A DNA stretch of 64,000 nt from Parcubacteria group bacterium ADurb.Bin192 (GTDB taxonomy: Bacteria; Patescibacteriota; Patescibacteriia; 2-12-FULL-60-25): positions 1 through 64,000 of the forward strand of contig MWCR01000004.1 in the NCBI GenBank assembly GCA_002070095.1, read 5' to 3'. Position 1 is the stretch's first letter. Each line of letters starts with the position of its first letter. A program made the translations under genes and the position numbers. Shown here in pieces: positions 1-64,000 of the stretch. Below the pieces are notes generated by a model that saw only the letters and a list, made by a program, of their open reading frames with translations, was not told where the DNA came from and did no database searches.

Positions 1-1980
1 ACCATCGCGCAGGGTGCCATTAAACCTTGGACGAGGATTGCGGGCAATCAGACCGCTCATTTGAAGTTGCTGGAAGCTGTCGGACGCAAGCACGGTTTTT
101 CCATACACCAAGAGGTCGGCCAATTGACGGCTGATGACATGAAGACGATTTTGGACGGCACGGGCGATGATATCTATGACGTTGAGGGCAAGTCCATGGT
201 TTTTCCCGGCATCCTGGCCTTGTTGGAAGAAAAGTACCGCCAGACCGATTCTGAATACGTGCAAAAGGAGATAGAGGGTTACATGCGTGTTTTGATCTGC
301 CCGGCCTGTAATGGTAAACGCTTGAATAAGACAGCGCTTGGTATAACCATTGCTGATAAAAACTTGGCCGATATCGTGGAGCTGTCTTTGGAGGAAGCGG
401 CCGCTTTTTTTGAAAGCATAAAAGTCAAAACTCCGTCTAAAATCAAGGAGAGTAAAATATCACGTCCAAAGGCCGGCGTTAAAAATGATGCTTTGGGATT
501 CACGGATCAGGAAAAAATGGTTATCAGCCGCGTTCAAGCCGAAGTTTTGAGGCGTGTCAAGAATTTATTGGACGTGGGACTCGGTTATCTCACTCTGGAC
601 AGAAGTGCGGTGTCGCTTTCCGGAGGCGAGTCGCAACGCGTCAGGCTGGCGGCTCAATTGGGCTCTGATTTGTCGGGTGTTATTTATATTCTGGATGAAC
701 CGTCAATCGGCCTGCATCAGCGCGACAACGAGAAGCTGATACAGACCATGAAGCGCTTGAGGGACATTGGCAATTCCGTTTTGGTGGTTGAGCATGACGA
801 AGCGGTGATGCAGGCCGCTGATTATATTGTGAATGTCGGCCCCGGAGCCGGTGAATATGGAGGCGAGATTGTGGCCGCCGGCACCTTGTCCGAACTGAAA
901 CGTAATAAAGAATCCGTGACCGGCGCATATTTGCAGGGGAAAAAGAAAATCAATCTGCCGAAAGCGCGCCGTAAGGGCAATGGCAAGCATCTGACTGTCA
1001 GGGGAGCCACGGAATTCAACCTTAAAGACATTGATTTTAAATTGCCCTTGGGCAAATTCGTCTGTGTAACCGGCGTGTCGGGTTCCGGTAAATCAACCTT
1101 GATTTTGGATATTTTGGGTCGCGCCTTATCAGCCACTTTGTATCATGCCAAGGATCTGCCCGGAGCCCATAAAAAGATAGAAGGTTTGGAAAATTTGGAT
1201 AAGGTGGTATCGGTTGACCAATCGCCCATCGGCCGTACTCCTCGTTCCAATCCTGCCACCTATACGGGCGTATTTACCGGCATCCGAGACCTGTTTACTA
1301 ATATACCGGAGGCCAAAATGCGCGGTTATGACGCGGGTAAGTTTTCTTTTAACGTGAAAGGCGGAGGCAGGTGCGAAGCTTGCGGAGGTGATGGTTATGT
1401 AAAGATAGAAATGCAATTTTTGTCCGATGTTTATTCGGAATGCAGTGAGTGTCATGGTAAGCGTTATAATGCAGAGGCTTTGGAAATTCATTATCGTGAG
1501 AAAAATATTGCCGATGTTTTGGACATGACCGTGGAAGAAGCTCGTCGTTTCTTTGTGGATCAGCCTTTGATTTATGAAAAGCTGTCGGTTTTGCACGAAG
1601 TGGGTTTGGGTTATATCCGCTTGGGGCAGCCGGCCACCACTCTTTCGGGCGGAGAAGCTCAACGCGTTAAATTGGCTACCGAGTTGTCCCGCCGCGCCAC
1701 GGGCAAGACCTTGTATATTTTGGATGAGCCGACAACCGGTTTGCATTTTGACGATATACAGCGTTTATTACAGGTGTTGAATGCCTTGGTCGACAAGGGT
1801 AATACGGTTTTGGTTATTGAGCATAATTTGGATGTGGTAAAATGCGCGGACTGGGTAGTGGATATGGGGCCGGAAGGCGGAGCTAAGGGCGGGTTGATTG
1901 TGGCCGAAGGTACGCCCGAAGAAATAGTCAAGCAAAAAAAGAGCGTGACGGCCAAGTATTTAAAGGATGTGCTGAAATAA
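1..1980 (+). CDS. uvrA: UvrABC excinuclease subunit A, 5'-truncated by window edge
   Basis: The reading frame is open from base 1, so the window holds roughly the last 659 codons of a protein usually about 940 residues long. UvrA dimers scan DNA for bulky lesions and load UvrB in nucleotide excision repair. Visible here are a CPAC zinc-ligand motif, the first ABC signature LSGGESQRVRLA with ILDEPSIGLH, a second Walker A (GVSGSGKST), the C-terminal zinc module (CEAC and CSEC pairs about 20 residues apart) and the second signature LSGGEAQRVKLA with ILDEPTTGLH. Both ATPase halves look intact. The TTG at 61 is an internal codon, not a start. A terminator follows directly. Confidence 0.97.
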   Translation, partial: TIAQGAIKPWTRIAGNQTAHLKLLEAVGRKHGFSIHQEVGQLTADDMKTILDGTGDDIYDVEGKSMVFPGILALLEEKYRQTDSEYVQKEIEGYMRVLICPACNGKRLNKTALGITIADKNLADIVELSLEEAAAFFESIKVKTPSKIKESKISRPKAGVKNDALGFTDQEKMVISRVQAEVLRRVKNLLDVGLGYLTLDRSAVSLSGGESQRVRLAAQLGSDLSGVIYILDEPSIGLHQRDNEKLIQTMKRLRDIGNSVLVVEHDEAVMQAADYIVNVGPGAGEYGGEIVAAGTLSELKRNKESVTGAYLQGKKKINLPKARRKGNGKHLTVRGATEFNLKDIDFKLPLGKFVCVTGVSGSGKSTLILDILGRALSATLYHAKDLPGAHKKIEGLENLDKVVSVDQSPIGRTPRSNPATYTGVFTGIRDLFTNIPEAKMRGYDAGKFSFNVKGGGRCEACGGDGYVKIEMQFLSDVYSECSECHGKRYNAEALEIHYREKNIADVLDMTVEEARRFFVDQPLIYEKLSVLHEVGLGYIRLGQPATTLSGGEAQRVKLATELSRRATGKTLYILDEPTTGLHFDDIQRLLQVLNALVDKGNTVLVIEHNLDVVKCADWVVDMGPEGGAKGGLIVAEGTPEEIVKQKKSVTAKYLKDVLK

Positions 1981-1988
1981 CGAGTGAT

Positions 1989-2010
1989 AAGCGGGGATAA
2001 ACCCCGCTTT
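1989..2010 (+). terminator. Intrinsic terminator after uvrA
   Basis: GCGGGG and CCCCGC arms enclose a short ATAAA loop and are followed by TTTATATTT. It ends the uvrA transcript before the next gene's own promoter. Confidence 0.75.
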
Positions 2011-2030
2011 ATATTTCTGATTTTTTCAGT

Positions 2031-2036
2031 TATAAT
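2031..2036 (+). promoter_or_regulatory. TATAAT box 8 bases before the start codon
   Basis: A perfect TATAAT ends 8 bases before the ATG at 2045, so transcription would begin at or next to the start codon. No SD-like sequence is present. No clear -35 is visible. This is one of a set of such sites in the window. Confidence 0.6.
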
Positions 2037-2044
2037 ACGGCCGT

Positions 2045-2899
2045 ATGAAATTAAAGTTACTTATCGGTCTAGCTGTTTTATTTATCAGTCCTTTAGCCGT
2101 TCAAGCTGTCAGTGTGGATTTGAATACGGTCACTTTGCGCTCGTCCAAGGCTACGGTAACGGCCGACGGTATCGATCAAACGATTATCAGGGTCAGTGTC
2201 AAAACACCAAATTATTTGGCGGCTTCCGGAGCCATGGTTCGCCTGACTTCCTCGAGAGGCACTTTGGACGAAATAACGCCCGCTGAAGCCACGACCAATG
2301 GCTTTGGTTCGGCTGAATTCTTGGTTCGTTCATTGAGAAACGGAACCACCACCATTATGGTGGAAGTGGAAGGTCAAAAAACTTCCAAGCAGGTGGGCGT
2401 GAGTTTTGTCAATGGTTTGGATGTGGGTTTAGCGCCCGGCAGTTTGATAAAAATACCCAGTGATAATGATGAAAACACTTATTCGGATTCAGCGGTTTAT
2501 TATTACGCGTCAAACGGACGGCGTTATGTCTTTCCGAATGAAAAAGTCTATTTCACTTGGTATACGTCTTTTGATAACGTCAGGGTCTTATCTCTGGAAG
2601 ACATGTCCAAAATACCCATTGGCGGTAATTTAACTTATCGTCCGGGCGTGAAGCCTGTTAAATTTCAAACCGATGATAAAGTGTACGCGGTTTATAAAGC
2701 CGGTGAATTACGTTGGATAAAAAGTGAGAATATCGCCAGGGGTATATACGGTCCGGACTGGATCTATAAGGTTGACGACATCAATGAAAGTTTCTATGTA
2801 AATTACAGTTTTGGCCCGCCGATTGAAAACGCGCTCGATTTTATGGCCGAAACCATAGCCAATAAATTTTCAACCATTGATAAAGACAGGGGATTCTAA
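2045..2899 (+). CDS. Secreted Ig-like surface protein
   Basis: A 284-residue exported protein. Residues 1 to about 21 form a signal peptide (hydrophobic core, AVQA cleavage motif). Residues about 25-120 resemble a bacterial Ig-like (invasin/Big_1 type) beta-sandwich, with phrases such as SKATVTADG and GTTTIMVEVEG. The C-terminal part contains YVFPNEKVYFTWY, TYRPGVKPVKF and KVYAVYKAGELRWI, which I recognise as a recurrent domain of Patescibacteria secreted proteins, without known function. It probably sits in or on the cell envelope. The gene is monocistronic, between a terminator and a convergent terminator. The domain assignment comes from pattern recognition, not a search. Confidence 0.75.
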   Translation: MKLKLLIGLAVLFISPLAVQAVSVDLNTVTLRSSKATVTADGIDQTIIRVSVKTPNYLAASGAMVRLTSSRGTLDEITPAEATTNGFGSAEFLVRSLRNGTTTIMVEVEGQKTSKQVGVSFVNGLDVGLAPGSLIKIPSDNDENTYSDSAVYYYASNGRRYVFPNEKVYFTWYTSFDNVRVLSLEDMSKIPIGGNLTYRPGVKPVKFQTDDKVYAVYKAGELRWIKSENIARGIYGPDWIYKVDDINESFYVNYSFGPPIENALDFMAETIANKFSTIDKDRGF

Positions 2900-2901
2900 A
2901 T

Positions 2902-2931
2902 AAAAACTCCGTGATATTCACGGAGTTTTTA
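2902..2931. terminator. Bidirectional terminator
   Basis: A perfect stem AAAAACTCCGTGA/TCACGGAGTTTTT lies between two convergent genes. It has a T-run on each strand, so it can serve both the surface-protein gene and leftward rplS. Confidence 0.85.
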
Positions 2932-2932
2932 T

Positions 2933-3331
2933 TTATTCGGTTTTAGCCGTCTCTTCTTTAGTTGTTGCTTTTGGCGCTGAAGCCGCTTGTTTGACTTTGG
3001 GCTTCAGTTCTTTAAGCTTCTTTTTGCTGGTGCGCACAAAATTCAAAACTTTACGGCGGGTTTTAAGCTGGTTAACCAATTCCACTTTGGCAATGGACGG
3101 CAAGGTGAGAGGGAATATTTTTTCCACGCCCACGCCGTTGCTGATTTTGCGGACGGTCATGGTCTTGTGGTTTTTTGAACCGCGGACATTAATTACCAGG
3201 CCTTCATAGACCTGAATGCGTTCTTTTTCTTCGCCCTTGGGGTTTTTTTCACGGATTTTTTGGTGAACTTTGATGTTCATGCCGGATTTCACCTCTGTGG
3301 GGGCGATTTCTTGTAAATTGGATGCAGACAT
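2933..3331 (-). CDS. rplS: Ribosomal protein L19
   Basis: bL19 of the large subunit, at the 30S-50S interface. The family core is clear: NIKVHQKI, RIQVYEGLVI, RKISNGVGVEKIFPL and TRRKVLNFVR. The C-terminus is extended by about 25 Ala/Lys/Thr-rich residues. I place the start at 3331 (MSASNLQ); an ATG at 3346 (MPPLS) is also possible, and neither has a good SD. The gene is last in a leftward operon with the nucleotide kinase and pseudouridine synthase. The usual trmD and rimM neighbours are absent. Confidence 0.95.
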   Translation of the reverse strand: MSASNLQEIAPTEVKSGMNIKVHQKIREKNPKGEEKERIQVYEGLVINVRGSKNHKTMTVRKISNGVGVEKIFPLTLPSIAKVELVNQLKTRRKVLNFVRTSKKKLKELKPKVKQAASAPKATTKEETAKTE

Positions 3332-3356
3332 AGATAATGGGGGCATGTTACCCGAA

Positions 3357-3917
3357 TCAGGCTTGGGAGTCAAGTCTGGTCCGCAGGGCTTTAAGAACCA
3401 AATCTGCCGTTTGGTTAGCGCTTTTTAACTCGGCCGTGTCAAGCACCAAATCATAGTGTTTAGGGTCCTTATAATCCACGTTGTAAAACGCACTGTACCT
3501 TTTGGTATCGGACTGAACTCTTTTTTCAATTATGTCCCTGACTTTTTCCGGATCGGCAGGCAGTGATTCATCCGGTCTTTGCTCCCGGGATTTAATCAGA
3601 CGGTCGGCGGCGGTTTTTGAATCGCAGTCTAAAAATATTTTGTATGAATTGGGAATAAACAACCAAGAAAGACGTCCCTCAATGACAAAATTGTCATTTT
3701 CTTGACCCAGTTTTTTTTGATATTCATCAACCGTGGTATCTGTTGTCTTGTCGGTTTCTCCCAGACGGTTTAATTCGTCCAAGGTCAGCCCTCTGTCAAG
3801 AGCGATTTTTCCTCTTAATTCACCGGCTGAAAAAAAATTATAATTTAATTTTTCGGCTATTATTTTACCCACCGTGGTTTTACCGGAACCGGGCATGCCG
3901 GAAATCGTAACAATCAT
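3357..3917 (-). CDS. (d)CMP kinase-like nucleotide kinase
   Basis: A 186-residue P-loop kinase with Walker A GMPGSGKTT at residues 7-15. Length and sequence resemble the short archaeal-type cytidylate kinases (AAA_33/Cytidylate_kin2), which phosphorylate CMP/dCMP with ATP. The segments FVIEGRLSWLF (substrate site) and the later KSREQRP (lid arginines) fit that family. The ATG at 3917 is preferred over an in-frame TTG at 3923. It lies 7 bases after rluD and just ahead of rplS, so it is likely co-transcribed. The exact substrate is inferred; adenylate-kinase-like activity is not excluded, although a separate adk exists at 48965. Confidence 0.8.
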   Translation of the reverse strand: MIVTISGMPGSGKTTVGKIIAEKLNYNFFSAGELRGKIALDRGLTLDELNRLGETDKTTDTTVDEYQKKLGQENDNFVIEGRLSWLFIPNSYKIFLDCDSKTAADRLIKSREQRPDESLPADPEKVRDIIEKRVQSDTKRYSAFYNVDYKDPKHYDLVLDTAELKSANQTADLVLKALRTRLDSQA

Positions 3918-3924
3918 AGTCAAG

Positions 3925-4881
3925 TTATTTGGTTATTTTGTGGACCAGATCATTGAATGTTTGATCCGGTGCAATGGAAAAATGCAAGACTTCTTGCGTA
4001 GCCGGATCCGTGAAGGATAACTTAATGCTTTGCAGCATTATTCTGCCTTGGGATTTAAGGCTGTTTTTTTTCGGATTTTTTTCGGTGTATAAAGTGTCTC
4101 CAACCACCGGGCATCCGATGGCAAACAAATGAGCTCTTATCTGATGTGTGCGTCCTGAAAAAATATCCAATTCAAGCAGAGAGTAATTTTTCAGTGTTTT
4201 CAATACTTTGTAGTGCGTCCAAGCAACCTGGCCTTCGGTTTCGTGAGACGGACGGGCGGCCATGCGCGGTTTGGATTTTGAACGCGCGATTTTAAATTTA
4301 ATCTCTCCCTGCTCTTTGGGCGGTCGGCCATGCACCAAGGCTATATAGCTTTTTTGAGTTTTCCTTTGTGCAAATTGTTGTTTCAGGTCATCGAAGGCTT
4401 TTTGCGTTTTGGCAACCACCATCAGTCCGCTCACATCTCGATCCAGGCGATGCACAATGCCCGGTCTTTGGGGGTCTTCGCCGATTTTGGCCATGGAAGG
4501 ATATTTTTTGAGCAGAATATCGACCAGGGTCCCGTCCGGGTGTTTGGCATCCGGGTGCACCAGCAGACCGGCCGGTTTATTAATCAATATCCAGTCCTTT
4601 GTTTGGTGAACGACCATTTTTTCCAGCTTGGGCAGATGCATGGGGGATCGAGTTTGTTTTTCGGCTTGCTGTTCGGGCGAGTCTGTTCTTGGACGGCGAT
4701 TAATTTTTTGTCCGGCTTTCAAGAAAGTATGTACGGCTGTTTTTTTACCGTCAATGAAAAATTCGCCGTTTTTTATTTTTTTAGCCAGAGCACTTCTGGT
4801 CAAATCAGGTATTTGTTCGGCTAAAAAAATATCCAGGCGCTGCCCGGCCGACCATTCATCCACTGACCAAGTATTTTTCAT
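3925..4881 (-). CDS. RluD-family 23S rRNA pseudouridine synthase
   Basis: A 318-residue enzyme that isomerises uridines in structured rRNA. Residues about 1-70 form an S4 RNA-binding domain (RLDIFLAEQIPDLTRSALAKKIK). The catalytic domain follows, with the catalytic aspartate in HRLDRDVSGLMVVAK and the later motif GRTHQIRAHL. The length fits RluC/RluD/RluA-type proteins. It is the first gene of the leftward rplS operon. Which uridine it modifies cannot be told from sequence. Confidence 0.93.
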   Translation of the reverse strand: MKNTWSVDEWSAGQRLDIFLAEQIPDLTRSALAKKIKNGEFFIDGKKTAVHTFLKAGQKINRRPRTDSPEQQAEKQTRSPMHLPKLEKMVVHQTKDWILINKPAGLLVHPDAKHPDGTLVDILLKKYPSMAKIGEDPQRPGIVHRLDRDVSGLMVVAKTQKAFDDLKQQFAQRKTQKSYIALVHGRPPKEQGEIKFKIARSKSKPRMAARPSHETEGQVAWTHYKVLKTLKNYSLLELDIFSGRTHQIRAHLFAIGCPVVGDTLYTEKNPKKNSLKSQGRIMLQSIKLSFTDPATQEVLHFSIAPDQTFNDLVHKITK

Positions 4882-4907
4882 ATGTTGATAGGTTACCGTA
4901 ATTCACT

Positions 4908-4942
4908 TAAAAAAAACAGCCTCCCGGAGCGGCCGGGAAGGC
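4908..4942 (-). terminator. Intrinsic terminator of the small leftward gene
   Basis: On the minus strand a GC-rich stem (CCGG...CCGG core with CCTCCC/GGGAGG-type arms) is followed by CTGTTTTTTTT. It lies about 20 bases beyond the stop of the gene at 4962-5180. Confidence 0.75.
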
Positions 4943-4961
4943 CGAGTGCACGAAGGTGATG

Positions 4962-5180
4962 TTATCCCCTCCGGAGCATCTTCAGCTGGTCGCCCAGCTT
5001 GTCGCCTAGCTTGGCGAAAGCGAAAGAAGGTCTTTCTTTCTCTGCGAATGGTTGTTCTGCAGGATGATTGGCACCTGCGTCGTTTAGATCTTGTTGGGCG
5101 GTTCGCCTCAACTCTTGACTGGTCTGCAGACTGCCATTCGAAGCACGGTCGACTCGACGCCCCATCCCTGACATACCCAT
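4962..5180 (-). CDS. Small SD-led protein of unknown function
   Basis: I do not recognise this 72-residue polar, basic protein (start MGMSGMGRRVD, end KMLRRG). It is supported as a gene by a complete expression unit: a consensus promoter (5234-5262), a GGAGG site 5 bases before the ATG at 5180, and an intrinsic terminator after the stop. There are no membrane segments or cysteines. An in-frame upstream ATG at 5219 lacks an SD and was not used. It is transcribed divergently from another small gene at 5344, with 163 bases between their start codons. Confidence 0.6.
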   Translation of the reverse strand: MGMSGMGRRVDRASNGSLQTSQELRRTAQQDLNDAGANHPAEQPFAEKERPSFAFAKLGDKLGDQLKMLRRG

Positions 5181-5233
5181 TCGAACCTCCGACATTGTTC
5201 TTGGGCCAAAATTGGCCAATGAAGATGATTCTG

Positions 5234-5262
5234 AGCATAAAGAGGTTTGTTGATTCTGTCAA
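5234..5262 (-). promoter_or_regulatory. Consensus promoter, leftward small gene
   Basis: Minus strand TTGACA (5257-5262), 17-base spacer, TATGCT (5234-5239). It directs transcription into the gene starting at 5180. Confidence 0.75.
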
Positions 5263-5267
5263 GCCTA

Positions 5268-5296
5268 TTGACAGCGTGTCTGATATCTTGTATTTT
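5268..5296 (+). promoter_or_regulatory. Promoter, rightward small gene
   Basis: TTGACA (5268-5273), 17-base spacer, TATTTT (5291-5296). Its -35 lies only 5 bases from the -35 of the divergent promoter, so a regulator bound here would affect both. Confidence 0.7.
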
Positions 5297-5343
5297 GGGC
5301 TATCGACAAGTTAACCCCGAGCAATGACTGCTAGGAGGTCGGC

Positions 5344-5580
5344 ATGAACAAAGGTGATGATTGTGAGCAGTTGGCTCGGTCGGCCGTGGCTTTAGCAAGG
5401 CACTCTCAACTTCATGATCTCACCATGTGCCAAGCCAGACGGCTGCTGGAAGCTTGGAACAACGAATCGGTTTCTGTCCATTGGGATAAGACCGAGAAGG
5501 AATTGGTAATCAAGGCTATCATGGGTCTGGTTGGCCGGTTCCCTTCCATTAATGTTCGTTTTTCCATCACGACAGCCTAA
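5344..5580 (+). CDS. Small SD-led protein of unknown function
   Basis: An unrecognised 78-residue soluble protein (start MNKGDDCEQLAR). Its C-terminal half, SVHWDKTEKELVIKAIMGLVGRF, looks like a short beta-alpha unit. Support for the gene is a TTGACA promoter at 5268-5296, a GGAGG at 5335-5339 just before the ATG, and a terminator 28 bases after the stop. The base composition and the strong SD contrast with the ribosomal genes. It shares a compact intergenic control region with the divergent gene at 4962-5180; co-regulation is inferred. Confidence 0.6.
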   Translation: MNKGDDCEQLARSAVALARHSQLHDLTMCQARRLLEAWNNESVSVHWDKTEKELVIKAIMGLVGRFPSINVRFSITTA

Positions 5581-5607
5581 AGCTCTTGTCGTCCGCCTCC
5601 TTTTCTC

Positions 5608-5631
5608 GAGCCGCCTCCCGGCTCTATTTTT
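5608..5631 (+). terminator. Intrinsic terminator
   Basis: GAGCCG/CGGCTC stem with a CCTCC loop, followed by TATTTTTT. It ends the transcript of the 78-residue gene. Confidence 0.8.
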
Positions 5632-5640
5632 TATTAACGC

Positions 5641-5788
5641 AACAAAAATCCCCCATATCTTTAGTATGTAGGGGGACTTACCAAGCCATTAACCCAACTT
5701 CGCATAAAGCTTCGATGGGTTCAACTGCGAGGGACACTCCCCATAGCTTCACGACGCGCAAAGCGCTAATAAGTGGAGCGACGGGGAG
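5641..5788 (-). repeat. Three-hairpin tRNA trailer, copy 1
   Basis: Directly downstream of tRNA-Ile(UAU) on the minus strand lie three successive hairpins. They are ACTCCCC/GGGGAGT (5736-5789), AACCCA/TGGGTT around a CGCATAAAGC core (about 5691-5721), and a CCCCC/GGGGG terminator with a T-run (5643-5676). The whole stretch is closely similar, by eye, to the trailer of tRNA-Arg at 23351-23491. It also accounts for the otherwise gene-free 5632-5788 interval. Confidence 0.8.
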
Positions 5789-5863
5789 TGGTGGGCGCTG
5801 TAGGATTTGAACCTACGACCCGATGTGTATAAGACATCTGCTCTACCGCTGAGCTAAGCGCCC
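5789..5863 (-). tRNA. tRNA-Ile (anticodon UAU)
   Basis: A full cloverleaf: acceptor GGGCGCT/AGCGCCC, D-stem GCTC/GAGC, anticodon stem GATGT/ACATC with loop CTTATAC, T-arm GTAGG/CCTAC, and an encoded CCA (5789-5791). The anticodon TAT reads AUA directly, which in most bacteria is read by lysidine-modified tRNA-Ile2(CAU). Confidence 0.93.
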
Positions 5864-5883
5864 GTGATTTTTCGGCTGACGAC

Positions 5884-5912
5884 AATTTACATGGAAAATT
5901 CTTTTTTATCAA
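5884..5912 (-). promoter_or_regulatory. Promoter of tRNA-Ile(UAU)
   Basis: Minus strand TTGATA (5907-5912), 17-base spacer, TAAATT (5884-5889). It sits about 20 bases before the tRNA 5' end. Confidence 0.7.
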
Positions 5913-5918
5913 GAGTGT

Positions 5919-6626
5919 TTAGAGCAAGGTATTCATATGATCCTCGGGCACCGTATGCTGTCCGCAGGTCATCCATGACCAGCGCACAAGCGGGTCTCCG
6001 GGTTTGGCTGATTTGACATAAGCGACGGACAAAGGGTCGTGCGCATAACCGCAGCCGATATCTTGCTTCAGTTTATCCCGCAACTCACGCATAAAAAGTT
6101 CTCTTTGGGCTTTGGCGATAATACTGGCTGCGCCCACGTGGCGATAAGACAGGTCGGCTCGATTTTCAGCTTTTAGTGTATTGATATCCGGCCAAGAGGA
6201 CAAATAGGCTAAAAGTCTTCTGAAAGGCATGGTTTTACGCACCGGAGCATCGATCATGATTTCGGCCGGAGTTTCCGGGTGCGCTTGATAAAAAAGTTTG
6301 ATTAACTCGGCCATGTGTTTGATTTCCAGGCCGTTTAAAGTCACCTTTCTGTCTCGTACCGCTTCATCTATTTCCGGAGGATGAATGACGGCCGTGGCGT
6401 GCCAGCATCTTTGTTTCAGGGCGTCGGCCAACTTGTCTCTTTTGTCCGGCGCGATCAGTTTGCTGTCCGTGACATTGTGCTTGGCGCACCAATACTTGTC
6501 TTTGTTGGTTAAAGCGCAAATGGCAATGACCATGGGTCCGATCACCGGGCCTCGTCCGGCTTCGTCCACGCCGACTCGTCTTAAATCCTGTCGGGCGGGA
6601 TGCGGGCGGGCGTCTGGATTTTTCAT
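5919..6626 (-). CDS. rnhB: Ribonuclease HII
   Basis: A 235-residue type 2 RNase H that cuts RNA in RNA-DNA hybrids and removes misincorporated ribonucleotides. Catalytic acidic residues are visible in GVDEAGRGPVIGPM near the N-terminus and in IMIDAP further on, with the conserved GAASIIAKAQRE. The DEAGRGPVIGPMV and GCGYAHDP signatures look closer to archaeal/eukaryotic RNase H2 than to the common bacterial DEAGRGPLAGP form. The start at 6626 overlaps the pepF stop as ATGA, implying coupling; upstream in-frame codons were rejected for that reason. Confidence 0.93.
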   Translation of the reverse strand: MKNPDARPHPARQDLRRVGVDEAGRGPVIGPMVIAICALTNKDKYWCAKHNVTDSKLIAPDKRDKLADALKQRCWHATAVIHPPEIDEAVRDRKVTLNGLEIKHMAELIKLFYQAHPETPAEIMIDAPVRKTMPFRRLLAYLSSWPDINTLKAENRADLSYRHVGAASIIAKAQRELFMRELRDKLKQDIGCGYAHDPLSVAYVKSAKPGDPLVRWSWMTCGQHTVPEDHMNTLL

Positions 6627-8395
6627 ACATCTTTGACGCACTCGTCCACCAAGCGGTTAAAGTAAACGAAGCCCGGATCTATAAAGCTTCCTTGATCCAA
6701 ATCAAAATTCATGGTTGCCGCCAGTATGTCTTGAGCTTTGACCGTCCCGCCGGCTGTCAGCAAGCGCTTGAATCTCACGGCAAAATCGGATGTATCTTGA
6801 CTGTATTGCTGGGCCAGCGCCAAAACCAACAAAAGACTCAGGGCGTAGGAATAGCAATAAAATGGATGAAAATAAATATGGCTGATGCGGGCCCAGGTCC
6901 ATTTTTCCATATCAGGATACTCAATTGAATCACGGCCCAGTTCGCGTTTGAGTTCCAGCCATTTGGCGGACAATCCATCTCCGGTCAGGCCGGTTTTTTC
7001 CGCCTGAGTAAAAGCATGCAGTTCAAACTTGGTGATCAGCGTCTGCTGAAAAATAGCGTTCATGGAATGAGTTAAGAAGTTGCGCAGGGCGCTGCGATAG
7101 AGGGCCTGGTCTTGGCTTTTAAGTTCTTCGAGCAGCATCAGCTCTCCCAGCTGGGAGGCGGTTTCGGCCAGAATCAATCCCGGATGACGTTGAAGCAGTT
7201 TGTGGTCTTTAAAAAGCAAACCATGGATTCCGTGGCCGGTTTCGTGGGCCAGAGTTGAAACGTCAGTCAGCTTGCCGTGATAGTTGACCAATAAATATGG
7301 ATGCTCGGCCGCATACATGCAGTAGGCGCCCGTGTATTTTCTGCTGTCCGGAGAGGCATGGATCCAGGGTTTTGAGAAAAAATTCTGTGCCAGTTTTTTA
7401 AAGTCCGGCCCCAGTCTCTGATAACCGTTCAAAGTCAAATCAACCGCCCGGCTCCACGATATTTTTTGTTCTTGTTCATCGGGCAGAGGAGCGGAAATGT
7501 CTTCAGCCTTGAGAGTGTTTTGATTTAATTTTTTGGCCTTCCATTGAAAGAATTTTTTAAATACGGGCTGTTGTTCATCAACTTTTTTTATCAATATCGG
7601 GATTAGGCCCGGAGAAATATCATCGTTATCCGCCACGTTCTCCAAAATATGGCCGTACGCTCTAAGATTTTTTTCGGTCAAAACATTGCGTACTTGCTGC
7701 TGGTAGGCAAAGCTCAAATTTTCATTTTCTTTTTCAAAAGCTCGGCAGCGTCTGGCATAGGCTTGAGTTCTTAGTTCCGGATCGCGGCTTTCAAGCAGGG
7801 TGTTGATCAAAGAAGCGTTTAAAGCGGCGGGTTTTTCTTCTATCACCAAACTGCCGTATGGCATTCTGGTTGACAGTTGGTTTTCAAACAGCATCCAGGC
7901 TTCTCGTTCGCGCTGCATGGTCAGGGTCAATAGTTTTTCTTCTTTTTCCGACAGAAGATGAGATTTTAACCTGACGGTGTTGCGGATATATTCTTGATAG
8001 TTTGATGTTGAAGGATCGCTTGATAGTGTTTGGATATCTTCAGTTTTAAGATCTGATACCAAGAGAGGGAAGAAAGTCAATTCAGCCTCGGCTTGAGCCA
8101 GCAACTGTTGCATTCTTTGCATGAAGGCGCCGGCTGTTTGATTGCCCGTGTCTTCATCCGTGCGTAAACGCGCGTAGTTAACGATTTTATGGGACAATTC
8201 CGCGTGAGTGTTATACCAGGCAAAAGACTGAAGCCAGGCCGCCGGATTTATGGGTTCGGTTTTTAGTTTGGCATGCAAGCCGATCAGCTTGGATCTGATT
8301 TCAGCCATGGTCTTCAGGTCGGTCTGTATTTGCGGATCTTCAAAACCGGAATACAGTTCTGATAGATCCCAGACAGGCAATTCATGGTTTGTCAT
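6623..8395 (-). CDS. pepF: Oligoendopeptidase F, M3 family
   Basis: A 590-residue cytoplasmic zinc metallopeptidase that degrades short peptides. The metal-binding HETGH is in DVSTLAHETGHGIHG, with a downstream conserved glutamate segment (LILAETASQLGE) typical of M3B enzymes. The C-terminal IEYPDMEKWTWARISHIYFHPFY-like region is also typical. The length is normal for the family (about 600). It is the first gene of an operon with rnhB. A TTGGCC-N17-TAATCT promoter ends 6 bases before the ATG, with no SD, so a leaderless mRNA is likely. Confidence 0.93.
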   Translation of the reverse strand: MTNHELPVWDLSELYSGFEDPQIQTDLKTMAEIRSKLIGLHAKLKTEPINPAAWLQSFAWYNTHAELSHKIVNYARLRTDEDTGNQTAGAFMQRMQQLLAQAEAELTFFPLLVSDLKTEDIQTLSSDPSTSNYQEYIRNTVRLKSHLLSEKEEKLLTLTMQREREAWMLFENQLSTRMPYGSLVIEEKPAALNASLINTLLESRDPELRTQAYARRCRAFEKENENLSFAYQQQVRNVLTEKNLRAYGHILENVADNDDISPGLIPILIKKVDEQQPVFKKFFQWKAKKLNQNTLKAEDISAPLPDEQEQKISWSRAVDLTLNGYQRLGPDFKKLAQNFFSKPWIHASPDSRKYTGAYCMYAAEHPYLLVNYHGKLTDVSTLAHETGHGIHGLLFKDHKLLQRHPGLILAETASQLGELMLLEELKSQDQALYRSALRNFLTHSMNAIFQQTLITKFELHAFTQAEKTGLTGDGLSAKWLELKRELGRDSIEYPDMEKWTWARISHIYFHPFYCYSYALSLLLVLALAQQYSQDTSDFAVRFKRLLTAGGTVKAQDILAATMNFDLDQGSFIDPGFVYFNRLVDECVKDV

Positions 8396-8401
8396 AATGA
8401 T

Positions 8402-8430
8402 AGATTATCCAATGGTCATAAATCGGCCAA
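8402..8430 (-). promoter_or_regulatory. Promoter of pepF-rnhB, 6 bases from ATG
   Basis: Minus strand TTGGCC (8425-8430), 17-base spacer, TAATCT (8402-8407), then six bases to the ATG. Confidence 0.65.
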
Positions 8431-8448
8431 GTGGGTTCCTCTGGGTGT

Positions 8449-8481
8449 AAAAAAATCGTCCGTTTAAGCGGACGATTTTTA
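8449..8481. terminator. Terminator (A/T-flanked perfect hairpin)
   Basis: AAAATCGTCCG/CGGACGATTTT stem with a short loop, A-run on one side and T-run on the other. It ends the leftward gene at 8491. Confidence 0.85.
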
Positions 8482-8490
8482 AATTCGGAG

Positions 8491-9288
8491 TTATTCTTGC
8501 TTGGCTTTTGGCTTGGATCTGTTTATCAGTATTCCGATCAGGGCGCCGGCCAGTAACAGGGCTAATCCGCCAAAAATTATTTCCATGGTTGTCAGCACAG
8601 GTTTGGCTTCGGCCTGCGGTGGCAGAGGCAGGTCTGAGGCCGTTGCGGCCACCGCGTCATCTTGCGCGGCCACCGGTACGATTTCGGATGGACTGTCAGC
8701 CGTCGGTTCCGCGGAGCCGACTATTTCTTCTTCGGTTGCAGACGGTTCTTGTTGGGCTTCTGCGACCACTACCAAAATATCTGCGCTTTTAGTTTCTTTT
8801 TTGAGTGAATCTTGAGATGACACTTGCAGGTGCCAAGTGCCGGCGGTTACCGGAAAAACAAAAGCATGGCTGGTTTTTAAATTCAGGTCTTCCAGGGCTT
8901 TGTTGTAAGCTTGAGTTGGGCCATAAACTACTTTGCTGGTAGCCGCTTTGCTTGTGTTCCAAGTTACTTGGATGATTTCTCCGTCAGAAGACACTTGAAC
9001 ATTGGAAATTTCAGGTCCTTTAAAAAATTCGGGTGGAATTACGATCGGTTCTAGGGGAATGGGTTTTAAATTACCCAGATCTATTTCCGGTTCGTCGGGT
9101 ATCAAGATCGGATCAAAAACAATCTGCGGGTCTATGTTTGGAATTTTGATGCCGGTTTCAACCGGAACGGCGTTTGGGTCAATCGGTTTAATCGGGTCGA
9201 GGGGAATGGGTGAGAGGGCGGCGGTGGAATTTGGCATTAAATAAAGGCCTAAAACCAAGGCGCCTGCCATGAATGATAATTTTTTCAT
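8491..9288 (-). CDS. Exported proline-rich protein with C-terminal membrane anchor
   Basis: A 265-residue envelope protein. Residues 1-24 form a signal peptide. Residues about 25-90 are Pro/Ile/Asp-rich, with repeated PIPLDPI/PLEPIVIP units. Residues about 92-175 look like one fibronectin III or Ig-like beta domain (ISNVQVSSDGEIIQVTWNTS). An Ala/Glu/Pro linker is followed by a transmembrane helix near residues 232-254 and a short basic tail, suggesting anchoring with the domain outside. Function unknown. It is monocistronic and followed by a strong terminator. Confidence 0.75.
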   Translation of the reverse strand: MKKLSFMAGALVLGLYLMPNSTAALSPIPLDPIKPIDPNAVPVETGIKIPNIDPQIVFDPILIPDEPEIDLGNLKPIPLEPIVIPPEFFKGPEISNVQVSSDGEIIQVTWNTSKAATSKVVYGPTQAYNKALEDLNLKTSHAFVFPVTAGTWHLQVSSQDSLKKETKSADILVVVAEAQQEPSATEEEIVGSAEPTADSPSEIVPVAAQDDAVAATASDLPLPPQAEAKPVLTTMEIIFGGLALLLAGALIGILINRSKPKAKQE

Positions 9289-9316
9289 ATGTCATAAATG
9301 TAGCATAAAACCATGC

Positions 9317-9345
9317 TTGACGCAGGCTTTCAGTCAAGAGATGAT
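9317..9345 (+). promoter_or_regulatory. Promoter 6 bases from the start codon
   Basis: TTGACG (9317-9322), 17-base spacer, GATGAT (9340-9345), then six bases to the ATG at 9352. This supports 9352 as the start rather than the in-frame ATG at 9313, which lies upstream of the predicted transcription start. Confidence 0.5.
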
Positions 9346-9351
9346 GTGTTC

Positions 9352-10209
9352 ATGTCAATTTTAATTTTCGGCAATGGCTGGATAGGCAATAAATTTTTAC
9401 AAGCTCACCCGGAAGCCAGAATGTCCACTGTTATTACTACCAATCCCGGTGAAATAGGGGAAATTTTGGATTTTGAAGAGCCTGATAATGTGTTTAACGC
9501 GGCCGGCATAACCGGCCAGCCTAACGTGGATTGGTGTGAAGATCATCAGGTGGAAACTGCGGTTGGCAACACCATGTTTCCCATTATGCTGGCTCAGGCT
9601 TGCGCTGAAAGGGGGATTCACTTAACGCATTTGGGCAGCGGCTGTATTTTTTACGGAGATTCACCCGATCCAAAAGGTTGGCTGGAAAGTGATAATCCCA
9701 ACCCCGTAGCCTATTACTCGAAGACTAAAGCGGCCGCGGATTTGGTTTTAGGACCCATGCCAAACGTAGCCGTGGTCAGGTTGCGTTTGCCATTGGATCA
9801 CGAACCATCGCCTAAAAACACCATTACCAAGTTAGCCTCTTATCCCAAAGTGCTGGATGTGCGCAATTCGGTCACGGTTATGGATGATTTAATGAGCGCG
9901 TTGTTTCAAATTATGGAAAAAAGGGCGACCGGGGTTTTTCACGCGGTTAATCCCGAGCCCTTGGCTTATCGCGATCTGATGCGCTGGTATCGGGAAATTG
10001 TAGATCCGAATCACGTCAATGACTGGATATCCGAAGACGATTTAGTGTCTCAAGGCTTGGCCGTCAAGAAAAGATCTACCAATATTCTGGCCAACACCAG
10101 GCTCTCCGAATTCGGTATTCAGATGCGGTCCACCGAAGAGGCGGTTAAAGATGTTTTGCGGCGCTACGCGGATGAACTTAAAAATGGTTTTCGGGCAACC
10201 GGAAATTGA
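9352..10209 (+). CDS. NAD(P)-dependent sugar epimerase/reductase (RmlD-like SDR)
   Basis: A 285-residue extended short-chain dehydrogenase. The dinucleotide-binding glycines are at the N-terminus (IFGNGWIGNKF), and the catalytic tyrosine and lysine are in YYSKTKAAADLV. The closest pattern is RmlD/dTDP-4-dehydrorhamnose reductase-like enzymes, which act on nucleotide-activated sugars for surface glycans. Substrate specificity cannot be read from sequence. There are no other rml genes nearby, so a dTDP-rhamnose role is only a guess. A metalloprotease-like gene follows directly. Confidence 0.8.
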   Translation: MSILIFGNGWIGNKFLQAHPEARMSTVITTNPGEIGEILDFEEPDNVFNAAGITGQPNVDWCEDHQVETAVGNTMFPIMLAQACAERGIHLTHLGSGCIFYGDSPDPKGWLESDNPNPVAYYSKTKAAADLVLGPMPNVAVVRLRLPLDHEPSPKNTITKLASYPKVLDVRNSVTVMDDLMSALFQIMEKRATGVFHAVNPEPLAYRDLMRWYREIVDPNHVNDWISEDDLVSQGLAVKKRSTNILANTRLSEFGIQMRSTEEAVKDVLRRYADELKNGFRATGN

Positions 10210-10242
10210 TTGGAGACCCAGGGTGTCTTTCAAAATTACTTT

Positions 10243-10638
10243 ATGTCCGATATTGTAGATCCCCGTCACGAAGCGCTGGTCGAACATCTCTTTAAAAGAA
10301 CTTTGGCGGTTTTGAATTTGCCCGGCTTTGAGCTGCGTCCTCTCCGCCGCCGTGTCCGCGGTACCGGAAAGTTGAGATCGTTCGCGTACGGGTACACGCG
10401 CATTGGCGTTAAACTCGTGACCATCGACCTATACACGCCGCGTACTATGAAACCTCGTAAAATGGACGCGATTTTGCGGGTTATCGCGCATGAATTAGCT
10501 CATCACCAACAGCCTCCCAGATTATACAGAAAATGGTTTCGTTTGGTGCGCCTGATCCATCATCCTGCTTTTTGGACACAGTACAAAAAGAATGTTAAAC
10601 AATTACAGCAAGATGAATTATTAAAATCTTATTTTTAA
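10243..10638 (+). CDS. SprT/YgjP-like zinc metalloprotein
   Basis: A small protein of 131 residues with a metal-binding motif, AHELAHHQQ (HExxH), followed 26 residues later by HHPAFW, the usual layout of SprT-like and YgjP-like (DUF45) metallopeptidases. The N-terminal half is rich in arginine. No signal peptide is seen, so it is probably cytoplasmic. I chose the ATG at 10243; a TTG at 10210, adjacent to the previous stop, would add 11 residues. Substrate unknown. Confidence 0.75.
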   Translation: MSDIVDPRHEALVEHLFKRTLAVLNLPGFELRPLRRRVRGTGKLRSFAYGYTRIGVKLVTIDLYTPRTMKPRKMDAILRVIAHELAHHQQPPRLYRKWFRLVRLIHHPAFWTQYKKNVKQLQQDELLKSYF

Positions 10639-10671
10639 TTTCAAATTTGATTGTCTTCGCCGCCTCTAGCC

Positions 10672-10701
10672 TTGCACTGTCTGACCTGTTTAGATTATAA
10701 A
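10672..10701 (+). promoter_or_regulatory. Promoter 8 bases from the start codon
   Basis: TTGCAC (10672-10677), 18-base spacer, TATAAA (10696-10701), then eight bases to the ATG at 10710. There is no SD. Confidence 0.6.
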
Positions 10702-10709
10702 TAATCCAT

Positions 10710-11426
10710 ATGCAACCCATCAGAAATTTCCGAGTTATAAAAAAAACCTGCGTCAGCCCGGATTTGTGCCGTGTTATTTTGGAACCGGCTGACGGCGAGA
10801 GAGTCTTTGTTTTTCAAGCCGGCCAGTTCATCATGTTGCAGGCTCTAAGCAAAGGAGATCAGGCCAAGAGGGCGCGGGCGTTTTCCATAGCTTCGGCTCC
10901 CTGCGAATCGAGCTTGAAACTTGAATTGGGAGTCAAGGCTCAAGGAGAGATATCGAGCGGTTTGCATGGCGCTGAATTGGGCGACATGTATGGAGTGCAG
11001 GGCCCGTACGGAACTTTTGTGTTAAAAAAAGACAGTTCCGGAACCGTGTTTTTTGCGGGCGGAGTAGGGGTTACGCCGATCAGATCTCAAATACGAGAAA
11101 GTTTGCTGACCGGTTTGAATCAAAATTTAGTACTTTTTTATTCGGGCAGTTATTTGACGGATTTAATGTATCATGCGGAATTTTCCGAGTTATCGGCAAA
11201 ATATCCCAATTTCAAATACATTCCGATTTTAACTCGAGAGAGTCCGGCCGGCTGGCATGGAGAATCCGGCCGATTGAACGAGCAACAATGTTCCAAATAT
11301 ATCAATAATTTTGCGGATTATGATTACGCCATGTGCGGTCCTCAACCCTACATGGATGAAGTTAGGAATATTCTATTATCGCAAGGCGTGGATTTGGCCG
11401 GAAAATTGCGTTTTGAAAGATATTGA
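10710..11426 (+). CDS. FAD/NAD(P)H oxidoreductase, ferredoxin-NADP reductase fold
   Basis: A 238-residue protein of the FNR superfamily. FAD-binding residues fit ARAFSIAS (the RxYS-type motif with Phe in place of Tyr). The nicotinamide half shows GGVGVTPIRSQIRE and the C-terminal CGPQPYMDEVRNIL, where the cysteine is typical. It has no fused ferredoxin or transmembrane domain, so it probably passes electrons between NAD(P)H and a separate partner that is not visible here. It has its own near-leaderless promoter. Confidence 0.88.
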   Translation: MQPIRNFRVIKKTCVSPDLCRVILEPADGERVFVFQAGQFIMLQALSKGDQAKRARAFSIASAPCESSLKLELGVKAQGEISSGLHGAELGDMYGVQGPYGTFVLKKDSSGTVFFAGGVGVTPIRSQIRESLLTGLNQNLVLFYSGSYLTDLMYHAEFSELSAKYPNFKYIPILTRESPAGWHGESGRLNEQQCSKYINNFADYDYAMCGPQPYMDEVRNILLSQGVDLAGKLRFERY

Positions 11427-11432
11427 TATAAT
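11424..11432 (+). promoter_or_regulatory. Extended -10 promoter
   Basis: TGATATAAT matches the TGnTATAAT extended -10 and overlaps the stop of the oxidoreductase. It would give a leader of about 70 bases for the lipoprotein gene at 11509. Confidence 0.5.
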
Positions 11433-11508
11433 CTATAGTGATTATTAACTTTTAAAAGGAAGATTTAGTTGGTAAAAATTGCAAATTGAATCTTTCGTAA
11501 TTGTAATT

Positions 11509-12084
11509 ATGAGCAAGAAAGTTGTCGGTTCCGTGCTGTTCGTCAGTTTGACGGCTTTGGTATTTTTTGGGTTTGGTTGCAACCCTTTTCAAAAAGCCGA
11601 AGATAAAATAAATGATAAAATCAGCGAAAAAGTAACCGAGGGTATTTTGGGCGGTGTAACAGGCGGTCAGGTGGATGTTGACAAAGATGGGGAAGAAGTC
11701 CGTTTTAAAGACAATAAAACCGGCAACGAAGTGGCATATGGAGAGGATTTGAAAGTTCCGGATAATTTTCCGAAGAGTGTTCCCTTGTATCCGGATGCCA
11801 AAATAAAAGGCATCATGATTTCCGGCAGTGAGGACAAGAACGCGACCTTGACCATGGGCACGGAAGATGAGATGGCCAAGGTTCTGGCTTGGTATGAAGA
11901 CAAGATGTCGGGCAATGATTGGCAGGAAGATCAGAGCTGGTCTTTTGAAGGCATGGAAACTCGTTCTTATTCCAATGGACAAGAAAGAATGACGCTTAGT
12001 ATTTCAGCCCAAGAGGATGAGGGGATGAAGACCGCGATTATTGTTGGTTATAATTTGGAGGCCGAAGATAACACGGATGAATAA
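11509..12084 (+). CDS. Putative lipoprotein
   Basis: A 191-residue protein. The N-terminus MSKKVVGSVLFVSLTALVFF is a signal sequence followed by FGFGC, a plausible lipobox with Cys near residue 24. Residues about 60-190 form an acidic globular domain with KVPDNFPKSVPLYPDAKI and a two-strand/helix unit (MAKVLAWYEDKM), resembling lipoproteins that are widespread in Patescibacteria but unassigned. It is likely anchored outside the cytoplasmic membrane. An in-frame TTG at 11479 was rejected because the ATG sits right at the signal peptide. Confidence 0.72.
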   Translation: MSKKVVGSVLFVSLTALVFFGFGCNPFQKAEDKINDKISEKVTEGILGGVTGGQVDVDKDGEEVRFKDNKTGNEVAYGEDLKVPDNFPKSVPLYPDAKIKGIMISGSEDKNATLTMGTEDEMAKVLAWYEDKMSGNDWQEDQSWSFEGMETRSYSNGQERMTLSISAQEDEGMKTAIIVGYNLEAEDNTDE

Positions 12085-12100
12085 TCGTAAATATTTAAAC

Positions 12101-12131
12101 AACAAAATCCCCCGTTGCGGGGGATTTTGTT
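12101..12131. terminator. Intrinsic terminator
   Basis: A perfect AACAAAATCCCCC/GGGGGATTTTGTT stem with a tight loop, following the lipoprotein gene. Confidence 0.8.
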
Positions 12132-12163
12132 TAAGCGTCATATTTTGTGCGAGGCATTTAAAC

Positions 12164-12197
12164 AAAATTCCCCGTCGCTTTATGCGACGGGGAATTT
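12164..12197 (-). terminator. Trailer hairpin of tRNA-Ile(GAU)
   Basis: A perfect 15-bp stem AAAATTCCCCGTCGC with an ATAAA-type loop abuts the encoded CCA of tRNA-Ile. Its tip, CGCATAAAGCG on the minus strand, is shared with hairpins elsewhere in the window. Confidence 0.8.
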
Positions 12198-12274
12198 TGG
12201 TGGGCGTGCCTGGATTTGAACCAGGGACCTTTACATTATCAGTGTAACGCTCTAACCAACTGAGCTACACGCCC
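12198..12274 (-). tRNA. tRNA-Ile (anticodon GAU)
   Basis: Acceptor GGGCGTG/CACGCCC, anticodon loop CTGATAA giving GAT, T-arm CCTGG/CCAGG, CCA encoded (12198-12200). It reads AUC and AUU, complementing tRNA-Ile(UAU) at 5789. Confidence 0.95.
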
Positions 12275-12373
12275 CTAATTAGGTCTAGTGCCGGAATCGT
12301 CTTTTGTCTGATAAATCAAGATCGAATAGTCATTGATTTAATTTTGCGCATAGATTACCCGATGTTCTTGGAT

Positions 12374-12402
12374 TTGACAAGAGGCTAATGTCAATTTATC
12401 AT
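12374..12402 (+). promoter_or_regulatory. Promoter of mgtC/tRNA-Phe
   Basis: TTGACA (12374-12379), 17-base spacer, TATCAT (12397-12402). The start codon at 12415 follows 12 bases later, leaving a leader of only about five bases. Confidence 0.7.
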
Positions 12403-12414
12403 AATGGCCGACAC

Positions 12415-12873
12415 ATGGAACTTACCTTGACTCAAATAGTGTGGCGATTATTGCTGGCGGCCATATTGACCGGGTTGATTGGCATAGAGAGAGAAATGCG
12501 CAAAAAACCGGCCGGCGTGAGAACTAATGCTTTGATTGGCTTGGGTTCTTGCTTAATGTCTTTGGGAGGGATTTATATCATGGCCATGTATCCGGCCGTG
12601 ACCGATCCTACGCGCATAGCTTCCGTGGTTGTTCAGGGGGTTGGTTTCTTGGGAGCCGGCGCTATTATTCAGGCCAAGGGCTCTGTCCGCGGCTTGACCA
12701 CGGCAGCCACCATGTGGGTGGTGGCCGGCATAGGCATTGCCTGCGGTTTGGGTTTTTACATGGCCGCATTGATAACTACTTTGATAGTGTTTGCCTTGTT
12801 GGCCATTTTTGGTCCTTTGGATGCCAAATTAATGGGCAAAGAAAAAGACGATAATCACGGTTTGCCGAGGTAG
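12415..12873 (+). CDS. MgtC/SapB family membrane protein
   Basis: A 152-residue integral membrane protein matching the N-terminal MgtC domain: IGIEREMRKKPAGVRTNALIGLGSCL, then GVGFLGAGAIIQ and RGLTTAATMWVVAGIGIACGLG. About four transmembrane helices are visible. MgtC proteins are linked to growth at low magnesium and, in some bacteria, inhibition of F-type ATPase; the role here is unknown. The C-terminal regulatory domain of long MgtC proteins is absent. The in-frame ATG at 12388 precedes the predicted transcription start, so 12415 is preferred. The stop codon lies inside the 5' end of tRNA-Phe. Confidence 0.9.
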   Translation: MELTLTQIVWRLLLAAILTGLIGIEREMRKKPAGVRTNALIGLGSCLMSLGGIYIMAMYPAVTDPTRIASVVVQGVGFLGAGAIIQAKGSVRGLTTAATMWVVAGIGIACGLGFYMAALITTLIVFALLAIFGPLDAKLMGKEKDDNHGLPR

Positions 12874-12938
12874 CTCAGTGGTAGAGCGAAGGACTGAAAA
12901 TCCTTGCGTCGCGAGTTCAATCCTCGCCCTCGGCACCA
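12864..12938 (+). tRNA. tRNA-Phe (anticodon GAA)
   Basis: Acceptor GCCGAGG/CCTCGGC, anticodon loop CTGAAAA giving GAA, T-arm GCGAG/CTCGC, encoded CCA (12936-12938). Its first ten bases are also the last codons and TAG stop of the MgtC gene, so it is presumably processed from that mRNA. Confidence 0.95.
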
Positions 12939-12939
12939 T

Positions 12940-12962
12940 AAAAACTCCCTCGGGAGTTTTTA
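12940..12962 (+). terminator. Terminator after tRNA-Phe
   Basis: AAAAACTCCC/GGGAGTTTTT stem with a 2-base loop immediately after the CCA. Confidence 0.8.
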
Positions 12963-13028
12963 TTATTTCTAAATTGCATTTTGCTTTCCTTTTATGCGTT
13001 TAGTGGATTGTATGTCTCGTGAAAACAA

Positions 13029-13059
13029 AAACCCCCGAAGCTTTACGCGAAGGGGGTTT
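13029..13059 (-). terminator. Trailer hairpin of tRNA-Pro
   Basis: AAACCCCC/GGGGGTTT arms enclose TTCGCGTAAAGCTTCG on the minus strand, and a T-run follows. It is a member of the CGCATAAAGC hairpin family. Confidence 0.8.
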
Positions 13060-13060
13060 A

Positions 13061-13137
13061 TGGTCGGGCCAGTGGGACTCGAACCCACGGCCTCCTGCTC
13101 CCAAAGCAGGCGCGCTAGCCAACTGCGCCATGGCCCG
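13061..13137 (-). tRNA. tRNA-Pro (anticodon UGG)
   Basis: Acceptor CGGGCCA/TGGCCCG, anticodon loop TTTGGGA giving TGG, T-arm GTGGG/CCCAC, CCA encoded at 13061-13063. Confidence 0.95.
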
Positions 13138-13147
13138 AAGTTGACCC

Positions 13148-13176
13148 ATGATAGCTGAACAGCGCGTGTTTGTCGA
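13148..13176 (-). promoter_or_regulatory. Promoter of tRNA-Pro
   Basis: Minus strand TCGACA (13171-13176), 17-base spacer, TATCAT (13148-13153), ending ten bases before the tRNA. Confidence 0.7.
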
Positions 13177-13192
13177 GCTGTCGATTCGAGGC

Positions 13193-13222
13193 TGGACAAG
13201 GTTTTGGGGTTGCGGTTATACT
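13193..13222 (+). promoter_or_regulatory. Promoter of tRNA-Gly
   Basis: TGGACA (13193-13198), 18-base spacer, TATACT (13217-13222), about 60 bases before the tRNA. Confidence 0.6.
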
Positions 13223-13281
13223 ATCCGCGTCATGGTCACGGCAACGGTGATTCTGAATCAAGACGCTGGCTTAGACAATTA

Positions 13282-13356
13282 GCGGGCATCGTATAGTGGC
13301 TATTATAACAGCCTTCCAAGCTGTGGAGACGGGTTCGATTCCCGTTGCCCGCTCCA
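13282..13356 (+). tRNA. tRNA-Gly (anticodon UCC)
   Basis: Acceptor GCGGGCA/TGCCCGC, anticodon stem ACAGC/GCTGT with loop CTTCCAA giving TCC, T-arm ACGGG/CCCGT, CCA encoded at 13354-13356. Confidence 0.95.
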
Positions 13357-13361
13357 GCCAC

Positions 13362-13390
13362 AAACTCCTTAAACCGGAGTTTTGTTGTTT
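13362..13390 (+). terminator. Terminator after tRNA-Gly
   Basis: AAACTCC/GGAGTTT stem followed by TGTTGTTTT. Confidence 0.7.
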
Positions 13391-13510
13391 TAGATGCCAA
13401 TAATTTGACGGTTGGCCGTGTTTGAAACGGCCGGTCTTCCTGGATTGAAATATCATGGTGTTTGATATACGCTGATAATCGTTCGGTTGCGTGGCAAGGG
13501 ACGGGGGAGT

Positions 13511-14146
13511 ATGCATAGTTTTGATTATTTATTGGAATATGCCAATCAATACCAAGCTTGGGGCTATTGGCTTATTTTGATTTTCTCCTGCCTCGAATCT
13601 TTGGCTGTGGTGGGCATGCTCGTACCCGGAACCACCATCACGATTGTTCTTGGTCTTTTGGCCTCCGAAGGTTTGTTTGATATCAAGTTGTTGATTTTTC
13701 TGTCTTTTATAGGCGCAGTTTTGGGCGATGTTTTTAGTTACTGGCTGGGTCTTAGAGGTTTGAGATATTTTAAATATGAAGAAAAAATTTTTGAGCTGGC
13801 GCATTTGGATTTGGCTAAGAAATTTTTCAATAAGCATGGCGGAAAAAGTGTGTTTTTCGGCCGTTTCATCGGCCCGTTGCGCCCCTTAATTCCTTTTGTT
13901 GCCGGTTTGTCTCGCATGCCGATTAAAGCGTTTTTCTTTTGGAATGTAACCAGTGCTTTTTTATGGGGCGTTTTTTACGTTTTGTTGGGATATTTTTTTG
14001 GGCATGCTTGGAAGGTTTTGGGGGCCTGGCCCGGCAGAGTCGGCGCCATGTTGTTGATTTTTGTGGGCGCGGTTTTGGTTTTCTATTTTAGACGGGCTGT
14101 TTTAAAGAAAAAAGTAGGCAGTGAAACATATGAGAATCGCCATTGA
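13511..14146 (+). CDS. DedA family membrane protein
   Basis: A 211-residue integral membrane protein of the DedA/SNARE-associated family, whose members are lipid scramblase or flippase-like proteins of the cytoplasmic membrane. Family marks include the glycine-rich ESLAVVGMLVPGTT, GDVFSYWLGLRGLRY and the arginine-containing FFGRFIGPLRPLIPFVAGLSRM. Four to five hydrophobic segments are visible. The start at 13511 follows a G-rich site (GGGGGAG); an in-frame TTG at 13487 is less likely. Its 3' end overlaps the glycosyltransferase start by 17 bases, so the two are translated from one mRNA. Confidence 0.93.
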   Translation: MHSFDYLLEYANQYQAWGYWLILIFSCLESLAVVGMLVPGTTITIVLGLLASEGLFDIKLLIFLSFIGAVLGDVFSYWLGLRGLRYFKYEEKIFELAHLDLAKKFFNKHGGKSVFFGRFIGPLRPLIPFVAGLSRMPIKAFFFWNVTSAFLWGVFYVLLGYFFGHAWKVLGAWPGRVGAMLLIFVGAVLVFYFRRAVLKKKVGSETYENRH

Positions 14147-15278
14147 TGCCAGAATGATCGGGCCTGAAAATACCAGGGGCATCGGCCGTTACACCGAAGA
14201 GCTGATTAAGGCTATGGCTCAAGTCGAGCCTCAAAATACTTATTCGCTGTTGACTAGACATTCCTTGCCGAGATTAACTGAAAATTTTTCCAATATTCAA
14301 ATCGTGACAGCTGATATTCCTTGGTATAGCTGGCGTGAGCAATTGGCTTTGCCCGGAATTATCAAAAATATCAAATCAGATGTGGTTCATTTTCCTCACT
14401 GGAACGTGCCTTATATTTATAAAGGTCCGTTGGTTGTAACCATCCATGACTTGCTGTTGAAACATTATCCGGCCAGCGCCCATTCCAGCCGGAGATCTTG
14501 GCCGGTCAGATTGATAAAACAGGCGGGTTATGAACTGGTGCTGGATGGAGCTGTAAAAAAGGCGCGGGCCATTTGCGTGCCCACGGAGTTTACAAAAAAT
14601 GATTTGTTGACTTTTTTCCCTGGAGTGGCCGATAAAGTGATGGTTACAGGTGAGGGGATTGACCATATCTTTAATTCACATTCGGGTGGTTCGACTGAAA
14701 ATTCAGTTTGGTCCAAATCGGAAGAGGTCGAGGGCATATCCGGTTATCTTTTGTACGTTGGCAGCGCCTATCCTCATAAAAAGTTGGATCTGTTACTTGA
14801 GGCTTGGAAAAGTTTGTCCAGTATTTATCCCGGACTTAAACTTAAAATCGTAGGTGAGTTGGACCGATTCATGATTCATTATCAGCGAAAATTTTCTTTT
14901 GATGAACAAAAAGTTAATTTTTTGGGCCGGGTGTCCGACAGTGCTTTGAGAACATGGTATAAAGGCGCCATGATTACGGTTTTTCCTTCAAGTTTTGAAG
15001 GTTTTGGACTGCCTCCGCTTGAAGCTTTGGCCTCCGGTTGTCCGGTGGTCAGTTCCGATGCCGCGTCCATGCCCGAGGTTTTAGGAAAAAAGGGCGTTGT
15101 CTACTTTAAAAATGGCTCCAAGGATGATATGATTAGAGCTATCAAAGCGGTGGTGGATAACCATGGTTATTATCATGAACAAGCTAAACAAGCCGGCCCG
15201 GAATTAGCCGTGAAACACTCATGGAAAAAGGTGGCCGAGATAACCTTGGATACTTACCGATTAGTCGCTTTGGGCTAA
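14130..15278 (+). CDS. Glycosyltransferase, GT4 (GT-B fold)
   Basis: A 382-residue retaining glycosyltransferase. The N-terminal domain begins MRIAIDARMIG and contains NTRGIGRYTEEL. The C-terminal nucleotide-sugar domain shows LYVGSAYPHKKLDLLLEAW and the catalytic-site E-x7-E region FEGFGLPPLEALASGCPVV. It is likely to add a hexose to a cell-surface glycan or glycolipid; donor and acceptor are unknown. It overlaps the DedA gene and ends 6 bases before a DUF4012 gene, suggesting one surface-assembly operon. The ATG at 14130 is preferred over a GTG at 14121. Confidence 0.9.
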   Translation: MRIAIDARMIGPENTRGIGRYTEELIKAMAQVEPQNTYSLLTRHSLPRLTENFSNIQIVTADIPWYSWREQLALPGIIKNIKSDVVHFPHWNVPYIYKGPLVVTIHDLLLKHYPASAHSSRRSWPVRLIKQAGYELVLDGAVKKARAICVPTEFTKNDLLTFFPGVADKVMVTGEGIDHIFNSHSGGSTENSVWSKSEEVEGISGYLLYVGSAYPHKKLDLLLEAWKSLSSIYPGLKLKIVGELDRFMIHYQRKFSFDEQKVNFLGRVSDSALRTWYKGAMITVFPSSFEGFGLPPLEALASGCPVVSSDAASMPEVLGKKGVVYFKNGSKDDMIRAIKAVVDNHGYYHEQAKQAGPELAVKHSWKKVAEITLDTYRLVALG

Positions 15279-15284
15279 GGAGGC

Positions 15285-17975
15285 ATGGACAAAGAGGAAA
15301 GCAATAAATATTCCATCAAAAAGGAGGTCGTTCCTGCGGGAACGAATGATTTTGAATCTAAAATCTTTTCAGTGCTGGAACGCGACGGGGCTGTTTTATC
15401 AACCCCGCGCGGCCTGAAAAAAAGAGCTTTTCATCGCAAGCCGCAAATTGCTAAAAAAGACAGAGCGGCCGTTTTCAGGTCAACCATTACTTCGAACGTT
15501 GAGGATAATGTCGAATGTTTGGATATGGAGTCCGTGGCTTGTGTGGTTAAAAGGCATGAGTCGCCGGAAGAGTGTTTAGTGAGTATAAAACGAAAGAATC
15601 ATAATCGGAGTCCTTTTGTTATTTCTTTGCGAGAGTGTGTCTTGGCGCCCGAGCACACAGTTCAAGAAAGAGTTCATTTGGCTGATCAGACGGCTTATCA
15701 TGATTCTTTGGCCGCCAACAAAAACGGTTCTTACCAATCATTGTCCGAAGCCGCCTTGCGCTCCAAGGTTGCTCCGGTTGATTTACGAAGTCAGGCAAAT
15801 AAACCTTCGGCTTGGTCTGTTATGGCCTTGAACGGACGTCTTTTGGCGCGCGGTGCCGGCCGTATAGCGCGTAAATTTAAACGATTTTTTATTAAAGAGG
15901 CGGAGTACATCGATAGACAGCAAAAAATCATAATTCCCAAACTGGAGCGTGAGTATGCCGAGGCGGCCGAAGAAGTCGTGTCAGGAAAAAGTTTTTCTTA
16001 TGGCAAAACAGCGGTTGGTTTTTTGGTGCTGATTTTTTTGATAACTTTGCCGGCACAGGCCTTGGTGGTCTATCGGGGCATGACTGACGAGAAAGGTGAA
16101 TTTGAATCACAAGGCAGAGAGGCGGTGGAATCTTTGAGCGGTTTGCAGGCCATGGATTTGAATGTTTCTTTACAACAGCTGCATCAGGCATCGGCCAAGT
16201 TTAAAGAAGCGGATCGTTTGCTGGATGAGTCACGTTTTTTGGCCGTAGGCGCCGCGGCCGTAGTGCCAAAACAATATCGCAGCGCGCGTTCTTTGCTTGA
16301 AGTGGGCAACAAAATGAGCCAAGCCGGTCAGTTGTTAGCCATGGGTTTTGGCAAGGTATTTGATGATCCTGACAGGAGTTTGATGGAAAGACTGGAGGTC
16401 ATGAGGACTTATTCTTTGGGAGCTTTGCCCTTATTGACCGACGCTCAAAACGCGGCCCAAAAAATAGATATCTCTTCCATACCTGAAGAGCAAAAAGAAA
16501 ATGCCAAATTATTACCGGATAAAATAGGTCAGGCCAAAGAGTCTGTCCGTGAATTGGCTATCATTACGGAGGCCTTGACCGCATTTTTAGGAAAAAATGA
16601 GAGTCGTAATTATTTATTGATTTTTCAAAATCAAACCGAACTGCGGCCCACGGGCGGATTTATGGGGTCTTTGGCTGAAATAAGCTTAGAGAATGGCAGG
16701 ATAACGTCCATTAAAGTACCAAAAGGCGGCCCTTATGATTTAAAGGGCCAGCTCATGGCCAGGGTTTTACCTCCCAAACCTTTGCAGTTGATTAATTCTC
16801 TTTGGCAGTTTCAAGATGCCAACTGGTTCCCTGATTTTTATAAAACAGCCCTCAAGATCCGTTGGTTTTGGAGCAAGTCCGGCCAGCCTACCATTGACGG
16901 AGTGATTGCCGTCAACTCGGGTTTCATGGAAAAGATTTTGGAAGTGACCGGGCCGGTAAGTCTGCCTGAATATAACAAGGTGATAACCGCTGAAAATTTT
17001 TTGCTGGAAACGCAAAAAGCGGTGGAGCTGGAATATGACAAAGAGGCTAATACTCCTAAAAAATTTATCGGAGATTTATTTGAAGTTCTCATGGAAAGAT
17101 CCAAGGGTTTTGATGCCAATCAGTGGCTGTCCTTGGCTTCGGCCGACAGTCAGGCTTTGGAAACCAAGGATATTCAGATCGCCATGTTCAGGCCCGAAGA
17201 AGAGGAATTGGTGGAGCGTTTTGGGTGGCAGGGCAAACTTAAGTCCGCCGCCGGAGATTCTTTGGCGGTTATCGGGGCTAATATTGCCGGTCAAAAAACA
17301 GACGGAGTCGTCAAGGAGGTCGTGGATCATGTGGCTGAAATTCAAACTGACGGCAGTATTATCGACACGTTCAGGTTGACCCGCGTTCATCAGGGAGTTA
17401 AAGGAGAGTTGTTCAGGGGCGTCAGAAATGTGCAGTATCTTAGAATTTACGTGCCCAAGGGTTCTGAAATTTTGGCCGCTCAAGGTTTTGATCCGCCGGC
17501 CACAGATTTGTATAAAGAAGTTTTGGAAACGGACAGGCCGGATGCCGATCTGTTAGTCATAGAAAATACTTCCAAGCCGGCCATGAACAGTGTCTGGACA
17601 GCGGACGAAGATGACCGCACGGTTTTTGGGGGTTGGCTGCAATTGGATCCCGGTCAAACACAAGAAATAATTGTGCGTTATAAACTGCCGTTTACGGTTT
17701 ACGATATCATGGATCGGGTGCAGGAAAGCGCCGGTCAGTCGGTTGAGCAAAGAACCCGGGGTGCTTATCTGATGCTTTTAACCTCTCAATCCGGCAAGGT
17801 GCGTGATTTAAACCATGAGGTGCGTTTGGCTGCGCCCTGGCAAACCATCTGGACCCGCGGGCAGATCGGTTCGTCGTCACAGCAGGCTTCGGCGGGATGG
17901 AAGGGTGTTTGGGACCGAGACCAGGCCGTAGCTTCCTTATTATCTAGAAACACGGAGCATGAACAAGAAAGATAA
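15285..17975 (+). CDS. DUF4012 domain membrane protein
   Basis: An 896-residue protein. The first 240 residues are polar and predicted cytoplasmic, a transmembrane helix lies near 243-263 (VGFLVLIFLITLPAQALVVY), and the rest is predicted extracellular. The region around residues 440-640, with NYLLIFQNQTELRPTGGFMGS, is the DUF4012 signature common in Patescibacteria and Gram-positive actinobacteria near glycan genes. A strong AAGGAGG overlaps the upstream stop codon. The gene overlaps the next by 17 bases. It probably works with the neighbouring glycosyltransferase in building or anchoring surface polymer; that is inferred from context only. Confidence 0.85.
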   Translation: MDKEESNKYSIKKEVVPAGTNDFESKIFSVLERDGAVLSTPRGLKKRAFHRKPQIAKKDRAAVFRSTITSNVEDNVECLDMESVACVVKRHESPEECLVSIKRKNHNRSPFVISLRECVLAPEHTVQERVHLADQTAYHDSLAANKNGSYQSLSEAALRSKVAPVDLRSQANKPSAWSVMALNGRLLARGAGRIARKFKRFFIKEAEYIDRQQKIIIPKLEREYAEAAEEVVSGKSFSYGKTAVGFLVLIFLITLPAQALVVYRGMTDEKGEFESQGREAVESLSGLQAMDLNVSLQQLHQASAKFKEADRLLDESRFLAVGAAAVVPKQYRSARSLLEVGNKMSQAGQLLAMGFGKVFDDPDRSLMERLEVMRTYSLGALPLLTDAQNAAQKIDISSIPEEQKENAKLLPDKIGQAKESVRELAIITEALTAFLGKNESRNYLLIFQNQTELRPTGGFMGSLAEISLENGRITSIKVPKGGPYDLKGQLMARVLPPKPLQLINSLWQFQDANWFPDFYKTALKIRWFWSKSGQPTIDGVIAVNSGFMEKILEVTGPVSLPEYNKVITAENFLLETQKAVELEYDKEANTPKKFIGDLFEVLMERSKGFDANQWLSLASADSQALETKDIQIAMFRPEEEELVERFGWQGKLKSAAGDSLAVIGANIAGQKTDGVVKEVVDHVAEIQTDGSIIDTFRLTRVHQGVKGELFRGVRNVQYLRIYVPKGSEILAAQGFDPPATDLYKEVLETDRPDADLLVIENTSKPAMNSVWTADEDDRTVFGGWLQLDPGQTQEIIVRYKLPFTVYDIMDRVQESAGQSVEQRTRGAYLMLLTSQSGKVRDLNHEVRLAAPWQTIWTRGQIGSSSQQASAGWKGVWDRDQAVASLLSRNTEHEQER

Positions 17976-19884
17976 AAAAACTCCTTGGCAAAAACTTTCC
18001 GGAGTTAAAGATTCTTTCATTAAGCGCGACAAAGAGGTTGAACAAAGTTTGCGTACCATTTACGCCTCCGGAGAGGATGATAATTTGCCTGATCTGACCA
18101 AATTGGAACCCAAGAAAAGTTACCGCTGGCTGATCGCGGCTTTGGTTGTTCCGCTGATCGTGTTGATTTTATGTGTGGTGGCCTGGTCGGGTTTTTGGTT
18201 TTTTAAATCATTCAGCGGTTTTTCGGGCAAGGGCTTGGTGATCACCATAGAAGGTCCCAATCAAATTTCTTTGGGGCAAGAGACGACTTATTTTATCAAT
18301 TATCAGAATCCCTTACGTGAGCCTTTGTTGAATGTGGAAATAAGAGCTAACTTTCCGGCCGATTTTGTGCCGACCTCCGTGACTCCGCAGATTAATGACA
18401 AGGTTCTAATCTGGAAGATCGGATCTTTGGCCGCCGAACAAAGAGGTACGATTACGGTCAAGGGCAGATTTACCGGTTCTTTGGGCACTTTATCGGCCGT
18501 TCAGGCCGTGGGCACTTATCGCCCTTCGAGTTATTCCAGCAACTTTGAGACCATGTCCACCAAGCAGATTTCTTATGCGGATACGGTCCTGGAGGGTTCG
18601 ATTCAAACCCCGGAAAAAGCTGTTCCCGGAGATAACACGACCATTGTGTACAAACTGGCCAATAAGGGGAGAGATGTTTTGGATAATATTGAGGTTAGAA
18701 TTTTATTGCCTGAAGGTTTCTCTTTAAACAGCACGTCAAGCGCTTTGGGTAAAATTGATGGACGTAATTATATTTTAAATTTCGAGACTTTGGAGGCCGG
18801 CAGTTCAACCGATATTATTTTGTCCGGTGTTTTCGCTTCGGGTTTTGGCGGTCAGGCTCACGTGGAGGCCCGGGCCGGAAATGTCAGCCGGGATGGTGCT
18901 TTTATGCCGGCTCAAATTTCCGAAGCTTCTTTTCCGGTTTTAGCCGGCGATCTGTCTTTGAAGATGGTGGTTAACGGCACTGATCATGCCGAGAGAAGCG
19001 TGGGCTATGGCGAAGTGTTATTGTGTGCCATCGGTTATGAAAACATGGCGGATGAGTCGCTTAAAAATGTAACCATCAGCGTGCATTTGGATACGGTAAA
19101 TTTGAATGAACCGGGTAAATACATTAAACAGCCTTTGGTAGACTGGGATAAATATCAAAATACTTCGAGTTCCACCAGAACGGATCAGATACTGACTTGG
19201 ACGGCGGGTAATGTTAAAGGCTTGGAAGAAATCGTGACTCGGGCGGATGACTCATTGGAGTTTGCCTTGCCTTTAATAACCACGGCTTCCGCGGGGAGTG
19301 ATTCTTTGGCTTTGAAGGCCACGGTTTTCGCCACCATTGAAGGCATCGGTGAAACCAAAATGAAGCGCACCATTCAGATGGCTCCCATGATATTCAAATT
19401 GCGTACGGATGCCGCCTTGAGTTCAGAAGTCAGATATTTTTCGGAAGAGGGCGCTCCGCTCGGATCCGGCCCTTTGCCTCCCAAGGTTGGGGAATCAACC
19501 GTTTATCGAGTCTCCTGGAATTTGAGTAAAAATATTCACGCCTTGAAAGATTTGGACGTGTCCGCTGTTTTGCCGCGTAATGTTTCTTTTGTGGGCGCGG
19601 TTACCAGTTCAGCCGGTGAATTGAATTTTGATAAAAATACACGTTTAGTTTCCTGGAAGCTGAATCGCATGCCCGATAATATCAGCTCGTCTTACATGGA
19701 GTTTGATATTGAGCTGACGCCCGTGGCCACGGATGACGGCAAGTTTGTGGACTTGATCGGCGACACCACCTTCCAGGCTTACGACGAAAATATCAAAGAA
19801 AACATTATTCAAGTCATCAAGCCCTTGAATACTGATTTGCAAAACGACGAAGGCGCTCAAGGCAAAGGAGTGGTGAGGAAATAG
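17959..19884 (+). CDS. Membrane-anchored surface protein with repeated beta domains
   Basis: A 641-residue protein. After about 55 charged cytoplasmic residues there is one transmembrane helix (about 57-85), then a long extracellular region of at least four DUF11/Ig-like repeats. Typical phrases are NIEVRILLPEGFSLNSTSS, LLNVEIRANFPADFVPTSV and DLDVSAVLPRNVSFVGAV, each a statement-like strand pair followed by an ILTWTAG or VSWKLN strand. The start overlaps the DUF4012 gene, so it is translated in the same operon. Its likely role is a cell-surface structural or adhesive protein; no catalytic motif is visible. Confidence 0.8.
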   Translation: MNKKDKKTPWQKLSGVKDSFIKRDKEVEQSLRTIYASGEDDNLPDLTKLEPKKSYRWLIAALVVPLIVLILCVVAWSGFWFFKSFSGFSGKGLVITIEGPNQISLGQETTYFINYQNPLREPLLNVEIRANFPADFVPTSVTPQINDKVLIWKIGSLAAEQRGTITVKGRFTGSLGTLSAVQAVGTYRPSSYSSNFETMSTKQISYADTVLEGSIQTPEKAVPGDNTTIVYKLANKGRDVLDNIEVRILLPEGFSLNSTSSALGKIDGRNYILNFETLEAGSSTDIILSGVFASGFGGQAHVEARAGNVSRDGAFMPAQISEASFPVLAGDLSLKMVVNGTDHAERSVGYGEVLLCAIGYENMADESLKNVTISVHLDTVNLNEPGKYIKQPLVDWDKYQNTSSSTRTDQILTWTAGNVKGLEEIVTRADDSLEFALPLITTASAGSDSLALKATVFATIEGIGETKMKRTIQMAPMIFKLRTDAALSSEVRYFSEEGAPLGSGPLPPKVGESTVYRVSWNLSKNIHALKDLDVSAVLPRNVSFVGAVTSSAGELNFDKNTRLVSWKLNRMPDNISSSYMEFDIELTPVATDDGKFVDLIGDTTFQAYDENIKENIIQVIKPLNTDLQNDEGAQGKGVVRK

Positions 19885-19971
19885 ATATCAAATATTTAAA
19901 TATAATATAAAAATAAATAAAATTTTTTGAGCACTCAAAATTTGTAATTTTATATTTGAAAATTAATAATT

Positions 19972-19997
19972 AAAAAAAGATCAATAGATCTTTTTTT
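19972..19997. terminator. Symmetric terminator
   Basis: AAAAAAAGATC/GATCTTTTTTT perfect stem with an AATA loop. It can end the surface operon rightward and the candidate ncRNA at 20164 leftward. Confidence 0.85.
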
Positions 19998-20164
19998 GTT
20001 GGTCGGTATCAGTCCGCGGAGCATCAAGTCTTATGAATTAGAGGTTCACAAGAACTCAAAGATCGGAAGCAGATTTTCGAGGAGAGAGATTATCCCAACG
20101 ATTAAGCCGGGATGAAAATTCGTTTCTCGTCTTCGAGCAGCTCCGCGGACTGATAACGGCCAAT
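19991..20164 (-). ncRNA. Candidate structured ncRNA with 22-bp closing stem
   Basis: Complementary arms at 20001-20022 and 20140-20161 form a closing stem of about 22 bp with one mismatch, around a core TATCAGTCCGCGGAGC. Inside, on the minus strand, are smaller stems: ATCCC/GGGAT nested within ATTTTC/GAAAAT, a CTCG/CGAG hairpin and a GTTC/GAAC hairpin. A TTGCCA-N17-TAACAT promoter would start transcription right at the 5' arm, and the terminator at 19972-19997 follows the 3' arm. No open reading frame fits. I cannot match it to 6S, SRP, tmRNA or RNase P. The strand is inferred from promoter and terminator placement. Confidence 0.55.
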
Positions 20165-20170
20165 ATATTC

Positions 20171-20199
20171 ATGTTAATCGCAATACTTTGATTTGGCAA
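20171..20199 (-). promoter_or_regulatory. Promoter of candidate ncRNA
   Basis: Minus strand TTGCCA (20194-20199), 17-base spacer, TAACAT (20171-20176), predicted start near 20164. It overlaps the 3' end of the small gene at 20174-20347. Confidence 0.5.
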
Positions 20200-20347
20200 T
20201 TCGCTTACCTCTTAGAGATTCCGTGCGAGACAGAAGCTCATTTGAGGCGAGCGTGTCGATGGGTCGGCCGCAGTCGCAAACGGACTTGACAACGCGCAAT
20301 GGGGTTTTGGTCTTGGTATCGCTTTTCTGCGCTTTTTCGCTACCCAT
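20174..20347 (-). CDS. 57-residue SD-led protein with CxCG motif
   Basis: A small basic protein (start MGSEKAQKSDTK, end AKSKYCD) with a CDCGRPID motif in the middle and one further cysteine near the C-terminus. The three cysteines could hold a metal, but this is a guess. The gene call rests on a GAGGAGA site just before the ATG at 20347 and on its placement upstream of the ncRNA and terminator. Family unknown. Two hairpins lie in its leader region (20368-20383 and 20403-20424). Confidence 0.5.
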   Translation of the reverse strand: MGSEKAQKSDTKTKTPLRVVKSVCDCGRPIDTLASNELLSRTESLRGKRIAKSKYCD

Positions 20348-20367
20348 GATATTCTCCTCAATTCAAA

Positions 20368-20424
20368 CCCGGAATACGCCGGGCCGGGGTGCAAATTTAT
20401 GACCCCTCCTTGGTTAAGGAGGGG
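20368..20424 (-). promoter_or_regulatory. Two leader hairpins before the 57-residue gene
   Basis: CCCGG/CCGGG (20368-20383) and a perfect 9-bp CCCCTCCTT/AAGGAGGGG stem (20403-20424) lie upstream of the SD. The second lacks a T-run on either strand, so it is not an obvious terminator. A leader control element is possible; no known riboswitch is recognised. Confidence 0.4.
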
Positions 20425-20446
20425 CACGCGGTGAATCGTGGTTTCC

Positions 20447-20582
20447 GAAGCGGGGATGATGCAGAAGAAACTTTTTCATGTAGCATGTAACTTGTAGCAC
20501 GCAACAAAACAATGACAAGCTATTGTTATATGCTACATGCTATGTGCTACATGATTTTCCTCCTCTGCATGATTCCCGCTTC
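20447..20582. repeat. Long imperfect inverted repeat with ATGTAGC arrays
   Basis: Two arms of about 65 bases (GAAGCGGGGATGATGCAG... against ...CTGCATGATTCCCGCTTC) fold into one long hairpin. The inner parts consist of words like CATGTAGC and ATGTAAC. No coding signal is seen. The same words form arrays at 21245-21293 and 57631-57736. Confidence 0.8.
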
Positions 20583-20586
20583 CAAC

Positions 20587-20782
20587 CAAAAAGCGGCGGA
20601 TTTCATGGAACTCTGAAAAGGAGAATTCGGTAAAATCTGCCGCCAATTATCGGTTTTTAGCTTATTTTAATACTTTAAGGCAGTATCAGCCCAACTCTCT
20701 CCTCAGAGTTTTTGGCTCTATCAAGCCCTCTATGCTTGGTAGAAACCGGTTAATCTTTTTAGGTACGGTTTGGTTATTTTGA
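20587..20782 (-). ncRNA. Candidate multi-hairpin ncRNA with own promoter and terminator
   Basis: A transcript of about 195 bases is predicted from a TTGACA-N17-TATATT promoter to a GGCGG-type intrinsic terminator, with no open reading frame. On the minus strand CGGTTT and AAACCG can pair over about 100 bases and enclose three hairpins: CAAGC/GCTTG, ACTCT/AGAGT and ATACT/AGTAT. This is a compact multi-branch fold. It matches no ncRNA family that I recognise. Confidence that it is transcribed is higher than confidence in the fold. Confidence 0.6.
20588..20643 (-). terminator. Terminator of candidate ncRNA
   Basis: GCGGCGGATTT (20593-20603) pairs with AAATCTGCCGC (20633-20643) with one G-U pair. 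On the minus strand TTTTTGG follows at once. The loop is long (29 bases) with a small inner CTC/GAG stem. Confidence 0.65.
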
Positions 20783-20788
20783 TGGTTT

Positions 20789-20817
20789 AATATATCACAA
20801 TTTTAAGGTTTTGTCAA
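20789..20817 (-). promoter_or_regulatory. Consensus promoter
   Basis: Minus strand TTGACA (20812-20817), 17-base spacer, TATATT (20789-20794). No gene follows, only the candidate ncRNA. Confidence 0.75.
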
Positions 20818-20947
20818 GCCTCTGTACGGTTAACCTCTAAGGGTGGCCAAGGTTAACTAAACATCCCTAATGCAACTCTTAAATATTCTGTCATCACAAT
20901 ACTTAAGGGTTGGGGAAAGCGAGCGCTTTCCCGGTGAAAGTTCAGGT

Positions 20948-21217
20948 TCAGTCGGCTTCATGCTCAATTCCTTGGGCGGTGGTCACAACAAAAGGTTCCA
21001 TGTCCAGTCCGGTCCAAGTAATCCAACCGGCCTGCAACAAATCGTGCTGGCGCAGGCTAAGCACCAGTTCACGCACTTGTTTGGAATCGGCTTTGCCATG
21101 CCTGACACTTGGTCCTCCGTGGTTGGTCCGCATGATCATTTGTCGGCGGCCGGGCGGGGGAGCATGGCTATCCTCGGTCATATTGGCGATGAGCTTGAGT
21201 ATGAAACGTCGGCGCAT
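20948..21217 (-). CDS. 89-residue SD-led protein of unknown function
   Basis: Starts MRRRFILKLIANM and ends GIEHEAD. It has a basic N-terminus and a polar middle (APPPGRRQMIMRTNHGGP), with no membrane segment or recognisable motif. The ATG at 21217 has a strong GGAGG 5 bases upstream, which decides the start against in-frame extension into the repeat array. It lies downstream of pyrE but beyond a terminator, so it is probably a separate unit. Reading frames on the opposite strand are shadows. Confidence 0.55.
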   Translation of the reverse strand: MRRRFILKLIANMTEDSHAPPPGRRQMIMRTNHGGPSVRHGKADSKQVRELVLSLRQHDLLQAGWITWTGLDMEPFVVTTAQGIEHEAD

Positions 21218-21244
21218 GAGAGCCTCCTTCCTGATATGGGCATC

Positions 21245-21293
21245 ATAGCATGTAGCATGTAACATGTAACATATAGCATGTAACATGTAACAT
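21245..21293. repeat. ATGTAGC/ATGTAAC word array
   Basis: A degenerate tandem array of 8-10 base words (CATGTAGC, ATGTAACA, ATATAGC) between the 89-residue gene and pyrE. It includes a TATGAT near 21241-21246 on the minus strand that might act as a -10. Confidence 0.75.
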
Positions 21294-21312
21294 ATTTTTA
21301 TTGAGTATTTAA

Positions 21313-21342
21313 TAAAAAAAGACACGCGAGTGGCGTGTCAAA
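21313..21342 (-). terminator. Terminator of pyrF-pyrE
   Basis: GACACGC/GCGTGTC stem with T7 following on the minus strand. The arm overlaps the pyrE stop region. Confidence 0.85.
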
Positions 21343-22081
21343 GCTTGCCTGTGAGTTCGGCCCAGTTCTGCTTGGGTCGCAAGCGTTTGGAACCTTGAGC
21401 GCAGAGCGGACAGGTATCAGGCGCCCAGGTTTCTATATCATAATGTCGCAGATAGATGATGGGCGAACCTTCGAACTCATAGACTTTGGAGCGATGCACC
21501 AGGGTCAGGACAGCCGGGAAGAAGCGTAGCGGGTGAGCATGTCCGCGTCGCAATCCATCACGTACGGCTTGCAGGGTTCCGGTGGTGGTTACCAGTTCTT
21601 CGACCTGGAGAATGGGCTCCTGTTGCTCGATATCAAATCTCTTCCAGACTTGAGTCTTGTCCGGGCCTTTCTCCGTAAAGTCATGTTGAGCGCCGACCAG
21701 TTGAGCCAGGGCAAAAGACAGGGTAGCACCGGCATGGTCGGATCCGACCACCCACTCAAAATAGGGGATTTGCTTATCAGCCATGGATACCGTTTGATGC
21801 ATGGCGCCGATGAGCTGGTCGAGTAATTGTTCGGCCAGGATGCTGCATAAGTTGGTGTAGCGCAGTACGCGCAGCACGTCCACAAATCCATTGCTACATT
21901 TACCACTGGTGAGTTCGGCGTGTGGTGCCTTCGGGTCTCCAGAGTGCAACCAGAGAGCATCACACTGTCTGAAGATGTGGTCGAAGTCCTCCGGTGTCAG
22001 AGTATGGCGCGTAAAGGCATGGGCCGAGAGGTCGCGCAATTCGGTCAGCGTCAGTGTCTGAATGTTTAGGTTGTCATTCAT
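21338..22081 (-). CDS. pyrE: Orotate phosphoribosyltransferase-like protein
   Basis: A 247-residue type I phosphoribosyltransferase-fold protein. The PRPP-loop equivalent is ILQVEELVTTTGTLQAVRDGL, and WVVGSDHAGATLSFALAQLVGAQ resembles the pyrophosphate-loop region. Adjacent to pyrF, it most likely converts orotate and PRPP to OMP. It is divergent: the usual DD of the PRPP loop is EE, and a C-terminal CPLC motif is extra. The ATG at 22081 is preferred over a GTG at 22093 because of an upstream GAGG. It ends at a strong terminator. Confidence 0.78.
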   Translation of the reverse strand: MNDNLNIQTLTLTELRDLSAHAFTRHTLTPEDFDHIFRQCDALWLHSGDPKAPHAELTSGKCSNGFVDVLRVLRYTNLCSILAEQLLDQLIGAMHQTVSMADKQIPYFEWVVGSDHAGATLSFALAQLVGAQHDFTEKGPDKTQVWKRFDIEQQEPILQVEELVTTTGTLQAVRDGLRRGHAHPLRFFPAVLTLVHRSKVYEFEGSPIIYLRHYDIETWAPDTCPLCAQGSKRLRPKQNWAELTGKL

Positions 22082-22092
22082 GTTATGCCTCA

Positions 22093-23052
22093 CTATCCAC
22101 GTAGCTGGTTGATGGCTGTATGCAGTTTGAGTGTTTCGCGCCTTGCGGCTTCGGCAAAGTCCGGGCCGTTTGAAGCATAGATTATTCCGCTCGAGCTGTT
22201 GATGATCAGGCCCTGTTGCCAGCTGTCCAGGCCGTTATTGATGACAGTCTGCAGATCGCCGCCTTGCTTGCCGATGCCCGGTACCAGGATGGGCAGGTCG
22301 CCCACCAACTGGCGTACCAGCCGCAGCTCTTTGGGGTAGGTGGCGCCTACCACCAGCGCGCAGTTGCCGTGCTTGTTCCAATGGTGAGCCACGCGCATGG
22401 CCACGACTTGGTAGAGCGGTATGAAGTAGACGGGCTGTCCATCTTGGGTTGTGACCTGCCATTCTCCCCACGTCATCAGATGTTCGTGCCGCAGATCTCG
22501 GAAACCATTCAACAAAACATCCAGCTCGTCGGAGGTTACGCGAGTCAACAGGTCCTGGAACTCGCCCGCGCCCCGGTTACTGGTACGGCACAGCACGACG
22601 ATGCCCTTGTCGGTTCGTTCGAGGAAGGGCTTGTTCGCTTCTTCTCCCAGGTACGGGTTGATGGTGATCGCTTCGGCTTTCATCACATCAAACACGGCCT
22701 TGGCATACGCTTCGTTGGTGGCGCCGATGTCGCCGCGTTTGGCGTCCAGTATCACAGGTGATAGTGGAGCGTTGTACCGTAAGTATTCGACCGCGTGCAG
22801 AAGCGCCCGTGTACCCAAGCTGCTCATGGCCTCGTAGAAGGCGCTGTTCAGTTTGTAAGCACAGGTCAAGTCTTGAGTGGCATTGATGATGCCTATGTTG
22901 AAGTTCATGACCTGAGACAGACTGATGGCCTGTTTTTCCACGTCAGGTGGTCCCAACTTGGGCAATCTTTCAGCGTCCGAGTCCAGCCCCACGCAGACGA
23001 ACTTACCCAGATCCCACTGCCGGCGCAATTTGTTGACGAATTCGCTGGTCAT
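22093..23052 (-). CDS. pyrF: Orotidine 5'-phosphate decarboxylase (long, subfamily 2)
   Basis: A 319-residue enzyme converting OMP to UMP, the last step of UMP synthesis. The substrate-binding start FVCVGLDSDAERLP and the catalytic motif VILDAKRGDIGATNEAYAKAVFD identify the longer PyrF subfamily. The start is set by AAGGAG before the ATG at 23052; the frame stays open upstream without support. It forms an operon with pyrE behind a TTGACA promoter. Codon choice looks more G+C-rich than in the ribosomal genes, so horizontal acquisition is possible but unproven. Confidence 0.93.
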   Translation of the reverse strand: MTSEFVNKLRRQWDLGKFVCVGLDSDAERLPKLGPPDVEKQAISLSQVMNFNIGIINATQDLTCAYKLNSAFYEAMSSLGTRALLHAVEYLRYNAPLSPVILDAKRGDIGATNEAYAKAVFDVMKAEAITINPYLGEEANKPFLERTDKGIVVLCRTSNRGAGEFQDLLTRVTSDELDVLLNGFRDLRHEHLMTWGEWQVTTQDGQPVYFIPLYQVVAMRVAHHWNKHGNCALVVGATYPKELRLVRQLVGDLPILVPGIGKQGGDLQTVINNGLDSWQQGLIINSSSGIIYASNGPDFAEAARRETLKLHTAINQLRG

Positions 23053-23103
23053 GCCTGTCTCCTTGTGAGGTGCGATTACACAGGTTGAGTGCAACTTGCG
23101 CCC

Positions 23104-23132
23104 ATGATGTTGCATGCAGATGACTTTGTCAA
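23104..23132 (-). promoter_or_regulatory. Promoter of pyrF-pyrE
   Basis: Minus strand TTGACA (23127-23132), 17-base spacer, CATCAT (23104-23109), giving a leader of about 45 bases. Confidence 0.55.
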
Positions 23133-23195
23133 TCCATACCATCTCGACAAAAATCGGCATTTCCACTAGACTGCACCTATCAAAATCAATTATCA

Positions 23196-23268
23196 AATTA
23201 ACAAATATAAAATATAAATTACAAAGTACACCCTATTTAATAATTTATATTTGAAATTTGTTAATTAG
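23196..23268. repeat. A/T-rich inverted repeat before tRNA-Arg
   Basis: Arms of about 24 bases (ATTAACAAAT...ATATAAATTA and TAATTTATAT...ATTTGTTAAT) around an 18-base loop. It sits between the pyrF promoter and tRNA-Arg and may contain the tRNA promoter. Confidence 0.6.
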
Positions 23269-23273
23269 TTTAA

Positions 23274-23350
23274 GCGCCCTTAGCTCAGCTGGATAGAGCA
23301 GCAGCCTTCGAAGCTGACGGTCGAGGGTTCGAATCCCTCAGGGCGCACCA
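23274..23350 (+). tRNA. tRNA-Arg (anticodon UCG)
   Basis: Acceptor GCGCCCT/AGGGCGC, anticodon stem GCAGC/GCTGA-type with loop CTTCGAA giving TCG, T-arm GAGGG/CCCTC, CCA encoded at 23348-23350. Confidence 0.94.
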
Positions 23351-23491
23351 CTCCCCGTCGCTCCACTTAGCGCTTTGCGCATTGTGAAGCTATGGGGAGT
23401 GTCCCTCGTAACTGAACCCAATGAAGCTTTATGCGAAGTTGGGTTAGTGGAGTGGGGCATCCCCCTTCGCATAAAGCTACGGGGGATTTTT
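23351..23491 (+). repeat. Three-hairpin tRNA trailer, copy 2, ending in terminator
   Basis: Successive hairpins: ACTCCCC/GGGGAGT (23350-23400), AACCCA/TGGGTT (23415-23445) and CCCCC/GGGGG with ATTTTT (23459-23491). The sequence aligns almost end to end with the tRNA-Ile(UAU) trailer at 5641-5788, including the CCACTCCCCGTCGCTCCACTTA block at the start. Loops carry the GAAGCTTTATGCGAAG motif. Confidence 0.85.
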
Positions 23492-23524
23492 CTTTACCTG
23501 AGGGATGTGAACGGAAAAGATCAT

Positions 23525-23550
23525 AAAAAACAGACGGCTTAGGGGCCGTC
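23525..23550 (-). terminator. Terminator of the HicB-like gene
   Basis: GACGGC/GCCGTC stem on the minus strand followed by TGTTTTTT. The stop codon lies inside the loop. Confidence 0.8.
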
Positions 23551-24034
23551 GCAGGAAGCGGTGGCGCGAAGCTCGTATTGATTGATCCAACTTTGCAGTT
23601 GGTTGAGTTTCGCGATTTGTTCGTCGTCCGGAGCGGACTCTCCGGTTTCGATCCTTCGGTAGCCATCCACCGTCAGATTCAGTTTATCGGCCATATGCTC
23701 AACGCTCCAGCCGAGTTCCAGCCTGGCCCAGTGAAGCTCCAGCGCGAAGTCTAATGAAGGGTCTACTTCGGTTGTCCAGATTTCTTCATGGCTCTTCAGT
23801 GTCGGAAAAGGATAGTCGTATGGTTTGGCGATTCGATAGCCTCCGCTTAGCCGAGCCCGAATCCATTGGGCAAGGTAATCTCTGGCTGAACGCTTGATGA
23901 AGTCCGTTTCCGAATCCATTGGGCTCAAGGCTGAGAATTGCTTGAAAGAGCAGTGCACCAGGCACCCGGGAAAATCCGGGAAAATGGCCCTTTTTTCCGC
24001 TCGTGACCAAGGATACAATCATGGGATATTCCAT
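23539..24034 (-). pseudogene. HicB-like antitoxin with XRE domain, frameshifted
   Basis: Two reading frames together make one plausible protein of about 164 residues. The first begins at the ATG at 24034 behind a CGGAGG site and reads MEYPMIVSLVTSG. After a run of six A residues (minus strand, about 23990-23996) the match continues one base ahead as RAIFPDFPGC, the HicB signature. Further on is a helix-turn-helix segment (LELGWSVEHMADKLNLTVDGYRRIETGE). Removing one A restores a single frame. No hicA toxin gene lies next to it. It is either broken, phase-variable, read by slippage, or a sequencing error. A terminator follows. Confidence 0.65.
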
Positions 24035-24094
24035 GCTGCCTCCGTTTTTGTTTTGTTGCCGTAGATAAAGGCCTACCATTTTGCGTCTACTGCG

Positions 24095-24814
24095 TCAAGC
24101 CTCAGACTTGTTCCAGCGCTTGGCTTCCAAGCCGGCTTGGGCGGCCGCGATTTGGGCTTCTTGTTTGGAAGTTCCACTGCCTATGGCAATCAGATCTTTT
24201 TCCAAAAAGACGCCCACCGTGAATTCTTTATTGTGATCTGGCCCGGTTTCTTTAAGTACTTTGTAATTTGGGGTAACGCCTAAAAGTTCTTGGGCGGTTT
24301 CTTGAAACTTACTTTTAGGGTCGATGTAAAGCTGGTTCTTTAATATAAAAGGCAGATGGGAAAGAATGTGCTTTTTGATAAATTTGTCAGCTGCCAAATA
24401 ACCCCCATCCAAATAAATGGCGCCGATGATTGACTCCATGGCATTAGCCAGAATATACATGCGCGCTTTGGAGTTTTTGTCTTTAGCCTCACCTTTGGAT
24501 AACAGCAGGTATTCCTCGAACGATAATTGAGTGGCTATACTGGCCAAGGTTTTGGCGTTAACCAAAGAAGCACGCCAATTTGTGAGTTCACCCTCCGGGT
24601 TGGCGTAGTTTAAATACAGATATTCCGTGACCACTAATTCCAAAACCGCGTCGCCTAAAAATTCCAAACGTTCATTATGCTCAAACGGAAAATCGGAATG
24701 TTCGTTGAGATAAGATCTGTGAGTCAGAGCTTTTATTAAAAAATCTTTATTTTTAAATTCATAATCCAATCTCTCTTCAAGAGATTTGTAATCTAATTTC
24801 AGATCTTGACTCAT
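24095..24814 (-). CDS. rnc: Ribonuclease III
   Basis: A 239-residue endonuclease for double-stranded RNA, needed for rRNA maturation. The catalytic helix motif NERLEFLGDAVLELVV is present, with the second acidic site in NAMESIIGAIYLDGG. A C-terminal double-stranded-RNA-binding domain spans about residues 165-235 (KSKFQETAQELLG ... SKQEAQIAAAQAGLEAK). The length is typical. Its own promoter is not obvious. The HicB-like remnant lies downstream on the same strand after 60 bases. Confidence 0.96.
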   Translation of the reverse strand: MSQDLKLDYKSLEERLDYEFKNKDFLIKALTHRSYLNEHSDFPFEHNERLEFLGDAVLELVVTEYLYLNYANPEGELTNWRASLVNAKTLASIATQLSFEEYLLLSKGEAKDKNSKARMYILANAMESIIGAIYLDGGYLAADKFIKKHILSHLPFILKNQLYIDPKSKFQETAQELLGVTPNYKVLKETGPDHNKEFTVGVFLEKDLIAIGSGTSKQEAQIAAAQAGLEAKRWNKSEA

Positions 24815-24929
24815 ATTCGCGAAACAACTGTGCGCGAACGTGGCTAACGAAGATGACTGACCTGATAAACCGGTTTATAGGTTTTCGGGTTCCGTGTGCT
24901 TCGCCAGACTCGTTCCGTGTGATTAATAA

Positions 24930-25427
24930 TTAGTTTGGTTTAAGGTCATTGTTGGGATTAGCTATTGGTTTTTCCTCGGTTTTGGGCTTGTCCGCCGGCT
25001 TGCTTACGCCTTGTGCCTGCTGATCTCGGTAAACAGCACCCAAGACCCCGTTAACGAACTTGCCGGATGATTCACCGCCAAAAGTTTTCGCCAGCTCAAT
25101 GGCTTCATTGATGGCTACTTTGGAAGGTATCTCGGGATCGTAAACCAATTCGTATATGCCCAGCCTAAGTACATTGCGGTCTATGGTGGTAATTCTTTCT
25201 ATGGGCCAATCGGGCGCGAATTTGCCGATGGCCTGATCAATATCGGATTTATGATCCATGACGCCTTTGGTCAGGGCCAAGCAAAATAATCTCTCATCAA
25301 AATCCGGAGCGTATTCTTTTATATTACGGTCTATTATCTCCAGGGCATCCTGGGATTGCAGGTGATGAAAGTCCCATTCGTACAGCGACTGCAGAACGAG
25401 AGACCTGGCTAAATGGCGATTGGACAT
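24930..25427 (-). CDS. nusB: Transcription antitermination factor NusB
   Basis: A 165-residue all-helical RNA-binding protein that, with NusE (ribosomal protein S10), assembles antitermination complexes on rRNA operons. Family marks are [17 protein letters not shown] at the N-terminus, [21 protein letters not shown] and [29 protein letters not shown]. The last 25 residues are a polar tail. The gene follows rpmF on the leftward strand, with a 30-base gap between them. Confidence 0.95.
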
Positions 25428-25460
25428 AGGGGAAAGGTGCGATAATTTTATGGTTGTTCA

Positions 25461-25691
25461 TTAAGCTGAACCGGTTTTTTTGTTTTTAGCCAATAGTTTT
25501 TCCAGTTTCTTTTCTTTGCCTTTCACATGGATGGCATGGCCTCGGTAGCTGGTTGCTCCGGGCGCGGCTTTATGTGAAAGATGCGGCATCTGCGTGGCCG
25601 AATCCGTGGCGATTACTTTGTCTTTTAATGCAAAATGAGACGCGCGTCGGCGTTTATGAGAACTTGTTCTGCGATGACTGGGTAAGCTCAT
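25461..25691 (-). CDS. rpmF: Ribosomal protein L32
   Basis: A 76-residue bL32. The basic N-terminal SLPSHRRTSSHKRRRASHFAL is the family signature. The zinc-type cysteines found in some L32 proteins are absent, since no cysteine follows the start. The C-terminal tail is lysine-rich. The ATG at 25691 is used because the in-frame extension upstream has no family match. It is upstream of nusB on the same strand. Confidence 0.88.
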   Translation of the reverse strand: MSLPSHRRTSSHKRRRASHFALKDKVIATDSATQMPHLSHKAAPGATSYRGHAIHVKGKEKKLEKLLAKNKKTGSA

Positions 25692-25796
25692 ACAAGAATA
25701 ACTGATTGAATTATCAGCCAATATTAACAAATAAGCCGGAATTTAGCAAGAGCTTAAAATTCCGGCTTAAGGGACTTATATAATTGATTTTTTGGC

Positions 25797-26309
25797 TTAT
25801 ATGATGGTTTTTTGGACGTAATTGGGATTGAATTCATGTAACTCTCCCGGGTCAAACCAGACTGCGATTTCCTGCTCAGCTTCTTCCGGGGTGCCTGAGG
25901 CGTGGATCAGGTTATAAATGCCGGCATTTTTCGCATCCGCGTGCTTATAGGAAACGTGGGCATAGTCGCCGCGGATGGTGCCCGGGGCCGCGGTTTTTGG
26001 CTCCGTGCCTCCCACCATCTTTCGTACTTGTTCAACGATTTCGATGCCCTCCAGAGCTACGGCTACCACCGGCCCGGAAACCAGCATGTCGACCATCAGC
26101 TTTCTGACGTTCTCGCCCCGGCGGATGGCCAGATCTTCGGTATAATGCTTTAGAGCCGTGTCTTCTGTCGGCCAAATCATTTTCAGGCCCACGATTTTCA
26201 GGCCGACTTTTTCGAATCTTTGAATTATCTCGCCTACCAAACCTCTTTCCAAGGTGTCTGGTTTAAGCAGTACCAGTGTGCGTTGTATAGTTTCGCATGT
26301 TTGTGTCAT
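25797..26309 (-). CDS. ndk: Nucleoside diphosphate kinase
   Basis: A 170-residue enzyme balancing NTP and dNTP pools by phosphate transfer through a histidine intermediate. RTLVLLKPDTLERGLVGEI, VSGPVVAVALEG and AAPGTIRGDYA are standard, and the active-site histidine is in YNLIHASGT. The protein is about 25 residues longer than the usual 140-150, mainly through the segment after GTIRGDYA (HVSYKHADAKNAGIYN). It is monocistronic on the minus strand. Confidence 0.95.
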   Translation of the reverse strand: MTQTCETIQRTLVLLKPDTLERGLVGEIIQRFEKVGLKIVGLKMIWPTEDTALKHYTEDLAIRRGENVRKLMVDMLVSGPVVAVALEGIEIVEQVRKMVGGTEPKTAAPGTIRGDYAHVSYKHADAKNAGIYNLIHASGTPEEAEQEIAVWFDPGELHEFNPNYVQKTII

Positions 26310-26431
26310 ATCGCGCCCAGCTTATCAGATTCATACGTTTTTGGCCAGATGCTGTCTTGACCCGGGCTTGTCCGAAGTTCATCCTATGAAGCCGGGGACC
26401 GGTTAGAGGTTTCGGGCTAATTTCGGTTTTT

Positions 26432-26474
26432 GAGGCCGGCGTCTCATGACTCGTGGGTCATGAGATTGGGCCTC
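26432..26474. repeat. Hairpin in the ndk upstream spacer
   Basis: GAGGCC...GGCCTC encloses TCTCATGAC/GTCATGAGA. The 315-base spacer 26310-26624 otherwise shows only the downstream promoter. The TCTCATGA core recurs in the hairpin before rpsJ at 37255-37299. Confidence 0.65.
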
Positions 26475-26611
26475 TGCAGCGTTCAATTATGGAAACTGTT
26501 AAGGTGGATTATTCTTCCTAAAACGTTTTCCGTAGCCATGTGCTCGTTTGAGCAGAGCCGAAAGCCTCGCCGGTCCCCTTTAAAATAAATGACTCGGAAG
26601 GTAAAATGATT

Positions 26612-26617
26612 TATAAT
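26612..26617 (+). promoter_or_regulatory. TATAAT box 7 bases before ATG
   Basis: A perfect TATAAT followed by seven bases and the ATG at 26625, with no SD. A leaderless transcript is predicted. Confidence 0.6.
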
Positions 26618-26624
26618 TAAAAGC

Positions 26625-27119
26625 ATGACGCAAACGATCGTCGAAATAAAAGCCCGGCCAAAAACAGATAAGGAAGAAGGTTTGTTGAATGCGCGCGCCG
26701 ATTTTATGACCCCGTGGGGCGCTTTGTTGCTGGGGGTGACGATTGTATTGACCGTGTTTTTTTTATTAGCTTTGTTTATTCCTGTCTTGGATGGCTTACA
26801 GATGATTATCGTGGCCTTATTGACCATGGGGAGCTGGCTTTACTTGATTAATCGTTTTTCTGAAAGATTGCAGCTGGATGACGGAGTGCTGGAATTCAAT
26901 TGCGCTTTGGGGCGCAAACATAGATTTGATTTGTCCGAAATATCTTCCATTCGTTTAAATGACATGGGTTGGGCCTTGAGCGGTGATTTTTATGTCCTGC
27001 AAATAGAGGTTTTTAATCGTGATGACGTGATTGAATTGGGGTTGGGTCCGTGTTGGCGCCGAAGCCATCTCACGTCTTTTGTCAGAAGCGTAGGCAGCGC
27101 CTTAAATAACATAAGATAA
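26625..27119 (+). CDS. Two-helix membrane protein of unknown function
   Basis: A 164-residue protein with two transmembrane helices (about 31-53 and 58-80), followed by a cytoplasmic beta-rich region (RLQLDDGVLEFNCALGRKHRFDLSEISSIRL) that resembles the PH-like fold of small bacterial membrane proteins. There are no catalytic motifs. It lies 6 bases before the LOG gene and is probably co-transcribed with it. The fold suggestion is tentative. Confidence 0.75.
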   Translation: MTQTIVEIKARPKTDKEEGLLNARADFMTPWGALLLGVTIVLTVFFLLALFIPVLDGLQMIIVALLTMGSWLYLINRFSERLQLDDGVLEFNCALGRKHRFDLSEISSIRLNDMGWALSGDFYVLQIEVFNRDDVIELGLGPCWRRSHLTSFVRSVGSALNNIR

Positions 27120-27125
27120 TAAAAT

Positions 27126-27968
27126 ATGCCTTCAAAAAAATCATCAATCAACAAATCGAGATCGGTCAAAGCCAAAAAAATGGTCTCAAAAAAAACCAAA
27201 CCCCAAAGGCCTTTTTACAAGAGTCCTAATTTTGTGGCAAAAAAAGTCGATGTTTCGCAAAGGCCTCAAGAGCGTTTTATGCAGTGGGTGTGTTCTCCGG
27301 ATAATCAATGCTATGCCATGGAGACGCCGCCTTTCACGGAAAATGTTTACTGGCGTATCTTTCGCATCATGGCCGAGTTTATTGAGGGCTTTGAGTTTTT
27401 GTCCAAATTGCAAAAAGAAGTGACGTTTTTTGGCAGCGCCCGCACGCCCAAAGGAACCGCTTCTTATAAAGCCGCGGAAGAATTAGGCCGGTTGTGCGCC
27501 AAATCGGGTTTTACGGTCATTACGGGCGGCGGACCGGGGATTATGGAGGCCGGCAATAAAGGTGCTTATGATGGCGGAGGTGAGTCCATTGGCTTGGACA
27601 TTGAATTGCCGACCGAACAGCGCCGCAATGATTATGTGACCCGCGCCATAGGTTTCCATTATTTTTTCACCCGCAAGGTCATGCTTTCAGCTTCAGCGCA
27701 GGCCTATGTTTTTTTTCCCGGCGGTTTCGGTACCCTGGATGAAGCCACGGAAATGATTACTTTGATTCAAACCGGCAAAATTCCCAGAAACGTGCCTTGT
27801 ATTTTTGTGGGCAAATCATATTGGAAGCCGTTTTTCGACTGGATCCGTCAAGAATTGTATGAAAAAAATGCCTATATCAATAAACAGGATATGGATATAA
27901 TTCAGATAGTGGATACCCCCAAAGAGGCTTTTACGATTATCAATAAGACCACTGAAAGATCCCTATAA
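27126..27968 (+). CDS. LOG family protein (nucleotide 5'-monophosphate phosphoribohydrolase-like)
   Basis: A 280-residue Rossmann-fold protein. The two LOG/lysine-decarboxylase-like motifs are clear: GGGPGIMEAGNKGA and PGGFGTLDEATE. Family members hydrolyse nucleotide monophosphates such as cytokinin ribotides or AMP/GMP (as in PpnN). The N-terminal 45 residues are a Lys/Ser-rich extension. A terminator hairpin (27971-28004) follows. The physiological substrate is unknown. Confidence 0.9.
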   Translation: MPSKKSSINKSRSVKAKKMVSKKTKPQRPFYKSPNFVAKKVDVSQRPQERFMQWVCSPDNQCYAMETPPFTENVYWRIFRIMAEFIEGFEFLSKLQKEVTFFGSARTPKGTASYKAAEELGRLCAKSGFTVITGGGPGIMEAGNKGAYDGGGESIGLDIELPTEQRRNDYVTRAIGFHYFFTRKVMLSASAQAYVFFPGGFGTLDEATEMITLIQTGKIPRNVPCIFVGKSYWKPFFDWIRQELYEKNAYINKQDMDIIQIVDTPKEAFTIINKTTERSL

Positions 27969-27970
27969 TA

Positions 27971-28004
27971 AAACACATCCCGCTGATAGAAGCGGGATGT
28001 GTTT
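27971..28004. terminator. Bidirectional terminator
   Basis: AAACACATCCCGCT/AGCGGGATGTGTTT perfect stem between the convergent LOG and rpmB genes. Confidence 0.85.
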
Positions 28005-28022
28005 ATATGCGGGTGTGGACTC

Positions 28023-28301
28023 TCACGTCTTAAAATTAAGCTTTTTTGGCTTTTCCGCCTGAGCTTTAAAATTGGCTGTTTTGGCCTTTTTCTTCTGTTT
28101 CTTGGTCAAGAGCTCGCCCTTTTGAACGGCTTCCAGCCTTTTTAAGGTTTTTATAGCCCGGGTTGACAGAGAGATTTTGACACCTTGAATGCGCTTGGTT
28201 TGAAGGTTTACACCTTGTTTGCGCTTGGTGGCCACATTGGAATGGCTACGGCTGTTGGCCACATTGGCTCTTTTGCCGGTTAAAATACATATACGAGACA
28301 T
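28023..28301 (-). CDS. rpmB: Ribosomal protein L28
   Basis: A 92-residue bL28. [33 protein letters not shown] is the family signature, followed by [13 protein letters not shown]. The C-terminus has a lysine-rich tail. The ATG at 28301 is chosen over an upstream in-frame ATG (MCHPY) because the family begins here and the predicted transcription start lies close by. Confidence 0.94.
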
Positions 28302-28315
28302 ATAGGGGTGGCACA

Positions 28316-28344
28316 AGTATAGTCATTTGCGCTATTATTTGCAA
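28316..28344 (-). promoter_or_regulatory. Promoter of rpmB
   Basis: Minus strand TTGCAA (28339-28344), 17-base spacer, TATACT (28316-28321), with a leader of fewer than ten bases. Confidence 0.65.
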
Positions 28345-28381
28345 GTGTGGGGATCAGTGATTAAATATTTTTTCAAATAAC

Positions 28382-29038
28382 ATGAATATTTTAAATTTAT
28401 CGAGTCAGCCTTTGGCTTTCGTGGTCTGGATCGGGGCGGTCCTGCTTGCCTTGACGGTGCATGAGTTTTCTCATGCTCTGATGGCCACTCTTATGGGCGA
28501 TTCCACGGCTCGCCGGCTGGGCAGGCTGTCTTTGAATCCTTTGGCTCACATAGATTGGTTCGGCTTGCTGGCTCTGGTCTTTGTCAGTTTCGGGTGGGGA
28601 AAGCCTGTGCCTTACAATCCTTATGAATTGCGTTATCAAAAATGGGGGCCGTTTTTTATTGGTTTAGCCGGACCGTTCAGCAATTTGATATTGATGACCA
28701 TATCAGGCGTTTTAATGCGCGTCCTGTTGCCGGTTTTGGGTTCCGGAAACTTATTGGTGATTTTTTTGGGGTTAAGTTTTATCATCAATATGGCTATCAT
28801 GCTTTTTAATCTCATTCCTCTGCCGCCTTTGGACGGTTCAAAGATAATTTTTGCCATTTTGCACAAACCCATTTGGAATGATTTGAAAGAGGGGATAGAG
28901 AGATATGGATCTTGGGTTTTGATGGGGCTGATTTTTGTTGATATCGCTTTGGGCATGGGTATCATCGGAACCATCTTGGGGGTGCCTTTTTATTTTATTT
29001 CCGGCTTGTTCGGCCTTCAGGGTTTGCTGGGAGTATGA
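28382..29038 (+). CDS. Site-2 protease family (M50) membrane protein
   Basis: A 218-residue polytopic zinc protease. The metal motif HEFSH is in LTVHEFSHALMATLMGD near residue 27, and the third ligand region is LIPLPPLDGSKI. This matches the short YwhC-like M50 proteins without a PDZ domain. About five transmembrane helices are visible. It may cut membrane-embedded substrates, which are unknown. The stop overlaps the ATG of the next gene as ATGA. Confidence 0.92.
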   Translation: MNILNLSSQPLAFVVWIGAVLLALTVHEFSHALMATLMGDSTARRLGRLSLNPLAHIDWFGLLALVFVSFGWGKPVPYNPYELRYQKWGPFFIGLAGPFSNLILMTISGVLMRVLLPVLGSGNLLVIFLGLSFIINMAIMLFNLIPLPPLDGSKIIFAILHKPIWNDLKEGIERYGSWVLMGLIFVDIALGMGIIGTILGVPFYFISGLFGLQGLLGV

Positions 29039-30570
29039 TTTTATCTAAAATTTCACGGAACATTGAAGACTCCAAGAGTTATACGGCTCTTGAAAAAAAT
29101 CACAAGTCAGGGATTATATTTTTCGGTCTTTGGATCACCGCTATTGGCATTCTGTTGACTGTGCTGCAAGCCGGTTCGATTATGCCTTTGGATTTGTTGA
29201 TTTGGAGGCCGATACTGATTTTTGGCGTTATCACAGCCGTGTTGTTTTGGCTTAAGGTGTGGCTCAAGTTGGATTTGGCCTTGGCCTGGGAGAAAATAGA
29301 GGGCGGCTTTTTATGGGCCGGATTAACGGCTTTGGTTTTTGGCTTGATCAATGTATGGCAATACGGATCCGGTTTACTGCCCTTATCCCTAAAGGGAATC
29401 GGATATTATTTTTTGACTTTGGGTTTTTGGCCAATAAACGCCGGGCCGGAATCGTTTTTAAGAGGCTTTGTGTTTGGGCTGGCTGTTTTTTTTGTGGTGC
29501 GTGAATATAAAAATACCAGACAGGATATTAAATCTTTGATGGGGGGCATGGGCCTTTGGTTTTTTGGATCATTAATACTGCTGGCTCCGTCTTTTTCGGT
29601 TTGGTCAGCCCTATGGTTTAACGATGTAAACAGTCTGGGGCTGTCCGGAGCGGAGATGGTCAAGGAATTTTCTCGTTTGAATATCAATACTTATTGGAGT
29701 GATGGCCAGATTGTTCGTTGGTTTACGGGTTTCGGCGGTCAGTTGCCGGCCATGATGGCGTTATTCAGTGCGTCTTGGGTTTTTGTTTTAAGTTTTGTTT
29801 TATGGGTCTTGAGTTTTTGGGTGCCAAGGTCATGGGCGGGTTTTGGTCATCAAAAAATTACGGCTTGGCTTTTTCTCTTGTCCGCTCCTTTAACCGGGTT
29901 ATCGTTGGGCTGGTCCAGAAGGTCCGTTTCAAACTTGGATTTGGCCTCATGGCTGGTCTTGGTCGTAGTTTTTTACAGTCTTTTTAGTCTGATGACACAG
30001 GCTCGTGATGATCGAGCGCCGAATGATTTTGCGCAATCGTGGAGGCTGTATTTTGTTTTGTTGGGATCCGCCTTGCTGGGTTGGACCGTGTTTTTACCGG
30101 CCGCGGCCGCCTTGGGCGTCTATTGGCTGTCACAGAAATTAAGCGCGGGTGGAAATCAAGTCTCTCATGAAATGCATTTGTGCGCGCAATGGCCGTTTTT
30201 GGCCGGTTTGGCTTTGGCTTTTATCCGCCGGGGAGATGTTATTACACAGGGCGTGAATTGGGGTTTGGTGGTTTTTTGGGCGCTAGCTTCCATGGCTTTG
30301 GTTTTACCTTGGTTTTTAAACAAATATGGCCATTGGCAGATAGTTGTAGGCTGGTGGCTATTGGCTGGTTTAGGCGCGACTCTTTGGCTCAAAACGATAG
30401 CCGCCTTGGCGGTGGTGGCTTTTTTTGTGCTAATCAGTCAGTTTTTAAGAAAAAAAATCAGTCGTTTCGATCTTTTTTGGCCTTATCTGATTTTAACTTC
30501 ATTTTTTGTGGTGTTTACTTTGATTTTTTTAGCCCCTCGCTTAATGCAGTCCAAGATGACGCCCTTATAG
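29035..30570 (+). CDS. Polytopic membrane protein of unknown function
   Basis: A 511-residue hydrophobic protein with roughly 12 predicted transmembrane helices and short loops rich in Trp and Gly. The largest hydrophilic loop, about residues 200-225, contains MVKEFSRLNINTYWSDGQIVRW. No transporter or ligase signature is recognisable; an O-antigen-ligase or glycosyltransferase-C-like architecture is conceivable but unsupported. It is translationally coupled to the site-2 protease through a 4-base overlap. Confidence 0.75.
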   Translation: MILSKISRNIEDSKSYTALEKNHKSGIIFFGLWITAIGILLTVLQAGSIMPLDLLIWRPILIFGVITAVLFWLKVWLKLDLALAWEKIEGGFLWAGLTALVFGLINVWQYGSGLLPLSLKGIGYYFLTLGFWPINAGPESFLRGFVFGLAVFFVVREYKNTRQDIKSLMGGMGLWFFGSLILLAPSFSVWSALWFNDVNSLGLSGAEMVKEFSRLNINTYWSDGQIVRWFTGFGGQLPAMMALFSASWVFVLSFVLWVLSFWVPRSWAGFGHQKITAWLFLLSAPLTGLSLGWSRRSVSNLDLASWLVLVVVFYSLFSLMTQARDDRAPNDFAQSWRLYFVLLGSALLGWTVFLPAAAALGVYWLSQKLSAGGNQVSHEMHLCAQWPFLAGLALAFIRRGDVITQGVNWGLVVFWALASMALVLPWFLNKYGHWQIVVGWWLLAGLGATLWLKTIAALAVVAFFVLISQFLRKKISRFDLFWPYLILTSFFVVFTLIFLAPRLMQSKMTPL

Positions 30571-30578
30571 CTTTAAAC

Positions 30579-30607
30579 TTGACGTTAATGAAGCGCTTTG
30601 ATATATT
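30579..30607 (+). promoter_or_regulatory. Promoter of the rpsL-rpsG-fusA operon
   Basis: TTGACG (30579-30584), 17-base spacer, TATATT (30602-30607), leader of about 35 bases. Confidence 0.75.
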
Positions 30608-30648
30608 TCGCCCACATTCTACCAGCCTTTGAGGCTTATTAACCAAAC

Positions 30649-31077
30649 ATGCCTACAATTAATCAATTAGTCCGGCGCTCTCGCCGTACGGCCAAAGCCA
30701 AATCAAAGAGTCCTGCCATGCAGTTCACTCGCGATAGTTTGCATCGCAAACGCACTTTGTTGCCCAAGGGCAGCCCTTTTAAACGCGGGGTTTGCACCAA
30801 GGTAACAACCACCACGCCTAAAAAGCCAAACTCGGCTTTGCGTAAAATTGCGCGTGTCAGATTGTCGAATGGCCAAGAAGTGACGGCTTATATTCCGGGT
30901 GAAGGTCATAATCTGCAAGAGCACTCCATTGTCATGATTCGCGGCGGTCGTGTTAAAGACTTGCCGGGCGTGCGTTACCATATTGTGCGCGGTGTTTATG
31001 ACACGCAGGGAGTTGCCAATCGCAGACGCGGACGATCATTGTACGGTAATAAAAAACCTAAGGCCGCTAAATCCTAA
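30649..31077 (+). CDS. rpsL: Ribosomal protein S12
   Basis: A 142-residue uS12 at the decoding centre. [30 protein letters not shown] and the [11 protein letters not shown] motif with [13 protein letters not shown] are all present, including the lysines whose mutation gives streptomycin resistance in other bacteria. An extra stretch after the N-terminus ([17 protein letters not shown]) makes it slightly longer than the usual 124-140. It starts the str-type operon. Confidence 0.97.
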
Positions 31078-31082
31078 AAGAT

Positions 31083-31550
31083 ATGAGAGGTAAGCAAGCA
31101 CCCAGCCGTTCCATTTTGCCGGATCCGAAATATACTTCATTGTCTGTTGCAAAATTGATTAACTACGTCATGGAAAGAGGCAAGAAATCAACAGCGCAGC
31201 GTATAGTTTACGATGCTTTTGATATTTTGGAAGCCAAAGCCAAAAAGCCGGCTTTGGAAGTATTTGAAGAGGCGGTCAAAAACGTATCTCCTTTATTGGA
31301 AGTGAAGTCACGCAGAGTCGGCGGCGCCAACTATCAGATTCCCTTGCAAGTGAGAGCTGAAAGACGCCAGCAATTAGCTTTTCGTTGGTTGATCGCGGCC
31401 ACTCGCGCCAAAAAAGGCAGGCCTATGGCCGAAAAATTAGCCGGCGAGATTTTGGCGGCCGCTGAAAATCAAGGCGACGCAGTTAAGAAAAGACAAGACG
31501 TGCAGCGCATGGCCGAAGCCAACCGCGCGTTTGCGCACTTCGCCCGGTAA
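31083..31550 (+). CDS. rpsG: Ribosomal protein S7
   Basis: A 155-residue uS7, the primary 16S rRNA-binding protein of the 30S head. [29 protein letters not shown] and [31 protein letters not shown] are signature segments. It follows rpsL by 5 bases and precedes fusA after a 109-base spacer holding a terminator-like hairpin. Confidence 0.97.
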
Positions 31551-31596
31551 AAACAAGGTATGGATGATGGCACCGGTCATTTAAGTATAAAACAAT

Positions 31597-31634
31597 AAGG
31601 ATTTTGGCCGGCTGGTTCGGCCTTCCTTTTTTTT
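31597..31634 (+). terminator. Terminator-like hairpin between rpsG and fusA
   Basis: GGCCG/CGGCC stem, extended by AAGG/CCTT, followed by eight T residues. It may partially end or attenuate transcription between S7 and EF-G. Confidence 0.6.
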
Positions 31635-31659
31635 CTGAAATTATTTATCCAAAAATTTT

Positions 31660-33741
31660 ATGCCCAGAGAATATTCTTTAAAAGATACCCGTAATTTCGG
31701 GATTATCGCTCACATCGATGCTGGCAAGACAACTTGCTCGGAGCGTGTTTTGTTTTATACCGGCCGCAAGCATAAGACCGGCGAGGTGCACGAGGGTGAG
31801 GCCACCATGGACTGGATGGAGCAAGAGCAAGAGCGCGGTATTACCATCACGTCAGCGGCTACCACTTGTTTTTGGAAGGGTTGCCGTTTGAACTTGATTG
31901 ATACTCCCGGGCACATTGATTTCACCATTGAGGTTCAACGCTCATTGCGTGTTCTGGATGGCGCGGTGACCGTGTTCGATGGCGTGGCCGGCGTGGAAGC
32001 TCAATCGGAAACGGTTTGGAGGCAGGCTGATAAATATAAAGTGCCTCGTTTGTGTTTTGTGAATAAATTGGACCGCATGGGTGCGGATTTTTACAAGGAC
32101 ATTGAATCCATTAGAACGCGTCTGAATAAGCGCGCCTATCCCATTCAATTGCCCATCGGAGCCGAATCTAATTTTGTGGGTATCATTGATTTGATCACCA
32201 TGAAAGCCGAAATGTACAAGGATGAAATGGGTAAAGACATCGAAGAGACAGATGTTCCGGCTGACATGCTGGATAAGGCCAAACAATACCGTAATGAATT
32301 CTTGGAAGCTTTGTCCGAGACGGACGAGGTTTTGATGAATAAATATTTGGCCGGCGAAGAGCTGACCGTGGAAGAAATCAGGGCGGCTTTAAGAAAAGCG
32401 GTTATTAACATGGATATTTTTCCTATTCTTTGCGGCTCGGCTTTAAAAAACAAGGGCGTTCAATTCATGCTGGATGCGGTCAATTATTACTTGCCGTCTC
32501 CTTTGGACGTTCCCGCCATCCAAGGCAAAGACCCGGCTGATCCGGAGAAGATTATTGAGAGACATGCTGATGATAACGAGCCTTTTTCGGCCTTGGCGTT
32601 TAAAGTCATGTCCGATCCTTATATCGGCAGATTAGTCTTTTTCCGGGTTTACTCCGGTAAATTATCCACCGGTTCTTATGTTTATAACGCCACTATCGGC
32701 AAAAAAGAGAGAATCGGACGCATAGTCAGAATGCATGCCAATGACCGCGAAGAAGTGCAGGATGTGTTTTCTGGGGAAATTGCCGCGGCCGTGGGTTTGA
32801 AAGAAACATTTACCGGGCATACGTTGTGCGACGAAGACCATCCCATTATTTTGGAATCCATTACCATCCCCGAGCCCGTGATTGATATCGCTATCGAGCC
32901 GAAAACCAAAGCCGACCAAGAAAAAATGGGTGTGGCTTTGCAAAAGTTGGCTGAAGAAGATCCGTCCTTCCACGTGCGTACGGATGAAGAGACTTTGCAG
33001 ACTATCTTGTCAGGCATGGGAGAATTGCATTTGGAAATTCTGGTGGATCGCATGAAGCGTGAGTTTAACGTGGAAGCTAATGTGGGCAAACCTCAGGTGG
33101 CCTACAAAGAAGCTATTAAAGGCGAAGCTGAAGGTGAAGGTAAATTTATCCGTCAGTCCGGCGGCCGAGGTCAATACGGTCATTGCTGGTTGCGTGTCGC
33201 TCCGGCGGAAAGAGGCAAGGGCTATGAATTCGTCAACGATATCAAGGGCGGCGTTATTCCCAAGGAATATATTCAGCCTATCAACAAAGGCATCCGCGAA
33301 GCTATGCAACGCGGTGTAGCCGCCGGTTATCCCATGCTGGATGTACAGGCCACGGTTTATGATGGTTCGTATCATGAGGTTGATTCTTCTGAAGCCGCCT
33401 TTAAGATTGCAGCTTCCATGGCTTTCCGGGCCGCTTGTGAAAAAGCCGGAGTTTCCATCCTTGAACCCATCGAGCGTGTGGAAGTGGTTGTCCCGGAACA
33501 GTACATGGGAGATGTTATCGGTGATTTGAATTCAAAACGCGGACAAGTAAATTCCATGGAAGACAGGAATGATGTCAAAGTCATCAACGCGGAAGTTCCC
33601 TTGGCTGAAATGTTTGGCTACGCGACTTCGCTCCGTTCCATGACGCAAGGCAGAGGCTCATATACCATGGAGTTTGACCACTACGCTCCGGTCCCATCCA
33701 ATGTTCAGCAATTGTTGATAGAAGGCAAAAACAAGAAATAA
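31660..33741 (+). CDS. fusA: Elongation factor G
   Basis: A 693-residue translational GTPase that drives ribosomal translocation. GTP-binding motifs are AHIDAGKTT (G1), RGITITSA (G2 threonine), DTPGHIDF (G3), NKLDRMGAD (G4) and a G5 SAL. Domains II to V follow with typical [23 protein letters not shown] and the domain IV loop SGGRGQYGH. The length is normal. It starts with no SD behind an A/T-rich leader. Confidence 0.98.
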
Positions 33742-33747
33742 AAATAT

Positions 33748-33768
33748 GGCGCCGTCAGGCGCCTTATT
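33748..33768 (+). terminator. Short GGCGCC hairpin after fusA
   Basis: GGCGCC-GTCA-GGCGCC followed by TTATTTAA, a weak terminator. It makes the ATG at 33746 an unlikely gene start. Confidence 0.55.
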
Positions 33769-33784
33769 TAAATCCGTCATTAAA

Positions 33785-33793
33785 TGGTATAAT
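33785..33793 (+). promoter_or_regulatory. Extended -10 promoter 6 bases before ATG
   Basis: TGGTATAAT is a perfect TGnTATAAT element; the predicted start coincides with the ATG at 33800. Confidence 0.65.
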
Positions 33794-33799
33794 ATCCGC

Positions 33800-35458
33800 A
33801 TGATAAAAGTTGGCGGAAGAAAATGGCAACTCAAGTTAGGCTTGCTTGGATTGCTGTCGTTTTTGTTTTTTCCGCAATTGGCTTTAGCCATGGCTGTGCA
33901 GTGCGCCGGCAACTCGGCCATGCCGGACGCGGAATGCGTGGTTAAGTCATTAAGCGAAAAAGCCGAGTGTCCTTCCGGTAAAAAACAGATTGTCAAAGCC
34001 ACGGCCAATTGCGCCGGAGCCGGCGGCTTTGCGTTTTTGTGCTGCGCTTCCAATGCTACGGCTGAACCGCCGGATGTTTTGCCGAAATGCGAGGGCGAAG
34101 GCAGCATGAATGCCATTTGTTTAAACAAGGTTACTCCCTGTCCTTCGGGCACGCATGAAACCGAGACTTCTGATTGCGGTTCAGGTTCGGGCATGCCGAG
34201 GCATTGTTGTGTACCCAATTCATCACCCGGAGGAACGGCCGGGTCTTCAGGTGGTACCGGTGTGGGCAGTAAAAAATTAGCCATACCCAAGTTGAATGTC
34301 AAAATACCGGGTTTGGTTTTTTCGGATGAGCCCATAACTGACGGTGAAATGCTGGTTATTCCTTTTTTGGGGCAGTACATTTCTGCTTTTTATCAGTATA
34401 TAGTGGGTATCGGCTTGGTGGCCGCGGCTGTTATTTTTACTTATTCGGCTTTTTTATATCTTTTCAGCGCTACGGGCTTGCAAACGGCTGACGCCAAAAA
34501 GAAAATGATAGACGCCTTGATTGGTTTGGTGATTATTTTGGGATCGTACGTTATTTTGTCCAATATCAATGTTAATACAACTATTTTTGGTGCCATGAGA
34601 TTTCAGACTATCAATCCATTGGTTTCAGAGCTCGGGCGTTACAGCGGTGCCATGCCGCCCAGGGTCGGCCTGGAAGGATTGGGCACTCCGGTTGAACCAA
34701 AAGTGATTATCGATGCCGCTAAATCAGCCGGAGTGAATCCGTGTTTGGTTTTGGCGGTTTGTAATGTGGAAACCGGCTTGAGAAATGTTTGGAACGGTAT
34801 TGCTTCAGGGGGCACCATAGATCAGGCCAATTCATTTGGTGTTTGCCAGGTCAGCTTGTCAAACGTGGTCGAGGGAGGAGAGTGCAGGAGCGGAGCTTGC
34901 ACCGGGGTGCTGGCCGAGGAGTTAAGAAAAAAATTTCCTGATTTTCCGATAGAGTACAAAGACAACCCGACTGTTTCCAGGACGGCCAAAAGAAATTATT
35001 TGCTCACGCATCCGGAGGCCAATGCCTATGCGGCGGCTTGGATTTTAAAGCGCACGGGTTCATCCAATGAATTGATTAAGGCTATCAGCTACAATGCCGG
35101 AGCGGGTTCTGTTATGGCGGCTTTGGGTAATTTGGGAGGAGGCTCGATGACTTTGGACTCAATCAGCCGTCCGGAGGATGCCGGTATAATGCAAGGCGGC
35201 ATTGCCATTGCCGGTTTGGGCGATCCTGATCCTGACTGTGTGGCTGCCATGGGCAACGTGTCTCAATGCAAAGGTTGTCCCAAGGATGGCGGCAAATGCA
35301 ACATCTCTTCAACCAATGCTTCGGGTGAGTTTGACGGGGTGTGTCCGACGGTTGTAGGCGGCAAGCAGCTAAAATGCAAAGGAGCTAACCCTCATATGTA
35401 TGCCTCTGAGGTAATCAAGTCTTATAAATGGGCTTTGAGTAAAGGCTGTAAAAATTGA
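33800..35458 (+). CDS. Secreted Cys-rich protein with two-helix pilin-like segment and lytic-transglycosylase-like domain
   Basis: A 552-residue protein with a signal peptide (about 1-31). Two related Cys-rich modules follow (CAGNSAMPDAECVV...FLCC and CEGEGSMNAICLN...HCC). Two transmembrane helices (about 193-220 and 233-256, IVGIGLVAAAVIFTYSAFLYLF and ALIGLVIILGSYVIL) are arranged like VirB2/TrbC-type pilins. Residues about 300-460 resemble a lysozyme-like lytic transglycosylase, with a candidate catalytic glutamate in AVCNVETGLR and SYNAGAGSVMAAL. The C-terminus is again Cys-rich. It could cut peptidoglycan near an envelope-spanning machine. Placement between fusA and tuf is unusual. Confidence 0.75.
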   Translation: MIKVGGRKWQLKLGLLGLLSFLFFPQLALAMAVQCAGNSAMPDAECVVKSLSEKAECPSGKKQIVKATANCAGAGGFAFLCCASNATAEPPDVLPKCEGEGSMNAICLNKVTPCPSGTHETETSDCGSGSGMPRHCCVPNSSPGGTAGSSGGTGVGSKKLAIPKLNVKIPGLVFSDEPITDGEMLVIPFLGQYISAFYQYIVGIGLVAAAVIFTYSAFLYLFSATGLQTADAKKKMIDALIGLVIILGSYVILSNINVNTTIFGAMRFQTINPLVSELGRYSGAMPPRVGLEGLGTPVEPKVIIDAAKSAGVNPCLVLAVCNVETGLRNVWNGIASGGTIDQANSFGVCQVSLSNVVEGGECRSGACTGVLAEELRKKFPDFPIEYKDNPTVSRTAKRNYLLTHPEANAYAAAWILKRTGSSNELIKAISYNAGAGSVMAALGNLGGGSMTLDSISRPEDAGIMQGGIAIAGLGDPDPDCVAAMGNVSQCKGCPKDGGKCNISSTNASGEFDGVCPTVVGGKQLKCKGANPHMYASEVIKSYKWALSKGCKN

Positions 35459-35499
35459 TAGTTGCTTTTTTCCAACCCGTCTGGTGAACTGTGTTGATT

Positions 35500-35898
35500 A
35501 TGTCATGGCAAAAAATATTTAATACGGCCAGGCGGTTTGGAACGCCTGTCATTGTAACCGATCAAGCGGGCGCTGACCCCATGGTAATCCTGCCTTTTGA
35601 TATTTATGAGGGCTTGATATCAGAAAACGGGGGACCCAACTCCTATTCGGTCAAACCTAAAAATAAAAGAGGTCTGGATCGCATGTCGGAGCCGGACGCT
35701 TCAGTCGAAAGTATCTTGGAGATTCCTTATGAGGACGTTGAAAATCAAAAAAATGGCTTAACAGAGCCTATTAATGACATAAAAACCATAAAAAAAACCA
35801 ATGATTTACCAGATATGGCGCCGGACTCTTTGGAGGAGGACGTTTCCTTGGAAGAGAGGTTCTATTTTGAGCCCATGGAGGACGAAATTAAAAAATAG
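35500..35898 (+). CDS. Phd/YefM-like small protein
   Basis: A 132-residue protein. Residues 1-40 (WQKIFNTARRFGTPVIVTDQAGADPMVILPFDIYEGLI) resemble the N-terminal DNA-binding fold of Phd/YefM antitoxins. The rest is acidic and low-complexity (EEDVSLEERFYFEPMEDE). No toxin gene is adjacent, so it may be a housekeeping relative that is common in Patescibacteria. The ATG at 35500 is preferred over a GTG at 35491. It lies 41 bases after the transglycosylase-like gene. Confidence 0.7.
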   Translation: MSWQKIFNTARRFGTPVIVTDQAGADPMVILPFDIYEGLISENGGPNSYSVKPKNKRGLDRMSEPDASVESILEIPYEDVENQKNGLTEPINDIKTIKKTNDLPDMAPDSLEEDVSLEERFYFEPMEDEIKK

Positions 35899-35907
35899 GT
35901 TTACCTC

Positions 35908-35936
35908 TTGCGTTATTTTAAAGAGGGTGCTATATT
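35908..35936 (+). promoter_or_regulatory. Promoter of tuf
   Basis: TTGCGT (35908-35913), 17-base spacer, TATATT (35931-35936), giving a leader of about 87 bases. Confidence 0.7.
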
Positions 35937-36029
35937 TTCCACTGCTTTGTAATTATTAATTTAGTATTAATTTAGCGTTTCAGCCGGCCTTCAATCAGAC
36001 CGGAAATGGAAGCGCAATGACCATCAAAT

Positions 36030-37220
36030 ATGGCTGAAGTTTTTGAACGAAATAAGCCACATGTCAATGTGGGCACCATTGGTCACGTTGACCATGGCAA
36101 AACGACCTTGACGGCCGCTATTTTAAGCGTTTTGTCGGCTAAGGGCATGACAGCTCATAAAAAAGGAGTTGAGGATTTGGACAAAGCTCCGGAATCCAAG
36201 TCTCGCGGTATTACCATCGCGACAGCTCACGTCGAGTATGAAACGGAAAATAGACACTATGCTCACGTTGATTGTCCCGGACACGCTGACTACATCAAGA
36301 ACATGATTACGGGCGCCGCTCAGATGGACGGTGCTATTTTGGTGGTGGCTGCTACCGACGGTCCCATGCCTCAAACTCGCGAGCATATATTGTTAGCTCG
36401 TCAGGTGGGCGTGCCTTCCATGGTCGTCTTTTTAAACAAATGCGACATAGTGGATGACCCTGAATTGATCGACTTGGTGGAAGAAGAGGTGCGTGAACTT
36501 TTGAAGAAATACGAATTTGATGGCGATAACACCCCGATTATCCGCGGTTCAGCTTTGAAAGCTTTGGAAAATTCAGCCGATCCGGAAGCTTCAAAGCCGG
36601 TTATGGATTTGTTGGCTAAATTGGATGAGTTTATTCCCGAGCCGGTTCGCGACACGGATAAGCCGTTACTGATGCCCATCGAAGATGTCTTTTCGATTGA
36701 GGGTCGCGGTACGGTGGTGACCGGTCGTATCGAACGCGGAACCGTTAAGATCAACGAGGAAGTTGAAATCGTGGGTCTGGGCGAAACCCGCAAGACCGTG
36801 GTTACGGGTATTGAAATGTTTAACAAGCAATTGCAGGACGGCCGTGCCGGAGATAATGCTGGTTTGCTGTTGCGCGGTACTAAAAAAGAAGAAGTGGAGC
36901 GTGGTATGGTTTTGGCCAAGCCGGGTTCAATCACACCTCATACTGAATTCGAAGCTCAGATTTACGCTTTGACCAAAGATGAAGGTGGTCGTCATAAGCC
37001 CTTTGTCACAGGCTATAAACCTCAGTTCTACATCCGTACGACTGACGTGACGGGCGAGGTGACCTTGCCGGCCGAAGTTGCCATGGTGCAACCCGGCGAC
37101 ACGGTCAATATCACTGTTAAGTTGATCGGTCCGGTTGCTATGGAAGACAAGATGCGCTTTGCTATCCGCGAAGGCGGCAGAACAGTGGGCGCGGGCGCTG
37201 TCACCAAGATTATTAAATAA
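36030..37220 (+). CDS. tuf: Elongation factor Tu
   Basis: A 396-residue GTPase delivering aminoacyl-tRNA to the ribosome. GTP motifs [34 protein letters not shown] and NKCD are intact, as are domain [20 protein letters not shown] and the domain [37 protein letters not shown]. The length is standard. It has its own promoter and is followed by a TATAAT and hairpin leader before rpsJ. Confidence 0.98.
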
Positions 37221-37242
37221 ATTTAATTTCGATTTAGGACTT

Positions 37243-37248
37243 TATAAT
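37243..37248 (+). promoter_or_regulatory. TATAAT box before the S10 operon
   Basis: A perfect -10 without a clear -35, with transcription predicted to start at about 37255, the first base of the leader hairpin. Confidence 0.45.
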
Positions 37249-37254
37249 CATCTG

Positions 37255-37299
37255 CTCCGAGCTCATGAGATTCAGACAGGATCTCATGAGCCCTCGGAG
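37255..37299 (+). promoter_or_regulatory. Leader hairpin sequestering the rpsJ GGAGG
   Basis: CTCCGAG + CTCATGAGAT pairs with ATCTCATGAG + CTCGGAG (17 bp, one 2-base bulge). The 3' arm contains most of the GGAGG at 37296-37300, so the hairpin could mask ribosome access to rpsJ. The TCTCATGA core matches the hairpin at 26432-26474. Confidence 0.65.
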
Positions 37300-37313
37300 G
37301 GATGGGAACGACC

Positions 37314-37661
37314 ATGGCTGAAGCAGCTACAACCAAGAAAGTTGCCAAGGAATCATCAACTCGGATCAGAATCAAGATTCGGGCTTATGATCATAAGATC
37401 ATAGATCAGGCAACCAGAACTATCATTGAAACGGCTGAAAGAACGGGCGCTCATGTGGTTGGTCCCATCCCTCTGCCAACGGAGAAAAAAAAATGGACGG
37501 TCAATCGTTCAACCTTCGTTTTTAAAAACGCGCGTGAACAATTCGAGATGAGAGTCCATAAACGCATCGTGGACATTGTCGAGGCGACAGCCAAGACCAT
37601 CGATGCTCTCACGAGTCTCAATTTGCCGTCGGGTGTGGATGTTGAAATAAAAATGTCGTAA
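37314..37661 (+). CDS. rpsJ: Ribosomal protein S10
   Basis: A 115-residue uS10, also the NusE partner of Nus[38 protein letters not shown] and [12 protein letters not shown] are diagnostic. I use the ATG at 37314 (MAEAATTKK); an ATG at 37302 lies only one base after the GGAGG and is less likely to be used. The first 15 residues are a Lys/Thr/Ala-rich extension. It is followed by an unusual 327-base spacer before rplC. Confidence 0.95.
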
Positions 37662-37988
37662 AAGTAAGTCGTAATCCATTTTTAAATCCCAAGGAGAAAG
37701 TTGTCCGCCGAGCTTGGCTCGGCAAGGCCAAGGAGCGATCTTGAGCCCCATGGGCATAACCTCCCTGCTAGAGAAATAGAAATGGTCAAAGGCGATCGTA
37801 TTGCCTTTAAAATTGTTAAATAATTATACCTTCATCGCTCAGAGGTCAGAAATTCATGCATTTTTTGGAGTTTATCCTCAAAGAAGTGCCTGGGTTTCTG
37901 GCTTTTGCGTTATTAACGCCGTTATATATCCTCGATGAGGATCTATGTAGCGAGCCGGATGCGCCAAAAATATTAAGGCGGATTAATT
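37662..37988 (+). other. 327-base spacer within the S10 cluster
   Basis: Most bacteria have almost no gap between rpsJ and rplC. This one contains a GCCGAG/GCTCGGC hairpin (about 37703-37722), an AAGGAG site at 37691-37696, and two short open reading frames listed separately. There is no clear promoter or terminator. It could be a regulatory RNA segment for the downstream ribosomal genes. Confidence 0.6.
37701..37823 (+). CDS. Possible 40-codon peptide in the rpsJ-rplC spacer
   Basis: A TTG start lies 4 bases after AAGGAG and opens a frame of 40 codons ending MVKGDRIAFKIVK. The SD is the only positive evidence. There is no recognisable family and the frame overlaps a hairpin, so it may be a leader peptide or chance. 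Confidence 0.25.
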   Translation: MSAELGSARPRSDLEPHGHNLPAREIEMVKGDRIAFKIVK

Positions 37989-38008
37989 ATGAAATGCATT
38001 CTAGCTAA
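37856..38008 (+). CDS. Possible 50-residue membrane peptide overlapping rplC
   Basis: ATG frame MHFLEFILKEVPGFLAFALL with a hydrophobic stretch and a polar C-terminus. It overlaps the rplC start by 20 bases. A GAGG lies 11 bases upstream, which is too far for a good SD. It may couple translation to rplC. Weakly supported. Confidence 0.25.
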   Translation: MHFLEFILKEVPGFLAFALLTPLYILDEDLCSEPDAPKILRRINYEMHSS

Positions 38009-38594
38009 AAAAATCGAAATGTCTCAGGTCTACAGACCGGACGGTACGGTTATCCCGGTTACTTTGGTTCAAGCCGGTCCTTGCGTTGTCACGCAGGTTA
38101 AGACTCAAGATAAAGACGGCTACGTGGCCGTTCAATTGGGTTTTTTAAATGCCAAGCGTCTCAACAAGCCCATGGAAGGTCACTTAAAGGACTTGCCAAA
38201 GCTTAAGATTGTCCGAGAATTCAGGTTGCCTTCGGCGGGTGAGCTGAAAAAAGGTGATGTTTTGGAGGCTGCTATTTTTGAACCCGGTGAAACCATCGAA
38301 GTGACCGGCCGATCCAAGGGCAAGGGCTTTCAGGGCGTTGTTAAAAGACACGGCTTCCACGGGCAACCGGCCAGCCATGGTCATAAAGATCAGCTGCGCA
38401 TGCCGGGTTCCATTGGAGCGGGCGGCGTGCAGCGCGTTTTTAAAGGTTTGCGCATGGCCGGACGTATGGGGGACGAAAATGTAACTGTCAAAAATTTGAA
38501 TGTGGTAGAGGTGCGCGATGGAGGAATATTGGCCATCAAAGGTGCCATTCCCGGCGGCCGCAATGGAATAATTGCTATCCAAACCGTAAAATAG
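37989..38594 (+). CDS. rplC: Ribosomal protein L3
   Basis: A 201-residue uL3 near the peptidyl transferase centre. MKCILAKKIEMSQVYRPDGTVIPVTLVQAGPC at the start, GRSKGKGFQGVVKRHGF and GGVQRVFKGLRMAGRMG are standard. The start follows an AAGGCGG-like site. It begins the uninterrupted L3-to-L15 run. Confidence 0.97.
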   Translation: MKCILAKKIEMSQVYRPDGTVIPVTLVQAGPCVVTQVKTQDKDGYVAVQLGFLNAKRLNKPMEGHLKDLPKLKIVREFRLPSAGELKKGDVLEAAIFEPGETIEVTGRSKGKGFQGVVKRHGFHGQPASHGHKDQLRMPGSIGAGGVQRVFKGLRMAGRMGDENVTVKNLNVVEVRDGGILAIKGAIPGGRNGIIAIQTVK

Positions 38595-38595
38595 T

Positions 38596-39225
38596 ATGCC
38601 AAGCGTAAAAATATACAACGTAAAAGGTGAGACGGTGGGCCAAGAAGAATTGTCGGCCGAATATTTTGGCGTCAAGCCATCATCCACTTTGATACATCAA
38701 ATCGTGGTTGCTCAAGAAGCTAACCGCAGAACCACCAAAGCTCATACCAAGACACGGGGCGATATCGCGGGCGGCGGTAAAAAACCATGGAAGCAAAAAG
38801 GTACGGGCCGGGCGCGTCAAGGTTCTATCCGTTCTCCTCAGTGGGTTGGCGGCGGTATAGTTTTTGGTCCCAACAAAGAAAGGAACTACTCTGTAAAGAT
38901 TAACAGAAAAGCCAAAAAGAAAGCTTTGTTCATGATCTTATCGGACAGGGTGTCGCATGAAAAGTTGGTGGTGGTAGATAAATTTCCGGTTGATAATCCG
39001 AAAACCAAGCAATTCGTGGAATGGTCAAAGAATTTACCTTTCGGCAGAAAGTCTTTGGTTGTAATACCCTCTTCCAATCCGGAGCTGTTGCGCATGGTAA
39101 AGAATCTTAAGAATATTAAATTGGTAACGGTCAATGCTTTGCAGGTGGCCGAGATAGTCAAGTATCCGACTATTGTTTTTGAGCAGCCGGGCTTAAAGGC
39201 GTTTGAAACTCTTTATTGCAAATAA
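38596..39225 (+). CDS. rplD: Ribosomal protein L4
   Basis: A 209-residue uL4 lining the exit tunnel. The loop segment RTTKAHTKTRGDIAGGGKKPWKQKGTGRARQGSIRSPQW is characteristic, with KKALFMILSDR after it. In Enterobacteria L4 represses its own operon by binding the S10 leader; whether that applies to the hairpin at 37255 or the spacer at 37662 is unknown. It lies 1 base after rplC. Confidence 0.97.
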   Translation: MPSVKIYNVKGETVGQEELSAEYFGVKPSSTLIHQIVVAQEANRRTTKAHTKTRGDIAGGGKKPWKQKGTGRARQGSIRSPQWVGGGIVFGPNKERNYSVKINRKAKKKALFMILSDRVSHEKLVVVDKFPVDNPKTKQFVEWSKNLPFGRKSLVVIPSSNPELLRMVKNLKNIKLVTVNALQVAEIVKYPTIVFEQPGLKAFETLYCK

Positions 39226-39227
39226 AT

Positions 39228-39671
39228 ATGGGTATATTCCAGCGAAAAACATCGTCTGCCAAGCAGACGGATCAAAAAACCGCCAAAAAGCCGGCTGATA
39301 TTAAGGATGAAATTTTAACACCATCTTCTCAACAAACGGCCAAAGAGGACAAGCAGGTCGCTTCCATGGCGGCCAAGGGTCAGGCGGGCATGTCTTACCG
39401 TCTTTTGCGTTCGCCGCGTGTCAGTGAAAAGGCGGCCATCTTGGCTTCTAAAAATATTTATGTGTTCAATGTGCCGGTAGAAGCGGAAAAAATTGAAATC
39501 GCCAAAGCGGTTAAGGATCTATACGGAGTGTCTGTTATCGCGGTCAGAACTTTGCGCGGTATCGGCAAGCGTTACACCAGAGGCAGGGTCAGGGGCCAGC
39601 GCAATCGTTGGAAGAAAGCTTATGTTGAAGTTAAATCAGGTCAAAAAATAGATCTGTACGAAGGAGTCTAA
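39228..39671 (+). CDS. rplW: Ribosomal protein L23 with N-terminal extension
   Basis: A 147-residue uL23 at the tunnel exit, docking site for trigger factor and SRP. The family domain starts near residue 55 (YRLLRSPRVSEKAAILASKNIYVF) and continues to KAYVEVKSGQKIDLYEG. The first 50 residues are a Lys/Gln/Thr-rich extension absent from the usual 95-100-residue proteins. The ATG at 39228 follows aaataaat with no SD. Confidence 0.95.
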   Translation: MGIFQRKTSSAKQTDQKTAKKPADIKDEILTPSSQQTAKEDKQVASMAAKGQAGMSYRLLRSPRVSEKAAILASKNIYVFNVPVEAEKIEIAKAVKDLYGVSVIAVRTLRGIGKRYTRGRVRGQRNRWKKAYVEVKSGQKIDLYEGV

Positions 39672-39675
39672 GTTT

Positions 39676-40518
39676 ATGCCTATTAAATTATACCGACCAG
39701 TCACCAAAGGACGCCGATTTTCATCGGTGCAGGATTTTTCGGATATCACCAAAAAGGAACCCGAAAAATCACTCATCAAACCTCGTAAAGAGTTCGCCGG
39801 TCGAACCGGCGGTAAAATTACCGTCAGGCACCGCGGGGGCGGCCATAAACAATATTACCGCGTGGTTGATTTTAAAAGAGATAAATTGGATATTCCGGGA
39901 AGAATCGACAGTATAGAATACGATCCCAGCCGCGGCGCTCGTATTTGTTTGGTTGTCTATAAAGACGGTGAAAAGAGATATATTATCGCGCCCGACGCCA
40001 TCAAGGTTGGTCAAGAGATAATCTCCACAAAAAACGGTGAGATTGAAATGTCGGTCGGCAATCGTCTGCCTTTGGAAAGAATACCCTTGGGAACCGTGAT
40101 ACACGCGGTAGAGCTTCGTCCGGGAGAAGGAGCTAAGATTGCGCGCGGAGCGGGTATCGGTATTAGATTAATGGCGGTTGAAGGGGCTTACGCCACGCTT
40201 AAAATGCCTTCAGGTGAAGTCAGGAATGTTATTAAATCTTGCATGGCCACTATTGGCACGGTTTCCAATCCGGACTACCGTCTTGTAAGATATGGCAAAG
40301 CTGGACGCATGCGTCATCGTGGTATTAAGCCGACGGTCCGCGGCAAAGTCATGAATCCGATTGATCACCCGCATGGCGGAGGCGAAGGCAAACATCCCAT
40401 TGGTATGAAATACGCCAAGACCAAATGGGGTAAACATGCCTTGGGTGTTAAAACACGCCGTAAAAATCGAGCCTCGGACGCGCTAATTATATCGAGGCGT
40501 AAGACTAAGAAAAGATAA
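39676..40518 (+). CDS. rplB: Ribosomal protein L2
   Basis: A 280-residue uL2 required for subunit joining and peptidyl transfer. [22 protein letters not shown] sequence appears as [17 protein letters not shown], followed by [19 protein letters not shown] and [19 protein letters not shown], which carries the essential histidine. The length is typical. Confidence 0.98.
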
Positions 40519-40520
40519 AT

Positions 40521-40820
40521 ATGTCTAGGAGTTTAAAAAAGGGTCCATTCACCGAGCCGAAACTGTTGATTAAAGTTTCCAAGTTAAAGCCCGGAGATAA
40601 AACCGTTATTAAAACGTGGTCACGATCTTCAACCATTACACCGGAAATGGTGGGCTTTATTTTCGGAGTACACAACGGAAGATTGCACGTGCCTGTTTTG
40701 GTTAACGAAAACATGGTGGGGCATAAATTGGGAGAATTCGCGCCGACGCGCAAGTTTGTGAGGCATGGTGGAAAAATGCAAAAATCCATTGAAGGATCGG
40801 CTGGAGCCGCTAAAAAATAA
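40521..40820 (+). CDS. rpsS: Ribosomal protein S19
   Basis: A 99-residue uS19 in the 30S head. [30 protein letters not shown] and [16 protein letters not shown] are signature segments. It starts 2 bases after the rplB stop behind aaaagataaat, without an SD. Confidence 0.97.
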
Positions 40821-40830
40821 CCAATGAAAT

Positions 40831-41238
40831 ATGGAAGTTATCGCTAAACTTAAATCTTTGCGCATCGCCCCCCGTAAAGTCCGTCTGGTTGCCGGCTTGA
40901 TTAGACGTATGCCGGCGGAGGCGGCCGAAAAGCAATTGGTTTTTTTGAACAAAGCATCATCGTTGCCTGTGCTTAAGCTGTTAAGATCGGCTATAGCCAA
41001 TGCTGAACATAATTTCAAGCTCGACAAGCAATCTCTTTGGGTTAAGGCTATAACCGTGGATGGAGGCATGACTATCAAACGTTTTCGCCCAAGGGCTCAT
41101 GGTTCGGCCGCACCCATCCGCAAGCGCACATCGCACGTAACTTTGATACTTTCCGATGAACCGCGCCCGGTTAAAGCTAAGCGGGTTTATAAGCCGAGAA
41201 AAGCGGTTAGTAAAACAATTAAGCAACAAGAAGCGTAA
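40831..41238 (+). CDS. rplV: Ribosomal protein L22
   Basis: A 135-residue uL22 lining the exit tunnel. LRIAPRKVRLVAGLIRRMPAEAAEKQL and the C-terminal MTIKRFRPRAHGSAAPIRKRTSHVTLIL identify it. A tail of about 25 residues rich in Lys and Arg follows. Confidence 0.97.
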   Translation: MEVIAKLKSLRIAPRKVRLVAGLIRRMPAEAAEKQLVFLNKASSLPVLKLLRSAIANAEHNFKLDKQSLWVKAITVDGGMTIKRFRPRAHGSAAPIRKRTSHVTLILSDEPRPVKAKRVYKPRKAVSKTIKQQEA

Positions 41239-41242
41239 ATCT

Positions 41243-41977
41243 ATGGGACACAAAGTTAATCCAAAAGCTTTCAGACTGGGAATGACCACCACGTGGCCGT
41301 CGCGTTGGTTTGCGCGCCGTCAAGCGTACCGTGATCACATCAAACAGGATCACATGATCAGGGATTTTTTAAACAAAGAATTGAAAGATGCCGCTGTTAA
41401 TGCGATTGTGATTGATCGTTTGCGCGGATCTCTCAATATCACCATCACGACAGCCAAACCGGGTATGGTTATCGGTCATTCAGGAACCGGCATCGAAGAG
41501 TTGAAAAAGAAATTTTTGAAACACTTTTTTCCTGGCAAAAGAATTCAATTTCAATTGAACGTTTCAGAGGTATCCAAAGCCAATCTGGAAGCAACCATTA
41601 TAGCGCAGCAGGTCATTGCTGATTTGGAAAAACGTATGCCTTTCAGACGCGTGTTAAAAATGGCTATCGAGAGAGTAAAAAAAGCCGGGGCATTGGGTGT
41701 TAAAATTGCCGTTTCGGGTCGCTTAAACGGAGCTGAAATCGCGCGCCGCGAGCAGCTGGCCTGGGGCAAGATTCCTTTATCTAATTTGCGTGCCGATGTT
41801 GATTACGCACAAAATTTTGCGCAAACCATGATGGGGGCCATTGGCGTTAAAGTGTGGATATATCGCGGTGATGTTTTTGCCAAAGATAGATTGCATCAAT
41901 ATCAACCCACCACTCCGCGCGCTCCTGGCGATCGCGGTTCGGTGCGTCGGGAAAGACGTCCGGCTTCGTCCGTCTAA
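41243..41977 (+). CDS. rpsC: Ribosomal protein S3
   Basis: A 244-residue uS3 with a KH domain, part of the mRNA entry site. MGHKVNPKAFRLG at the start, GMVIGHSGTGIEELKKK (KH loop), and GRLNGAEIARREQLAWGKIPLSNLRADVDY are diagnostic. The ATG at 41243 gives the family N-terminus; the longer in-frame extension overlapping rplV is not real. Confidence 0.97.
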   Translation: MGHKVNPKAFRLGMTTTWPSRWFARRQAYRDHIKQDHMIRDFLNKELKDAAVNAIVIDRLRGSLNITITTAKPGMVIGHSGTGIEELKKKFLKHFFPGKRIQFQLNVSEVSKANLEATIIAQQVIADLEKRMPFRRVLKMAIERVKKAGALGVKIAVSGRLNGAEIARREQLAWGKIPLSNLRADVDYAQNFAQTMMGAIGVKVWIYRGDVFAKDRLHQYQPTTPRAPGDRGSVRRERRPASSV

Positions 41978-41992
41978 AATAAATGAAATAAT

Positions 41993-42406
41993 ATGTTGAT
42001 TCCCAAGAAAGTAAAACACCGAAAATGGCATAAGGGCCGTGCGCGAAACATCCGTATCGCGACGGATAAGGTTTTTTTGGCCTTTGGCACGCATGGGCTG
42101 AAAGCCACCACTCCGGCTTGGTTGACCTCAAGGCAGATTGAAGCTTGTCGTAGAGTTTTGACACGTTATACCAGGCGCGGCGGTAAAATATGGATTCGTG
42201 TATTTCCGGACAAACCTATCACCAAGGGTGGTAATGAAAAGCGCATGGGTGGAGGTAAAGGCCCGGTTGATCATTATGTGGCACCCGTCAGGCCGGGAAC
42301 CATTATTTTTGAAATGGATGGCATATCGGACAAACAAGCTAAAGAAGCTTTGCAATTGGCGGCATTCAAGCTCCCTTGCAAGGCCATGTATCTGAAGAGA
42401 ATGTAA
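41993..42406 (+). CDS. rplP: Ribosomal protein L16
   Basis: A 137-residue uL16 in the A-site region of the 50S. MLIPKKVKHRKWHKGR, TSRQIEACRRVLTRYTRRGGKIWIRVFPDKPITKGGNEKRMGGGKG and the AAFKLPCKAMYLKR end are typical. It ends just before rpmC. Confidence 0.97.
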   Translation: MLIPKKVKHRKWHKGRARNIRIATDKVFLAFGTHGLKATTPAWLTSRQIEACRRVLTRYTRRGGKIWIRVFPDKPITKGGNEKRMGGGKGPVDHYVAPVRPGTIIFEMDGISDKQAKEALQLAAFKLPCKAMYLKRM

Positions 42407-42414
42407 ATAAATAT

Positions 42415-42606
42415 ATGAAAGCCAAGGATTTAAAACAACTGACCCAAATCGAATTGCAGAACAAGGCTTCGGAATTACGTGGTTTTATTCGTGATTTGAG
42501 GTTTAAGGTGACCACTCGTCAAAACTCCAAAGTGCGAGACTTGCTTAAGGCTAGAAAAGATTTAGCCAGAGTCTTGACGATGCTTTCAGCTTTGAATAAA
42601 AAATAA
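42415..42606 (+). CDS. rpmC: Ribosomal protein L29
   Basis: A 63-residue uL29, two long helices at the tunnel exit. MKAKDLKQLTQIELQNKASELR and the C-terminal VRDLLKARKDLARVLTMLSALNKK fit the family. The ATG at 42415 sits behind aataaatat; a longer in-frame reading overlapping rplP is rejected. Confidence 0.94.
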   Translation: MKAKDLKQLTQIELQNKASELRGFIRDLRFKVTTRQNSKVRDLLKARKDLARVLTMLSALNKK

Positions 42607-42609
42607 TTT

Positions 42610-42885
42610 ATGACTACTACGAATTCATCAAAACGCACCGATGTTCGTCGATCATTGATCGGCACCGTAACATCAAACGCAATGGCAAAAACCATTGTGG
42701 TTAGGGTTGAGCGCATGGTGCAGCACCCGAAATACGGCAAAACTTACATGGTGTCCAAAAAATACAAAGCTCATGACGCCGAAGGCAAAGCGCGTTTGGG
42801 TGATGTGGTAGAGATTCAGGAAACGCGGCCTTTGTCGGCTGACAAGCGTTGGCGCTATATCAAGACCATAACCGAGAATAAATAA
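42610..42885 (+). CDS. rpsQ: Ribosomal protein S17
   Basis: A 91-residue uS17, a primary 16S rRNA binder. [34 protein letters not shown] and [24 protein letters not shown] are diagnostic. It starts 3 bases after rpmC. Confidence 0.96.
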
Positions 42886-42886
42886 T

Positions 42887-43258
42887 ATGGTACAACATCG
42901 AACAATGCTCAATGTGGCGGATAATACGGGGGCTAAAAAGCTTCAGTGTATTCGCGTGCTCGGTGGTTTTCAAAAGAGAACAGCCGGTCTTGGAGATATA
43001 GTGACCTGCGTGGTGAAAGCGGCCGCCCCTCATGGTGCGGTTAAAAAGTCTGACGTGGTACATGCTGTGATCGTAAGAACGCACAAAGAAACCAGGCGCC
43101 CGGATGGAACCTATGTTCGTTTTGATGATAATGCCGCAGTGATTATCGACAAAAAAAATAAAGAACCGAAAGGCACACGTATTTTTGGCCCGGTGGGACG
43201 CGAGCTGCGCGGCCGCGGTTATATGAAAATAGTGTCTTTGGCACCTGAAGTTTTGTAA
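42887..43258 (+). CDS. rplN: Ribosomal protein L14
   Basis: A 123-residue uL14 forming an intersubunit bridge. [27 protein letters not shown] and [36 protein letters not shown] are standard. It starts 1 base after the rpsQ stop. Confidence 0.97.
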
Positions 43259-43262
43259 AAAT

Positions 43263-43532
43263 ATGTTTAAATTACTCATAAAAAAAGGCGACATGGTTGC
43301 CGTAATAGCCGGCAAGGACAAAGGCAAGACAGGCAAGGTTGTGCAGACGTTTCCGCAGCTTAACCGTGTGGTTGTTGAAGGGATTAATGTTTGCAAAAAA
43401 CATTTGCGGTCCAGGCGCACGGGAGAAAAGGGCCAAGTGGTTGAATTCTCCATGCCTATCCATGCCTCGAATGTCATGTTGATGGACGCGTCCGGTAAAA
43501 AAATAAGACACAGTCAGCGGCCGTCCGCATAA
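43263..43532 (+). CDS. rplX: Ribosomal protein L24
   Basis: An 89-residue uL24, an early 50S assembly protein. The KOW motif is KKGDMVAVIAGKDKGKTGKVVQTFPQLNRVVVEG; SMPIHASNVMLMD follows. The length is slightly shorter than the usual 100-105. Confidence 0.95.
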   Translation: MFKLLIKKGDMVAVIAGKDKGKTGKVVQTFPQLNRVVVEGINVCKKHLRSRRTGEKGQVVEFSMPIHASNVMLMDASGKKIRHSQRPSA

Positions 43533-43545
43533 CACAGTGAAATTT

Positions 43546-44082
43546 ATGATGCTCAAAGAACGCTATACGAATGAAATAATACCAAACCTCATGAAGGAGC
43601 TTGGTGAAAAAAACAAGATGGCTGTGCCCAAGGTTTTGACTATTACCGTTGGGGTCGGCATTCCATCCGGACAGAAAGAAGCGAAGTTCATTGAAACCGT
43701 GGATCAAACCCTGAAACGGATTACCGGACAAAAAACCGTGGACACCAAAGCCAAAAAATCAATCGCCGGCTTTAAAGTGAGAGAGGGTATGGTGGTCGGC
43801 AAGCGGGTAACCTTGCGCGGACGCCGCATGTGGGATTTTCTAAGTAAATTATTAAATTTCACCTTTCCCCGCATCACTGATTTCCGGGGCATTTCCGTGA
43901 AAAATGTAGACGCGACCGGAAATCTGTCAGTTGGTTTTAAGGAATACCTGCCTTTTCCGGAGATTCGTCCGGATGAAGTGGAAAGAGTCCATGGTTTGCA
44001 GGTTGTAATTACCACCAACGCCAAAACTAAGGAGCGGGGATTGGCCTTATTCAAACAATTAGGCTTCCCGTTTAATTCATAA
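43546..44082 (+). CDS. rplE: Ribosomal protein L5
   Basis: A 178-residue uL5, binding 5S rRNA in the central protuberance. [45 protein letters not shown] and [10 protein letters not shown] are characteristic. A GTG at 43537 would add three residues; the ATG at 43546 is preferred. Confidence 0.96.
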
Positions 44083-44086
44083 AATT

Positions 44087-44272
44087 ATGGCAACAGAGAA
44101 TCAAATCGCCAAATCAAGGCGTACACCCAAATTCAGCACGCGACATGTAAACAGATGTTGGCGCTGCGGCAGAAGGCATGGATATCTCAGAGATTTTGAT
44201 CTCTGTCGCATCTGCTTTCGTGAAATGGCCAACCGTGGAGAATTGCCGGGTATTAAAAAATCCAGCTGGTAA
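44087..44272 (+). CDS. rpsN: Ribosomal protein S14, zinc-binding type
   Basis: A 61-residue uS14 of the short zinc (Z) type. Four cysteines in [21 protein letters not shown] coordinate zinc. It begins [25 protein letters not shown]. It sits between L5 and S8 as expected. Confidence 0.97.
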
Positions 44273-44281
44273 AATAATAGT

Positions 44282-44674
44282 ATGATAACTGATCCAATTA
44301 GCGACTTCTTAACGCGCATACGCAATGCGCAGGCTGCCGGTCATGAAACCGTGGCTTTGCCTTCCTCTAAAATAAAATTTGGCATGGCCAAGATTTTGGA
44401 GCAAGAGGGCTATGTTTCGGATGTTGATGTTAAACAAGACGGCCACAAAGCCACTCTGTATTTGAAGTTGAAGTACAAAGATAACCAACCGCTTATTAAA
44501 CACATCAGACGCGTCTCCACTCCGGGACAGCGCGTTTACAAGCCCAAGGACGCATTGCCCAGAGTGTTGAGTGATATGGGTATTGCCATAATTTCAACCT
44601 CAGCCGGCTTAATGACTAACAAACAGGCTCGTAAACGTCATCTGGGCGGCGAGATCTTGTGCGAAGTATACTAA
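44282..44674 (+). CDS. rpsH: Ribosomal protein S8
   Basis: A 130-residue uS8 binding 16S helix 21. MITDPISDFLTRIRNAQAAGHETVALPSSKIK and RVYKPKDALPRVLSDMGIAIISTSAGLMTNKQARKRHLGGEILCEVY are complete and typical. Confidence 0.97.
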   Translation: MITDPISDFLTRIRNAQAAGHETVALPSSKIKFGMAKILEQEGYVSDVDVKQDGHKATLYLKLKYKDNQPLIKHIRRVSTPGQRVYKPKDALPRVLSDMGIAIISTSAGLMTNKQARKRHLGGEILCEVY

Positions 44675-44678
44675 ACAT

Positions 44679-45227
44679 ATGTCACGTATTGGTAAAAAAA
44701 CAATTCCCTTGCCTCAAGGCGTCGAACTGTCGATCAACGACGGTGTGGTTAGCGTTAAAGGACCTAAGGGCTCATTAAAGGTGATGTTGCCTAAAAATGT
44801 CAGCGTGGTTGTAGAAGGCGAGCCGGCTGAAGCTGTGGTTAAGGTTGCGGATCAGGAGAACATGGATCAGAAAGCTCTTTGGGGCTTGTTTAGACAATTG
44901 GTCGCCAATGCAGTTGACGGAGTGCAAAAACCGTTTCAAAAATCCTTGGAGTTTGTAGGGGTTGGGTTTAAGGTGGCGGTTGAAGGCAAGAAAGTTAAGA
45001 TGGAAGTCGGTTTTTCTCATCCTGTGATCATGGAAGTCCCGGAGGGCTTGGAAGCTGTCGTTGAAAAGCAAATTTTGACCATTTCAGGCATTGATAAACA
45101 GGCAGTGGGTGAGTTTGCAGCCAGAATCAGACGTGTTAAACCGCCGGAACCTTATAAGGGTAAAGGTATTAAATATACGGATGAAGTAATTCGTCGCAAG
45201 GCCGGCAAAACGGCTACCAAGAGCTAA
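44679..45227 (+). CDS. rplF: Ribosomal protein L6
   Basis: A 182-residue uL6 near the factor-binding site. SRIGKKTIPLPQGVELSI, VEFVGVGFK-type FVGVGFKVAVEGKKVKMEVGFSHPV and the C-terminal RRVKPPEPYKGKGIKYTDEVIRRKAGK are diagnostic. Confidence 0.97.
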   Translation: MSRIGKKTIPLPQGVELSINDGVVSVKGPKGSLKVMLPKNVSVVVEGEPAEAVVKVADQENMDQKALWGLFRQLVANAVDGVQKPFQKSLEFVGVGFKVAVEGKKVKMEVGFSHPVIMEVPEGLEAVVEKQILTISGIDKQAVGEFAARIRRVKPPEPYKGKGIKYTDEVIRRKAGKTATKS

Positions 45228-45239
45228 AGAAAAATATTT

Positions 45240-45596
45240 ATGAATAAAGCTAAGTTAAAACAAGCTGCCAAGCAAAGAAGGGTGCGTCGTGTACGCTCTA
45301 AAATCAAGGGCACGGCCGATTGTCCGCGTTTGACCGTCAGACGCTCGCTTAAGCATATCTATGTCCAAGTTATTGATGATGTCGCAGGCAAGACACTGAC
45401 CGCGGTTTCAGACAGTGAGATGGAGACCAAAAACTTGAGCAAGCTGGAAGTGGCCGCCTTGATCGGTAAAACCGTGGCCGAAAAAGCTAAAGCCAAAGGC
45501 ATTGCCAGCGTGGTTTTTGATCGCAGAGATAAAAGATATCACGGCAGGATTAAGGCTGTGGCTGAAGGCGCTCGTGAAGGCGGGCTCAAATTTTAA
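45240..45596 (+). CDS. rplR: Ribosomal protein L18
   Basis: A 118-residue uL18 that binds 5S rRNA. The N-terminus is basic ([37 protein letters not shown]), and the end [28 protein letters not shown] matches the family. It lies between L6 and S5. Confidence 0.97.
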
Positions 45597-45601
45597 TAAC
45601 C

Positions 45602-46297
45602 ATGATTATGACTGAAGAAATCAATAAACAAGTTGAAGCGGCCACGGCTGAAGCTGTAGAGAAGACGGAGCAGAATCCCAAGGATCAAGCTCCGTCCGGA
45701 TTTAAACCGCAGAGACGCAATAATAATACCGGGAAAAAAGGTTTTTCCGGTCGCGGCGGCGGGCGAGGGCGAGGACCCAGGCCCGAAGTTCCGGCTGAAT
45801 CTGACTACGAGGAAAAGAATATCGAGGTCAGCCGCGTCACCCGCGTCACCAAGGGCGGAAAACGCATGCGCTTTCGTGTCTTGTCGGTCATCGGTAATCA
45901 TAAAGGGCGCGTCGGTTATGGTCTGGCTAAAGGTCTTGATGTGGCGGCAGCCACCTCCAAGGCTACGACCAAGGCCAGAAAAGCTCTTTTGACCGTGCCT
46001 ATTGTCAAAGAAACCATCCCGCACGTTGTCCAGGCTAAGTTCGCAGCGGCCGTGGTTTTATTAAAGCCGGCCCCCAAAGGCACCGGAGTTAAAGCCGGCG
46101 GCCCGGTGCGCGTGGTGCTTGAATTGGCCGGTGTACCCAATATTACCGCAAAAATTTTGGGCTCCAACAGCAAGATGAATAATGTCCGAGCCACTTTGAA
46201 GGCTTTAAAGATGTTGTCCGCTCCGGTTGAGTCTGCAAAAGAGCAACAAGCTAAGGACGGACAGGCGGCCGAACAGGTTGTCGCTTCTTCAAAATAA
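45602..46297 (+). CDS. rpsE: Ribosomal protein S5 with extended termini
   Basis: A 231-residue uS5, longer than the usual 165-170. The family core starts near residue 75 (VSRVTRVTKGGKRMRFRVLSVIGNHKGRVGYGLAKG) and runs to about 205. An N-terminal extension of about 65 residues contains a Gly/Arg-rich patch (GFSGRGGGRGRGPRPE). The C-terminus is Ala/Gln-rich. No rpmD (L30) gene lies between this and rplO. Confidence 0.96.
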   Translation: MIMTEEINKQVEAATAEAVEKTEQNPKDQAPSGFKPQRRNNNTGKKGFSGRGGGRGRGPRPEVPAESDYEEKNIEVSRVTRVTKGGKRMRFRVLSVIGNHKGRVGYGLAKGLDVAAATSKATTKARKALLTVPIVKETIPHVVQAKFAAAVVLLKPAPKGTGVKAGGPVRVVLELAGVPNITAKILGSNSKMNNVRATLKALKMLSAPVESAKEQQAKDGQAAEQVVASSK

Positions 46298-46310
46298 TCA
46301 AAATTAAGTT

Positions 46311-46751
46311 ATGAGCATCGAATTACATACAATTAAAGCCGCTCCCGGATCCAGAACCAAAAAGTTCAGGATCGGCCGAGGCAACAGTTCCGGACGGGGA
46401 ACTACGGCCGGCAAGGGCACCAAGGGACAGAGGGCACGCAGCGGCGGCCGGAATAAGCTGAAGCTTAAGGGCATGAAGCAGATGTTATTGTCTTTCCCGA
46501 AAAACCGCGGTTTCAAATCAGGTTACGCTAAACCCAAGACCTTGACCATTGCTCAGATAGCCAAGGTTTTTACCAAGCCTGCAACCATTGATCTTAAAAC
46601 TCTTAAGAATAAACACTTGATTAATAAAAGCGCGGTGGCCGCTAAAATTGTTGCCGGAGGCAAGCTTGAGACGGCTTTGAAGTTTAAGGGCATCAGCGCC
46701 ACGGAAAGCGCCAAAAAATCCATTTTAGAAGCCGGCGGTCAGATGGAGTGA
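46311..46751 (+). CDS. rplO: Ribosomal protein L15
   Basis: A 146-residue uL15, a late 50S assembly protein. SRTKKFRIGRGNSSGRGTTAGKGTKGQRARSGG and the C-terminal AVAAKIVAGGKLETALKFKGISATESAKKSILEAGG fit the family. It begins 13 bases after rpsE, where other phyla would have rpmD. Confidence 0.96.
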   Translation: MSIELHTIKAAPGSRTKKFRIGRGNSSGRGTTAGKGTKGQRARSGGRNKLKLKGMKQMLLSFPKNRGFKSGYAKPKTLTIAQIAKVFTKPATIDLKTLKNKHLINKSAVAAKIVAGGKLETALKFKGISATESAKKSILEAGGQME

Positions 46752-46808
46752 TCTTTATTTCAGGTCAAACTGTTAAAGTTTTGGCCATTATGCTATCTTT
46801 AAAAAAAT

Positions 46809-48086
46809 ATGTGGGATAAAATCGTCAACTCTTGGAAAGTGAAAGAGGTGCGCAATGGATTGTTATTTGTTTTGGCTATCATGGTTTTGTTTAGGATTAC
46901 GGCGCACATCCCCTTGCCGGGCATAGACTTGATAGCTTTGCGTAGATTTTTTGAAGCCAACCAGATTTTGGGCATGTTGAGCTTGTTTTCCGGGGGGACG
47001 ATCAGCAACTTTTCAGTCATCGCCTTGGGCGTGGCTCCGTATATCACGGCCAGTATTATTTTTCAGTTGCTGGTCATGATAATCCCCAAATTGGAAGAAA
47101 TTCAAAAGGACGGTGAACAAGGCAGACAGCGTATAAACCAATGGACGCGTTTATTGACCGTGCCTTTGGCTATATTGCAGTCTTTTGCTTTGATCTCGCT
47201 GCTGGGCCAATCTCAAATGCAGATTTTGACGCGTACTGATTTATTGCACATGACGGCTCTGATATGTACAGTGACAGCCGGCACCATTTTTTTAATGTGG
47301 CTGGGTGAGTTGATTTCAGAAAAAAAGGTGGGCAATGGTATGTCTCTTTTGATTTTTGCCGGTATTTTAGCCAGCCTGCCCCAAACCATTTCCAGATTTT
47401 TGGTTACCTACGATGCATCTCAGTGGATGTATGTGGTGTTGTATGCGCTGGTCGGTATTTTGACGGTGGTGGGCGTGGTTTTTGTTAACGAGGCTCAAAG
47501 AAATATTCCGGTTCAGTACGCGCGCCAAATCAGAGGGCAGGGAGCCATATCCGGGGGTGTGTCCACCAATTTGCCGCTCAAATTGATCATGGCGGGCGTT
47601 ATTCCGATTATTTTTGCTATCTCAATGCTGCTTTTCCCCTCCGTTATCGCCCAGTTCTTTTCGCAGGCCAGAACAGAATGGCTGGCTGAAGCGGCGCGCT
47701 GGGTCTTGGTTATTATGCAAAATCAAGTTGTGTATGGAGCTTTGTATTTTGGGTTGGTCTTCGGTTTCACTTATTTTTACACGGCCGTTATTTTCCATCC
47801 CGACAAGATTGCTGACAATTTGCAGAAACAAGGCGGTTTTATACCCGGCATAAGACCCGGCAAACCAACCAGTGAGTATTTGGATTTTGTAATTAACAGA
47901 TTGAATTTATTTGGAGCCAGTTTTTTGGGCGCCATCGCGGTTATGCCTTTAGTGGTCCAGGGAGCGGGAGGTTCTCAATTGATGGCCATAGGGGGCACAT
48001 CGTTGCTAATTGTGGTGTCAGTGGTTATTGAGTCTGTCAAACAAATAGAAGCGCAGGTCACCATGCGTCAGTACGACGCTTACTAG
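46809..48086 (+). CDS. secY: Preprotein translocase subunit SecY
   Basis: A 425-residue, ten-helix channel protein of the Sec translocon. RITAHIPLPGIDL and LSLFSGGTISNFSVIALGVAPYITASIIFQLL (plug region), GNGMSLLIFAGIL, and the C-terminal GFIPGIRPGKPTSEYLDFVINRLNLFGA are hallmarks. The length is typical. A 57-base gap separates it from rplO and contains A/T-rich TATGCT/TATCTT words that might be a promoter. Confidence 0.97.
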   Translation: MWDKIVNSWKVKEVRNGLLFVLAIMVLFRITAHIPLPGIDLIALRRFFEANQILGMLSLFSGGTISNFSVIALGVAPYITASIIFQLLVMIIPKLEEIQKDGEQGRQRINQWTRLLTVPLAILQSFALISLLGQSQMQILTRTDLLHMTALICTVTAGTIFLMWLGELISEKKVGNGMSLLIFAGILASLPQTISRFLVTYDASQWMYVVLYALVGILTVVGVVFVNEAQRNIPVQYARQIRGQGAISGGVSTNLPLKLIMAGVIPIIFAISMLLFPSVIAQFFSQARTEWLAEAARWVLVIMQNQVVYGALYFGLVFGFTYFYTAVIFHPDKIADNLQKQGGFIPGIRPGKPTSEYLDFVINRLNLFGASFLGAIAVMPLVVQGAGGSQLMAIGGTSLLIVVSVVIESVKQIEAQVTMRQYDAY

Positions 48087-48131
48087 GTATAAAGATTCGT
48101 AAAAGAGAAATAATTGCAAGGTCATCGCACA

Positions 48132-48968
48132 ATGTCCGGTATTAACAATGACAAGCTGAAGGCTATTGATTCCGGTCCCAAGTGGCATTGGTCATATTTG
48201 ATACTGATGACCGCTTTGTTGTTTTTGGTTTATTGGATTTATTATTGGTTGAGCATTAAATTGTTTGCCGTTTCGGATACGGCCAATGTCATGGTGGCCG
48301 GCATGTTGGTTCTAACCGTATTTTTGATGTGTCTTGGGCTCGTAAAAAGGAATATCTCGTATGTCTGGTGGGAGGCGCTGTTGCTGGCTTTTGGTTTTTG
48401 CGGAATATGGATTTTGGCTTTAACCGTTTGGCCGGGGGTCTACGGCATTTTGGCGGCCGCGGTGCTGACACTGGTTACTTTTTTCTGGCCTTTGGTCTTG
48501 TGGCACAATATCGTCTTTTTGTTGGGCACTTTAGGCTTAGGTTTGTTCATTTCCATGAGGTTTCCTTTTGAGGTTTTATTGATCTGCGCCTTGGGCGTGG
48601 TTGCTTATGAAATGCAAAGACAAAATAAATTCGAGATGGCGGCCCTGTATGCAGATGCTTGGAGCGTGGGTCTGCCCCCGGGATTTTTAATCCCGGCTGA
48701 GTTAAAAAATTGGTTGGCTGATAATCAAAAAACTTGGCAGGCGGGCAAAGGTATGGTGGTCGGTTTTTTGCCGCTGATTATTATTTCAGCCATAGCCTTT
48801 CGGCTGCTGCATAAAGATCTTGTGCACTTTATTGTTTTGGTTTTGGTCTTGTTGGGGGTGGGCTTTGTGTGGGGAAGAGATAAAAAATATCATTTAAGGA
48901 CCTGGTTATTTACGGCCGCGGTCGCGATTTTGTATGCTTTGTCCGGTCTGCTAAAATACTTTTTATGA
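48132..48968 (+). CDS. Multi-helix membrane protein of unknown function
   Basis: A 278-residue integral membrane protein inserted between secY and adk, with about eight transmembrane helices grouped before and after a hydrophilic middle (YEMQRQNKFEMAALYADAWSVGLPPGF). No family is recognised. The ATG at 48132 is preferred over an in-frame TTG at 48114. Its stop overlaps the adk start as ATGA. Confidence 0.75.
   Translation: MSGINNDKLKAIDSGPKWHWSYLILMTALLFLVYWIYYWLSIKLFAVSDTANVMVAGMLVLTVFLMCLGLVKRNISYVWWEALLLAFGFCGIWILALTVWPGVYGILAAAVLTLVTFFWPLVLWHNIVFLLGTLGLGLFISMRFPFEVLLICALGVVAYEMQRQNKFEMAALYADAWSVGLPPGFLIPAELKNWLADNQKTWQAGKGMVVGFLPLIIISAIAFRLLHKDLVHFIVLVLVLLGVGFVWGRDKKYHLRTWLFTAAVAILYALSGLLKYFL
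48952..48957 (+). promoter_or_regulatory. TGCTAAAAT element 7 bases before adk
   Basis: An extended -10-like TGnTAAAAT (TG at 48949-48950) lies inside the previous gene. It would give a leaderless adk mRNA in addition to read-through. Confidence 0.45.
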
Positions 48969-49624
48969 AAAGCAAGCGTTTAAAAGCCGTCATTTTTGGT
49001 CCGCAGGGCAGTGGTAAAGGCACTCAAGGGACTTTATTGGCCGAAAGATTGAATATTCCCTTGATTGGAGCCGGAGACTTGTTCAGAGCCGAAATGGCTG
49101 AAAATTCAACTTTGGGGCACCTGGTTAATCAATATGTTAATCAAGGGCTTTTGGCTCCGGATGAACTGGTAAACGCGGTTATGGCTCGCTATTTGAAAAA
49201 AGCCGATTTGAGCCGGGGTTTCATTCTGGATGGTTATCCGCGTAATGTTGAACAAGCGACTTATCTTGATCGTTTACTGCCCATTAATTTAGTGATTCAA
49301 TTAAAGATAGATGACGCGGAAGTTGTCCGCCGTTTAAGCGGCCGGTTACAGTGCCCGCACTGTAAAAGCGTTTATCACGAAGTGGAAGCGCCTCCCGTTA
49401 AAAAAGGCATTTGTTCTTTGTGCGGTCAGCCGTTGATCAAGCGAGAGGATGATAAACCGGAAATCATCAAACAGCGCCTAAAAGCCTATCATTATATGAC
49501 TGCTCCGTTGGCCAATTATTATCGCCAAAAAGGGGTTTTGTTGATGATTAACGGAGCACAGCCCATTCCGTATCTGTTTGAAGAAATTATTAAAAAAATT
49601 ACTAAGCTGGGTTTTGTTACATAA
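48965..49624 (+). CDS. adk: Adenylate kinase, zinc-lid type
   Basis: A 219-residue enzyme interconverting ATP, ADP and AMP. The P-loop is FGPQGSGKGTQ, AMP-site GAGDLFRAEM and DGYPRNVEQA. The lid carries two cysteine pairs (CPHC and CSLC) that bind zinc. It overlaps the upstream membrane protein stop by 4 bases and precedes map by 3 bases, the usual secY-adk-map order with one insertion. Confidence 0.96.
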   Translation: MKSKRLKAVIFGPQGSGKGTQGTLLAERLNIPLIGAGDLFRAEMAENSTLGHLVNQYVNQGLLAPDELVNAVMARYLKKADLSRGFILDGYPRNVEQATYLDRLLPINLVIQLKIDDAEVVRRLSGRLQCPHCKSVYHEVEAPPVKKGICSLCGQPLIKREDDKPEIIKQRLKAYHYMTAPLANYYRQKGVLLMINGAQPIPYLFEEIIKKITKLGFVT

Positions 49625-49627
49625 GAT

Positions 49628-50407
49628 ATGATTACCATCAAAAGTCCTGAAGAAATTGAAAAAATGAAAAAGGGTGGAGCATTGTTGTCTAAAACCCTGA
49701 CTAAGCTAATGAGCGCCTGCCGAGCGGGCGTAAAAGCGGATGAGCTGGACGCTCTGGCCATTAAAGAAATCGAACAAGCCGGAGGCCGGCCGTCTTTTTT
49801 GCATTATCAAATATCGGATTATGATCCGCCCTATCCGTCAGCCGTCTGCGTGTCGATTAATGACGAGGTGGTTCATGGCTTAGCTTTGCCCGATAAAAAG
49901 ATTAAGGACGGAGATTTGGTGAGTTTGGATATTGGCATGTGGCACGAGGGTTTGGCTACGGATATGGCGGCCACGGTCTGCGTGGGCAATGTCTCCCCTG
50001 AAGCGCGGGATTTGTCAGGCCATACCAAAGAAGCCTTGAAAAAGGGTCTGTCCGTCATCAAAGAAGGAGCCTGGGTTCACGAGATAGGTCAGGCTATAGA
50101 AATCTATTTGAAGCCTCATAATTATGCAATCATAAAAGATCTTTGCGGTCACGGCGTGGGCCATGCGGTGCACGAAGACCCGCAGATTCCCAATTATCAT
50201 GAGCGCCGTCATAAGCCCATCAAACTGAAGGCCGGCATGTGTTTGGCTATAGAGCCCATGATCACTTTGGGGGACTGGCGCATTAAACAAAAAGACGATG
50301 GTTGGACCTATGTGACGGCTGATGGCTCGCTGGCCGCGCACTGGGAGGTGACGGTCGTGGTAACCAAGAGCGGCTTTGAGTTTATAACACCTTGGCCTGA
50401 AGTGTAA
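49628..50407 (+). CDS. map: Methionine aminopeptidase, type I
   Basis: A 259-residue metalloenzyme removing initiator methionine. Metal ligands are visible in LVSLDIGMWHEGLATDMAATVCVG (two Asp), GHGVGHAVHEDPQIPNY (His), and CLAIEPMIT and HWEVTVVVT (Glu). The length is typical. In many bacteria infA and rpmJ follow; here ruvX does. Confidence 0.96.
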   Translation: MITIKSPEEIEKMKKGGALLSKTLTKLMSACRAGVKADELDALAIKEIEQAGGRPSFLHYQISDYDPPYPSAVCVSINDEVVHGLALPDKKIKDGDLVSLDIGMWHEGLATDMAATVCVGNVSPEARDLSGHTKEALKKGLSVIKEGAWVHEIGQAIEIYLKPHNYAIIKDLCGHGVGHAVHEDPQIPNYHERRHKPIKLKAGMCLAIEPMITLGDWRIKQKDDGWTYVTADGSLAAHWEVTVVVTKSGFEFITPWPEV

Positions 50408-50409
50408 GT

Positions 50410-50817
50410 ATGAGATTACTCGGCATAGACTATGGTTCAAAAAAAATAGGTATTGCCTTGGGCGATACGGAGACGCGTATTGCCAATCCGTGGATGATTA
50501 TGGAGAATCAAGGACATGGAGAGGTGATTAAACAAATCAAGTTGATATGTGAACGCGAAATGGTGGACCGGGTGGTGATAGGCATCCCGCATGTTTTGCG
50601 TGATCAAAGTTTGGAAAATGATCAAATCAGGTCCATTCGCCGTTTTGCCGATGACCTGCGTACCGAAGGTGTGCCCGTGGATGAGGCGGATGAAACTCTG
50701 ACCTCTTCCCAGGCCGAGTATTATTTGCAAGGCAGGGGAGATAAAAGCCGTGATGATGATGTGGCGGCTTCGATTATGTTGCAGGGCTACCTTGAAAAGA
50801 TCGTTAAAAATACATAG
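50410..50817 (+). CDS. ruvX: YqgF/RuvX family resolvase, 16S rRNA processing
   Basis: A 135-residue RNase H-fold protein. LLGIDYGSKKIGIALGDTETRIANP at the start, VIGIPHVLRDQSL, and VDEADETLTSSQAEYYL with DDDVAASIMLQGYL carry the catalytic acidic residues. Family members are described as pre-16S nucleases or Holliday-junction resolvases. It starts 2 bases after map, so it is in the same operon. Confidence 0.93.
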   Translation: MRLLGIDYGSKKIGIALGDTETRIANPWMIMENQGHGEVIKQIKLICEREMVDRVVIGIPHVLRDQSLENDQIRSIRRFADDLRTEGVPVDEADETLTSSQAEYYLQGRGDKSRDDDVAASIMLQGYLEKIVKNT

Positions 50818-50820
50818 CGT

Positions 50821-50940
50821 CAACGTATCGGCGCGTACCTCACGTCCATCGCGTACTTAACGTACATAACGTCCTACGTCGCACGTCCTACGTCCCGCGT
50901 CACGAAACATGTCCCGACACCATGATCGGGATCCCGATCA
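50821..50940. repeat. ACGT-word array and GGGATCCC palindrome
   Basis: From 50821 to about 50905 the DNA is a degenerate array of ACGTCC, TACGTC and GCGTAC words. It is followed by an 18-bp perfect palindrome TGATCGGGATCCCGATCA (50923-50940). No gene is visible in 50818-51247. Confidence 0.7.
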
Positions 50941-51235
50941 ATATATATTTGATTATTGTATCGGGATAGCACGTAGCATGTAACAAATGGACCCAGCATA
51001 TCGAGTCAAAATCAACATTGTCATTCCCAGCTAAGCAGCTGATAGGCTAAATAAACTAAATAATTAAATCGGTCCCGATACTCGCAAAAAATTATACACT
51101 CGAGGTGCCCACCATCGCCTTAGCGTAGGTGGGATCGGGATCCCGAATCTCAGCATCGGGAGAATCCACCTTGAATTACTTAACTATCAATTACGAAATC
51201 ATCAATGGGACAATGTTTAAAATAAAATTAACTTC
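50941..51235. repeat. Gene-free stretch with GGGATCCCGA repeats and hairpins
   Basis: Contains an ATGTAGC-family fragment (about 50970-50985), a TGTCATTCC word (51019-51027) matching the tip of the GIY-YIG inverted repeats, a CCCACC/GGTGGG hairpin with a CGCCTTAGCG core (51108-51133), and another TCGGGATCCCGA palindrome (51135-51146). No coding signal is seen on either strand. Confidence 0.6.
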
Positions 51236-51241
51236 TATTTT
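51236..51241 (+). promoter_or_regulatory. TATTTT box 6 bases before the recO GTG
   Basis: A -10-like TATTTT followed by six bases and the GTG start; no SD is present. Confidence 0.4.
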
Positions 51242-51247
51242 TAGCTT

Positions 51248-52018
51248 GTGCATTATTTACGTGATGAAGTCATTGTTTTAAGAAAAATACCTTATCGCGA
51301 ATTTGACCGTCGTTATATTATGTATGGCCGGCAAAATGGATTATTGATAGCTGTGGCCCGTGGAGCCATGAAGCCCGGAGCCAAGCAAGCTGGTCAACTG
51401 GAGCCTTTGACCATGGCGCAAGTCATGATCGCCAAAGGCCGAAATTTTGATCACCTGGCCGTAGCCTCGCACAGCCGTCCAAGACAGTCGTTGACCAAAC
51501 TCGGGGCTCTAACGGCCGCCGGGGCTTTAGCGGATTTGTATTTAAAATTGATCCGTCCCGGCGTGGCGGATGAACGCTTGTTTTTGTTGTGGGAAGAATA
51601 TCTTGAATGCTTGTCGGGACTGCCGGATGAGCCTACATCATTGCGGGCTGAATTGTTATTTGCGGCCGCCAGTTTAAGGCTGATGGATGCTTTGGGCTAT
51701 GGTCCGGCCTTAAGAAACTGCGCCTTGTGCCGTCAGCCGCCCGGCCCAACGGACGCTTGGTATGCTCCGGGCATTAATGGCTTGGTGTGTGCCGATTGTT
51801 TATCGCGCTACAGAGAAGCTGTTATGATGGCCAAGGCCCACAGCTTAACTCTAATGCGTTTTATGCGCGAAGCGAGTTTGGCTGATGTTTCGCGTATTGG
51901 TATGACGGTTGAAGTGGCTGTTAATACCATAAAAATTATCCAAGAAGTTTGGCAGCATGCCCCCTTGGATAAACGTCCGCACGGTCTCGAGACTATAGCC
52001 AAATTTATGGCGGTCTAG
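51248..52018 (+). CDS. recO: DNA repair protein RecO
   Basis: A 256-residue recombination mediator that helps RecR and RecF load RecA. The N-terminal OB-fold begins with DEVIVLRKIPYREFDRRYIMYGRQNGL. A C-terminal zinc module has CALC and CADC pairs. The start is GTG at 51248, where the family N-terminus begins. It is followed by the left inverted repeat of the GIY-YIG unit. Confidence 0.92.
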   Translation: MHYLRDEVIVLRKIPYREFDRRYIMYGRQNGLLIAVARGAMKPGAKQAGQLEPLTMAQVMIAKGRNFDHLAVASHSRPRQSLTKLGALTAAGALADLYLKLIRPGVADERLFLLWEEYLECLSGLPDEPTSLRAELLFAAASLRLMDALGYGPALRNCALCRQPPGPTDAWYAPGINGLVCADCLSRYREAVMMAKAHSLTLMRFMREASLADVSRIGMTVEVAVNTIKIIQEVWQHAPLDKRPHGLETIAKFMAV

Positions 52019-52024
52019 CTCCTT

Positions 52025-52051
52025 TGTCATTCCTGCGTAGGCAGGAATCCA
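52025..52051 (+). repeat. Left inverted repeat of GIY-YIG unit
   Basis: 27 bases, identical in reverse complement to 52398-52424. It is internally palindromic (CCTGC-GTAG-GCAGG within ATTCC/GGAAT), so each copy folds into its own hairpin. The following bases also match partly (CCAGTAAAAT against CCAATATAAT). Confidence 0.9.
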
Positions 52052-52072
52052 GTAAAATAAAAACATCTCCTT

Positions 52073-52366
52073 ATGTATAAACAAAAAGAATATTTTGTCT
52101 ATATATTAACTTCAAAATACAATGGCACTTTGTACATTGGTGTGACCAGTAATTTGAAAAAACGTGTTTTTGAACATAAAAACAAACTAGTGAAAGGTTT
52201 CACGGAAAAGTATGATGTTCATCAACTTGTTTACTATGAACAGGTATCGGATGTATATTCTGCGCTTACTCGTGAAAAACAGTTCAAGGCCTGGAAAAGA
52301 GATTGGAAGATTAGAATAATCAATGAACTTAACCCTAAGTGGAAAGATTTGTATGATGATTTATAG
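52073..52366 (+). CDS. GIY-YIG nuclease (UPF0213/UvrC-N type)
   Basis: A 97-residue single-domain nuclease. FVYILTSKYNGTLYIGVTSNLKKRVFEHK contains the two tyrosine strands (VYI and YIG) and the catalytic arginine. The metal-binding glutamate is in LTREKQFKAW. The active site therefore looks complete. It has no recognisable DNA-recognition domain. It is enclosed by 27-bp inverted repeats 21 bases before the start and 31 bases after the stop, as in a minimal mobile element. The cellular role is unknown. Confidence 0.93.
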   Translation: MYKQKEYFVYILTSKYNGTLYIGVTSNLKKRVFEHKNKLVKGFTEKYDVHQLVYYEQVSDVYSALTREKQFKAWKRDWKIRIINELNPKWKDLYDDL

Positions 52367-52397
52367 GGTTTGCGATTTGATGAATGATTTATTATAT

Positions 52398-52424
52398 TGG
52401 ATTCCTGCCTACGCAGGAATGACA
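52398..52424 (-). repeat. Right inverted repeat of GIY-YIG unit
   Basis: Exact reverse complement of 52025-52051. The unit from one outer edge to the other is 400 bases. Confidence 0.9.
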
Positions 52425-52454
52425 GGGAAAGGTACAAGAATTATATTTTGTCTG

Positions 52455-52483
52455 TTGACTTTTGTGATTAATGCGATTAAATT
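52455..52483 (+). promoter_or_regulatory. Promoter of asnS, 8 bases from ATG
   Basis: TTGACT (52455-52460), 17-base spacer, TAAATT (52478-52483), eight bases to the ATG at 52492, with no SD. Confidence 0.65.
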
Positions 52484-52491
52484 GAATCATT

Positions 52492-53784
52492 ATGTATCAC
52501 TTAATTTCAGAGTTTTCCGGCCTGGTTGGTCAGACCGCGACTATCCGGGGCTGGGCTTACAATGTCCGCTGTTCGGGTAAGATAGCTTTTTTGCAAATCA
52601 GAGATGGGTCCGGTTTTGTGCAGGCGGTGGTGGTGCAAAATCAAGTGGATGAGATTACCTGGCAAAAAGCCTTGGAAGTAACACTGGAATCGTCCGTCAA
52701 AATTACAGGCATGGTCACCAAGCATCCCAAACATGATGATGTTTATGAACTGCAGGTGACGGCTTTGGAGTTGGTACAAAAATCCGAAGACTATCCCATT
52801 GGCAAAAAGGAGCATGGCCCTGACTTTTTGTTGGACAATCGTCACCTATGGTTGCGCGCGCCTTCGCAATGGGCTATCCAACGCGTCAGGAATCAGATTA
52901 TTCTGGCCACGTATGATTTTTTCAAGGACAACGGTTTTATCAAAATCGACTCGCCGATTTTAACACCCAATGCCTGCGAGGGCACGACCGAATTATTTGA
53001 AATCGATTATTTTGAGGAACGCAAAGCTTATCTTTCCCAGTCCGGTCAATTGTATCTGGAAGCAGCCATTTCCTCGGTGGGCCGTTGTTTTGATTTTGGT
53101 CCGGTATTCAGAGCTGAAAAATCCAAAACCAGACGTCACCTGACCGAATTCTGGATGATGGACGCGGAAGCGGCTTTTGTGGAACATGAAGAGAACCTGC
53201 GGATCCAAGAAAATTTGGTGGCTTTTATTGTTAAAAGAGTTTTGGAAACTTGCCAAGCTGAATTAAAAATTCTGGAAAGAGATGCCGAACCTCTGAAAAA
53301 AGTCGTGACTCCATTTTATCGTTTGACGCATGCCGAGGCTATTAAGATTTTGCGGGACAAGGGGAGTGATATCGGTGATATGGATGATTTGGGCGCGGAT
53401 GATGAAACCATATTAACCCAAATGTACGATAAGCCGATTTTTATCGAAAAATATCCCACGGCCGTTAAAGCTTTTTACATGAAGCGCGATCCCGCAGATC
53501 CGTCCCGCGTTTTAAACGCTGATATGCTGGCGCCGGAAGGTTATGGTGAAATTATCGGAGGCTCTCAACGTGAAGATGATTATGATGCCTTGCTGGCCAG
53601 GATCAGGGAGCATAACTTGTCGGAAAAAGATTTTTATTGGTATTTGGATTTACGTAAATACGGCTCGGTGCCTCATTCGGGCTTTGGTTATGGCTTGGAA
53701 CGCTTAGTAGCCTGGATCTGCGGTCTCCACCATGTGCGCGAAACCATACCCTTCCCCAGGCTGATGAACCGGCTGGAGCCTTAG
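52492..53784 (+). CDS. asnS: Asparaginyl-tRNA synthetase
   Basis: A 430-residue class IIb synthetase. The N-terminal OB-fold anticodon domain (TIRGWAYNVRCSGKIAFLQIRDGSGFVQAVV) is followed by a catalytic domain with motif 2 FDFGPVFRAEKSKTRRHLTEFWMMDAE and motif 3 GFGYGLERLVAWICG. HLTEFWMMDAE and IIGGSQRE favour AsnRS over AspRS, and a separate aspS occurs at 56249. The length is normal. A terminator follows. Confidence 0.95.
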   Translation: MYHLISEFSGLVGQTATIRGWAYNVRCSGKIAFLQIRDGSGFVQAVVVQNQVDEITWQKALEVTLESSVKITGMVTKHPKHDDVYELQVTALELVQKSEDYPIGKKEHGPDFLLDNRHLWLRAPSQWAIQRVRNQIILATYDFFKDNGFIKIDSPILTPNACEGTTELFEIDYFEERKAYLSQSGQLYLEAAISSVGRCFDFGPVFRAEKSKTRRHLTEFWMMDAEAAFVEHEENLRIQENLVAFIVKRVLETCQAELKILERDAEPLKKVVTPFYRLTHAEAIKILRDKGSDIGDMDDLGADDETILTQMYDKPIFIEKYPTAVKAFYMKRDPADPSRVLNADMLAPEGYGEIIGGSQREDDYDALLARIREHNLSEKDFYWYLDLRKYGSVPHSGFGYGLERLVAWICGLHHVRETIPFPRLMNRLEP

Positions 53785-53807
53785 AATCAGGATTGACTTT
53801 TTTTATT

Positions 53808-53836
53808 CTGCCTGCTCTAATGCGGGCAGTTCTTTT
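53808..53836 (+). terminator. Terminator of asnS
   Basis: CTGCCTGC/GCGGGCAG stem with a TCTAAT loop, then TTCTTTTT. Confidence 0.75.
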
Positions 53837-53875
53837 TAGCTTGGCTTAGAGGATTTCCACCGGATTGGAGGATCC

Positions 53876-54697
53876 ATGTTCAGACGGATGATGTTGGGTA
53901 CAAGCCACAAGCGCCTTCAGCCGGCCGGCAGGCAACACGCTCTGGGAGCGGAGCCGGTTGAAACGGCGTCCGCGGCCAAGCCGGTTTTGATGCCGCCCAA
54001 GCCGTATCTGCGCAGGCCCGATCAGCGGCTGATGGTGGCGGTAGTGGATCGCGTCTGTGGACGCAGTCACTACTCGAAGCAGATCGAGCGCTTTGATCGA
54101 GTGCTCAAAACCTATGCTTCAGAGAAGGAGGGGTACTATGATCATCATGTGTTGGAAGAACATCTTCGCGGTGAATTCAAGCGGTATCTGGAAGAATTGA
54201 TGCAGTTCAGGTCGGCGCGCGCAGAGTCCAGCATCAAGAACAAGAACAAGCGTTTGAGTTTGCCCTATCTTTCCACGAGTAAGCGCTTGCTCATAGCCGA
54301 AAAGATTGCTCAACTGGAAGAGCAACTGGCCCAGCACCGGGCCCAGATTGAGTTCCAGGTCAAGTATGGACTTGAAGTGTGGGTCGAACACCACATCATG
54401 CTCTTGATCAAGCAGATCGAGGATCATATTGTGTTCTTGGCTACGGCCGCGGCCCCGGTCAACCGCTCGCATCCTCAAGGGTATGCCATCCGTAAATGCA
54501 TCTTGAGCCGCAAGCGCCGTTACACCTTTCTGATCGTGGATCAGACGTACGGTGTCAAGGTGAAGAGCATGATGACTTCGCGTAACTTCAACCGTTGGTG
54601 CCGGACGCGCTTTACGCGCAAGGAGCTGGCCAAGCGTAATGAAAAGCGGGATCGCGAAGCCCGTGATTACCGCAACCTGCCGGCCCAATGCCGGTAG
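53876..54697 (+). CDS. Basic SD-led protein of unknown function
   Basis: A 273-residue, strongly basic, soluble protein. A helical region rich in Glu/Gln/Leu lies near residues 140-170 (LIAEKIAQLEEQLAQHRAQIEF, probably coiled coil). The C-terminus is Arg/Lys-rich (RNFNRWCRTRFTRKELAKRNEKRDREARDYR). It might bind nucleic acid. No known family is recognised. It begins behind a strong GGAGG and ends at its own terminator. Like other SD-led genes here, its codon choice looks more G+C-rich than the core genes. Confidence 0.7.
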   Translation: MFRRMMLGTSHKRLQPAGRQHALGAEPVETASAAKPVLMPPKPYLRRPDQRLMVAVVDRVCGRSHYSKQIERFDRVLKTYASEKEGYYDHHVLEEHLRGEFKRYLEELMQFRSARAESSIKNKNKRLSLPYLSTSKRLLIAEKIAQLEEQLAQHRAQIEFQVKYGLEVWVEHHIMLLIKQIEDHIVFLATAAAPVNRSHPQGYAIRKCILSRKRRYTFLIVDQTYGVKVKSMMTSRNFNRWCRTRFTRKELAKRNEKRDREARDYRNLPAQCR

Positions 54698-54707
54698 CTA
54701 CGTCGTC

Positions 54708-54746
54708 AGTCCGGGCACGCGCCTAGCGTGAACGGGCTTTTTTTTA
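54708..54746 (+). terminator. Intrinsic terminator
   Basis: CACGC/GCGTG stem with outer CCG/CGG pairs, then nine T residues. Confidence 0.8.
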
Positions 54747-54761
54747 TTTCGCTAAATGGGC

Positions 54762-54767
54762 TATGAT
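54762..54767 (+). promoter_or_regulatory. TATGAT box 6 bases before ATG
   Basis: TATGAT followed by six bases and the ATG at 54774, which decides the start against the ATG at 54756, upstream of the box. Confidence 0.5.
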
Positions 54768-54773
54768 ATAGCT

Positions 54774-55829
54774 ATGGGCAAGAAGCAGAAGCCGAACAAA
54801 ATTGAGTGGCGGTTGTATCTGGGGCTGGCCGTGGTCATAGCCGTGGTTTTGGGCGTTTTTTTGGTGGCCCTGACAGCTTATGATGGCCGGGAAACTACGT
54901 TGTCAGACATGGAGAGTGCCGTGGAAGAGACGGCCGGCACTCCTGAAAAACCGGCTGTTCATCTGTTGGTCGCGAGCGGGTCCGAAGCCTATATTTTGAA
55001 CGCGCGGGATTTGGCCAAACGTGCCCTTGTCTGGCCGGAAGATGTCGCTCTTTTGGGCGAGCCGTTGTCGCAGATATCGGGCGTGGACTGTGCTACCGGT
55101 CAGCCGAGCTGGCTGAATCCGGGTTTTGTACAGGCTTCCTCTTCGATGTTTCGATCTCCTGACGGCCGGCGAGAGGCGCGGTTAAATACTGAAAAGCGTT
55201 CCGCGGGAAATTCGGTGTTAATCCAGTACGGCAACAGTGTGAACAGTCTGGTCTTGAGATTAAGGGACGGCAGGAGAATCATTGATCCTCGGATTTTAGG
55301 CTGGTTGAACAAAGATGAAATCCTTTTGGCCGGTAAATCCACTTCGACTCTGACGGTTTATTCATTGAACTTGAGCGGTGATGTGTCTCGCTGGTCATAT
55401 TTGCCCCCGGATACCATGTCGGTTGGTTTGCATGAGGGTAAAGTTTATTATGTGCGGCCGGTCGGAGCCTCGGATGTTGAACCATCGACCGGCGGTTCAT
55501 CCGTGTGGAGGGCATATAAAGACAAGCCTCATGAACGTCTTTTGACCGACCAAGATCACATGATAGAGCAGGTTTTTTTCTGGGAGCGGGGTTTGGTTTT
55601 TGCGGCCGAGCAAGATGAATTGTTTATTTTTTCGGCAGATAATTCAAAACCAGCGGGTCAGGGAAGGCTATTGCTGTCTATCGGACAGGAAGGGTGGCTG
55701 GTGAACCGCGAAGGCGGTTTATATTTGTTGGATCATGACGGTCAGCAGACATCTTTAGGCTTATCCGAAGAATGTTCTGTTTTTAATCTGCCAAAAATTG
55801 TTTTGGACAAAGAAGTGAAAAGTCAGTAA
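54774..55829 (+). CDS. Single-pass membrane protein with beta-rich extracellular domain
   Basis: A 351-residue protein. A basic N-terminus is followed by one transmembrane helix (about residues 13-37) and a long outer region with several SVLIQYGNSV, ILLAGKSTSTLTVYSLNLSGDVSRW and GLHEGKVYYVRP units that look like propeller blades, although no repeat family is certain. It may be a surface sensor or scaffold. A second small membrane protein follows after 9 bases. Confidence 0.7.
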   Translation: MGKKQKPNKIEWRLYLGLAVVIAVVLGVFLVALTAYDGRETTLSDMESAVEETAGTPEKPAVHLLVASGSEAYILNARDLAKRALVWPEDVALLGEPLSQISGVDCATGQPSWLNPGFVQASSSMFRSPDGRREARLNTEKRSAGNSVLIQYGNSVNSLVLRLRDGRRIIDPRILGWLNKDEILLAGKSTSTLTVYSLNLSGDVSRWSYLPPDTMSVGLHEGKVYYVRPVGASDVEPSTGGSSVWRAYKDKPHERLLTDQDHMIEQVFFWERGLVFAAEQDELFIFSADNSKPAGQGRLLLSIGQEGWLVNREGGLYLLDHDGQQTSLGLSEECSVFNLPKIVLDKEVKSQ

Positions 55830-55832
55830 AAT
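55827..55832 (+). promoter_or_regulatory. TAAAAT box 6 bases before ATG
   Basis: TAAAAT overlaps the TAA stop of the upstream gene and precedes the ATG at 55839 by six bases. Read-through from upstream is equally possible. Confidence 0.35.
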
Positions 55833-55838
55833 AATGTC

Positions 55839-56183
55839 ATGGATAAACCGTTTAAAGTTAATCAGACGTTTTGGCTGATCATGGGCATTGTGGCCGTTAT
55901 TATGATTGTGCTTTTGGCCTATGCCTTGTCAGTGTCCAAGCCTTCAGTGGAACCAGATGTGATTCCGGCCGCTATTAAGCCGGCGGTTTTTAATCCGCAG
56001 GCCGGTTTAGGGGAGGAAGGTGCGGAGTGCGGGGGAGAAATGAATCTGCCTTGCCGGCCGGGGTTGGCTTGTTTGGGCGCCGCCACGGAGCAAGACACGG
56101 GTATTTGTACCAAAGTCACGGATAAAGATCCGGGCAGGATAGAACCTCCCGAAGAATTAAGATCGCAGACGCCCGGAACATAA
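55839..56183 (+). CDS. Small membrane-anchored protein with cysteine motif
   Basis: A 114-residue protein. One transmembrane helix spans about residues 10-32 (WLIMGIVAVIMIVLLAYALSV), followed by a short outer domain with four cysteines (GAECGGEMNLPCRPGLACLG ... GICTKV), probably two disulfides. This small Cys pattern is reminiscent of EGF/dickkopf-like knots. Function unknown. It probably shares a transcript with the preceding surface protein. Confidence 0.68.
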   Translation: MDKPFKVNQTFWLIMGIVAVIMIVLLAYALSVSKPSVEPDVIPAAIKPAVFNPQAGLGEEGAECGGEMNLPCRPGLACLGAATEQDTGICTKVTDKDPGRIEPPEELRSQTPGT

Positions 56184-56210
56184 ATTTTTAGCATCAAATA
56201 CGCCTAAGAT

Positions 56211-56239
56211 TAGACAAATTATTACCTGGCGGGTAATCT
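56211..56239 (+). promoter_or_regulatory. Promoter of aspS, 9 bases from ATG
   Basis: TAGACA (56211-56216), 17-base spacer, TAATCT (56234-56239), nine bases to the ATG at 56249, with no SD. Confidence 0.6.
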
Positions 56240-56248
56240 GTTTTTATT

Positions 56249-57637
56249 ATGTCTAGAATCATGAATATTGAAACGCCCCAATATGTGGGGCAAGAAGTCT
56301 TGGTTAAGGGCTGGATTAAAACCAGAAGAAACATGGGTAAATTGGCTTTTTTGGATATGCGTGACCGATCCGGCATCGTGCAGGTGGTTTTGGTGCCAAG
56401 CGAACTATCGGAACGCGCTTTAACTGAATTGGAGGCTCTGCGCCCGGAAGATTGTTTAGCTGTTACGGGAGTGGTTAATAAACGCGGCGGCAAACAGATT
56501 AACCCCAACATGCCGACCGGAGAGGTGGAAATTTTAGCCAAAGACATTGAAGTTTATAATCATGCCGATACTCCGCCGTTTGAGGTTGATCAAGATACGT
56601 CCAATGTTAACGAAGAACTGCGTTTAAAATATCGTTATCTGGATTTACGCACCGAACGTTTGCAAAAAAACATAAATCTTCGCGCTCGCATGATTCAGTC
56701 TTTGCGTAATTTTTTGATAGCTAAAGATTTTACGGAAATCGAAACGCCGACTCTGATTAAGGGCACGCCCGAGGGGTCGCGTGAATATTTGGTGCCTTCT
56801 CGTTTACATGAAGGCAAGTTTTATGTTTTGCCTCAATCCCCGCAACAGTACAAACAGCTGCTCATGGTTGGCGGAATGGAAAAGTATTTTCAGGTAGCCC
56901 GCTGTTATCGCGATGAAGACGCGCGCGGGGATCGTCAGATGGAATTTACGCAGTTGGATTTGGAAATGTCATTTGCGGATCAGGAAGATGTATTGAGTCT
57001 GGTGGAGGAAATGATGGTCTCCATGGTTAAGGAAGTAGTCCCTGACAAGAAGTTAACTTTCAAAAAATTTCCCAGGATTTCTTATCACGAATCCCTGAAC
57101 ACGCACGGCAGTGATAAGCCCGATCTGCGCGAGAACAAACAAGATCCCGACGAGTTGGCTTTTTGCTGGGTGGTGGATTTTCCCATGTTCGAAGTCGGCG
57201 GTGACGGACGTTTGACCACGGCTCATCATCCCTTTTGCATGATTAATCCGGAGGATGAAGGCTTGTTGGAGTCCGAGCCGTTAAAAGTCAGGGCTTGGAG
57301 TTATGATTTGGTTTTGAACGGCTATGAATTGTCTTCGGGCTCGATTCGTATTCACAAGCCTGAAATGCAAAAAAAGATTTTTGACATACTCGGCATGTCG
57401 GAAGATGAAGTGCAGGTCAAATTCGGGCATATGCTGGAAGCGTTTAAGTACGGCGCGCCCCCGCACGGAGGTGCGGCGCCGGGCATAGACAGGCTGGCCA
57501 TGCTTTTGTGCAACGAACCCAATATCCGTGAGGTTATCGCCTTTCCCAAGACCGGCGATGCGCGTGATCCGCTCATGGGCGCGCCTTCCGAGCTACCGTC
57601 CGAGCAAATCGCGGAAGCACATATTAAACTCATGTAG
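56249..57637 (+). CDS. aspS: Aspartyl-tRNA synthetase, compact
   Basis: A 462-residue class IIb synthetase with an N-terminal OB-fold (VLVKGWIKTRRNMGKLAFLDMRDRSGIVQVV). Catalytic motifs include YKQLLMVGGMEKYFQVARCYRDEDARGDRQMEFTQLDLEMSF and the C-terminal HGGAAPGIDRLAMLL. Bacterial AspRS is usually about 590 residues because of an inserted GAD domain. Here DKPDLRENKQDPDELAFCWVVDFPMFE joins the flanks directly, so that insertion is missing. Discriminating and non-discriminating forms cannot be separated by eye; an asnS gene is also present. Its stop codon lies in a repeat. Confidence 0.95.
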   Translation: MSRIMNIETPQYVGQEVLVKGWIKTRRNMGKLAFLDMRDRSGIVQVVLVPSELSERALTELEALRPEDCLAVTGVVNKRGGKQINPNMPTGEVEILAKDIEVYNHADTPPFEVDQDTSNVNEELRLKYRYLDLRTERLQKNINLRARMIQSLRNFLIAKDFTEIETPTLIKGTPEGSREYLVPSRLHEGKFYVLPQSPQQYKQLLMVGGMEKYFQVARCYRDEDARGDRQMEFTQLDLEMSFADQEDVLSLVEEMMVSMVKEVVPDKKLTFKKFPRISYHESLNTHGSDKPDLRENKQDPDELAFCWVVDFPMFEVGGDGRLTTAHHPFCMINPEDEGLLESEPLKVRAWSYDLVLNGYELSSGSIRIHKPEMQKKIFDILGMSEDEVQVKFGHMLEAFKYGAPPHGGAAPGIDRLAMLLCNEPNIREVIAFPKTGDARDPLMGAPSELPSEQIAEAHIKLM

Positions 57638-57736
57638 CACGAAACATGTAACACAAATCAATGAGTCGAAACCAGTTAACGGTTAACCCCAGGTTTGTTG
57701 TTACATGCTACATGCTACATGCTACATGCTACATGA
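57631..57736. repeat. ATGTAGC/ATGTAAC array between aspS and pyrD
   Basis: CATGTAGCACGAAACATGTAACA at the left and four tandem TACATGC units at the right pair as an imperfect hairpin. The aspS TAG stop is within the left arm, and pyrD starts 4 bases after the array. Confidence 0.8.
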
Positions 57737-57739
57737 CCT

Positions 57740-58837
57740 ATGTTCTACGATAAAATTTTAAGACCTTTGTTTTTTAAGTTTGACGCTGAAGATGTGCATC
57801 ATTTTTTTAATCGTTTTGGCGAGGGTTTGGGCAGGTATGCTTTGACCAGGGCTTTGACCAGGCTGGCCTGCCGTCCGGTTGATGATCCGATATTGCGCAC
57901 CAGCCTGGCCGGCATTCAGCTGAAACATCCCTTAGGCGTGGGAGCCGGTTTTGATAAAGAGGGGCGGGTGGTGCCCATTATGCAGGAAGTGGGCTTTGCT
58001 TACGAAGAAATTGGCACCATCACCGGCCGGCCGAGCCCGGGCAATCCCAGGCCGCGGCTGTGGCGTCTGCCTGAAGACAGAGCCTTGATTGTTAATTACG
58101 GTTTGGTATCTACGGGTACCGAAGCCGCGGTTAATCGGTTTACCTCATACCGGTCCAGAGGCCGTTGGACCATGCCGGTTGGCATATCCGTGGCCAAAGC
58201 CAATGTTCCTAATTTAAGCGGAGAAGATGGTTTGAAGGACCTGTTCAATGCTTATCAGCGTCTGGAGCCGTTTGCCGACTACATGACCATTAATACTTCT
58301 TGCCCAAACACGGCCGACGGGCATCAGTATTGCCAGGATCCCGGCATGTACCGAGAATGCCTGGCCGGCTTGGATGTTTTAAATCCCAACAAGCCGGTTT
58401 TTATCAAATTGTCGCCGGATATCAGCACCGGCCGGCTGCTGGAAATAATGGCGGAAACGGATAGGTTTTCTTGGGTTAAAGGTTTTATTCTATGTAATTT
58501 GACTCATGACCGCAGTTCTTTGCAATCCGGCAATTTATCCAAGACTTCGGCCGGCGGGGTCTCGGGCGCTCATTTGCGCGAGTTGTCTGACCGGTCTTTG
58601 GAAGCGGCTTATAAAAATGGGCATCATCGCTATGAATTTATCGGCATGGGCGGCATAGACAGCGTTGAGCACGCTTATCGTAAAATTCGTTTGGGAGCTA
58701 CGGCTTTGCAGATTGTTACCTCTTTGATTTATAACGGACCGCTTTGGCCGTCACAGCTGATGAGAGGCTTAGCTGATCGCTTAAAGCAGGATGGTTTTAA
58801 AAATGTTAAGCAGGCCGTGGGCGCTGACGTGAAATAA
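57740..58837 (+). CDS. pyrD: Dihydroorotate dehydrogenase, class 2-like
   Basis: A 365-residue FMN enzyme oxidising dihydroorotate to orotate. The N-terminal helix region and the length fit membrane-associated class 2 enzymes that use quinone. LGVGAGFDKEGRVVPIMQEVGFAYEEIGTIT and the FMN phosphate site FIGMGGIDSVEHAYRKIRLGATALQIVT are typical. The catalytic position in INTSCPNTADG carries Cys, the class 1 residue, where class 2 normally has Ser. No SD is seen; the start follows the repeat array. With pyrE and pyrF it suggests UMP synthesis from dihydroorotate onwards. Confidence 0.93.
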   Translation: MFYDKILRPLFFKFDAEDVHHFFNRFGEGLGRYALTRALTRLACRPVDDPILRTSLAGIQLKHPLGVGAGFDKEGRVVPIMQEVGFAYEEIGTITGRPSPGNPRPRLWRLPEDRALIVNYGLVSTGTEAAVNRFTSYRSRGRWTMPVGISVAKANVPNLSGEDGLKDLFNAYQRLEPFADYMTINTSCPNTADGHQYCQDPGMYRECLAGLDVLNPNKPVFIKLSPDISTGRLLEIMAETDRFSWVKGFILCNLTHDRSSLQSGNLSKTSAGGVSGAHLRELSDRSLEAAYKNGHHRYEFIGMGGIDSVEHAYRKIRLGATALQIVTSLIYNGPLWPSQLMRGLADRLKQDGFKNVKQAVGADVK

Positions 58838-58838
58838 T

Positions 58839-59237
58839 ATGCTGCCATATTTGGATGAATTGAGATTGTTGAATTTGCCGGATAAGCAATATGCCATTTT
58901 TGGCAGCGGCCCCATGGCGGTCCGCGGTTTAAGACAGGCGCATGATCTGGATTTACTGATCAAAAAAGATTTGTGGGACGAGCTGGCCAAAATTTATCCC
59001 TTGGACGAAAAAGGCGTGGCTCTGCGCGCCGGGCACATTGAATTATTCAGTCATTGGGAACCGTGGTTTAAAGACACGGATCAGCTGATCGAAACGGCTG
59101 AAGTCATTGATGGTCTGCCTTTTGTGCGCCTGGAATATGTTTTGGAGTGGAAAAAACAAATGGGACGTGAGAAAGATAAACAAGATGTTGTTTTGATTGA
59201 AAAATATTTAACCGGGCAGGCGTCATCCGGTATTTAA
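58839..59237 (+). CDS. Nucleotidyltransferase-fold protein
   Basis: A 132-residue protein. YAIFGSGPMAVRGLRQAHDLDLLI has the GS-x(n)-DxD layout of minimal nucleotidyltransferases, with a later acidic patch ELFSHW. It lacks any recognisable partner of an HEPN/MNT toxin-antitoxin pair. It starts 1 base after pyrD and 19 bases before the phosphoesterase start, so it is within an operon. Substrate unknown. Confidence 0.75.
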   Translation: MLPYLDELRLLNLPDKQYAIFGSGPMAVRGLRQAHDLDLLIKKDLWDELAKIYPLDEKGVALRAGHIELFSHWEPWFKDTDQLIETAEVIDGLPFVRLEYVLEWKKQMGREKDKQDVVLIEKYLTGQASSGI

Positions 59238-59256
59238 AGAGCCGTTGCACCCGGAT

Positions 59257-60087
59257 ATGCATACTAAGCGCAAGATCTTGGCAGTCATCACGCTGATATT
59301 TTTTATGGCGGTGGTCGTTTTGGCTTATGGTTATTTTTATGCCCGTTTGCCGGCCGTAGTGGAAGCAGAAATTACACTGCGTGATTTACCGGCTGAATTC
59401 GACGGGACAAAAATAGTTTTTATCAGCGACATTCATCTCGGGCCATGGAGATCCGGCCAATGGCTGTCAAAGATTGTGTCCAAGATAAACGGTCTGCAGC
59501 CGGACTTGGTTTTATTGGGAGGGGATTATGTGGAACGTGGCACGGAATACATGGAGAGCGCCTTTGATGAATTAAGCAAGTTAAAATCTCCCTTGGGCAT
59601 CTATGGAGTGATGGGCAATCATGATTATCTGCGGGGGGTTCAACTGGCGCCGGTTTTTATGAACCGGGCCGGGATTGAATTTTTGGATAACACGGGTTTT
59701 TGGATTTATCAACAAGAAGCCAGAATCAAAATCAGCGGTTTGGGAGATTTATATTTTGGTGAACAATTATACGAACAGGCCTTGGGCGAGGCTGTGTCCG
59801 AGGACACGGTTATTCTGGTTTCTCATCAGCCGGATTATGTGGAAAGTTTGCCGGATGACCGGGTGGATCTGATGCTGTCCGGCCATACTCATGGCGGGCA
59901 AATAACGCTTTTCGGCTTATGGGCGCCGATTGTACCGTCCAAATTTGGGGATAAGTATATATCTGGTTTTTATGAAACACCAATGACCAAATTACTGGTC
60001 AGTAACGGCTTGGGTACCTTTAAATATCCTTTGAGATACTTTGCCAGACCGCAGATCAATGTCGTGATTTTACGCGCTGGTGGATAA
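59257..60087 (+). CDS. Calcineurin-like metallophosphoesterase, membrane-anchored
   Basis: A 276-residue protein with an N-terminal transmembrane helix (about 7-28) and a YkuE-like phosphoesterase domain. Metal-site motifs are in order: FISDIHLG, LLGGDYV, GNHDYL, LVSHQPDYV and SGHTHGGQI. YkuE-like enzymes act on phospholipid or sugar-phosphate substrates at the envelope, but the substrate here is unknown. The ATG at 59257 is preferred over a TTG at 59245. Confidence 0.92.
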   Translation: MHTKRKILAVITLIFFMAVVVLAYGYFYARLPAVVEAEITLRDLPAEFDGTKIVFISDIHLGPWRSGQWLSKIVSKINGLQPDLVLLGGDYVERGTEYMESAFDELSKLKSPLGIYGVMGNHDYLRGVQLAPVFMNRAGIEFLDNTGFWIYQQEARIKISGLGDLYFGEQLYEQALGEAVSEDTVILVSHQPDYVESLPDDRVDLMLSGHTHGGQITLFGLWAPIVPSKFGDKYISGFYETPMTKLLVSNGLGTFKYPLRYFARPQINVVILRAGG

Positions 60088-60128
60088 CTGATTATGAGCG
60101 CAAGCTAGCCATTTTTTGGTATTTCGGC

Positions 60129-60134
60129 TATGAT
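60129..60134 (+). promoter_or_regulatory. TATGAT box 6 bases before scpA
   Basis: TATGAT followed by six bases and the ATG at 60141; no SD. No clear -35. Confidence 0.45.
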
Positions 60135-60140
60135 TGTGGC

Positions 60141-60881
60141 ATGGCGTATACGGTGCAGATAGAGCACTTTGAAGGTCCTTTGGACCTCTTGTTGCAATTG
60201 GTGGAACGGGACGAGTTGGCCATCAGTAAGATTTCTTTGGCCAAGGTCGCTGATCAATTTGTGCATCACATGCAGTCGGATCATGTGCCGGCCGAAGAAA
60301 TGGCTGATTTTTTGTTAGTGGCTTCCAAGCTGGTTTACATTAAATCTCAATTATTACTGCCTGATTTTAAAGACGAGCAGATGGAAGAAGGTCCGGATCT
60401 GGAAGCGCAATTGCGTCAATACCAGATGTTTGTCAACGCCTCCAGAGAATTGGACGCGGCTTGGAAAACCGGAGCCAAGTCGTTTGAGCGCGGAACAGTC
60501 ATCACGCGTCAACGAGAGATTAAATTCGTACCACCGGTTAACGCTAATTTGGAGGTTATGCGGGAGATGATGAAAAAAGTTATCGCCCGGCTTGAACCCA
60601 TTATCAAGATGCCCAAAGCGGCCATCAAACGCGCGGTTTCCATCCACGAAAGAATTGATGATTTGTTTAAGCGCATTAAAACGCATGCTAAAATGAGCTT
60701 CAGGCATTTTCTAAAAGACGCGACCCACAAAGAAGACGCCATAGTTTCTTTTTTGGCTCTTTTGGAGCTGATTAAGCAGCGTTTTGTGGTGGTTAATCAG
60801 GGGGATTTATTCCATGATATAGATATTAAAATCAGTCCCGACGCTCCGGAGCGGGATCCTTTAGCTGAATCTTTTGTTTAA
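60141..60881 (+). CDS. scpA: Segregation and condensation protein A (kleisin)
   Basis: A 246-residue kleisin linking SMC heads, needed for chromosome compaction. The N-terminal SMC-binding region IEHFEGPLDLLLQLVERDELAISKISLAKVADQF and the C-terminal winged helix (EDAIVSFLALLELIKQRFVVVNQGDLFHDI) are clear. It is followed 2 bases later by scpB. No smc gene is in the window. Confidence 0.95.
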   Translation: MAYTVQIEHFEGPLDLLLQLVERDELAISKISLAKVADQFVHHMQSDHVPAEEMADFLLVASKLVYIKSQLLLPDFKDEQMEEGPDLEAQLRQYQMFVNASRELDAAWKTGAKSFERGTVITRQREIKFVPPVNANLEVMREMMKKVIARLEPIIKMPKAAIKRAVSIHERIDDLFKRIKTHAKMSFRHFLKDATHKEDAIVSFLALLELIKQRFVVVNQGDLFHDIDIKISPDAPERDPLAESFV

Positions 60882-60883
60882 AT

Positions 60884-61471
60884 ATGAATTTAGACCAAAT
60901 ACTAGAAGCGGTTTTGTTCGCTTCCGGCCGGCCGCTGGGCGTGCGAAAATTGTCAGAAATTACGGAAGCGTCAACCGAAGAAGTTGAGAATGCTTTGGAA
61001 GAATTATCGCAAAGACTGGAAACTTCTTCAGGCCTTATGCTGCAAGAATACGGACACAATTTTGAGCTGGTAACTAAGCCCAACGCGGCTGAAGCGGTCA
61101 AAAAAGTGGTCAAAGACGAGGAGCAGGGCGAGTTGACGCGCGCCTCTTTGGAAGCTTTAACTATTTTGGCTTATCGAGGTCCCATGACCAGGCCTGAATT
61201 GGAGCAGGTGCGCGGCATACAGTCGGCTATGATTTTGCGCAACCTCATGATACGGGGATTGGTTGAACAGAAAGATGATGAAAGACTGGGGCAGCCGACT
61301 TACGCGGTGACCTTTGATTTTCTTAAGCATCTGGGCCTGTCCTCGGTCAAGGATTTGCCGGATTATGAGGTTTTGCGCGGACACGCCGCCATTTCAGATA
61401 TGCTGGAACAGCTTAATCCCATGTCCGACTCTAAAGATGATAAGCCAGTTGTTGATTCTCTGAATGTATAG
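60884..61471 (+). CDS. scpB: Segregation and condensation protein B
   Basis: A 195-residue partner of ScpA with two winged-helix domains. ILEAVLFASGRPLGVRKLSEIT and ASLEALTILAYRGPMTRPELEQVRGIQSAMILRNLMIRGLVEQKDDERLGQPTYAVTFDFLKHLGL are diagnostic. Co-transcribed with scpA and followed after 2 bases by a carboxypeptidase gene. Confidence 0.95.
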   Translation: MNLDQILEAVLFASGRPLGVRKLSEITEASTEEVENALEELSQRLETSSGLMLQEYGHNFELVTKPNAAEAVKKVVKDEEQGELTRASLEALTILAYRGPMTRPELEQVRGIQSAMILRNLMIRGLVEQKDDERLGQPTYAVTFDFLKHLGLSSVKDLPDYEVLRGHAAISDMLEQLNPMSDSKDDKPVVDSLNV

Positions 61472-61473
61472 CT

Positions 61474-62436
61474 ATGTTTCATAATTTGTTTGGTTTATTG
61501 GCTGTCATGGCCATGGCCCCGGCTCCCACGCCGTTTATCAGTCCGGTTCAGATGTATGGCCAAAGTGTGCCGGTACAGCCGGTATTGGCCGTTCAGAATC
61601 GTTATCTGCCCGCGGCCGGTGAAGTTAAAAAAACTTTTGTGGCGCCGCCCGTTAAAAAAAATAATAAGAACATCGGGCCTAAAACAACGGGCAAGAGTGT
61701 TTTTGTGGCCGATGTGGCCAGCGGGGGAGTCTTGTTTGGTCAGGCTCAACATGATGTTTTGCCCATTGCCAGTCTAACCAAATTAATGACGGCTTTGGTG
61801 GTGTTGGAGAGTGAGGCTGGTTTGGAGGGTGACCTGACTTTTTCTAATTTTGATTTTGACAGACAGAGCAAAAATGTATTTTTGGCCGGGGATGTTATTT
61901 CCAAAAAAGATGCCATGCGGGCCCTGCTCATAGGTTCGGTCAATTCTTCGGCCAGTGCCTTGGCCGGCAGTACCGGTTTATCCAGACAGGAGTTTGTGGA
62001 ACGCATGAATCAAAAAGCCAAAGAATTAAATCTGCCCTCCTTGTATTTTGTGGAACCCACGGGTTTGGATCCGGGCAACAAAGGCAGTGCCGCGGATGTG
62101 GCCGCTTTAATCACCATTGTTTTGCGCAGGGAAGAGATTCGGGATATTCTGGATGATCCTTCGGCTGACATAAAAACCGCGGACGGGCGTCAATATATCA
62201 TTAAATCGACTAATTTGCTGCTGCCGACCTATTTAAATAAAACGCCGTATAAAATAACCGGCGCCAAAACCGGTTCTTTGCCCGAAGCCGGTTTTTGCAT
62301 GGCTCAAGTAACGCGTAATGCGGATGGGAACGAGGTGGTGGCTGTTTTGCTGGGCAGTGATAATCATTTTTCGCGCTATAATGATATAAAGGCGCTGACC
62401 GGCTGGGCTTTTGAATCTTTTACTTGGTCCAAATAG
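61474..62436 (+). CDS. D-alanyl-D-alanine carboxypeptidase, S11 family
   Basis: A 320-residue penicillin-binding protein of the DacA type, trimming pentapeptides in peptidoglycan. Active-site motifs are SLTK (catalytic Ser in IASLTKLMTALVVLE), SVNSSASAL (SxN) and KTG in GAKTGSLPEAG. The N-terminal 20 residues are a signal peptide or anchor, followed by a Pro/Lys-rich linker. The C-terminal PBP5-type domain is absent. It suggests that this organism has a murein wall. It overlaps no gene but follows scpB by 2 bases. Confidence 0.92.
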   Translation: MFHNLFGLLAVMAMAPAPTPFISPVQMYGQSVPVQPVLAVQNRYLPAAGEVKKTFVAPPVKKNNKNIGPKTTGKSVFVADVASGGVLFGQAQHDVLPIASLTKLMTALVVLESEAGLEGDLTFSNFDFDRQSKNVFLAGDVISKKDAMRALLIGSVNSSASALAGSTGLSRQEFVERMNQKAKELNLPSLYFVEPTGLDPGNKGSAADVAALITIVLRREEIRDILDDPSADIKTADGRQYIIKSTNLLLPTYLNKTPYKITGAKTGSLPEAGFCMAQVTRNADGNEVVAVLLGSDNHFSRYNDIKALTGWAFESFTWSK

Positions 62437-62444
62437 TCCGGATT

Positions 62445-63617
62445 ATGAAAATCGGTCTGGACCTGCGCTGTCTGCCCGAGGATGGCTCGGAGGGCGCGGG
62501 CGTGGCACACGCGGCGCGTGAGTTGGGCAGTCGTCTGACAAGCTATAAAAAATATGACTGGGTGGCTTATGCCGCCGACAATGCGCGCTGGGGCGGTTGC
62601 GTGGTTAAGCGTTTGGCGTCGCCCAAAGGTTCGGCTTTGAGGCGCGCTTTACGGCAGACACCTTGTGATGTTTTATGGGTGCCGTCCGGCGCCGTGGCCT
62701 TGAATTTGGGGGTTAGGGCCGTGCCTTGGGTGCATGATTTGATTATTTTTGATCATCCGGAATGGTTTCCGCAAAATTGGCTGAAACGCAGTCTGACCAC
62801 TAGTTTGTTTTTGCGTGGCATCAAACGGGCGCCTTTGATTTTTTGTGTTTCAGAATACACTCGTCAAGCTGTCATCAGGCACGCCCGCGTGCCGGCCGAT
62901 AAACTGGTGGTAACCGGTGAAGGCGGGGATACGGAGTTGATGCGGATACCTGATGAGCAGTTAGGTGATTATAAAAAGACGGCCCAAGAATACGCGTCCG
63001 GCATGTTAAAGATCGACAGACCTTATGTTTTGTGTTTGGGCACGGTTGAACCGCGCAAGAATATTGCCGCTCTTATCAGAGCTTGGCGGGCCGGAGGGAT
63101 GGATTTGGATTTGGTGGTGGCCGGGCGGGACGGCTGGCGTTTTGAAGATGTGGAACGCGAAATTTTAAAAATAAAAGACGCAAACATAGCAGGCTTGCAC
63201 AGATTGAAACGGGTCAGCGAGCACGATAAGCGCCAATTGATTTTGGGTGCCAAGGCGGTGTGCGTGCCCTCTTGGGATGAGGGGTTTGGTTTGGTCGCTT
63301 TGGAGGCTATGCAGGCCGGCACCCGGATTATGGCCTCGGATATTCCCGCGCACAGGGCCGTTGTGGGAGAGGCTGGGCAATTGATTGATCCGGGCGATGA
63401 ACCGGCTTGGGCCGGCGCTTTGAGCCGTCTGTCGACAATCAAGTCAAGCGCGGTTTTCGGTTCGGCCGGTTTGGGCAATATGATGTTGGCTTTGGGTTAT
63501 CGGATTAATGGTCGGTCGGAAGAAGTTGAAAGGCTGGCCTTGAGGGAACAGGCCCGCTTGTGGGATTGGGATAAAGCCGCGGACATGGTTATGCGGGGTT
63601 TGGAAAAAATTTTTTAA
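62445..63617 (+). CDS. Glycosyltransferase, GT4 (GT-B fold)
   Basis: A 390-residue glycosyltransferase, the second GT4 in the window. The N-terminal half has MKIGLDLRCLPEDGSEGAGVAHAARELG. The donor half has YVLCLGTVEPRKNIAALIRAW and the E-x7-E region WDEGFGLVALEAMQAGTRIMAS. It is probably involved in surface-glycan synthesis. It begins 8 bases after the carboxypeptidase; the ATG at 62445 gives the family start. A terminator follows. Confidence 0.9.
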   Translation: MKIGLDLRCLPEDGSEGAGVAHAARELGSRLTSYKKYDWVAYAADNARWGGCVVKRLASPKGSALRRALRQTPCDVLWVPSGAVALNLGVRAVPWVHDLIIFDHPEWFPQNWLKRSLTTSLFLRGIKRAPLIFCVSEYTRQAVIRHARVPADKLVVTGEGGDTELMRIPDEQLGDYKKTAQEYASGMLKIDRPYVLCLGTVEPRKNIAALIRAWRAGGMDLDLVVAGRDGWRFEDVEREILKIKDANIAGLHRLKRVSEHDKRQLILGAKAVCVPSWDEGFGLVALEAMQAGTRIMASDIPAHRAVVGEAGQLIDPGDEPAWAGALSRLSTIKSSAVFGSAGLGNMMLALGYRINGRSEEVERLALREQARLWDWDKAADMVMRGLEKIF

Positions 63618-63620
63618 AAC

Positions 63621-63645
63621 AAAAAACCGGCTTAACCGGTCTTTT
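63621..63645. terminator. Short bidirectional terminator
   Basis: ACCGG-CTTAA-CCGGT with A-run before and CTTTT after, between the glycosyltransferase and convergent tRNA-Met. Confidence 0.75.
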
Positions 63646-63650
63646 AATGA

Positions 63651-63727
63651 TGGTAGCGGAGGTGGGGATCGAACCCACGACCTCGGGCTTATGAGTCCCG
63701 CGCTCTAACCAACTGAGCTACCCCGCC
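63651..63727 (-). tRNA. tRNA-Met (anticodon CAU), elongator-like
   Basis: Acceptor GGCGGGG/CTCCGCT with G-U pairs, D-stem GCTC/GAGC with C11-G24 (not the initiator A11-U24), anticodon loop CTCATAA giving CAT, T-arm GTGGG/CCCAC, CCA encoded (63651-63653). There is a likely A31-G39 mismatch in the anticodon stem. An Ile2 (lysidine) identity is less likely because a UAU tRNA reads AUA. Confidence 0.85.
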
Positions 63728-63779
63728 GTGTATTGTTTATTTATCGAGCTTTTGTGTTTTATCTGCTTCCAACTGCTTG

Positions 63780-63818
63780 CCACCCGAAGCTTTGTGCGTA
63801 GGGTGGAGCTACCCCGCC
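63780..63818. repeat. Hairpin plus tRNA-Met fragment copy
   Basis: CCACCC/GGGTGG (63780-63806) encloses GAAGCTTTGTGCGTA, a member of the tRNA-trailer hairpin family. GAGCTACCCCGCC (63806-63818) repeats exactly the 13 bases at the 5' end of tRNA-Met (63715-63727). No gene is visible in 63728-64000. Confidence 0.7.
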
Positions 63819-63894
63819 AAATATGGGGCTAAATATAGCTTATTTGAGCCAAAACCGCAAGTCTTTTTGATGTGAATTGTTTTTGGGCTAAGTA

Positions 63895-63923
63895 TTGACA
63901 AAAATCGTAAAGAGTGATAAGAA
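63895..63923 (+). promoter_or_regulatory. Possible rightward promoter at the window end
   Basis: TTGACA (63895-63900) with a 17-base spacer to TAAGAA (63918-63923); the -10 is weak. The target gene would lie beyond the window. Confidence 0.35.
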
Positions 63924-64000
63924 AAATAGCGTAGTTCTATTGATTTTTCCGCTGTTTGGGCGCGGGGAAAGGTGGTGGGTAATGGGTGCTGTGGTCAGAT

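Follow-up and report, generated by a model that had tools for sequence, protein, structure and literature searches.

A previously uncatalogued structured RNA of Patescibacteria with a conserved unpaired CU tract that may act on Shine-Dalgarno sequences

The window, by which we mean the whole stretch of 64,000 nucleotides that was analysed, contains an intergenic element that likely encodes a minus-strand RNA convergent with a gene for a DUF11 protein. The features of the locus on which the analysis draws are the following, P1 to P4 being the helices of the RNA:

15285-17975, plus strand: DUF4012 gene
17959-19884, plus strand: DUF11-protein gene, convergent with the element
19972-19997, both strands: symmetric palindrome of a bidirectional intrinsic terminator, recognised from the sequence
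19999-20164, minus strand: ncRNA gene body, its 5' end near 20164 and its 3' arm ending at 19999, supported by the fold (z -10.2), by a match to a model (R2) from whose training the window was left out, and by its being kept in congeners
19999-20022, minus strand: 3' arm of the closing stem P1 (inverted repeat; compensation against G001)
20029-20053, minus strand: extra hairpin P4 of the window member in the minimum free energy (MFE) structure, not present in the folds of G001, G002 and G005
20054-20078, minus strand: 3' strand of helix P2, directly after the motif (MFE structure and covariation in six members)
20079-20091, minus strand: conserved unpaired bulge AAUCUCUCUCCUC, the putative seed, on the 3' side of the apical hairpin
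20092-20113, minus strand: apical hairpin P3, directly 5' of the motif (MFE structure; same position in other members)
20114-20138, minus strand: 5' strand of helix P2 (MFE structure; the innermost 6 pairs covary in a hand-trimmed alignment of six members)
20140-20163, minus strand: 5' arm of the closing stem P1 (inverted repeat; compensation against G001)
20171-20199, minus strand: candidate sigma-70-type promoter, TTGCCA-17-TAACAT, a weak match at 9 of 12 positions
20174-20347, minus strand: 57-aa frame with a good Shine-Dalgarno sequence
22093-23196, minus strand: pyrF (OMPdecase)

The 251-aa minus-strand gene directly behind pyrF has no Pfam match and is taken for pyrE; after it, on the same strand, comes a 125-aa frame with relatives in congeners. 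The 57-aa frame resembles a 356-aa zinc-ribbon gene, found at the same place in G003, in its N-terminal part only (PLRVVKSVCDCG), and the second half of the frame falls on another conserved element, at 20205-20259. Both observations point to a probable decayed gene, in which case the ncRNA element would not simply be its 3' tail, and the frame was rejected as a host gene of the element. The second conserved element reads, on the minus strand, CGCTCGCCTCAAMTGAGCTTCTGTC followed by an AGAGGAG-like stretch. In congeners it is found again close to genes of the interval from pyrE to the DUF11 gene (L082, 9364-9440 and 10110-10168; L081, 2392-2416; L080, 1175-1200; L083, 8038-8056). One of the L082 copies (G001) immediately precedes a 121-aa gene, the Shine-Dalgarno sequence of which falls within the copy; the second element is possibly a cis-regulatory leader. 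Dispersed short intergenic palindromic repeats built on CATGTAGCATGTAAC / TGCTACATG are found at 20475-20560, 21250-21310 and 57631-57721 of the window, and in G008 the same region carries clustered direct and inverted repeats of TTGTCTGAACCTTGATT between genes (L087, 4184-4439 and 5885-6143). With respect to the genome as a whole (G000; 69 contigs, 1,441,988 bases, rated 100% complete), ARAGORN reports 50 tRNA genes and no tmRNA. Genome sizes close to 1 Mb, together with an S5-SecY interval in which, by our own inference, uL30 has no apparent room, agree with the assignment of this DNA to the Patescibacteria in the preliminary description.

The preliminary description of this DNA had placed 22-bp arms with one mismatch at 20001-20022 and 20140-20161. 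These arms are real and slightly longer (19999-20022 and 20140-20163), spanning 24 positions and bracketing 117 bases; on the minus-strand RNA they contain two mismatches (A.C and C.U), and the single mismatch holds only if the plus strand is read, where one of the two turns into G.U. When the inverted repeats of the window that span 70-320 bases are ordered by ungapped score, the element comes second, the sole higher-scoring one being an A+T-rich 71-base palindrome. The whole element folds on the minus strand at -73.5 kcal/mol. Since long arms fold well on both strands, the interior was also folded alone, giving a z of -4.3 on the minus strand, a value equalled by 1 of 1000 dinucleotide shuffles, and of only -1.7 on the plus strand. 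On the minus strand the interior thus folds better than chance, and the difference points to this strand as the likely RNA. As to open frames, of which the earlier description saw none, a TTG-started 47-aa frame (20056-20199, minus strand) crosses the 5' part of the element; nothing was found in support of its coding.

Regarding the ends of the transcription unit, the promoter proposed earlier is present and would place the start of transcription near 20164, but it is weak, and matches of such quality are cheap here (5 in 801 bases against 1.3 expected). The symmetric terminator that had been described after the 3' arm was found where expected, as the palindrome AAAAAAAGATC-AATA-GATCTTTTTTT, which follows the arm directly and is able to terminate the convergent plus-strand gene as well. 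It was not listed by a consensus scan, the stem rule of which demands three G-C pairs.

Database searches gave the element no name. Against Rfam (15) it has no match even at E <= 5, in agreement with the earlier remark that it could not be assigned to 6S, SRP, tmRNA or RNase P RNA: it matches none of the SRP RNA, tmRNA and RNase P RNA models, nor does it match a curated Rfam model that would indicate homology to LhrC, RsaE or FsrA. When 17 loci of other members were compared with Rfam, only tRNAs reached the gathering score, the rest being sub-threshold chance matches. A BLASTN search with the element gave nothing but chance matches in 56 relatives, phages and plasmids, as did the arm sequence in public collections, where the matches were unrelated. 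Full-text searches of open-access papers yielded no report of such an RNA or of its motif in a bacterial RNA.

Structural relatives were nevertheless found by means of syntenic alignment and of models, the E-values of which are rough. With model R1, made from the window sequence alone and run with filters off, G001 is recovered at E = 5e-11; the score is 47.4 bits on the RNA strand, compared with 28.6 for the opposite strand. Model R2, built only on G001, G002 and G005, matches G003 (4e-12), G019 (0.009) and G057 and has matches in further families; on the window it scores 2e-4 on the RNA strand and 4e-5 on the opposite strand, which is the better because the arms dominate. The alignment of syntenic intervals shows AATCTCTCTCCTCG and a matching long stem to be common to the window and G001, then to G005 and G002, and independent folds of these four sequences give one architecture: a closing stem, a second helix, an apical hairpin and, 3' of the hairpin, a bulge of 12-13 nt that is the shared motif. 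In four congeners (G001, G002, G003 and G005) the RNA lies at the same locus, convergent to the same DUF11-protein gene, the G003 member carrying a variant motif; in G007 and G008 it is present away from that locus. Within the genus it was thus found in 7 of 9 genomes (G000, G001, G002, G003, G005, G007 and G008).

The G007 and G008 copies imply that the RNA is a gene of its own and not a piece of one operon, and the members from other families likewise sit in other gene contexts. These observations bear on the alternative in which the RNA would belong to the minus-strand pyr operon, as its 3'-UTR or as a processing element. Such an origin would fit the position of the RNA after the operon and before the operon terminator in five congeners, as well as the weakness of the window promoter. 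We nonetheless consider it quite improbable, given the copies elsewhere and the promoter-like sites that occur just upstream of the RNA in 12 of 66 accepted loci (3.4 expected by shuffling; arm ends are noisy there). In 55 of these 66 loci a T-run follows within 150 nt downstream.

A short model of the core (R3) and a search for the exact pattern extended the survey. The exact AAWCTCTCTCCTC is found in 91 of 381 genomes of the class, a lower bound on prevalence, against roughly a dozen for the reversed pattern. In family f46, which is not that of the window, it occurs in 19 of the 21 genomes sampled, as read from the survey table, and one candidate (G406) falls outside the class and within the phylum. 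The R3 matches in G004 (L144), G082 (L151), G623 (L159) and G628 (L161) were rejected as lying inside long frames or having no fold, and the 13-mer matches in G015 (L102) and G012 (L103 and L108) as having no fold. The motif occurs with poor structure in G110, G065, G243, G295, G171, G127, G084, G162, G274 and others.

Base-pair changes among the relatives agree with the predicted helices. Between the window and G001, the closing stem comprises 23 pairs, of which 21 are paired in each sequence and 6 show double compensatory changes; the same U.C mismatch is kept in both. In the core helices of six members all 12 pairs show double changes, a count that leans towards structure because the cores were hand-trimmed to it. 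A larger set (A10) consists of 17 f46 sequences that were aligned by sequence only. Double changes are seen there in 33 of 46 consensus pairs, and 92.5% of cells are paired against 40-44% when the partners are slid by 1-3 positions, a comparison somewhat favoured by the consensus having come from the same alignment; none of 500 shuffles reaches any of these measures. The structured minus-strand ncRNA suggested by the preliminary description accordingly has homologues with compensatory changes, both in the congeners and in another family.

In addition to the helices, relatives scattered through the class have in common an almost unchanging unpaired UCUCUCUCCUC stretch. The bulge AAUCUCUCUCCUC is almost invariant while the sequence of the flanking helices varies, and its 11-mer TCTCTCTCCTC occurs in one copy in the genome of the window. 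At the 66 accepted loci the motif is unpaired in at least 8 of 9 positions. The sense strands of these loci fold with a median z of -4.9 and the opposite strands with one of -3.7, the sense value being the lower in 56. Among the 64 loci found by the pattern only, 42 leave at least 8 of the 9 motif positions unpaired and enclose the motif in 25 pairs or more, compared with 65 of 1200 (5.4%) for control pyrimidine-rich 9-mers of this genome folded alike. The invariance of the motif is partly a matter of ascertainment, because the motif was itself the query of the last survey step. Before that step, models or synteny had turned up the variants CUUCUCUCCUC in G003, CUCUCUCCG in G315, CUCUCUCCUU in G168 and UUCUCUCUCCUC in G021, G007 and G008, which give a measure of its drift.

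These findings leave scarcely any probability to the notion that the locus is not an RNA at all, being instead the remnant of a mobile element with terminal inverted repeats or a chance palindrome. The 24-bp arms around 117 bases and the failure to find nucleotide relatives would suit a remnant or palindrome, but the structural relatives, the compensatory changes and the invariant unpaired motif contradict it. The element is present in single copy and no target-site duplication was seen, and a MITE was rejected on the same two grounds. Also rejected were an integron attC site, since by eye the order of the element ends ATTGG/CCAAC does not fit attC, and a retron msr-msd, no reverse transcriptase having been noticed among the neighbouring frames. 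Judged from these sequence comparisons, the element almost certainly represents a real RNA family, absent from Rfam and previously uncatalogued. The unpaired bulge and the class-wide distribution are its most informative part, one that was out of reach of the first, sequence-only reading.

The f46 sequences show a long form of the RNA, with conserved closing-helix segments CUGCGAAG/CUUUGCAG and GGUACGA/UCGUG(A/G)C, which the window member does not have. In this form P1 and P2 are separated by an internal loop measuring about 7 x 11 nt. The size and overall shape of the long form, together with this loop, recall a 6S-like RNA, an RNA polymerase binder whose long hairpin is imperfect and has a loop at its centre. 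In favour of this reading, the Rfam 6S model has no match in the genome of the window at E <= 10, with positive controls recovered. A 6S-like role appears improbable, however: the window member and others of the genus have no such loop, a 6S match was obtained in no member, and what is invariant is a bulge on one side, close to the apex.

The bulged closing helix GGUACGA/UCGUGACC and the polypyrimidine tract on the 3' side also invite comparison with a Y-RNA-like particle formed with a Ro60 (TROVE) protein. The D-x-S-G-S-M signature of the vWA domain, used as a motif proxy for TROVE in place of a profile, was found in one long frame in the 1,441,988 bases of this genome, and Pfam assigns that one frame to VWA_CoxE and not to TROVE. 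With no TROVE protein found by this motif proxy, a Y-RNA-like particle is very improbable.

The mechanism that we propose starts from the unpaired tract. The element would be a freestanding regulatory RNA of about 165 nt, its transcription running along the minus strand and stopping at the terminator palindrome at 19972-19997. The helices of this RNA may present the nearly invariant unpaired (A)AUCUCUCUCCUC CU tract as a single-stranded probe. This tract would base-pair in trans with purine-rich Shine-Dalgarno sequences of the (G)AGGAGAGAG or GGAGAGA type, and the pairing would block ribosome binding and thereby repress, or buffer, the translation of a small regulon. The full proposal, a freestanding RNA of a new family whose CU tract represses through Shine-Dalgarno pairing in trans, falls just short of an even chance in our estimation; anti-Shine-Dalgarno pairing as the mechanism, taken by itself, stands somewhat below even.

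The motif is complementary to GAGGAGAGAG. With GGATCACCTCCTTTCT as the 3' end of the 16S rRNA in this genome, the RNA does not duplicate the anti-Shine-Dalgarno sequence. Its complementarity is to those Shine-Dalgarno sequences in which GGAGAGAG follows. Upstream of the gene starts of this genome, which were called crudely, AGGAG continues as AGAG in 7 of 154 cases against 1.4 expected, and this is the commonest continuation. The enrichment is modest and suggestive only, because other purine continuations of AGGAG are raised too (GAGA 5, GAAG 5 and GAGG 4). Five genes carry a 10-nt perfect complement of the motif at -11 to -15; the count of whole complements is not above that of every purine-rich control, the controls being overlapping. 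An action in trans would be in line with the G007 and G008 copies away from the DUF11 locus and with the window locus, where neither strand has a downstream gene for cis control by the element.

Complements of the motif were also observed close to the RNA itself. In G086 (L301) an exact complement, GAGGAGAGAG, lies about 65 nt 5' of the motif and upstream of the RNA, and in G183, G102, G179, G107 and G019 complements of 8-9 nt lie within 250 nt. With lengths of 8-10 nt counted, 9 of the 66 loci have such a complement, compared with 2 when the control is the reversed motif. They could represent an alternative pairing or a neighbouring target.

The chief rival to Shine-Dalgarno pairing is a protein that reads the CU tract, which would explain its conservation equally. 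The bulge would then be the binding site of a sequence-specific RNA-binding protein that recognises the A-run and the CU tract, and the RNA its scaffold or sponge. The strict sequence conservation of an unpaired bulge between variable helices fits this possibility, as do the conserved GGUACGA/UCGUG(A/G)C segments of the long form, which pairing with an mRNA does not require. We regard it as possible but unlikely, since it makes the complementarity to Shine-Dalgarno sequences a coincidence and no candidate protein was identified. If pairing with Shine-Dalgarno sequences is indeed what the RNA does, its anatomy predicts directly which ribosome-binding sites get covered.

To our knowledge, the regulatory RNAs of Patescibacteria are practically unstudied. 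Retention of the element across many families with very reduced genomes, and a motif kept more strictly than its surroundings, point to a basic function. It is conceivable, as a tentative and rather unlikely extension, that the RNA is ancestral in the class and possibly in the phylum and belongs to the core of translation control, either as an anti-Shine-Dalgarno probe or as the core of an unknown RNP, with no studied counterpart.

Among known systems, Y RNA and YrlA resemble the element in the bulged closing helix and the 3'-side polypyrimidine tract, and differ in that there is no Rfam match and no TROVE protein by the motif and Pfam check. 6S RNA (RF00013) is likewise a freestanding, long imperfect hairpin of similar size, but its model is unmatched in the genome and in the members, the window member lacks a central bubble, and what is conserved here is a one-sided CU bulge. 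CU-rich sRNAs that act on Shine-Dalgarno sequences are established in Firmicutes, namely LhrC, RsaE, FsrA and SprD (PMC4132741). The element differs from them in phylum, shows no sequence or Rfam relation to them, and its repression of targets is putative; moreover, their loops are of the UCCC type, whereas here a strict 13-nt AAUCUCUCUCCUC bulge stands beside the apical hairpin of one long closing helix. Like those sRNAs, however, it combines an unpaired CU- or C-rich motif able to pair with the Shine-Dalgarno sequence and a freestanding gene with its terminator (PMC4132741).
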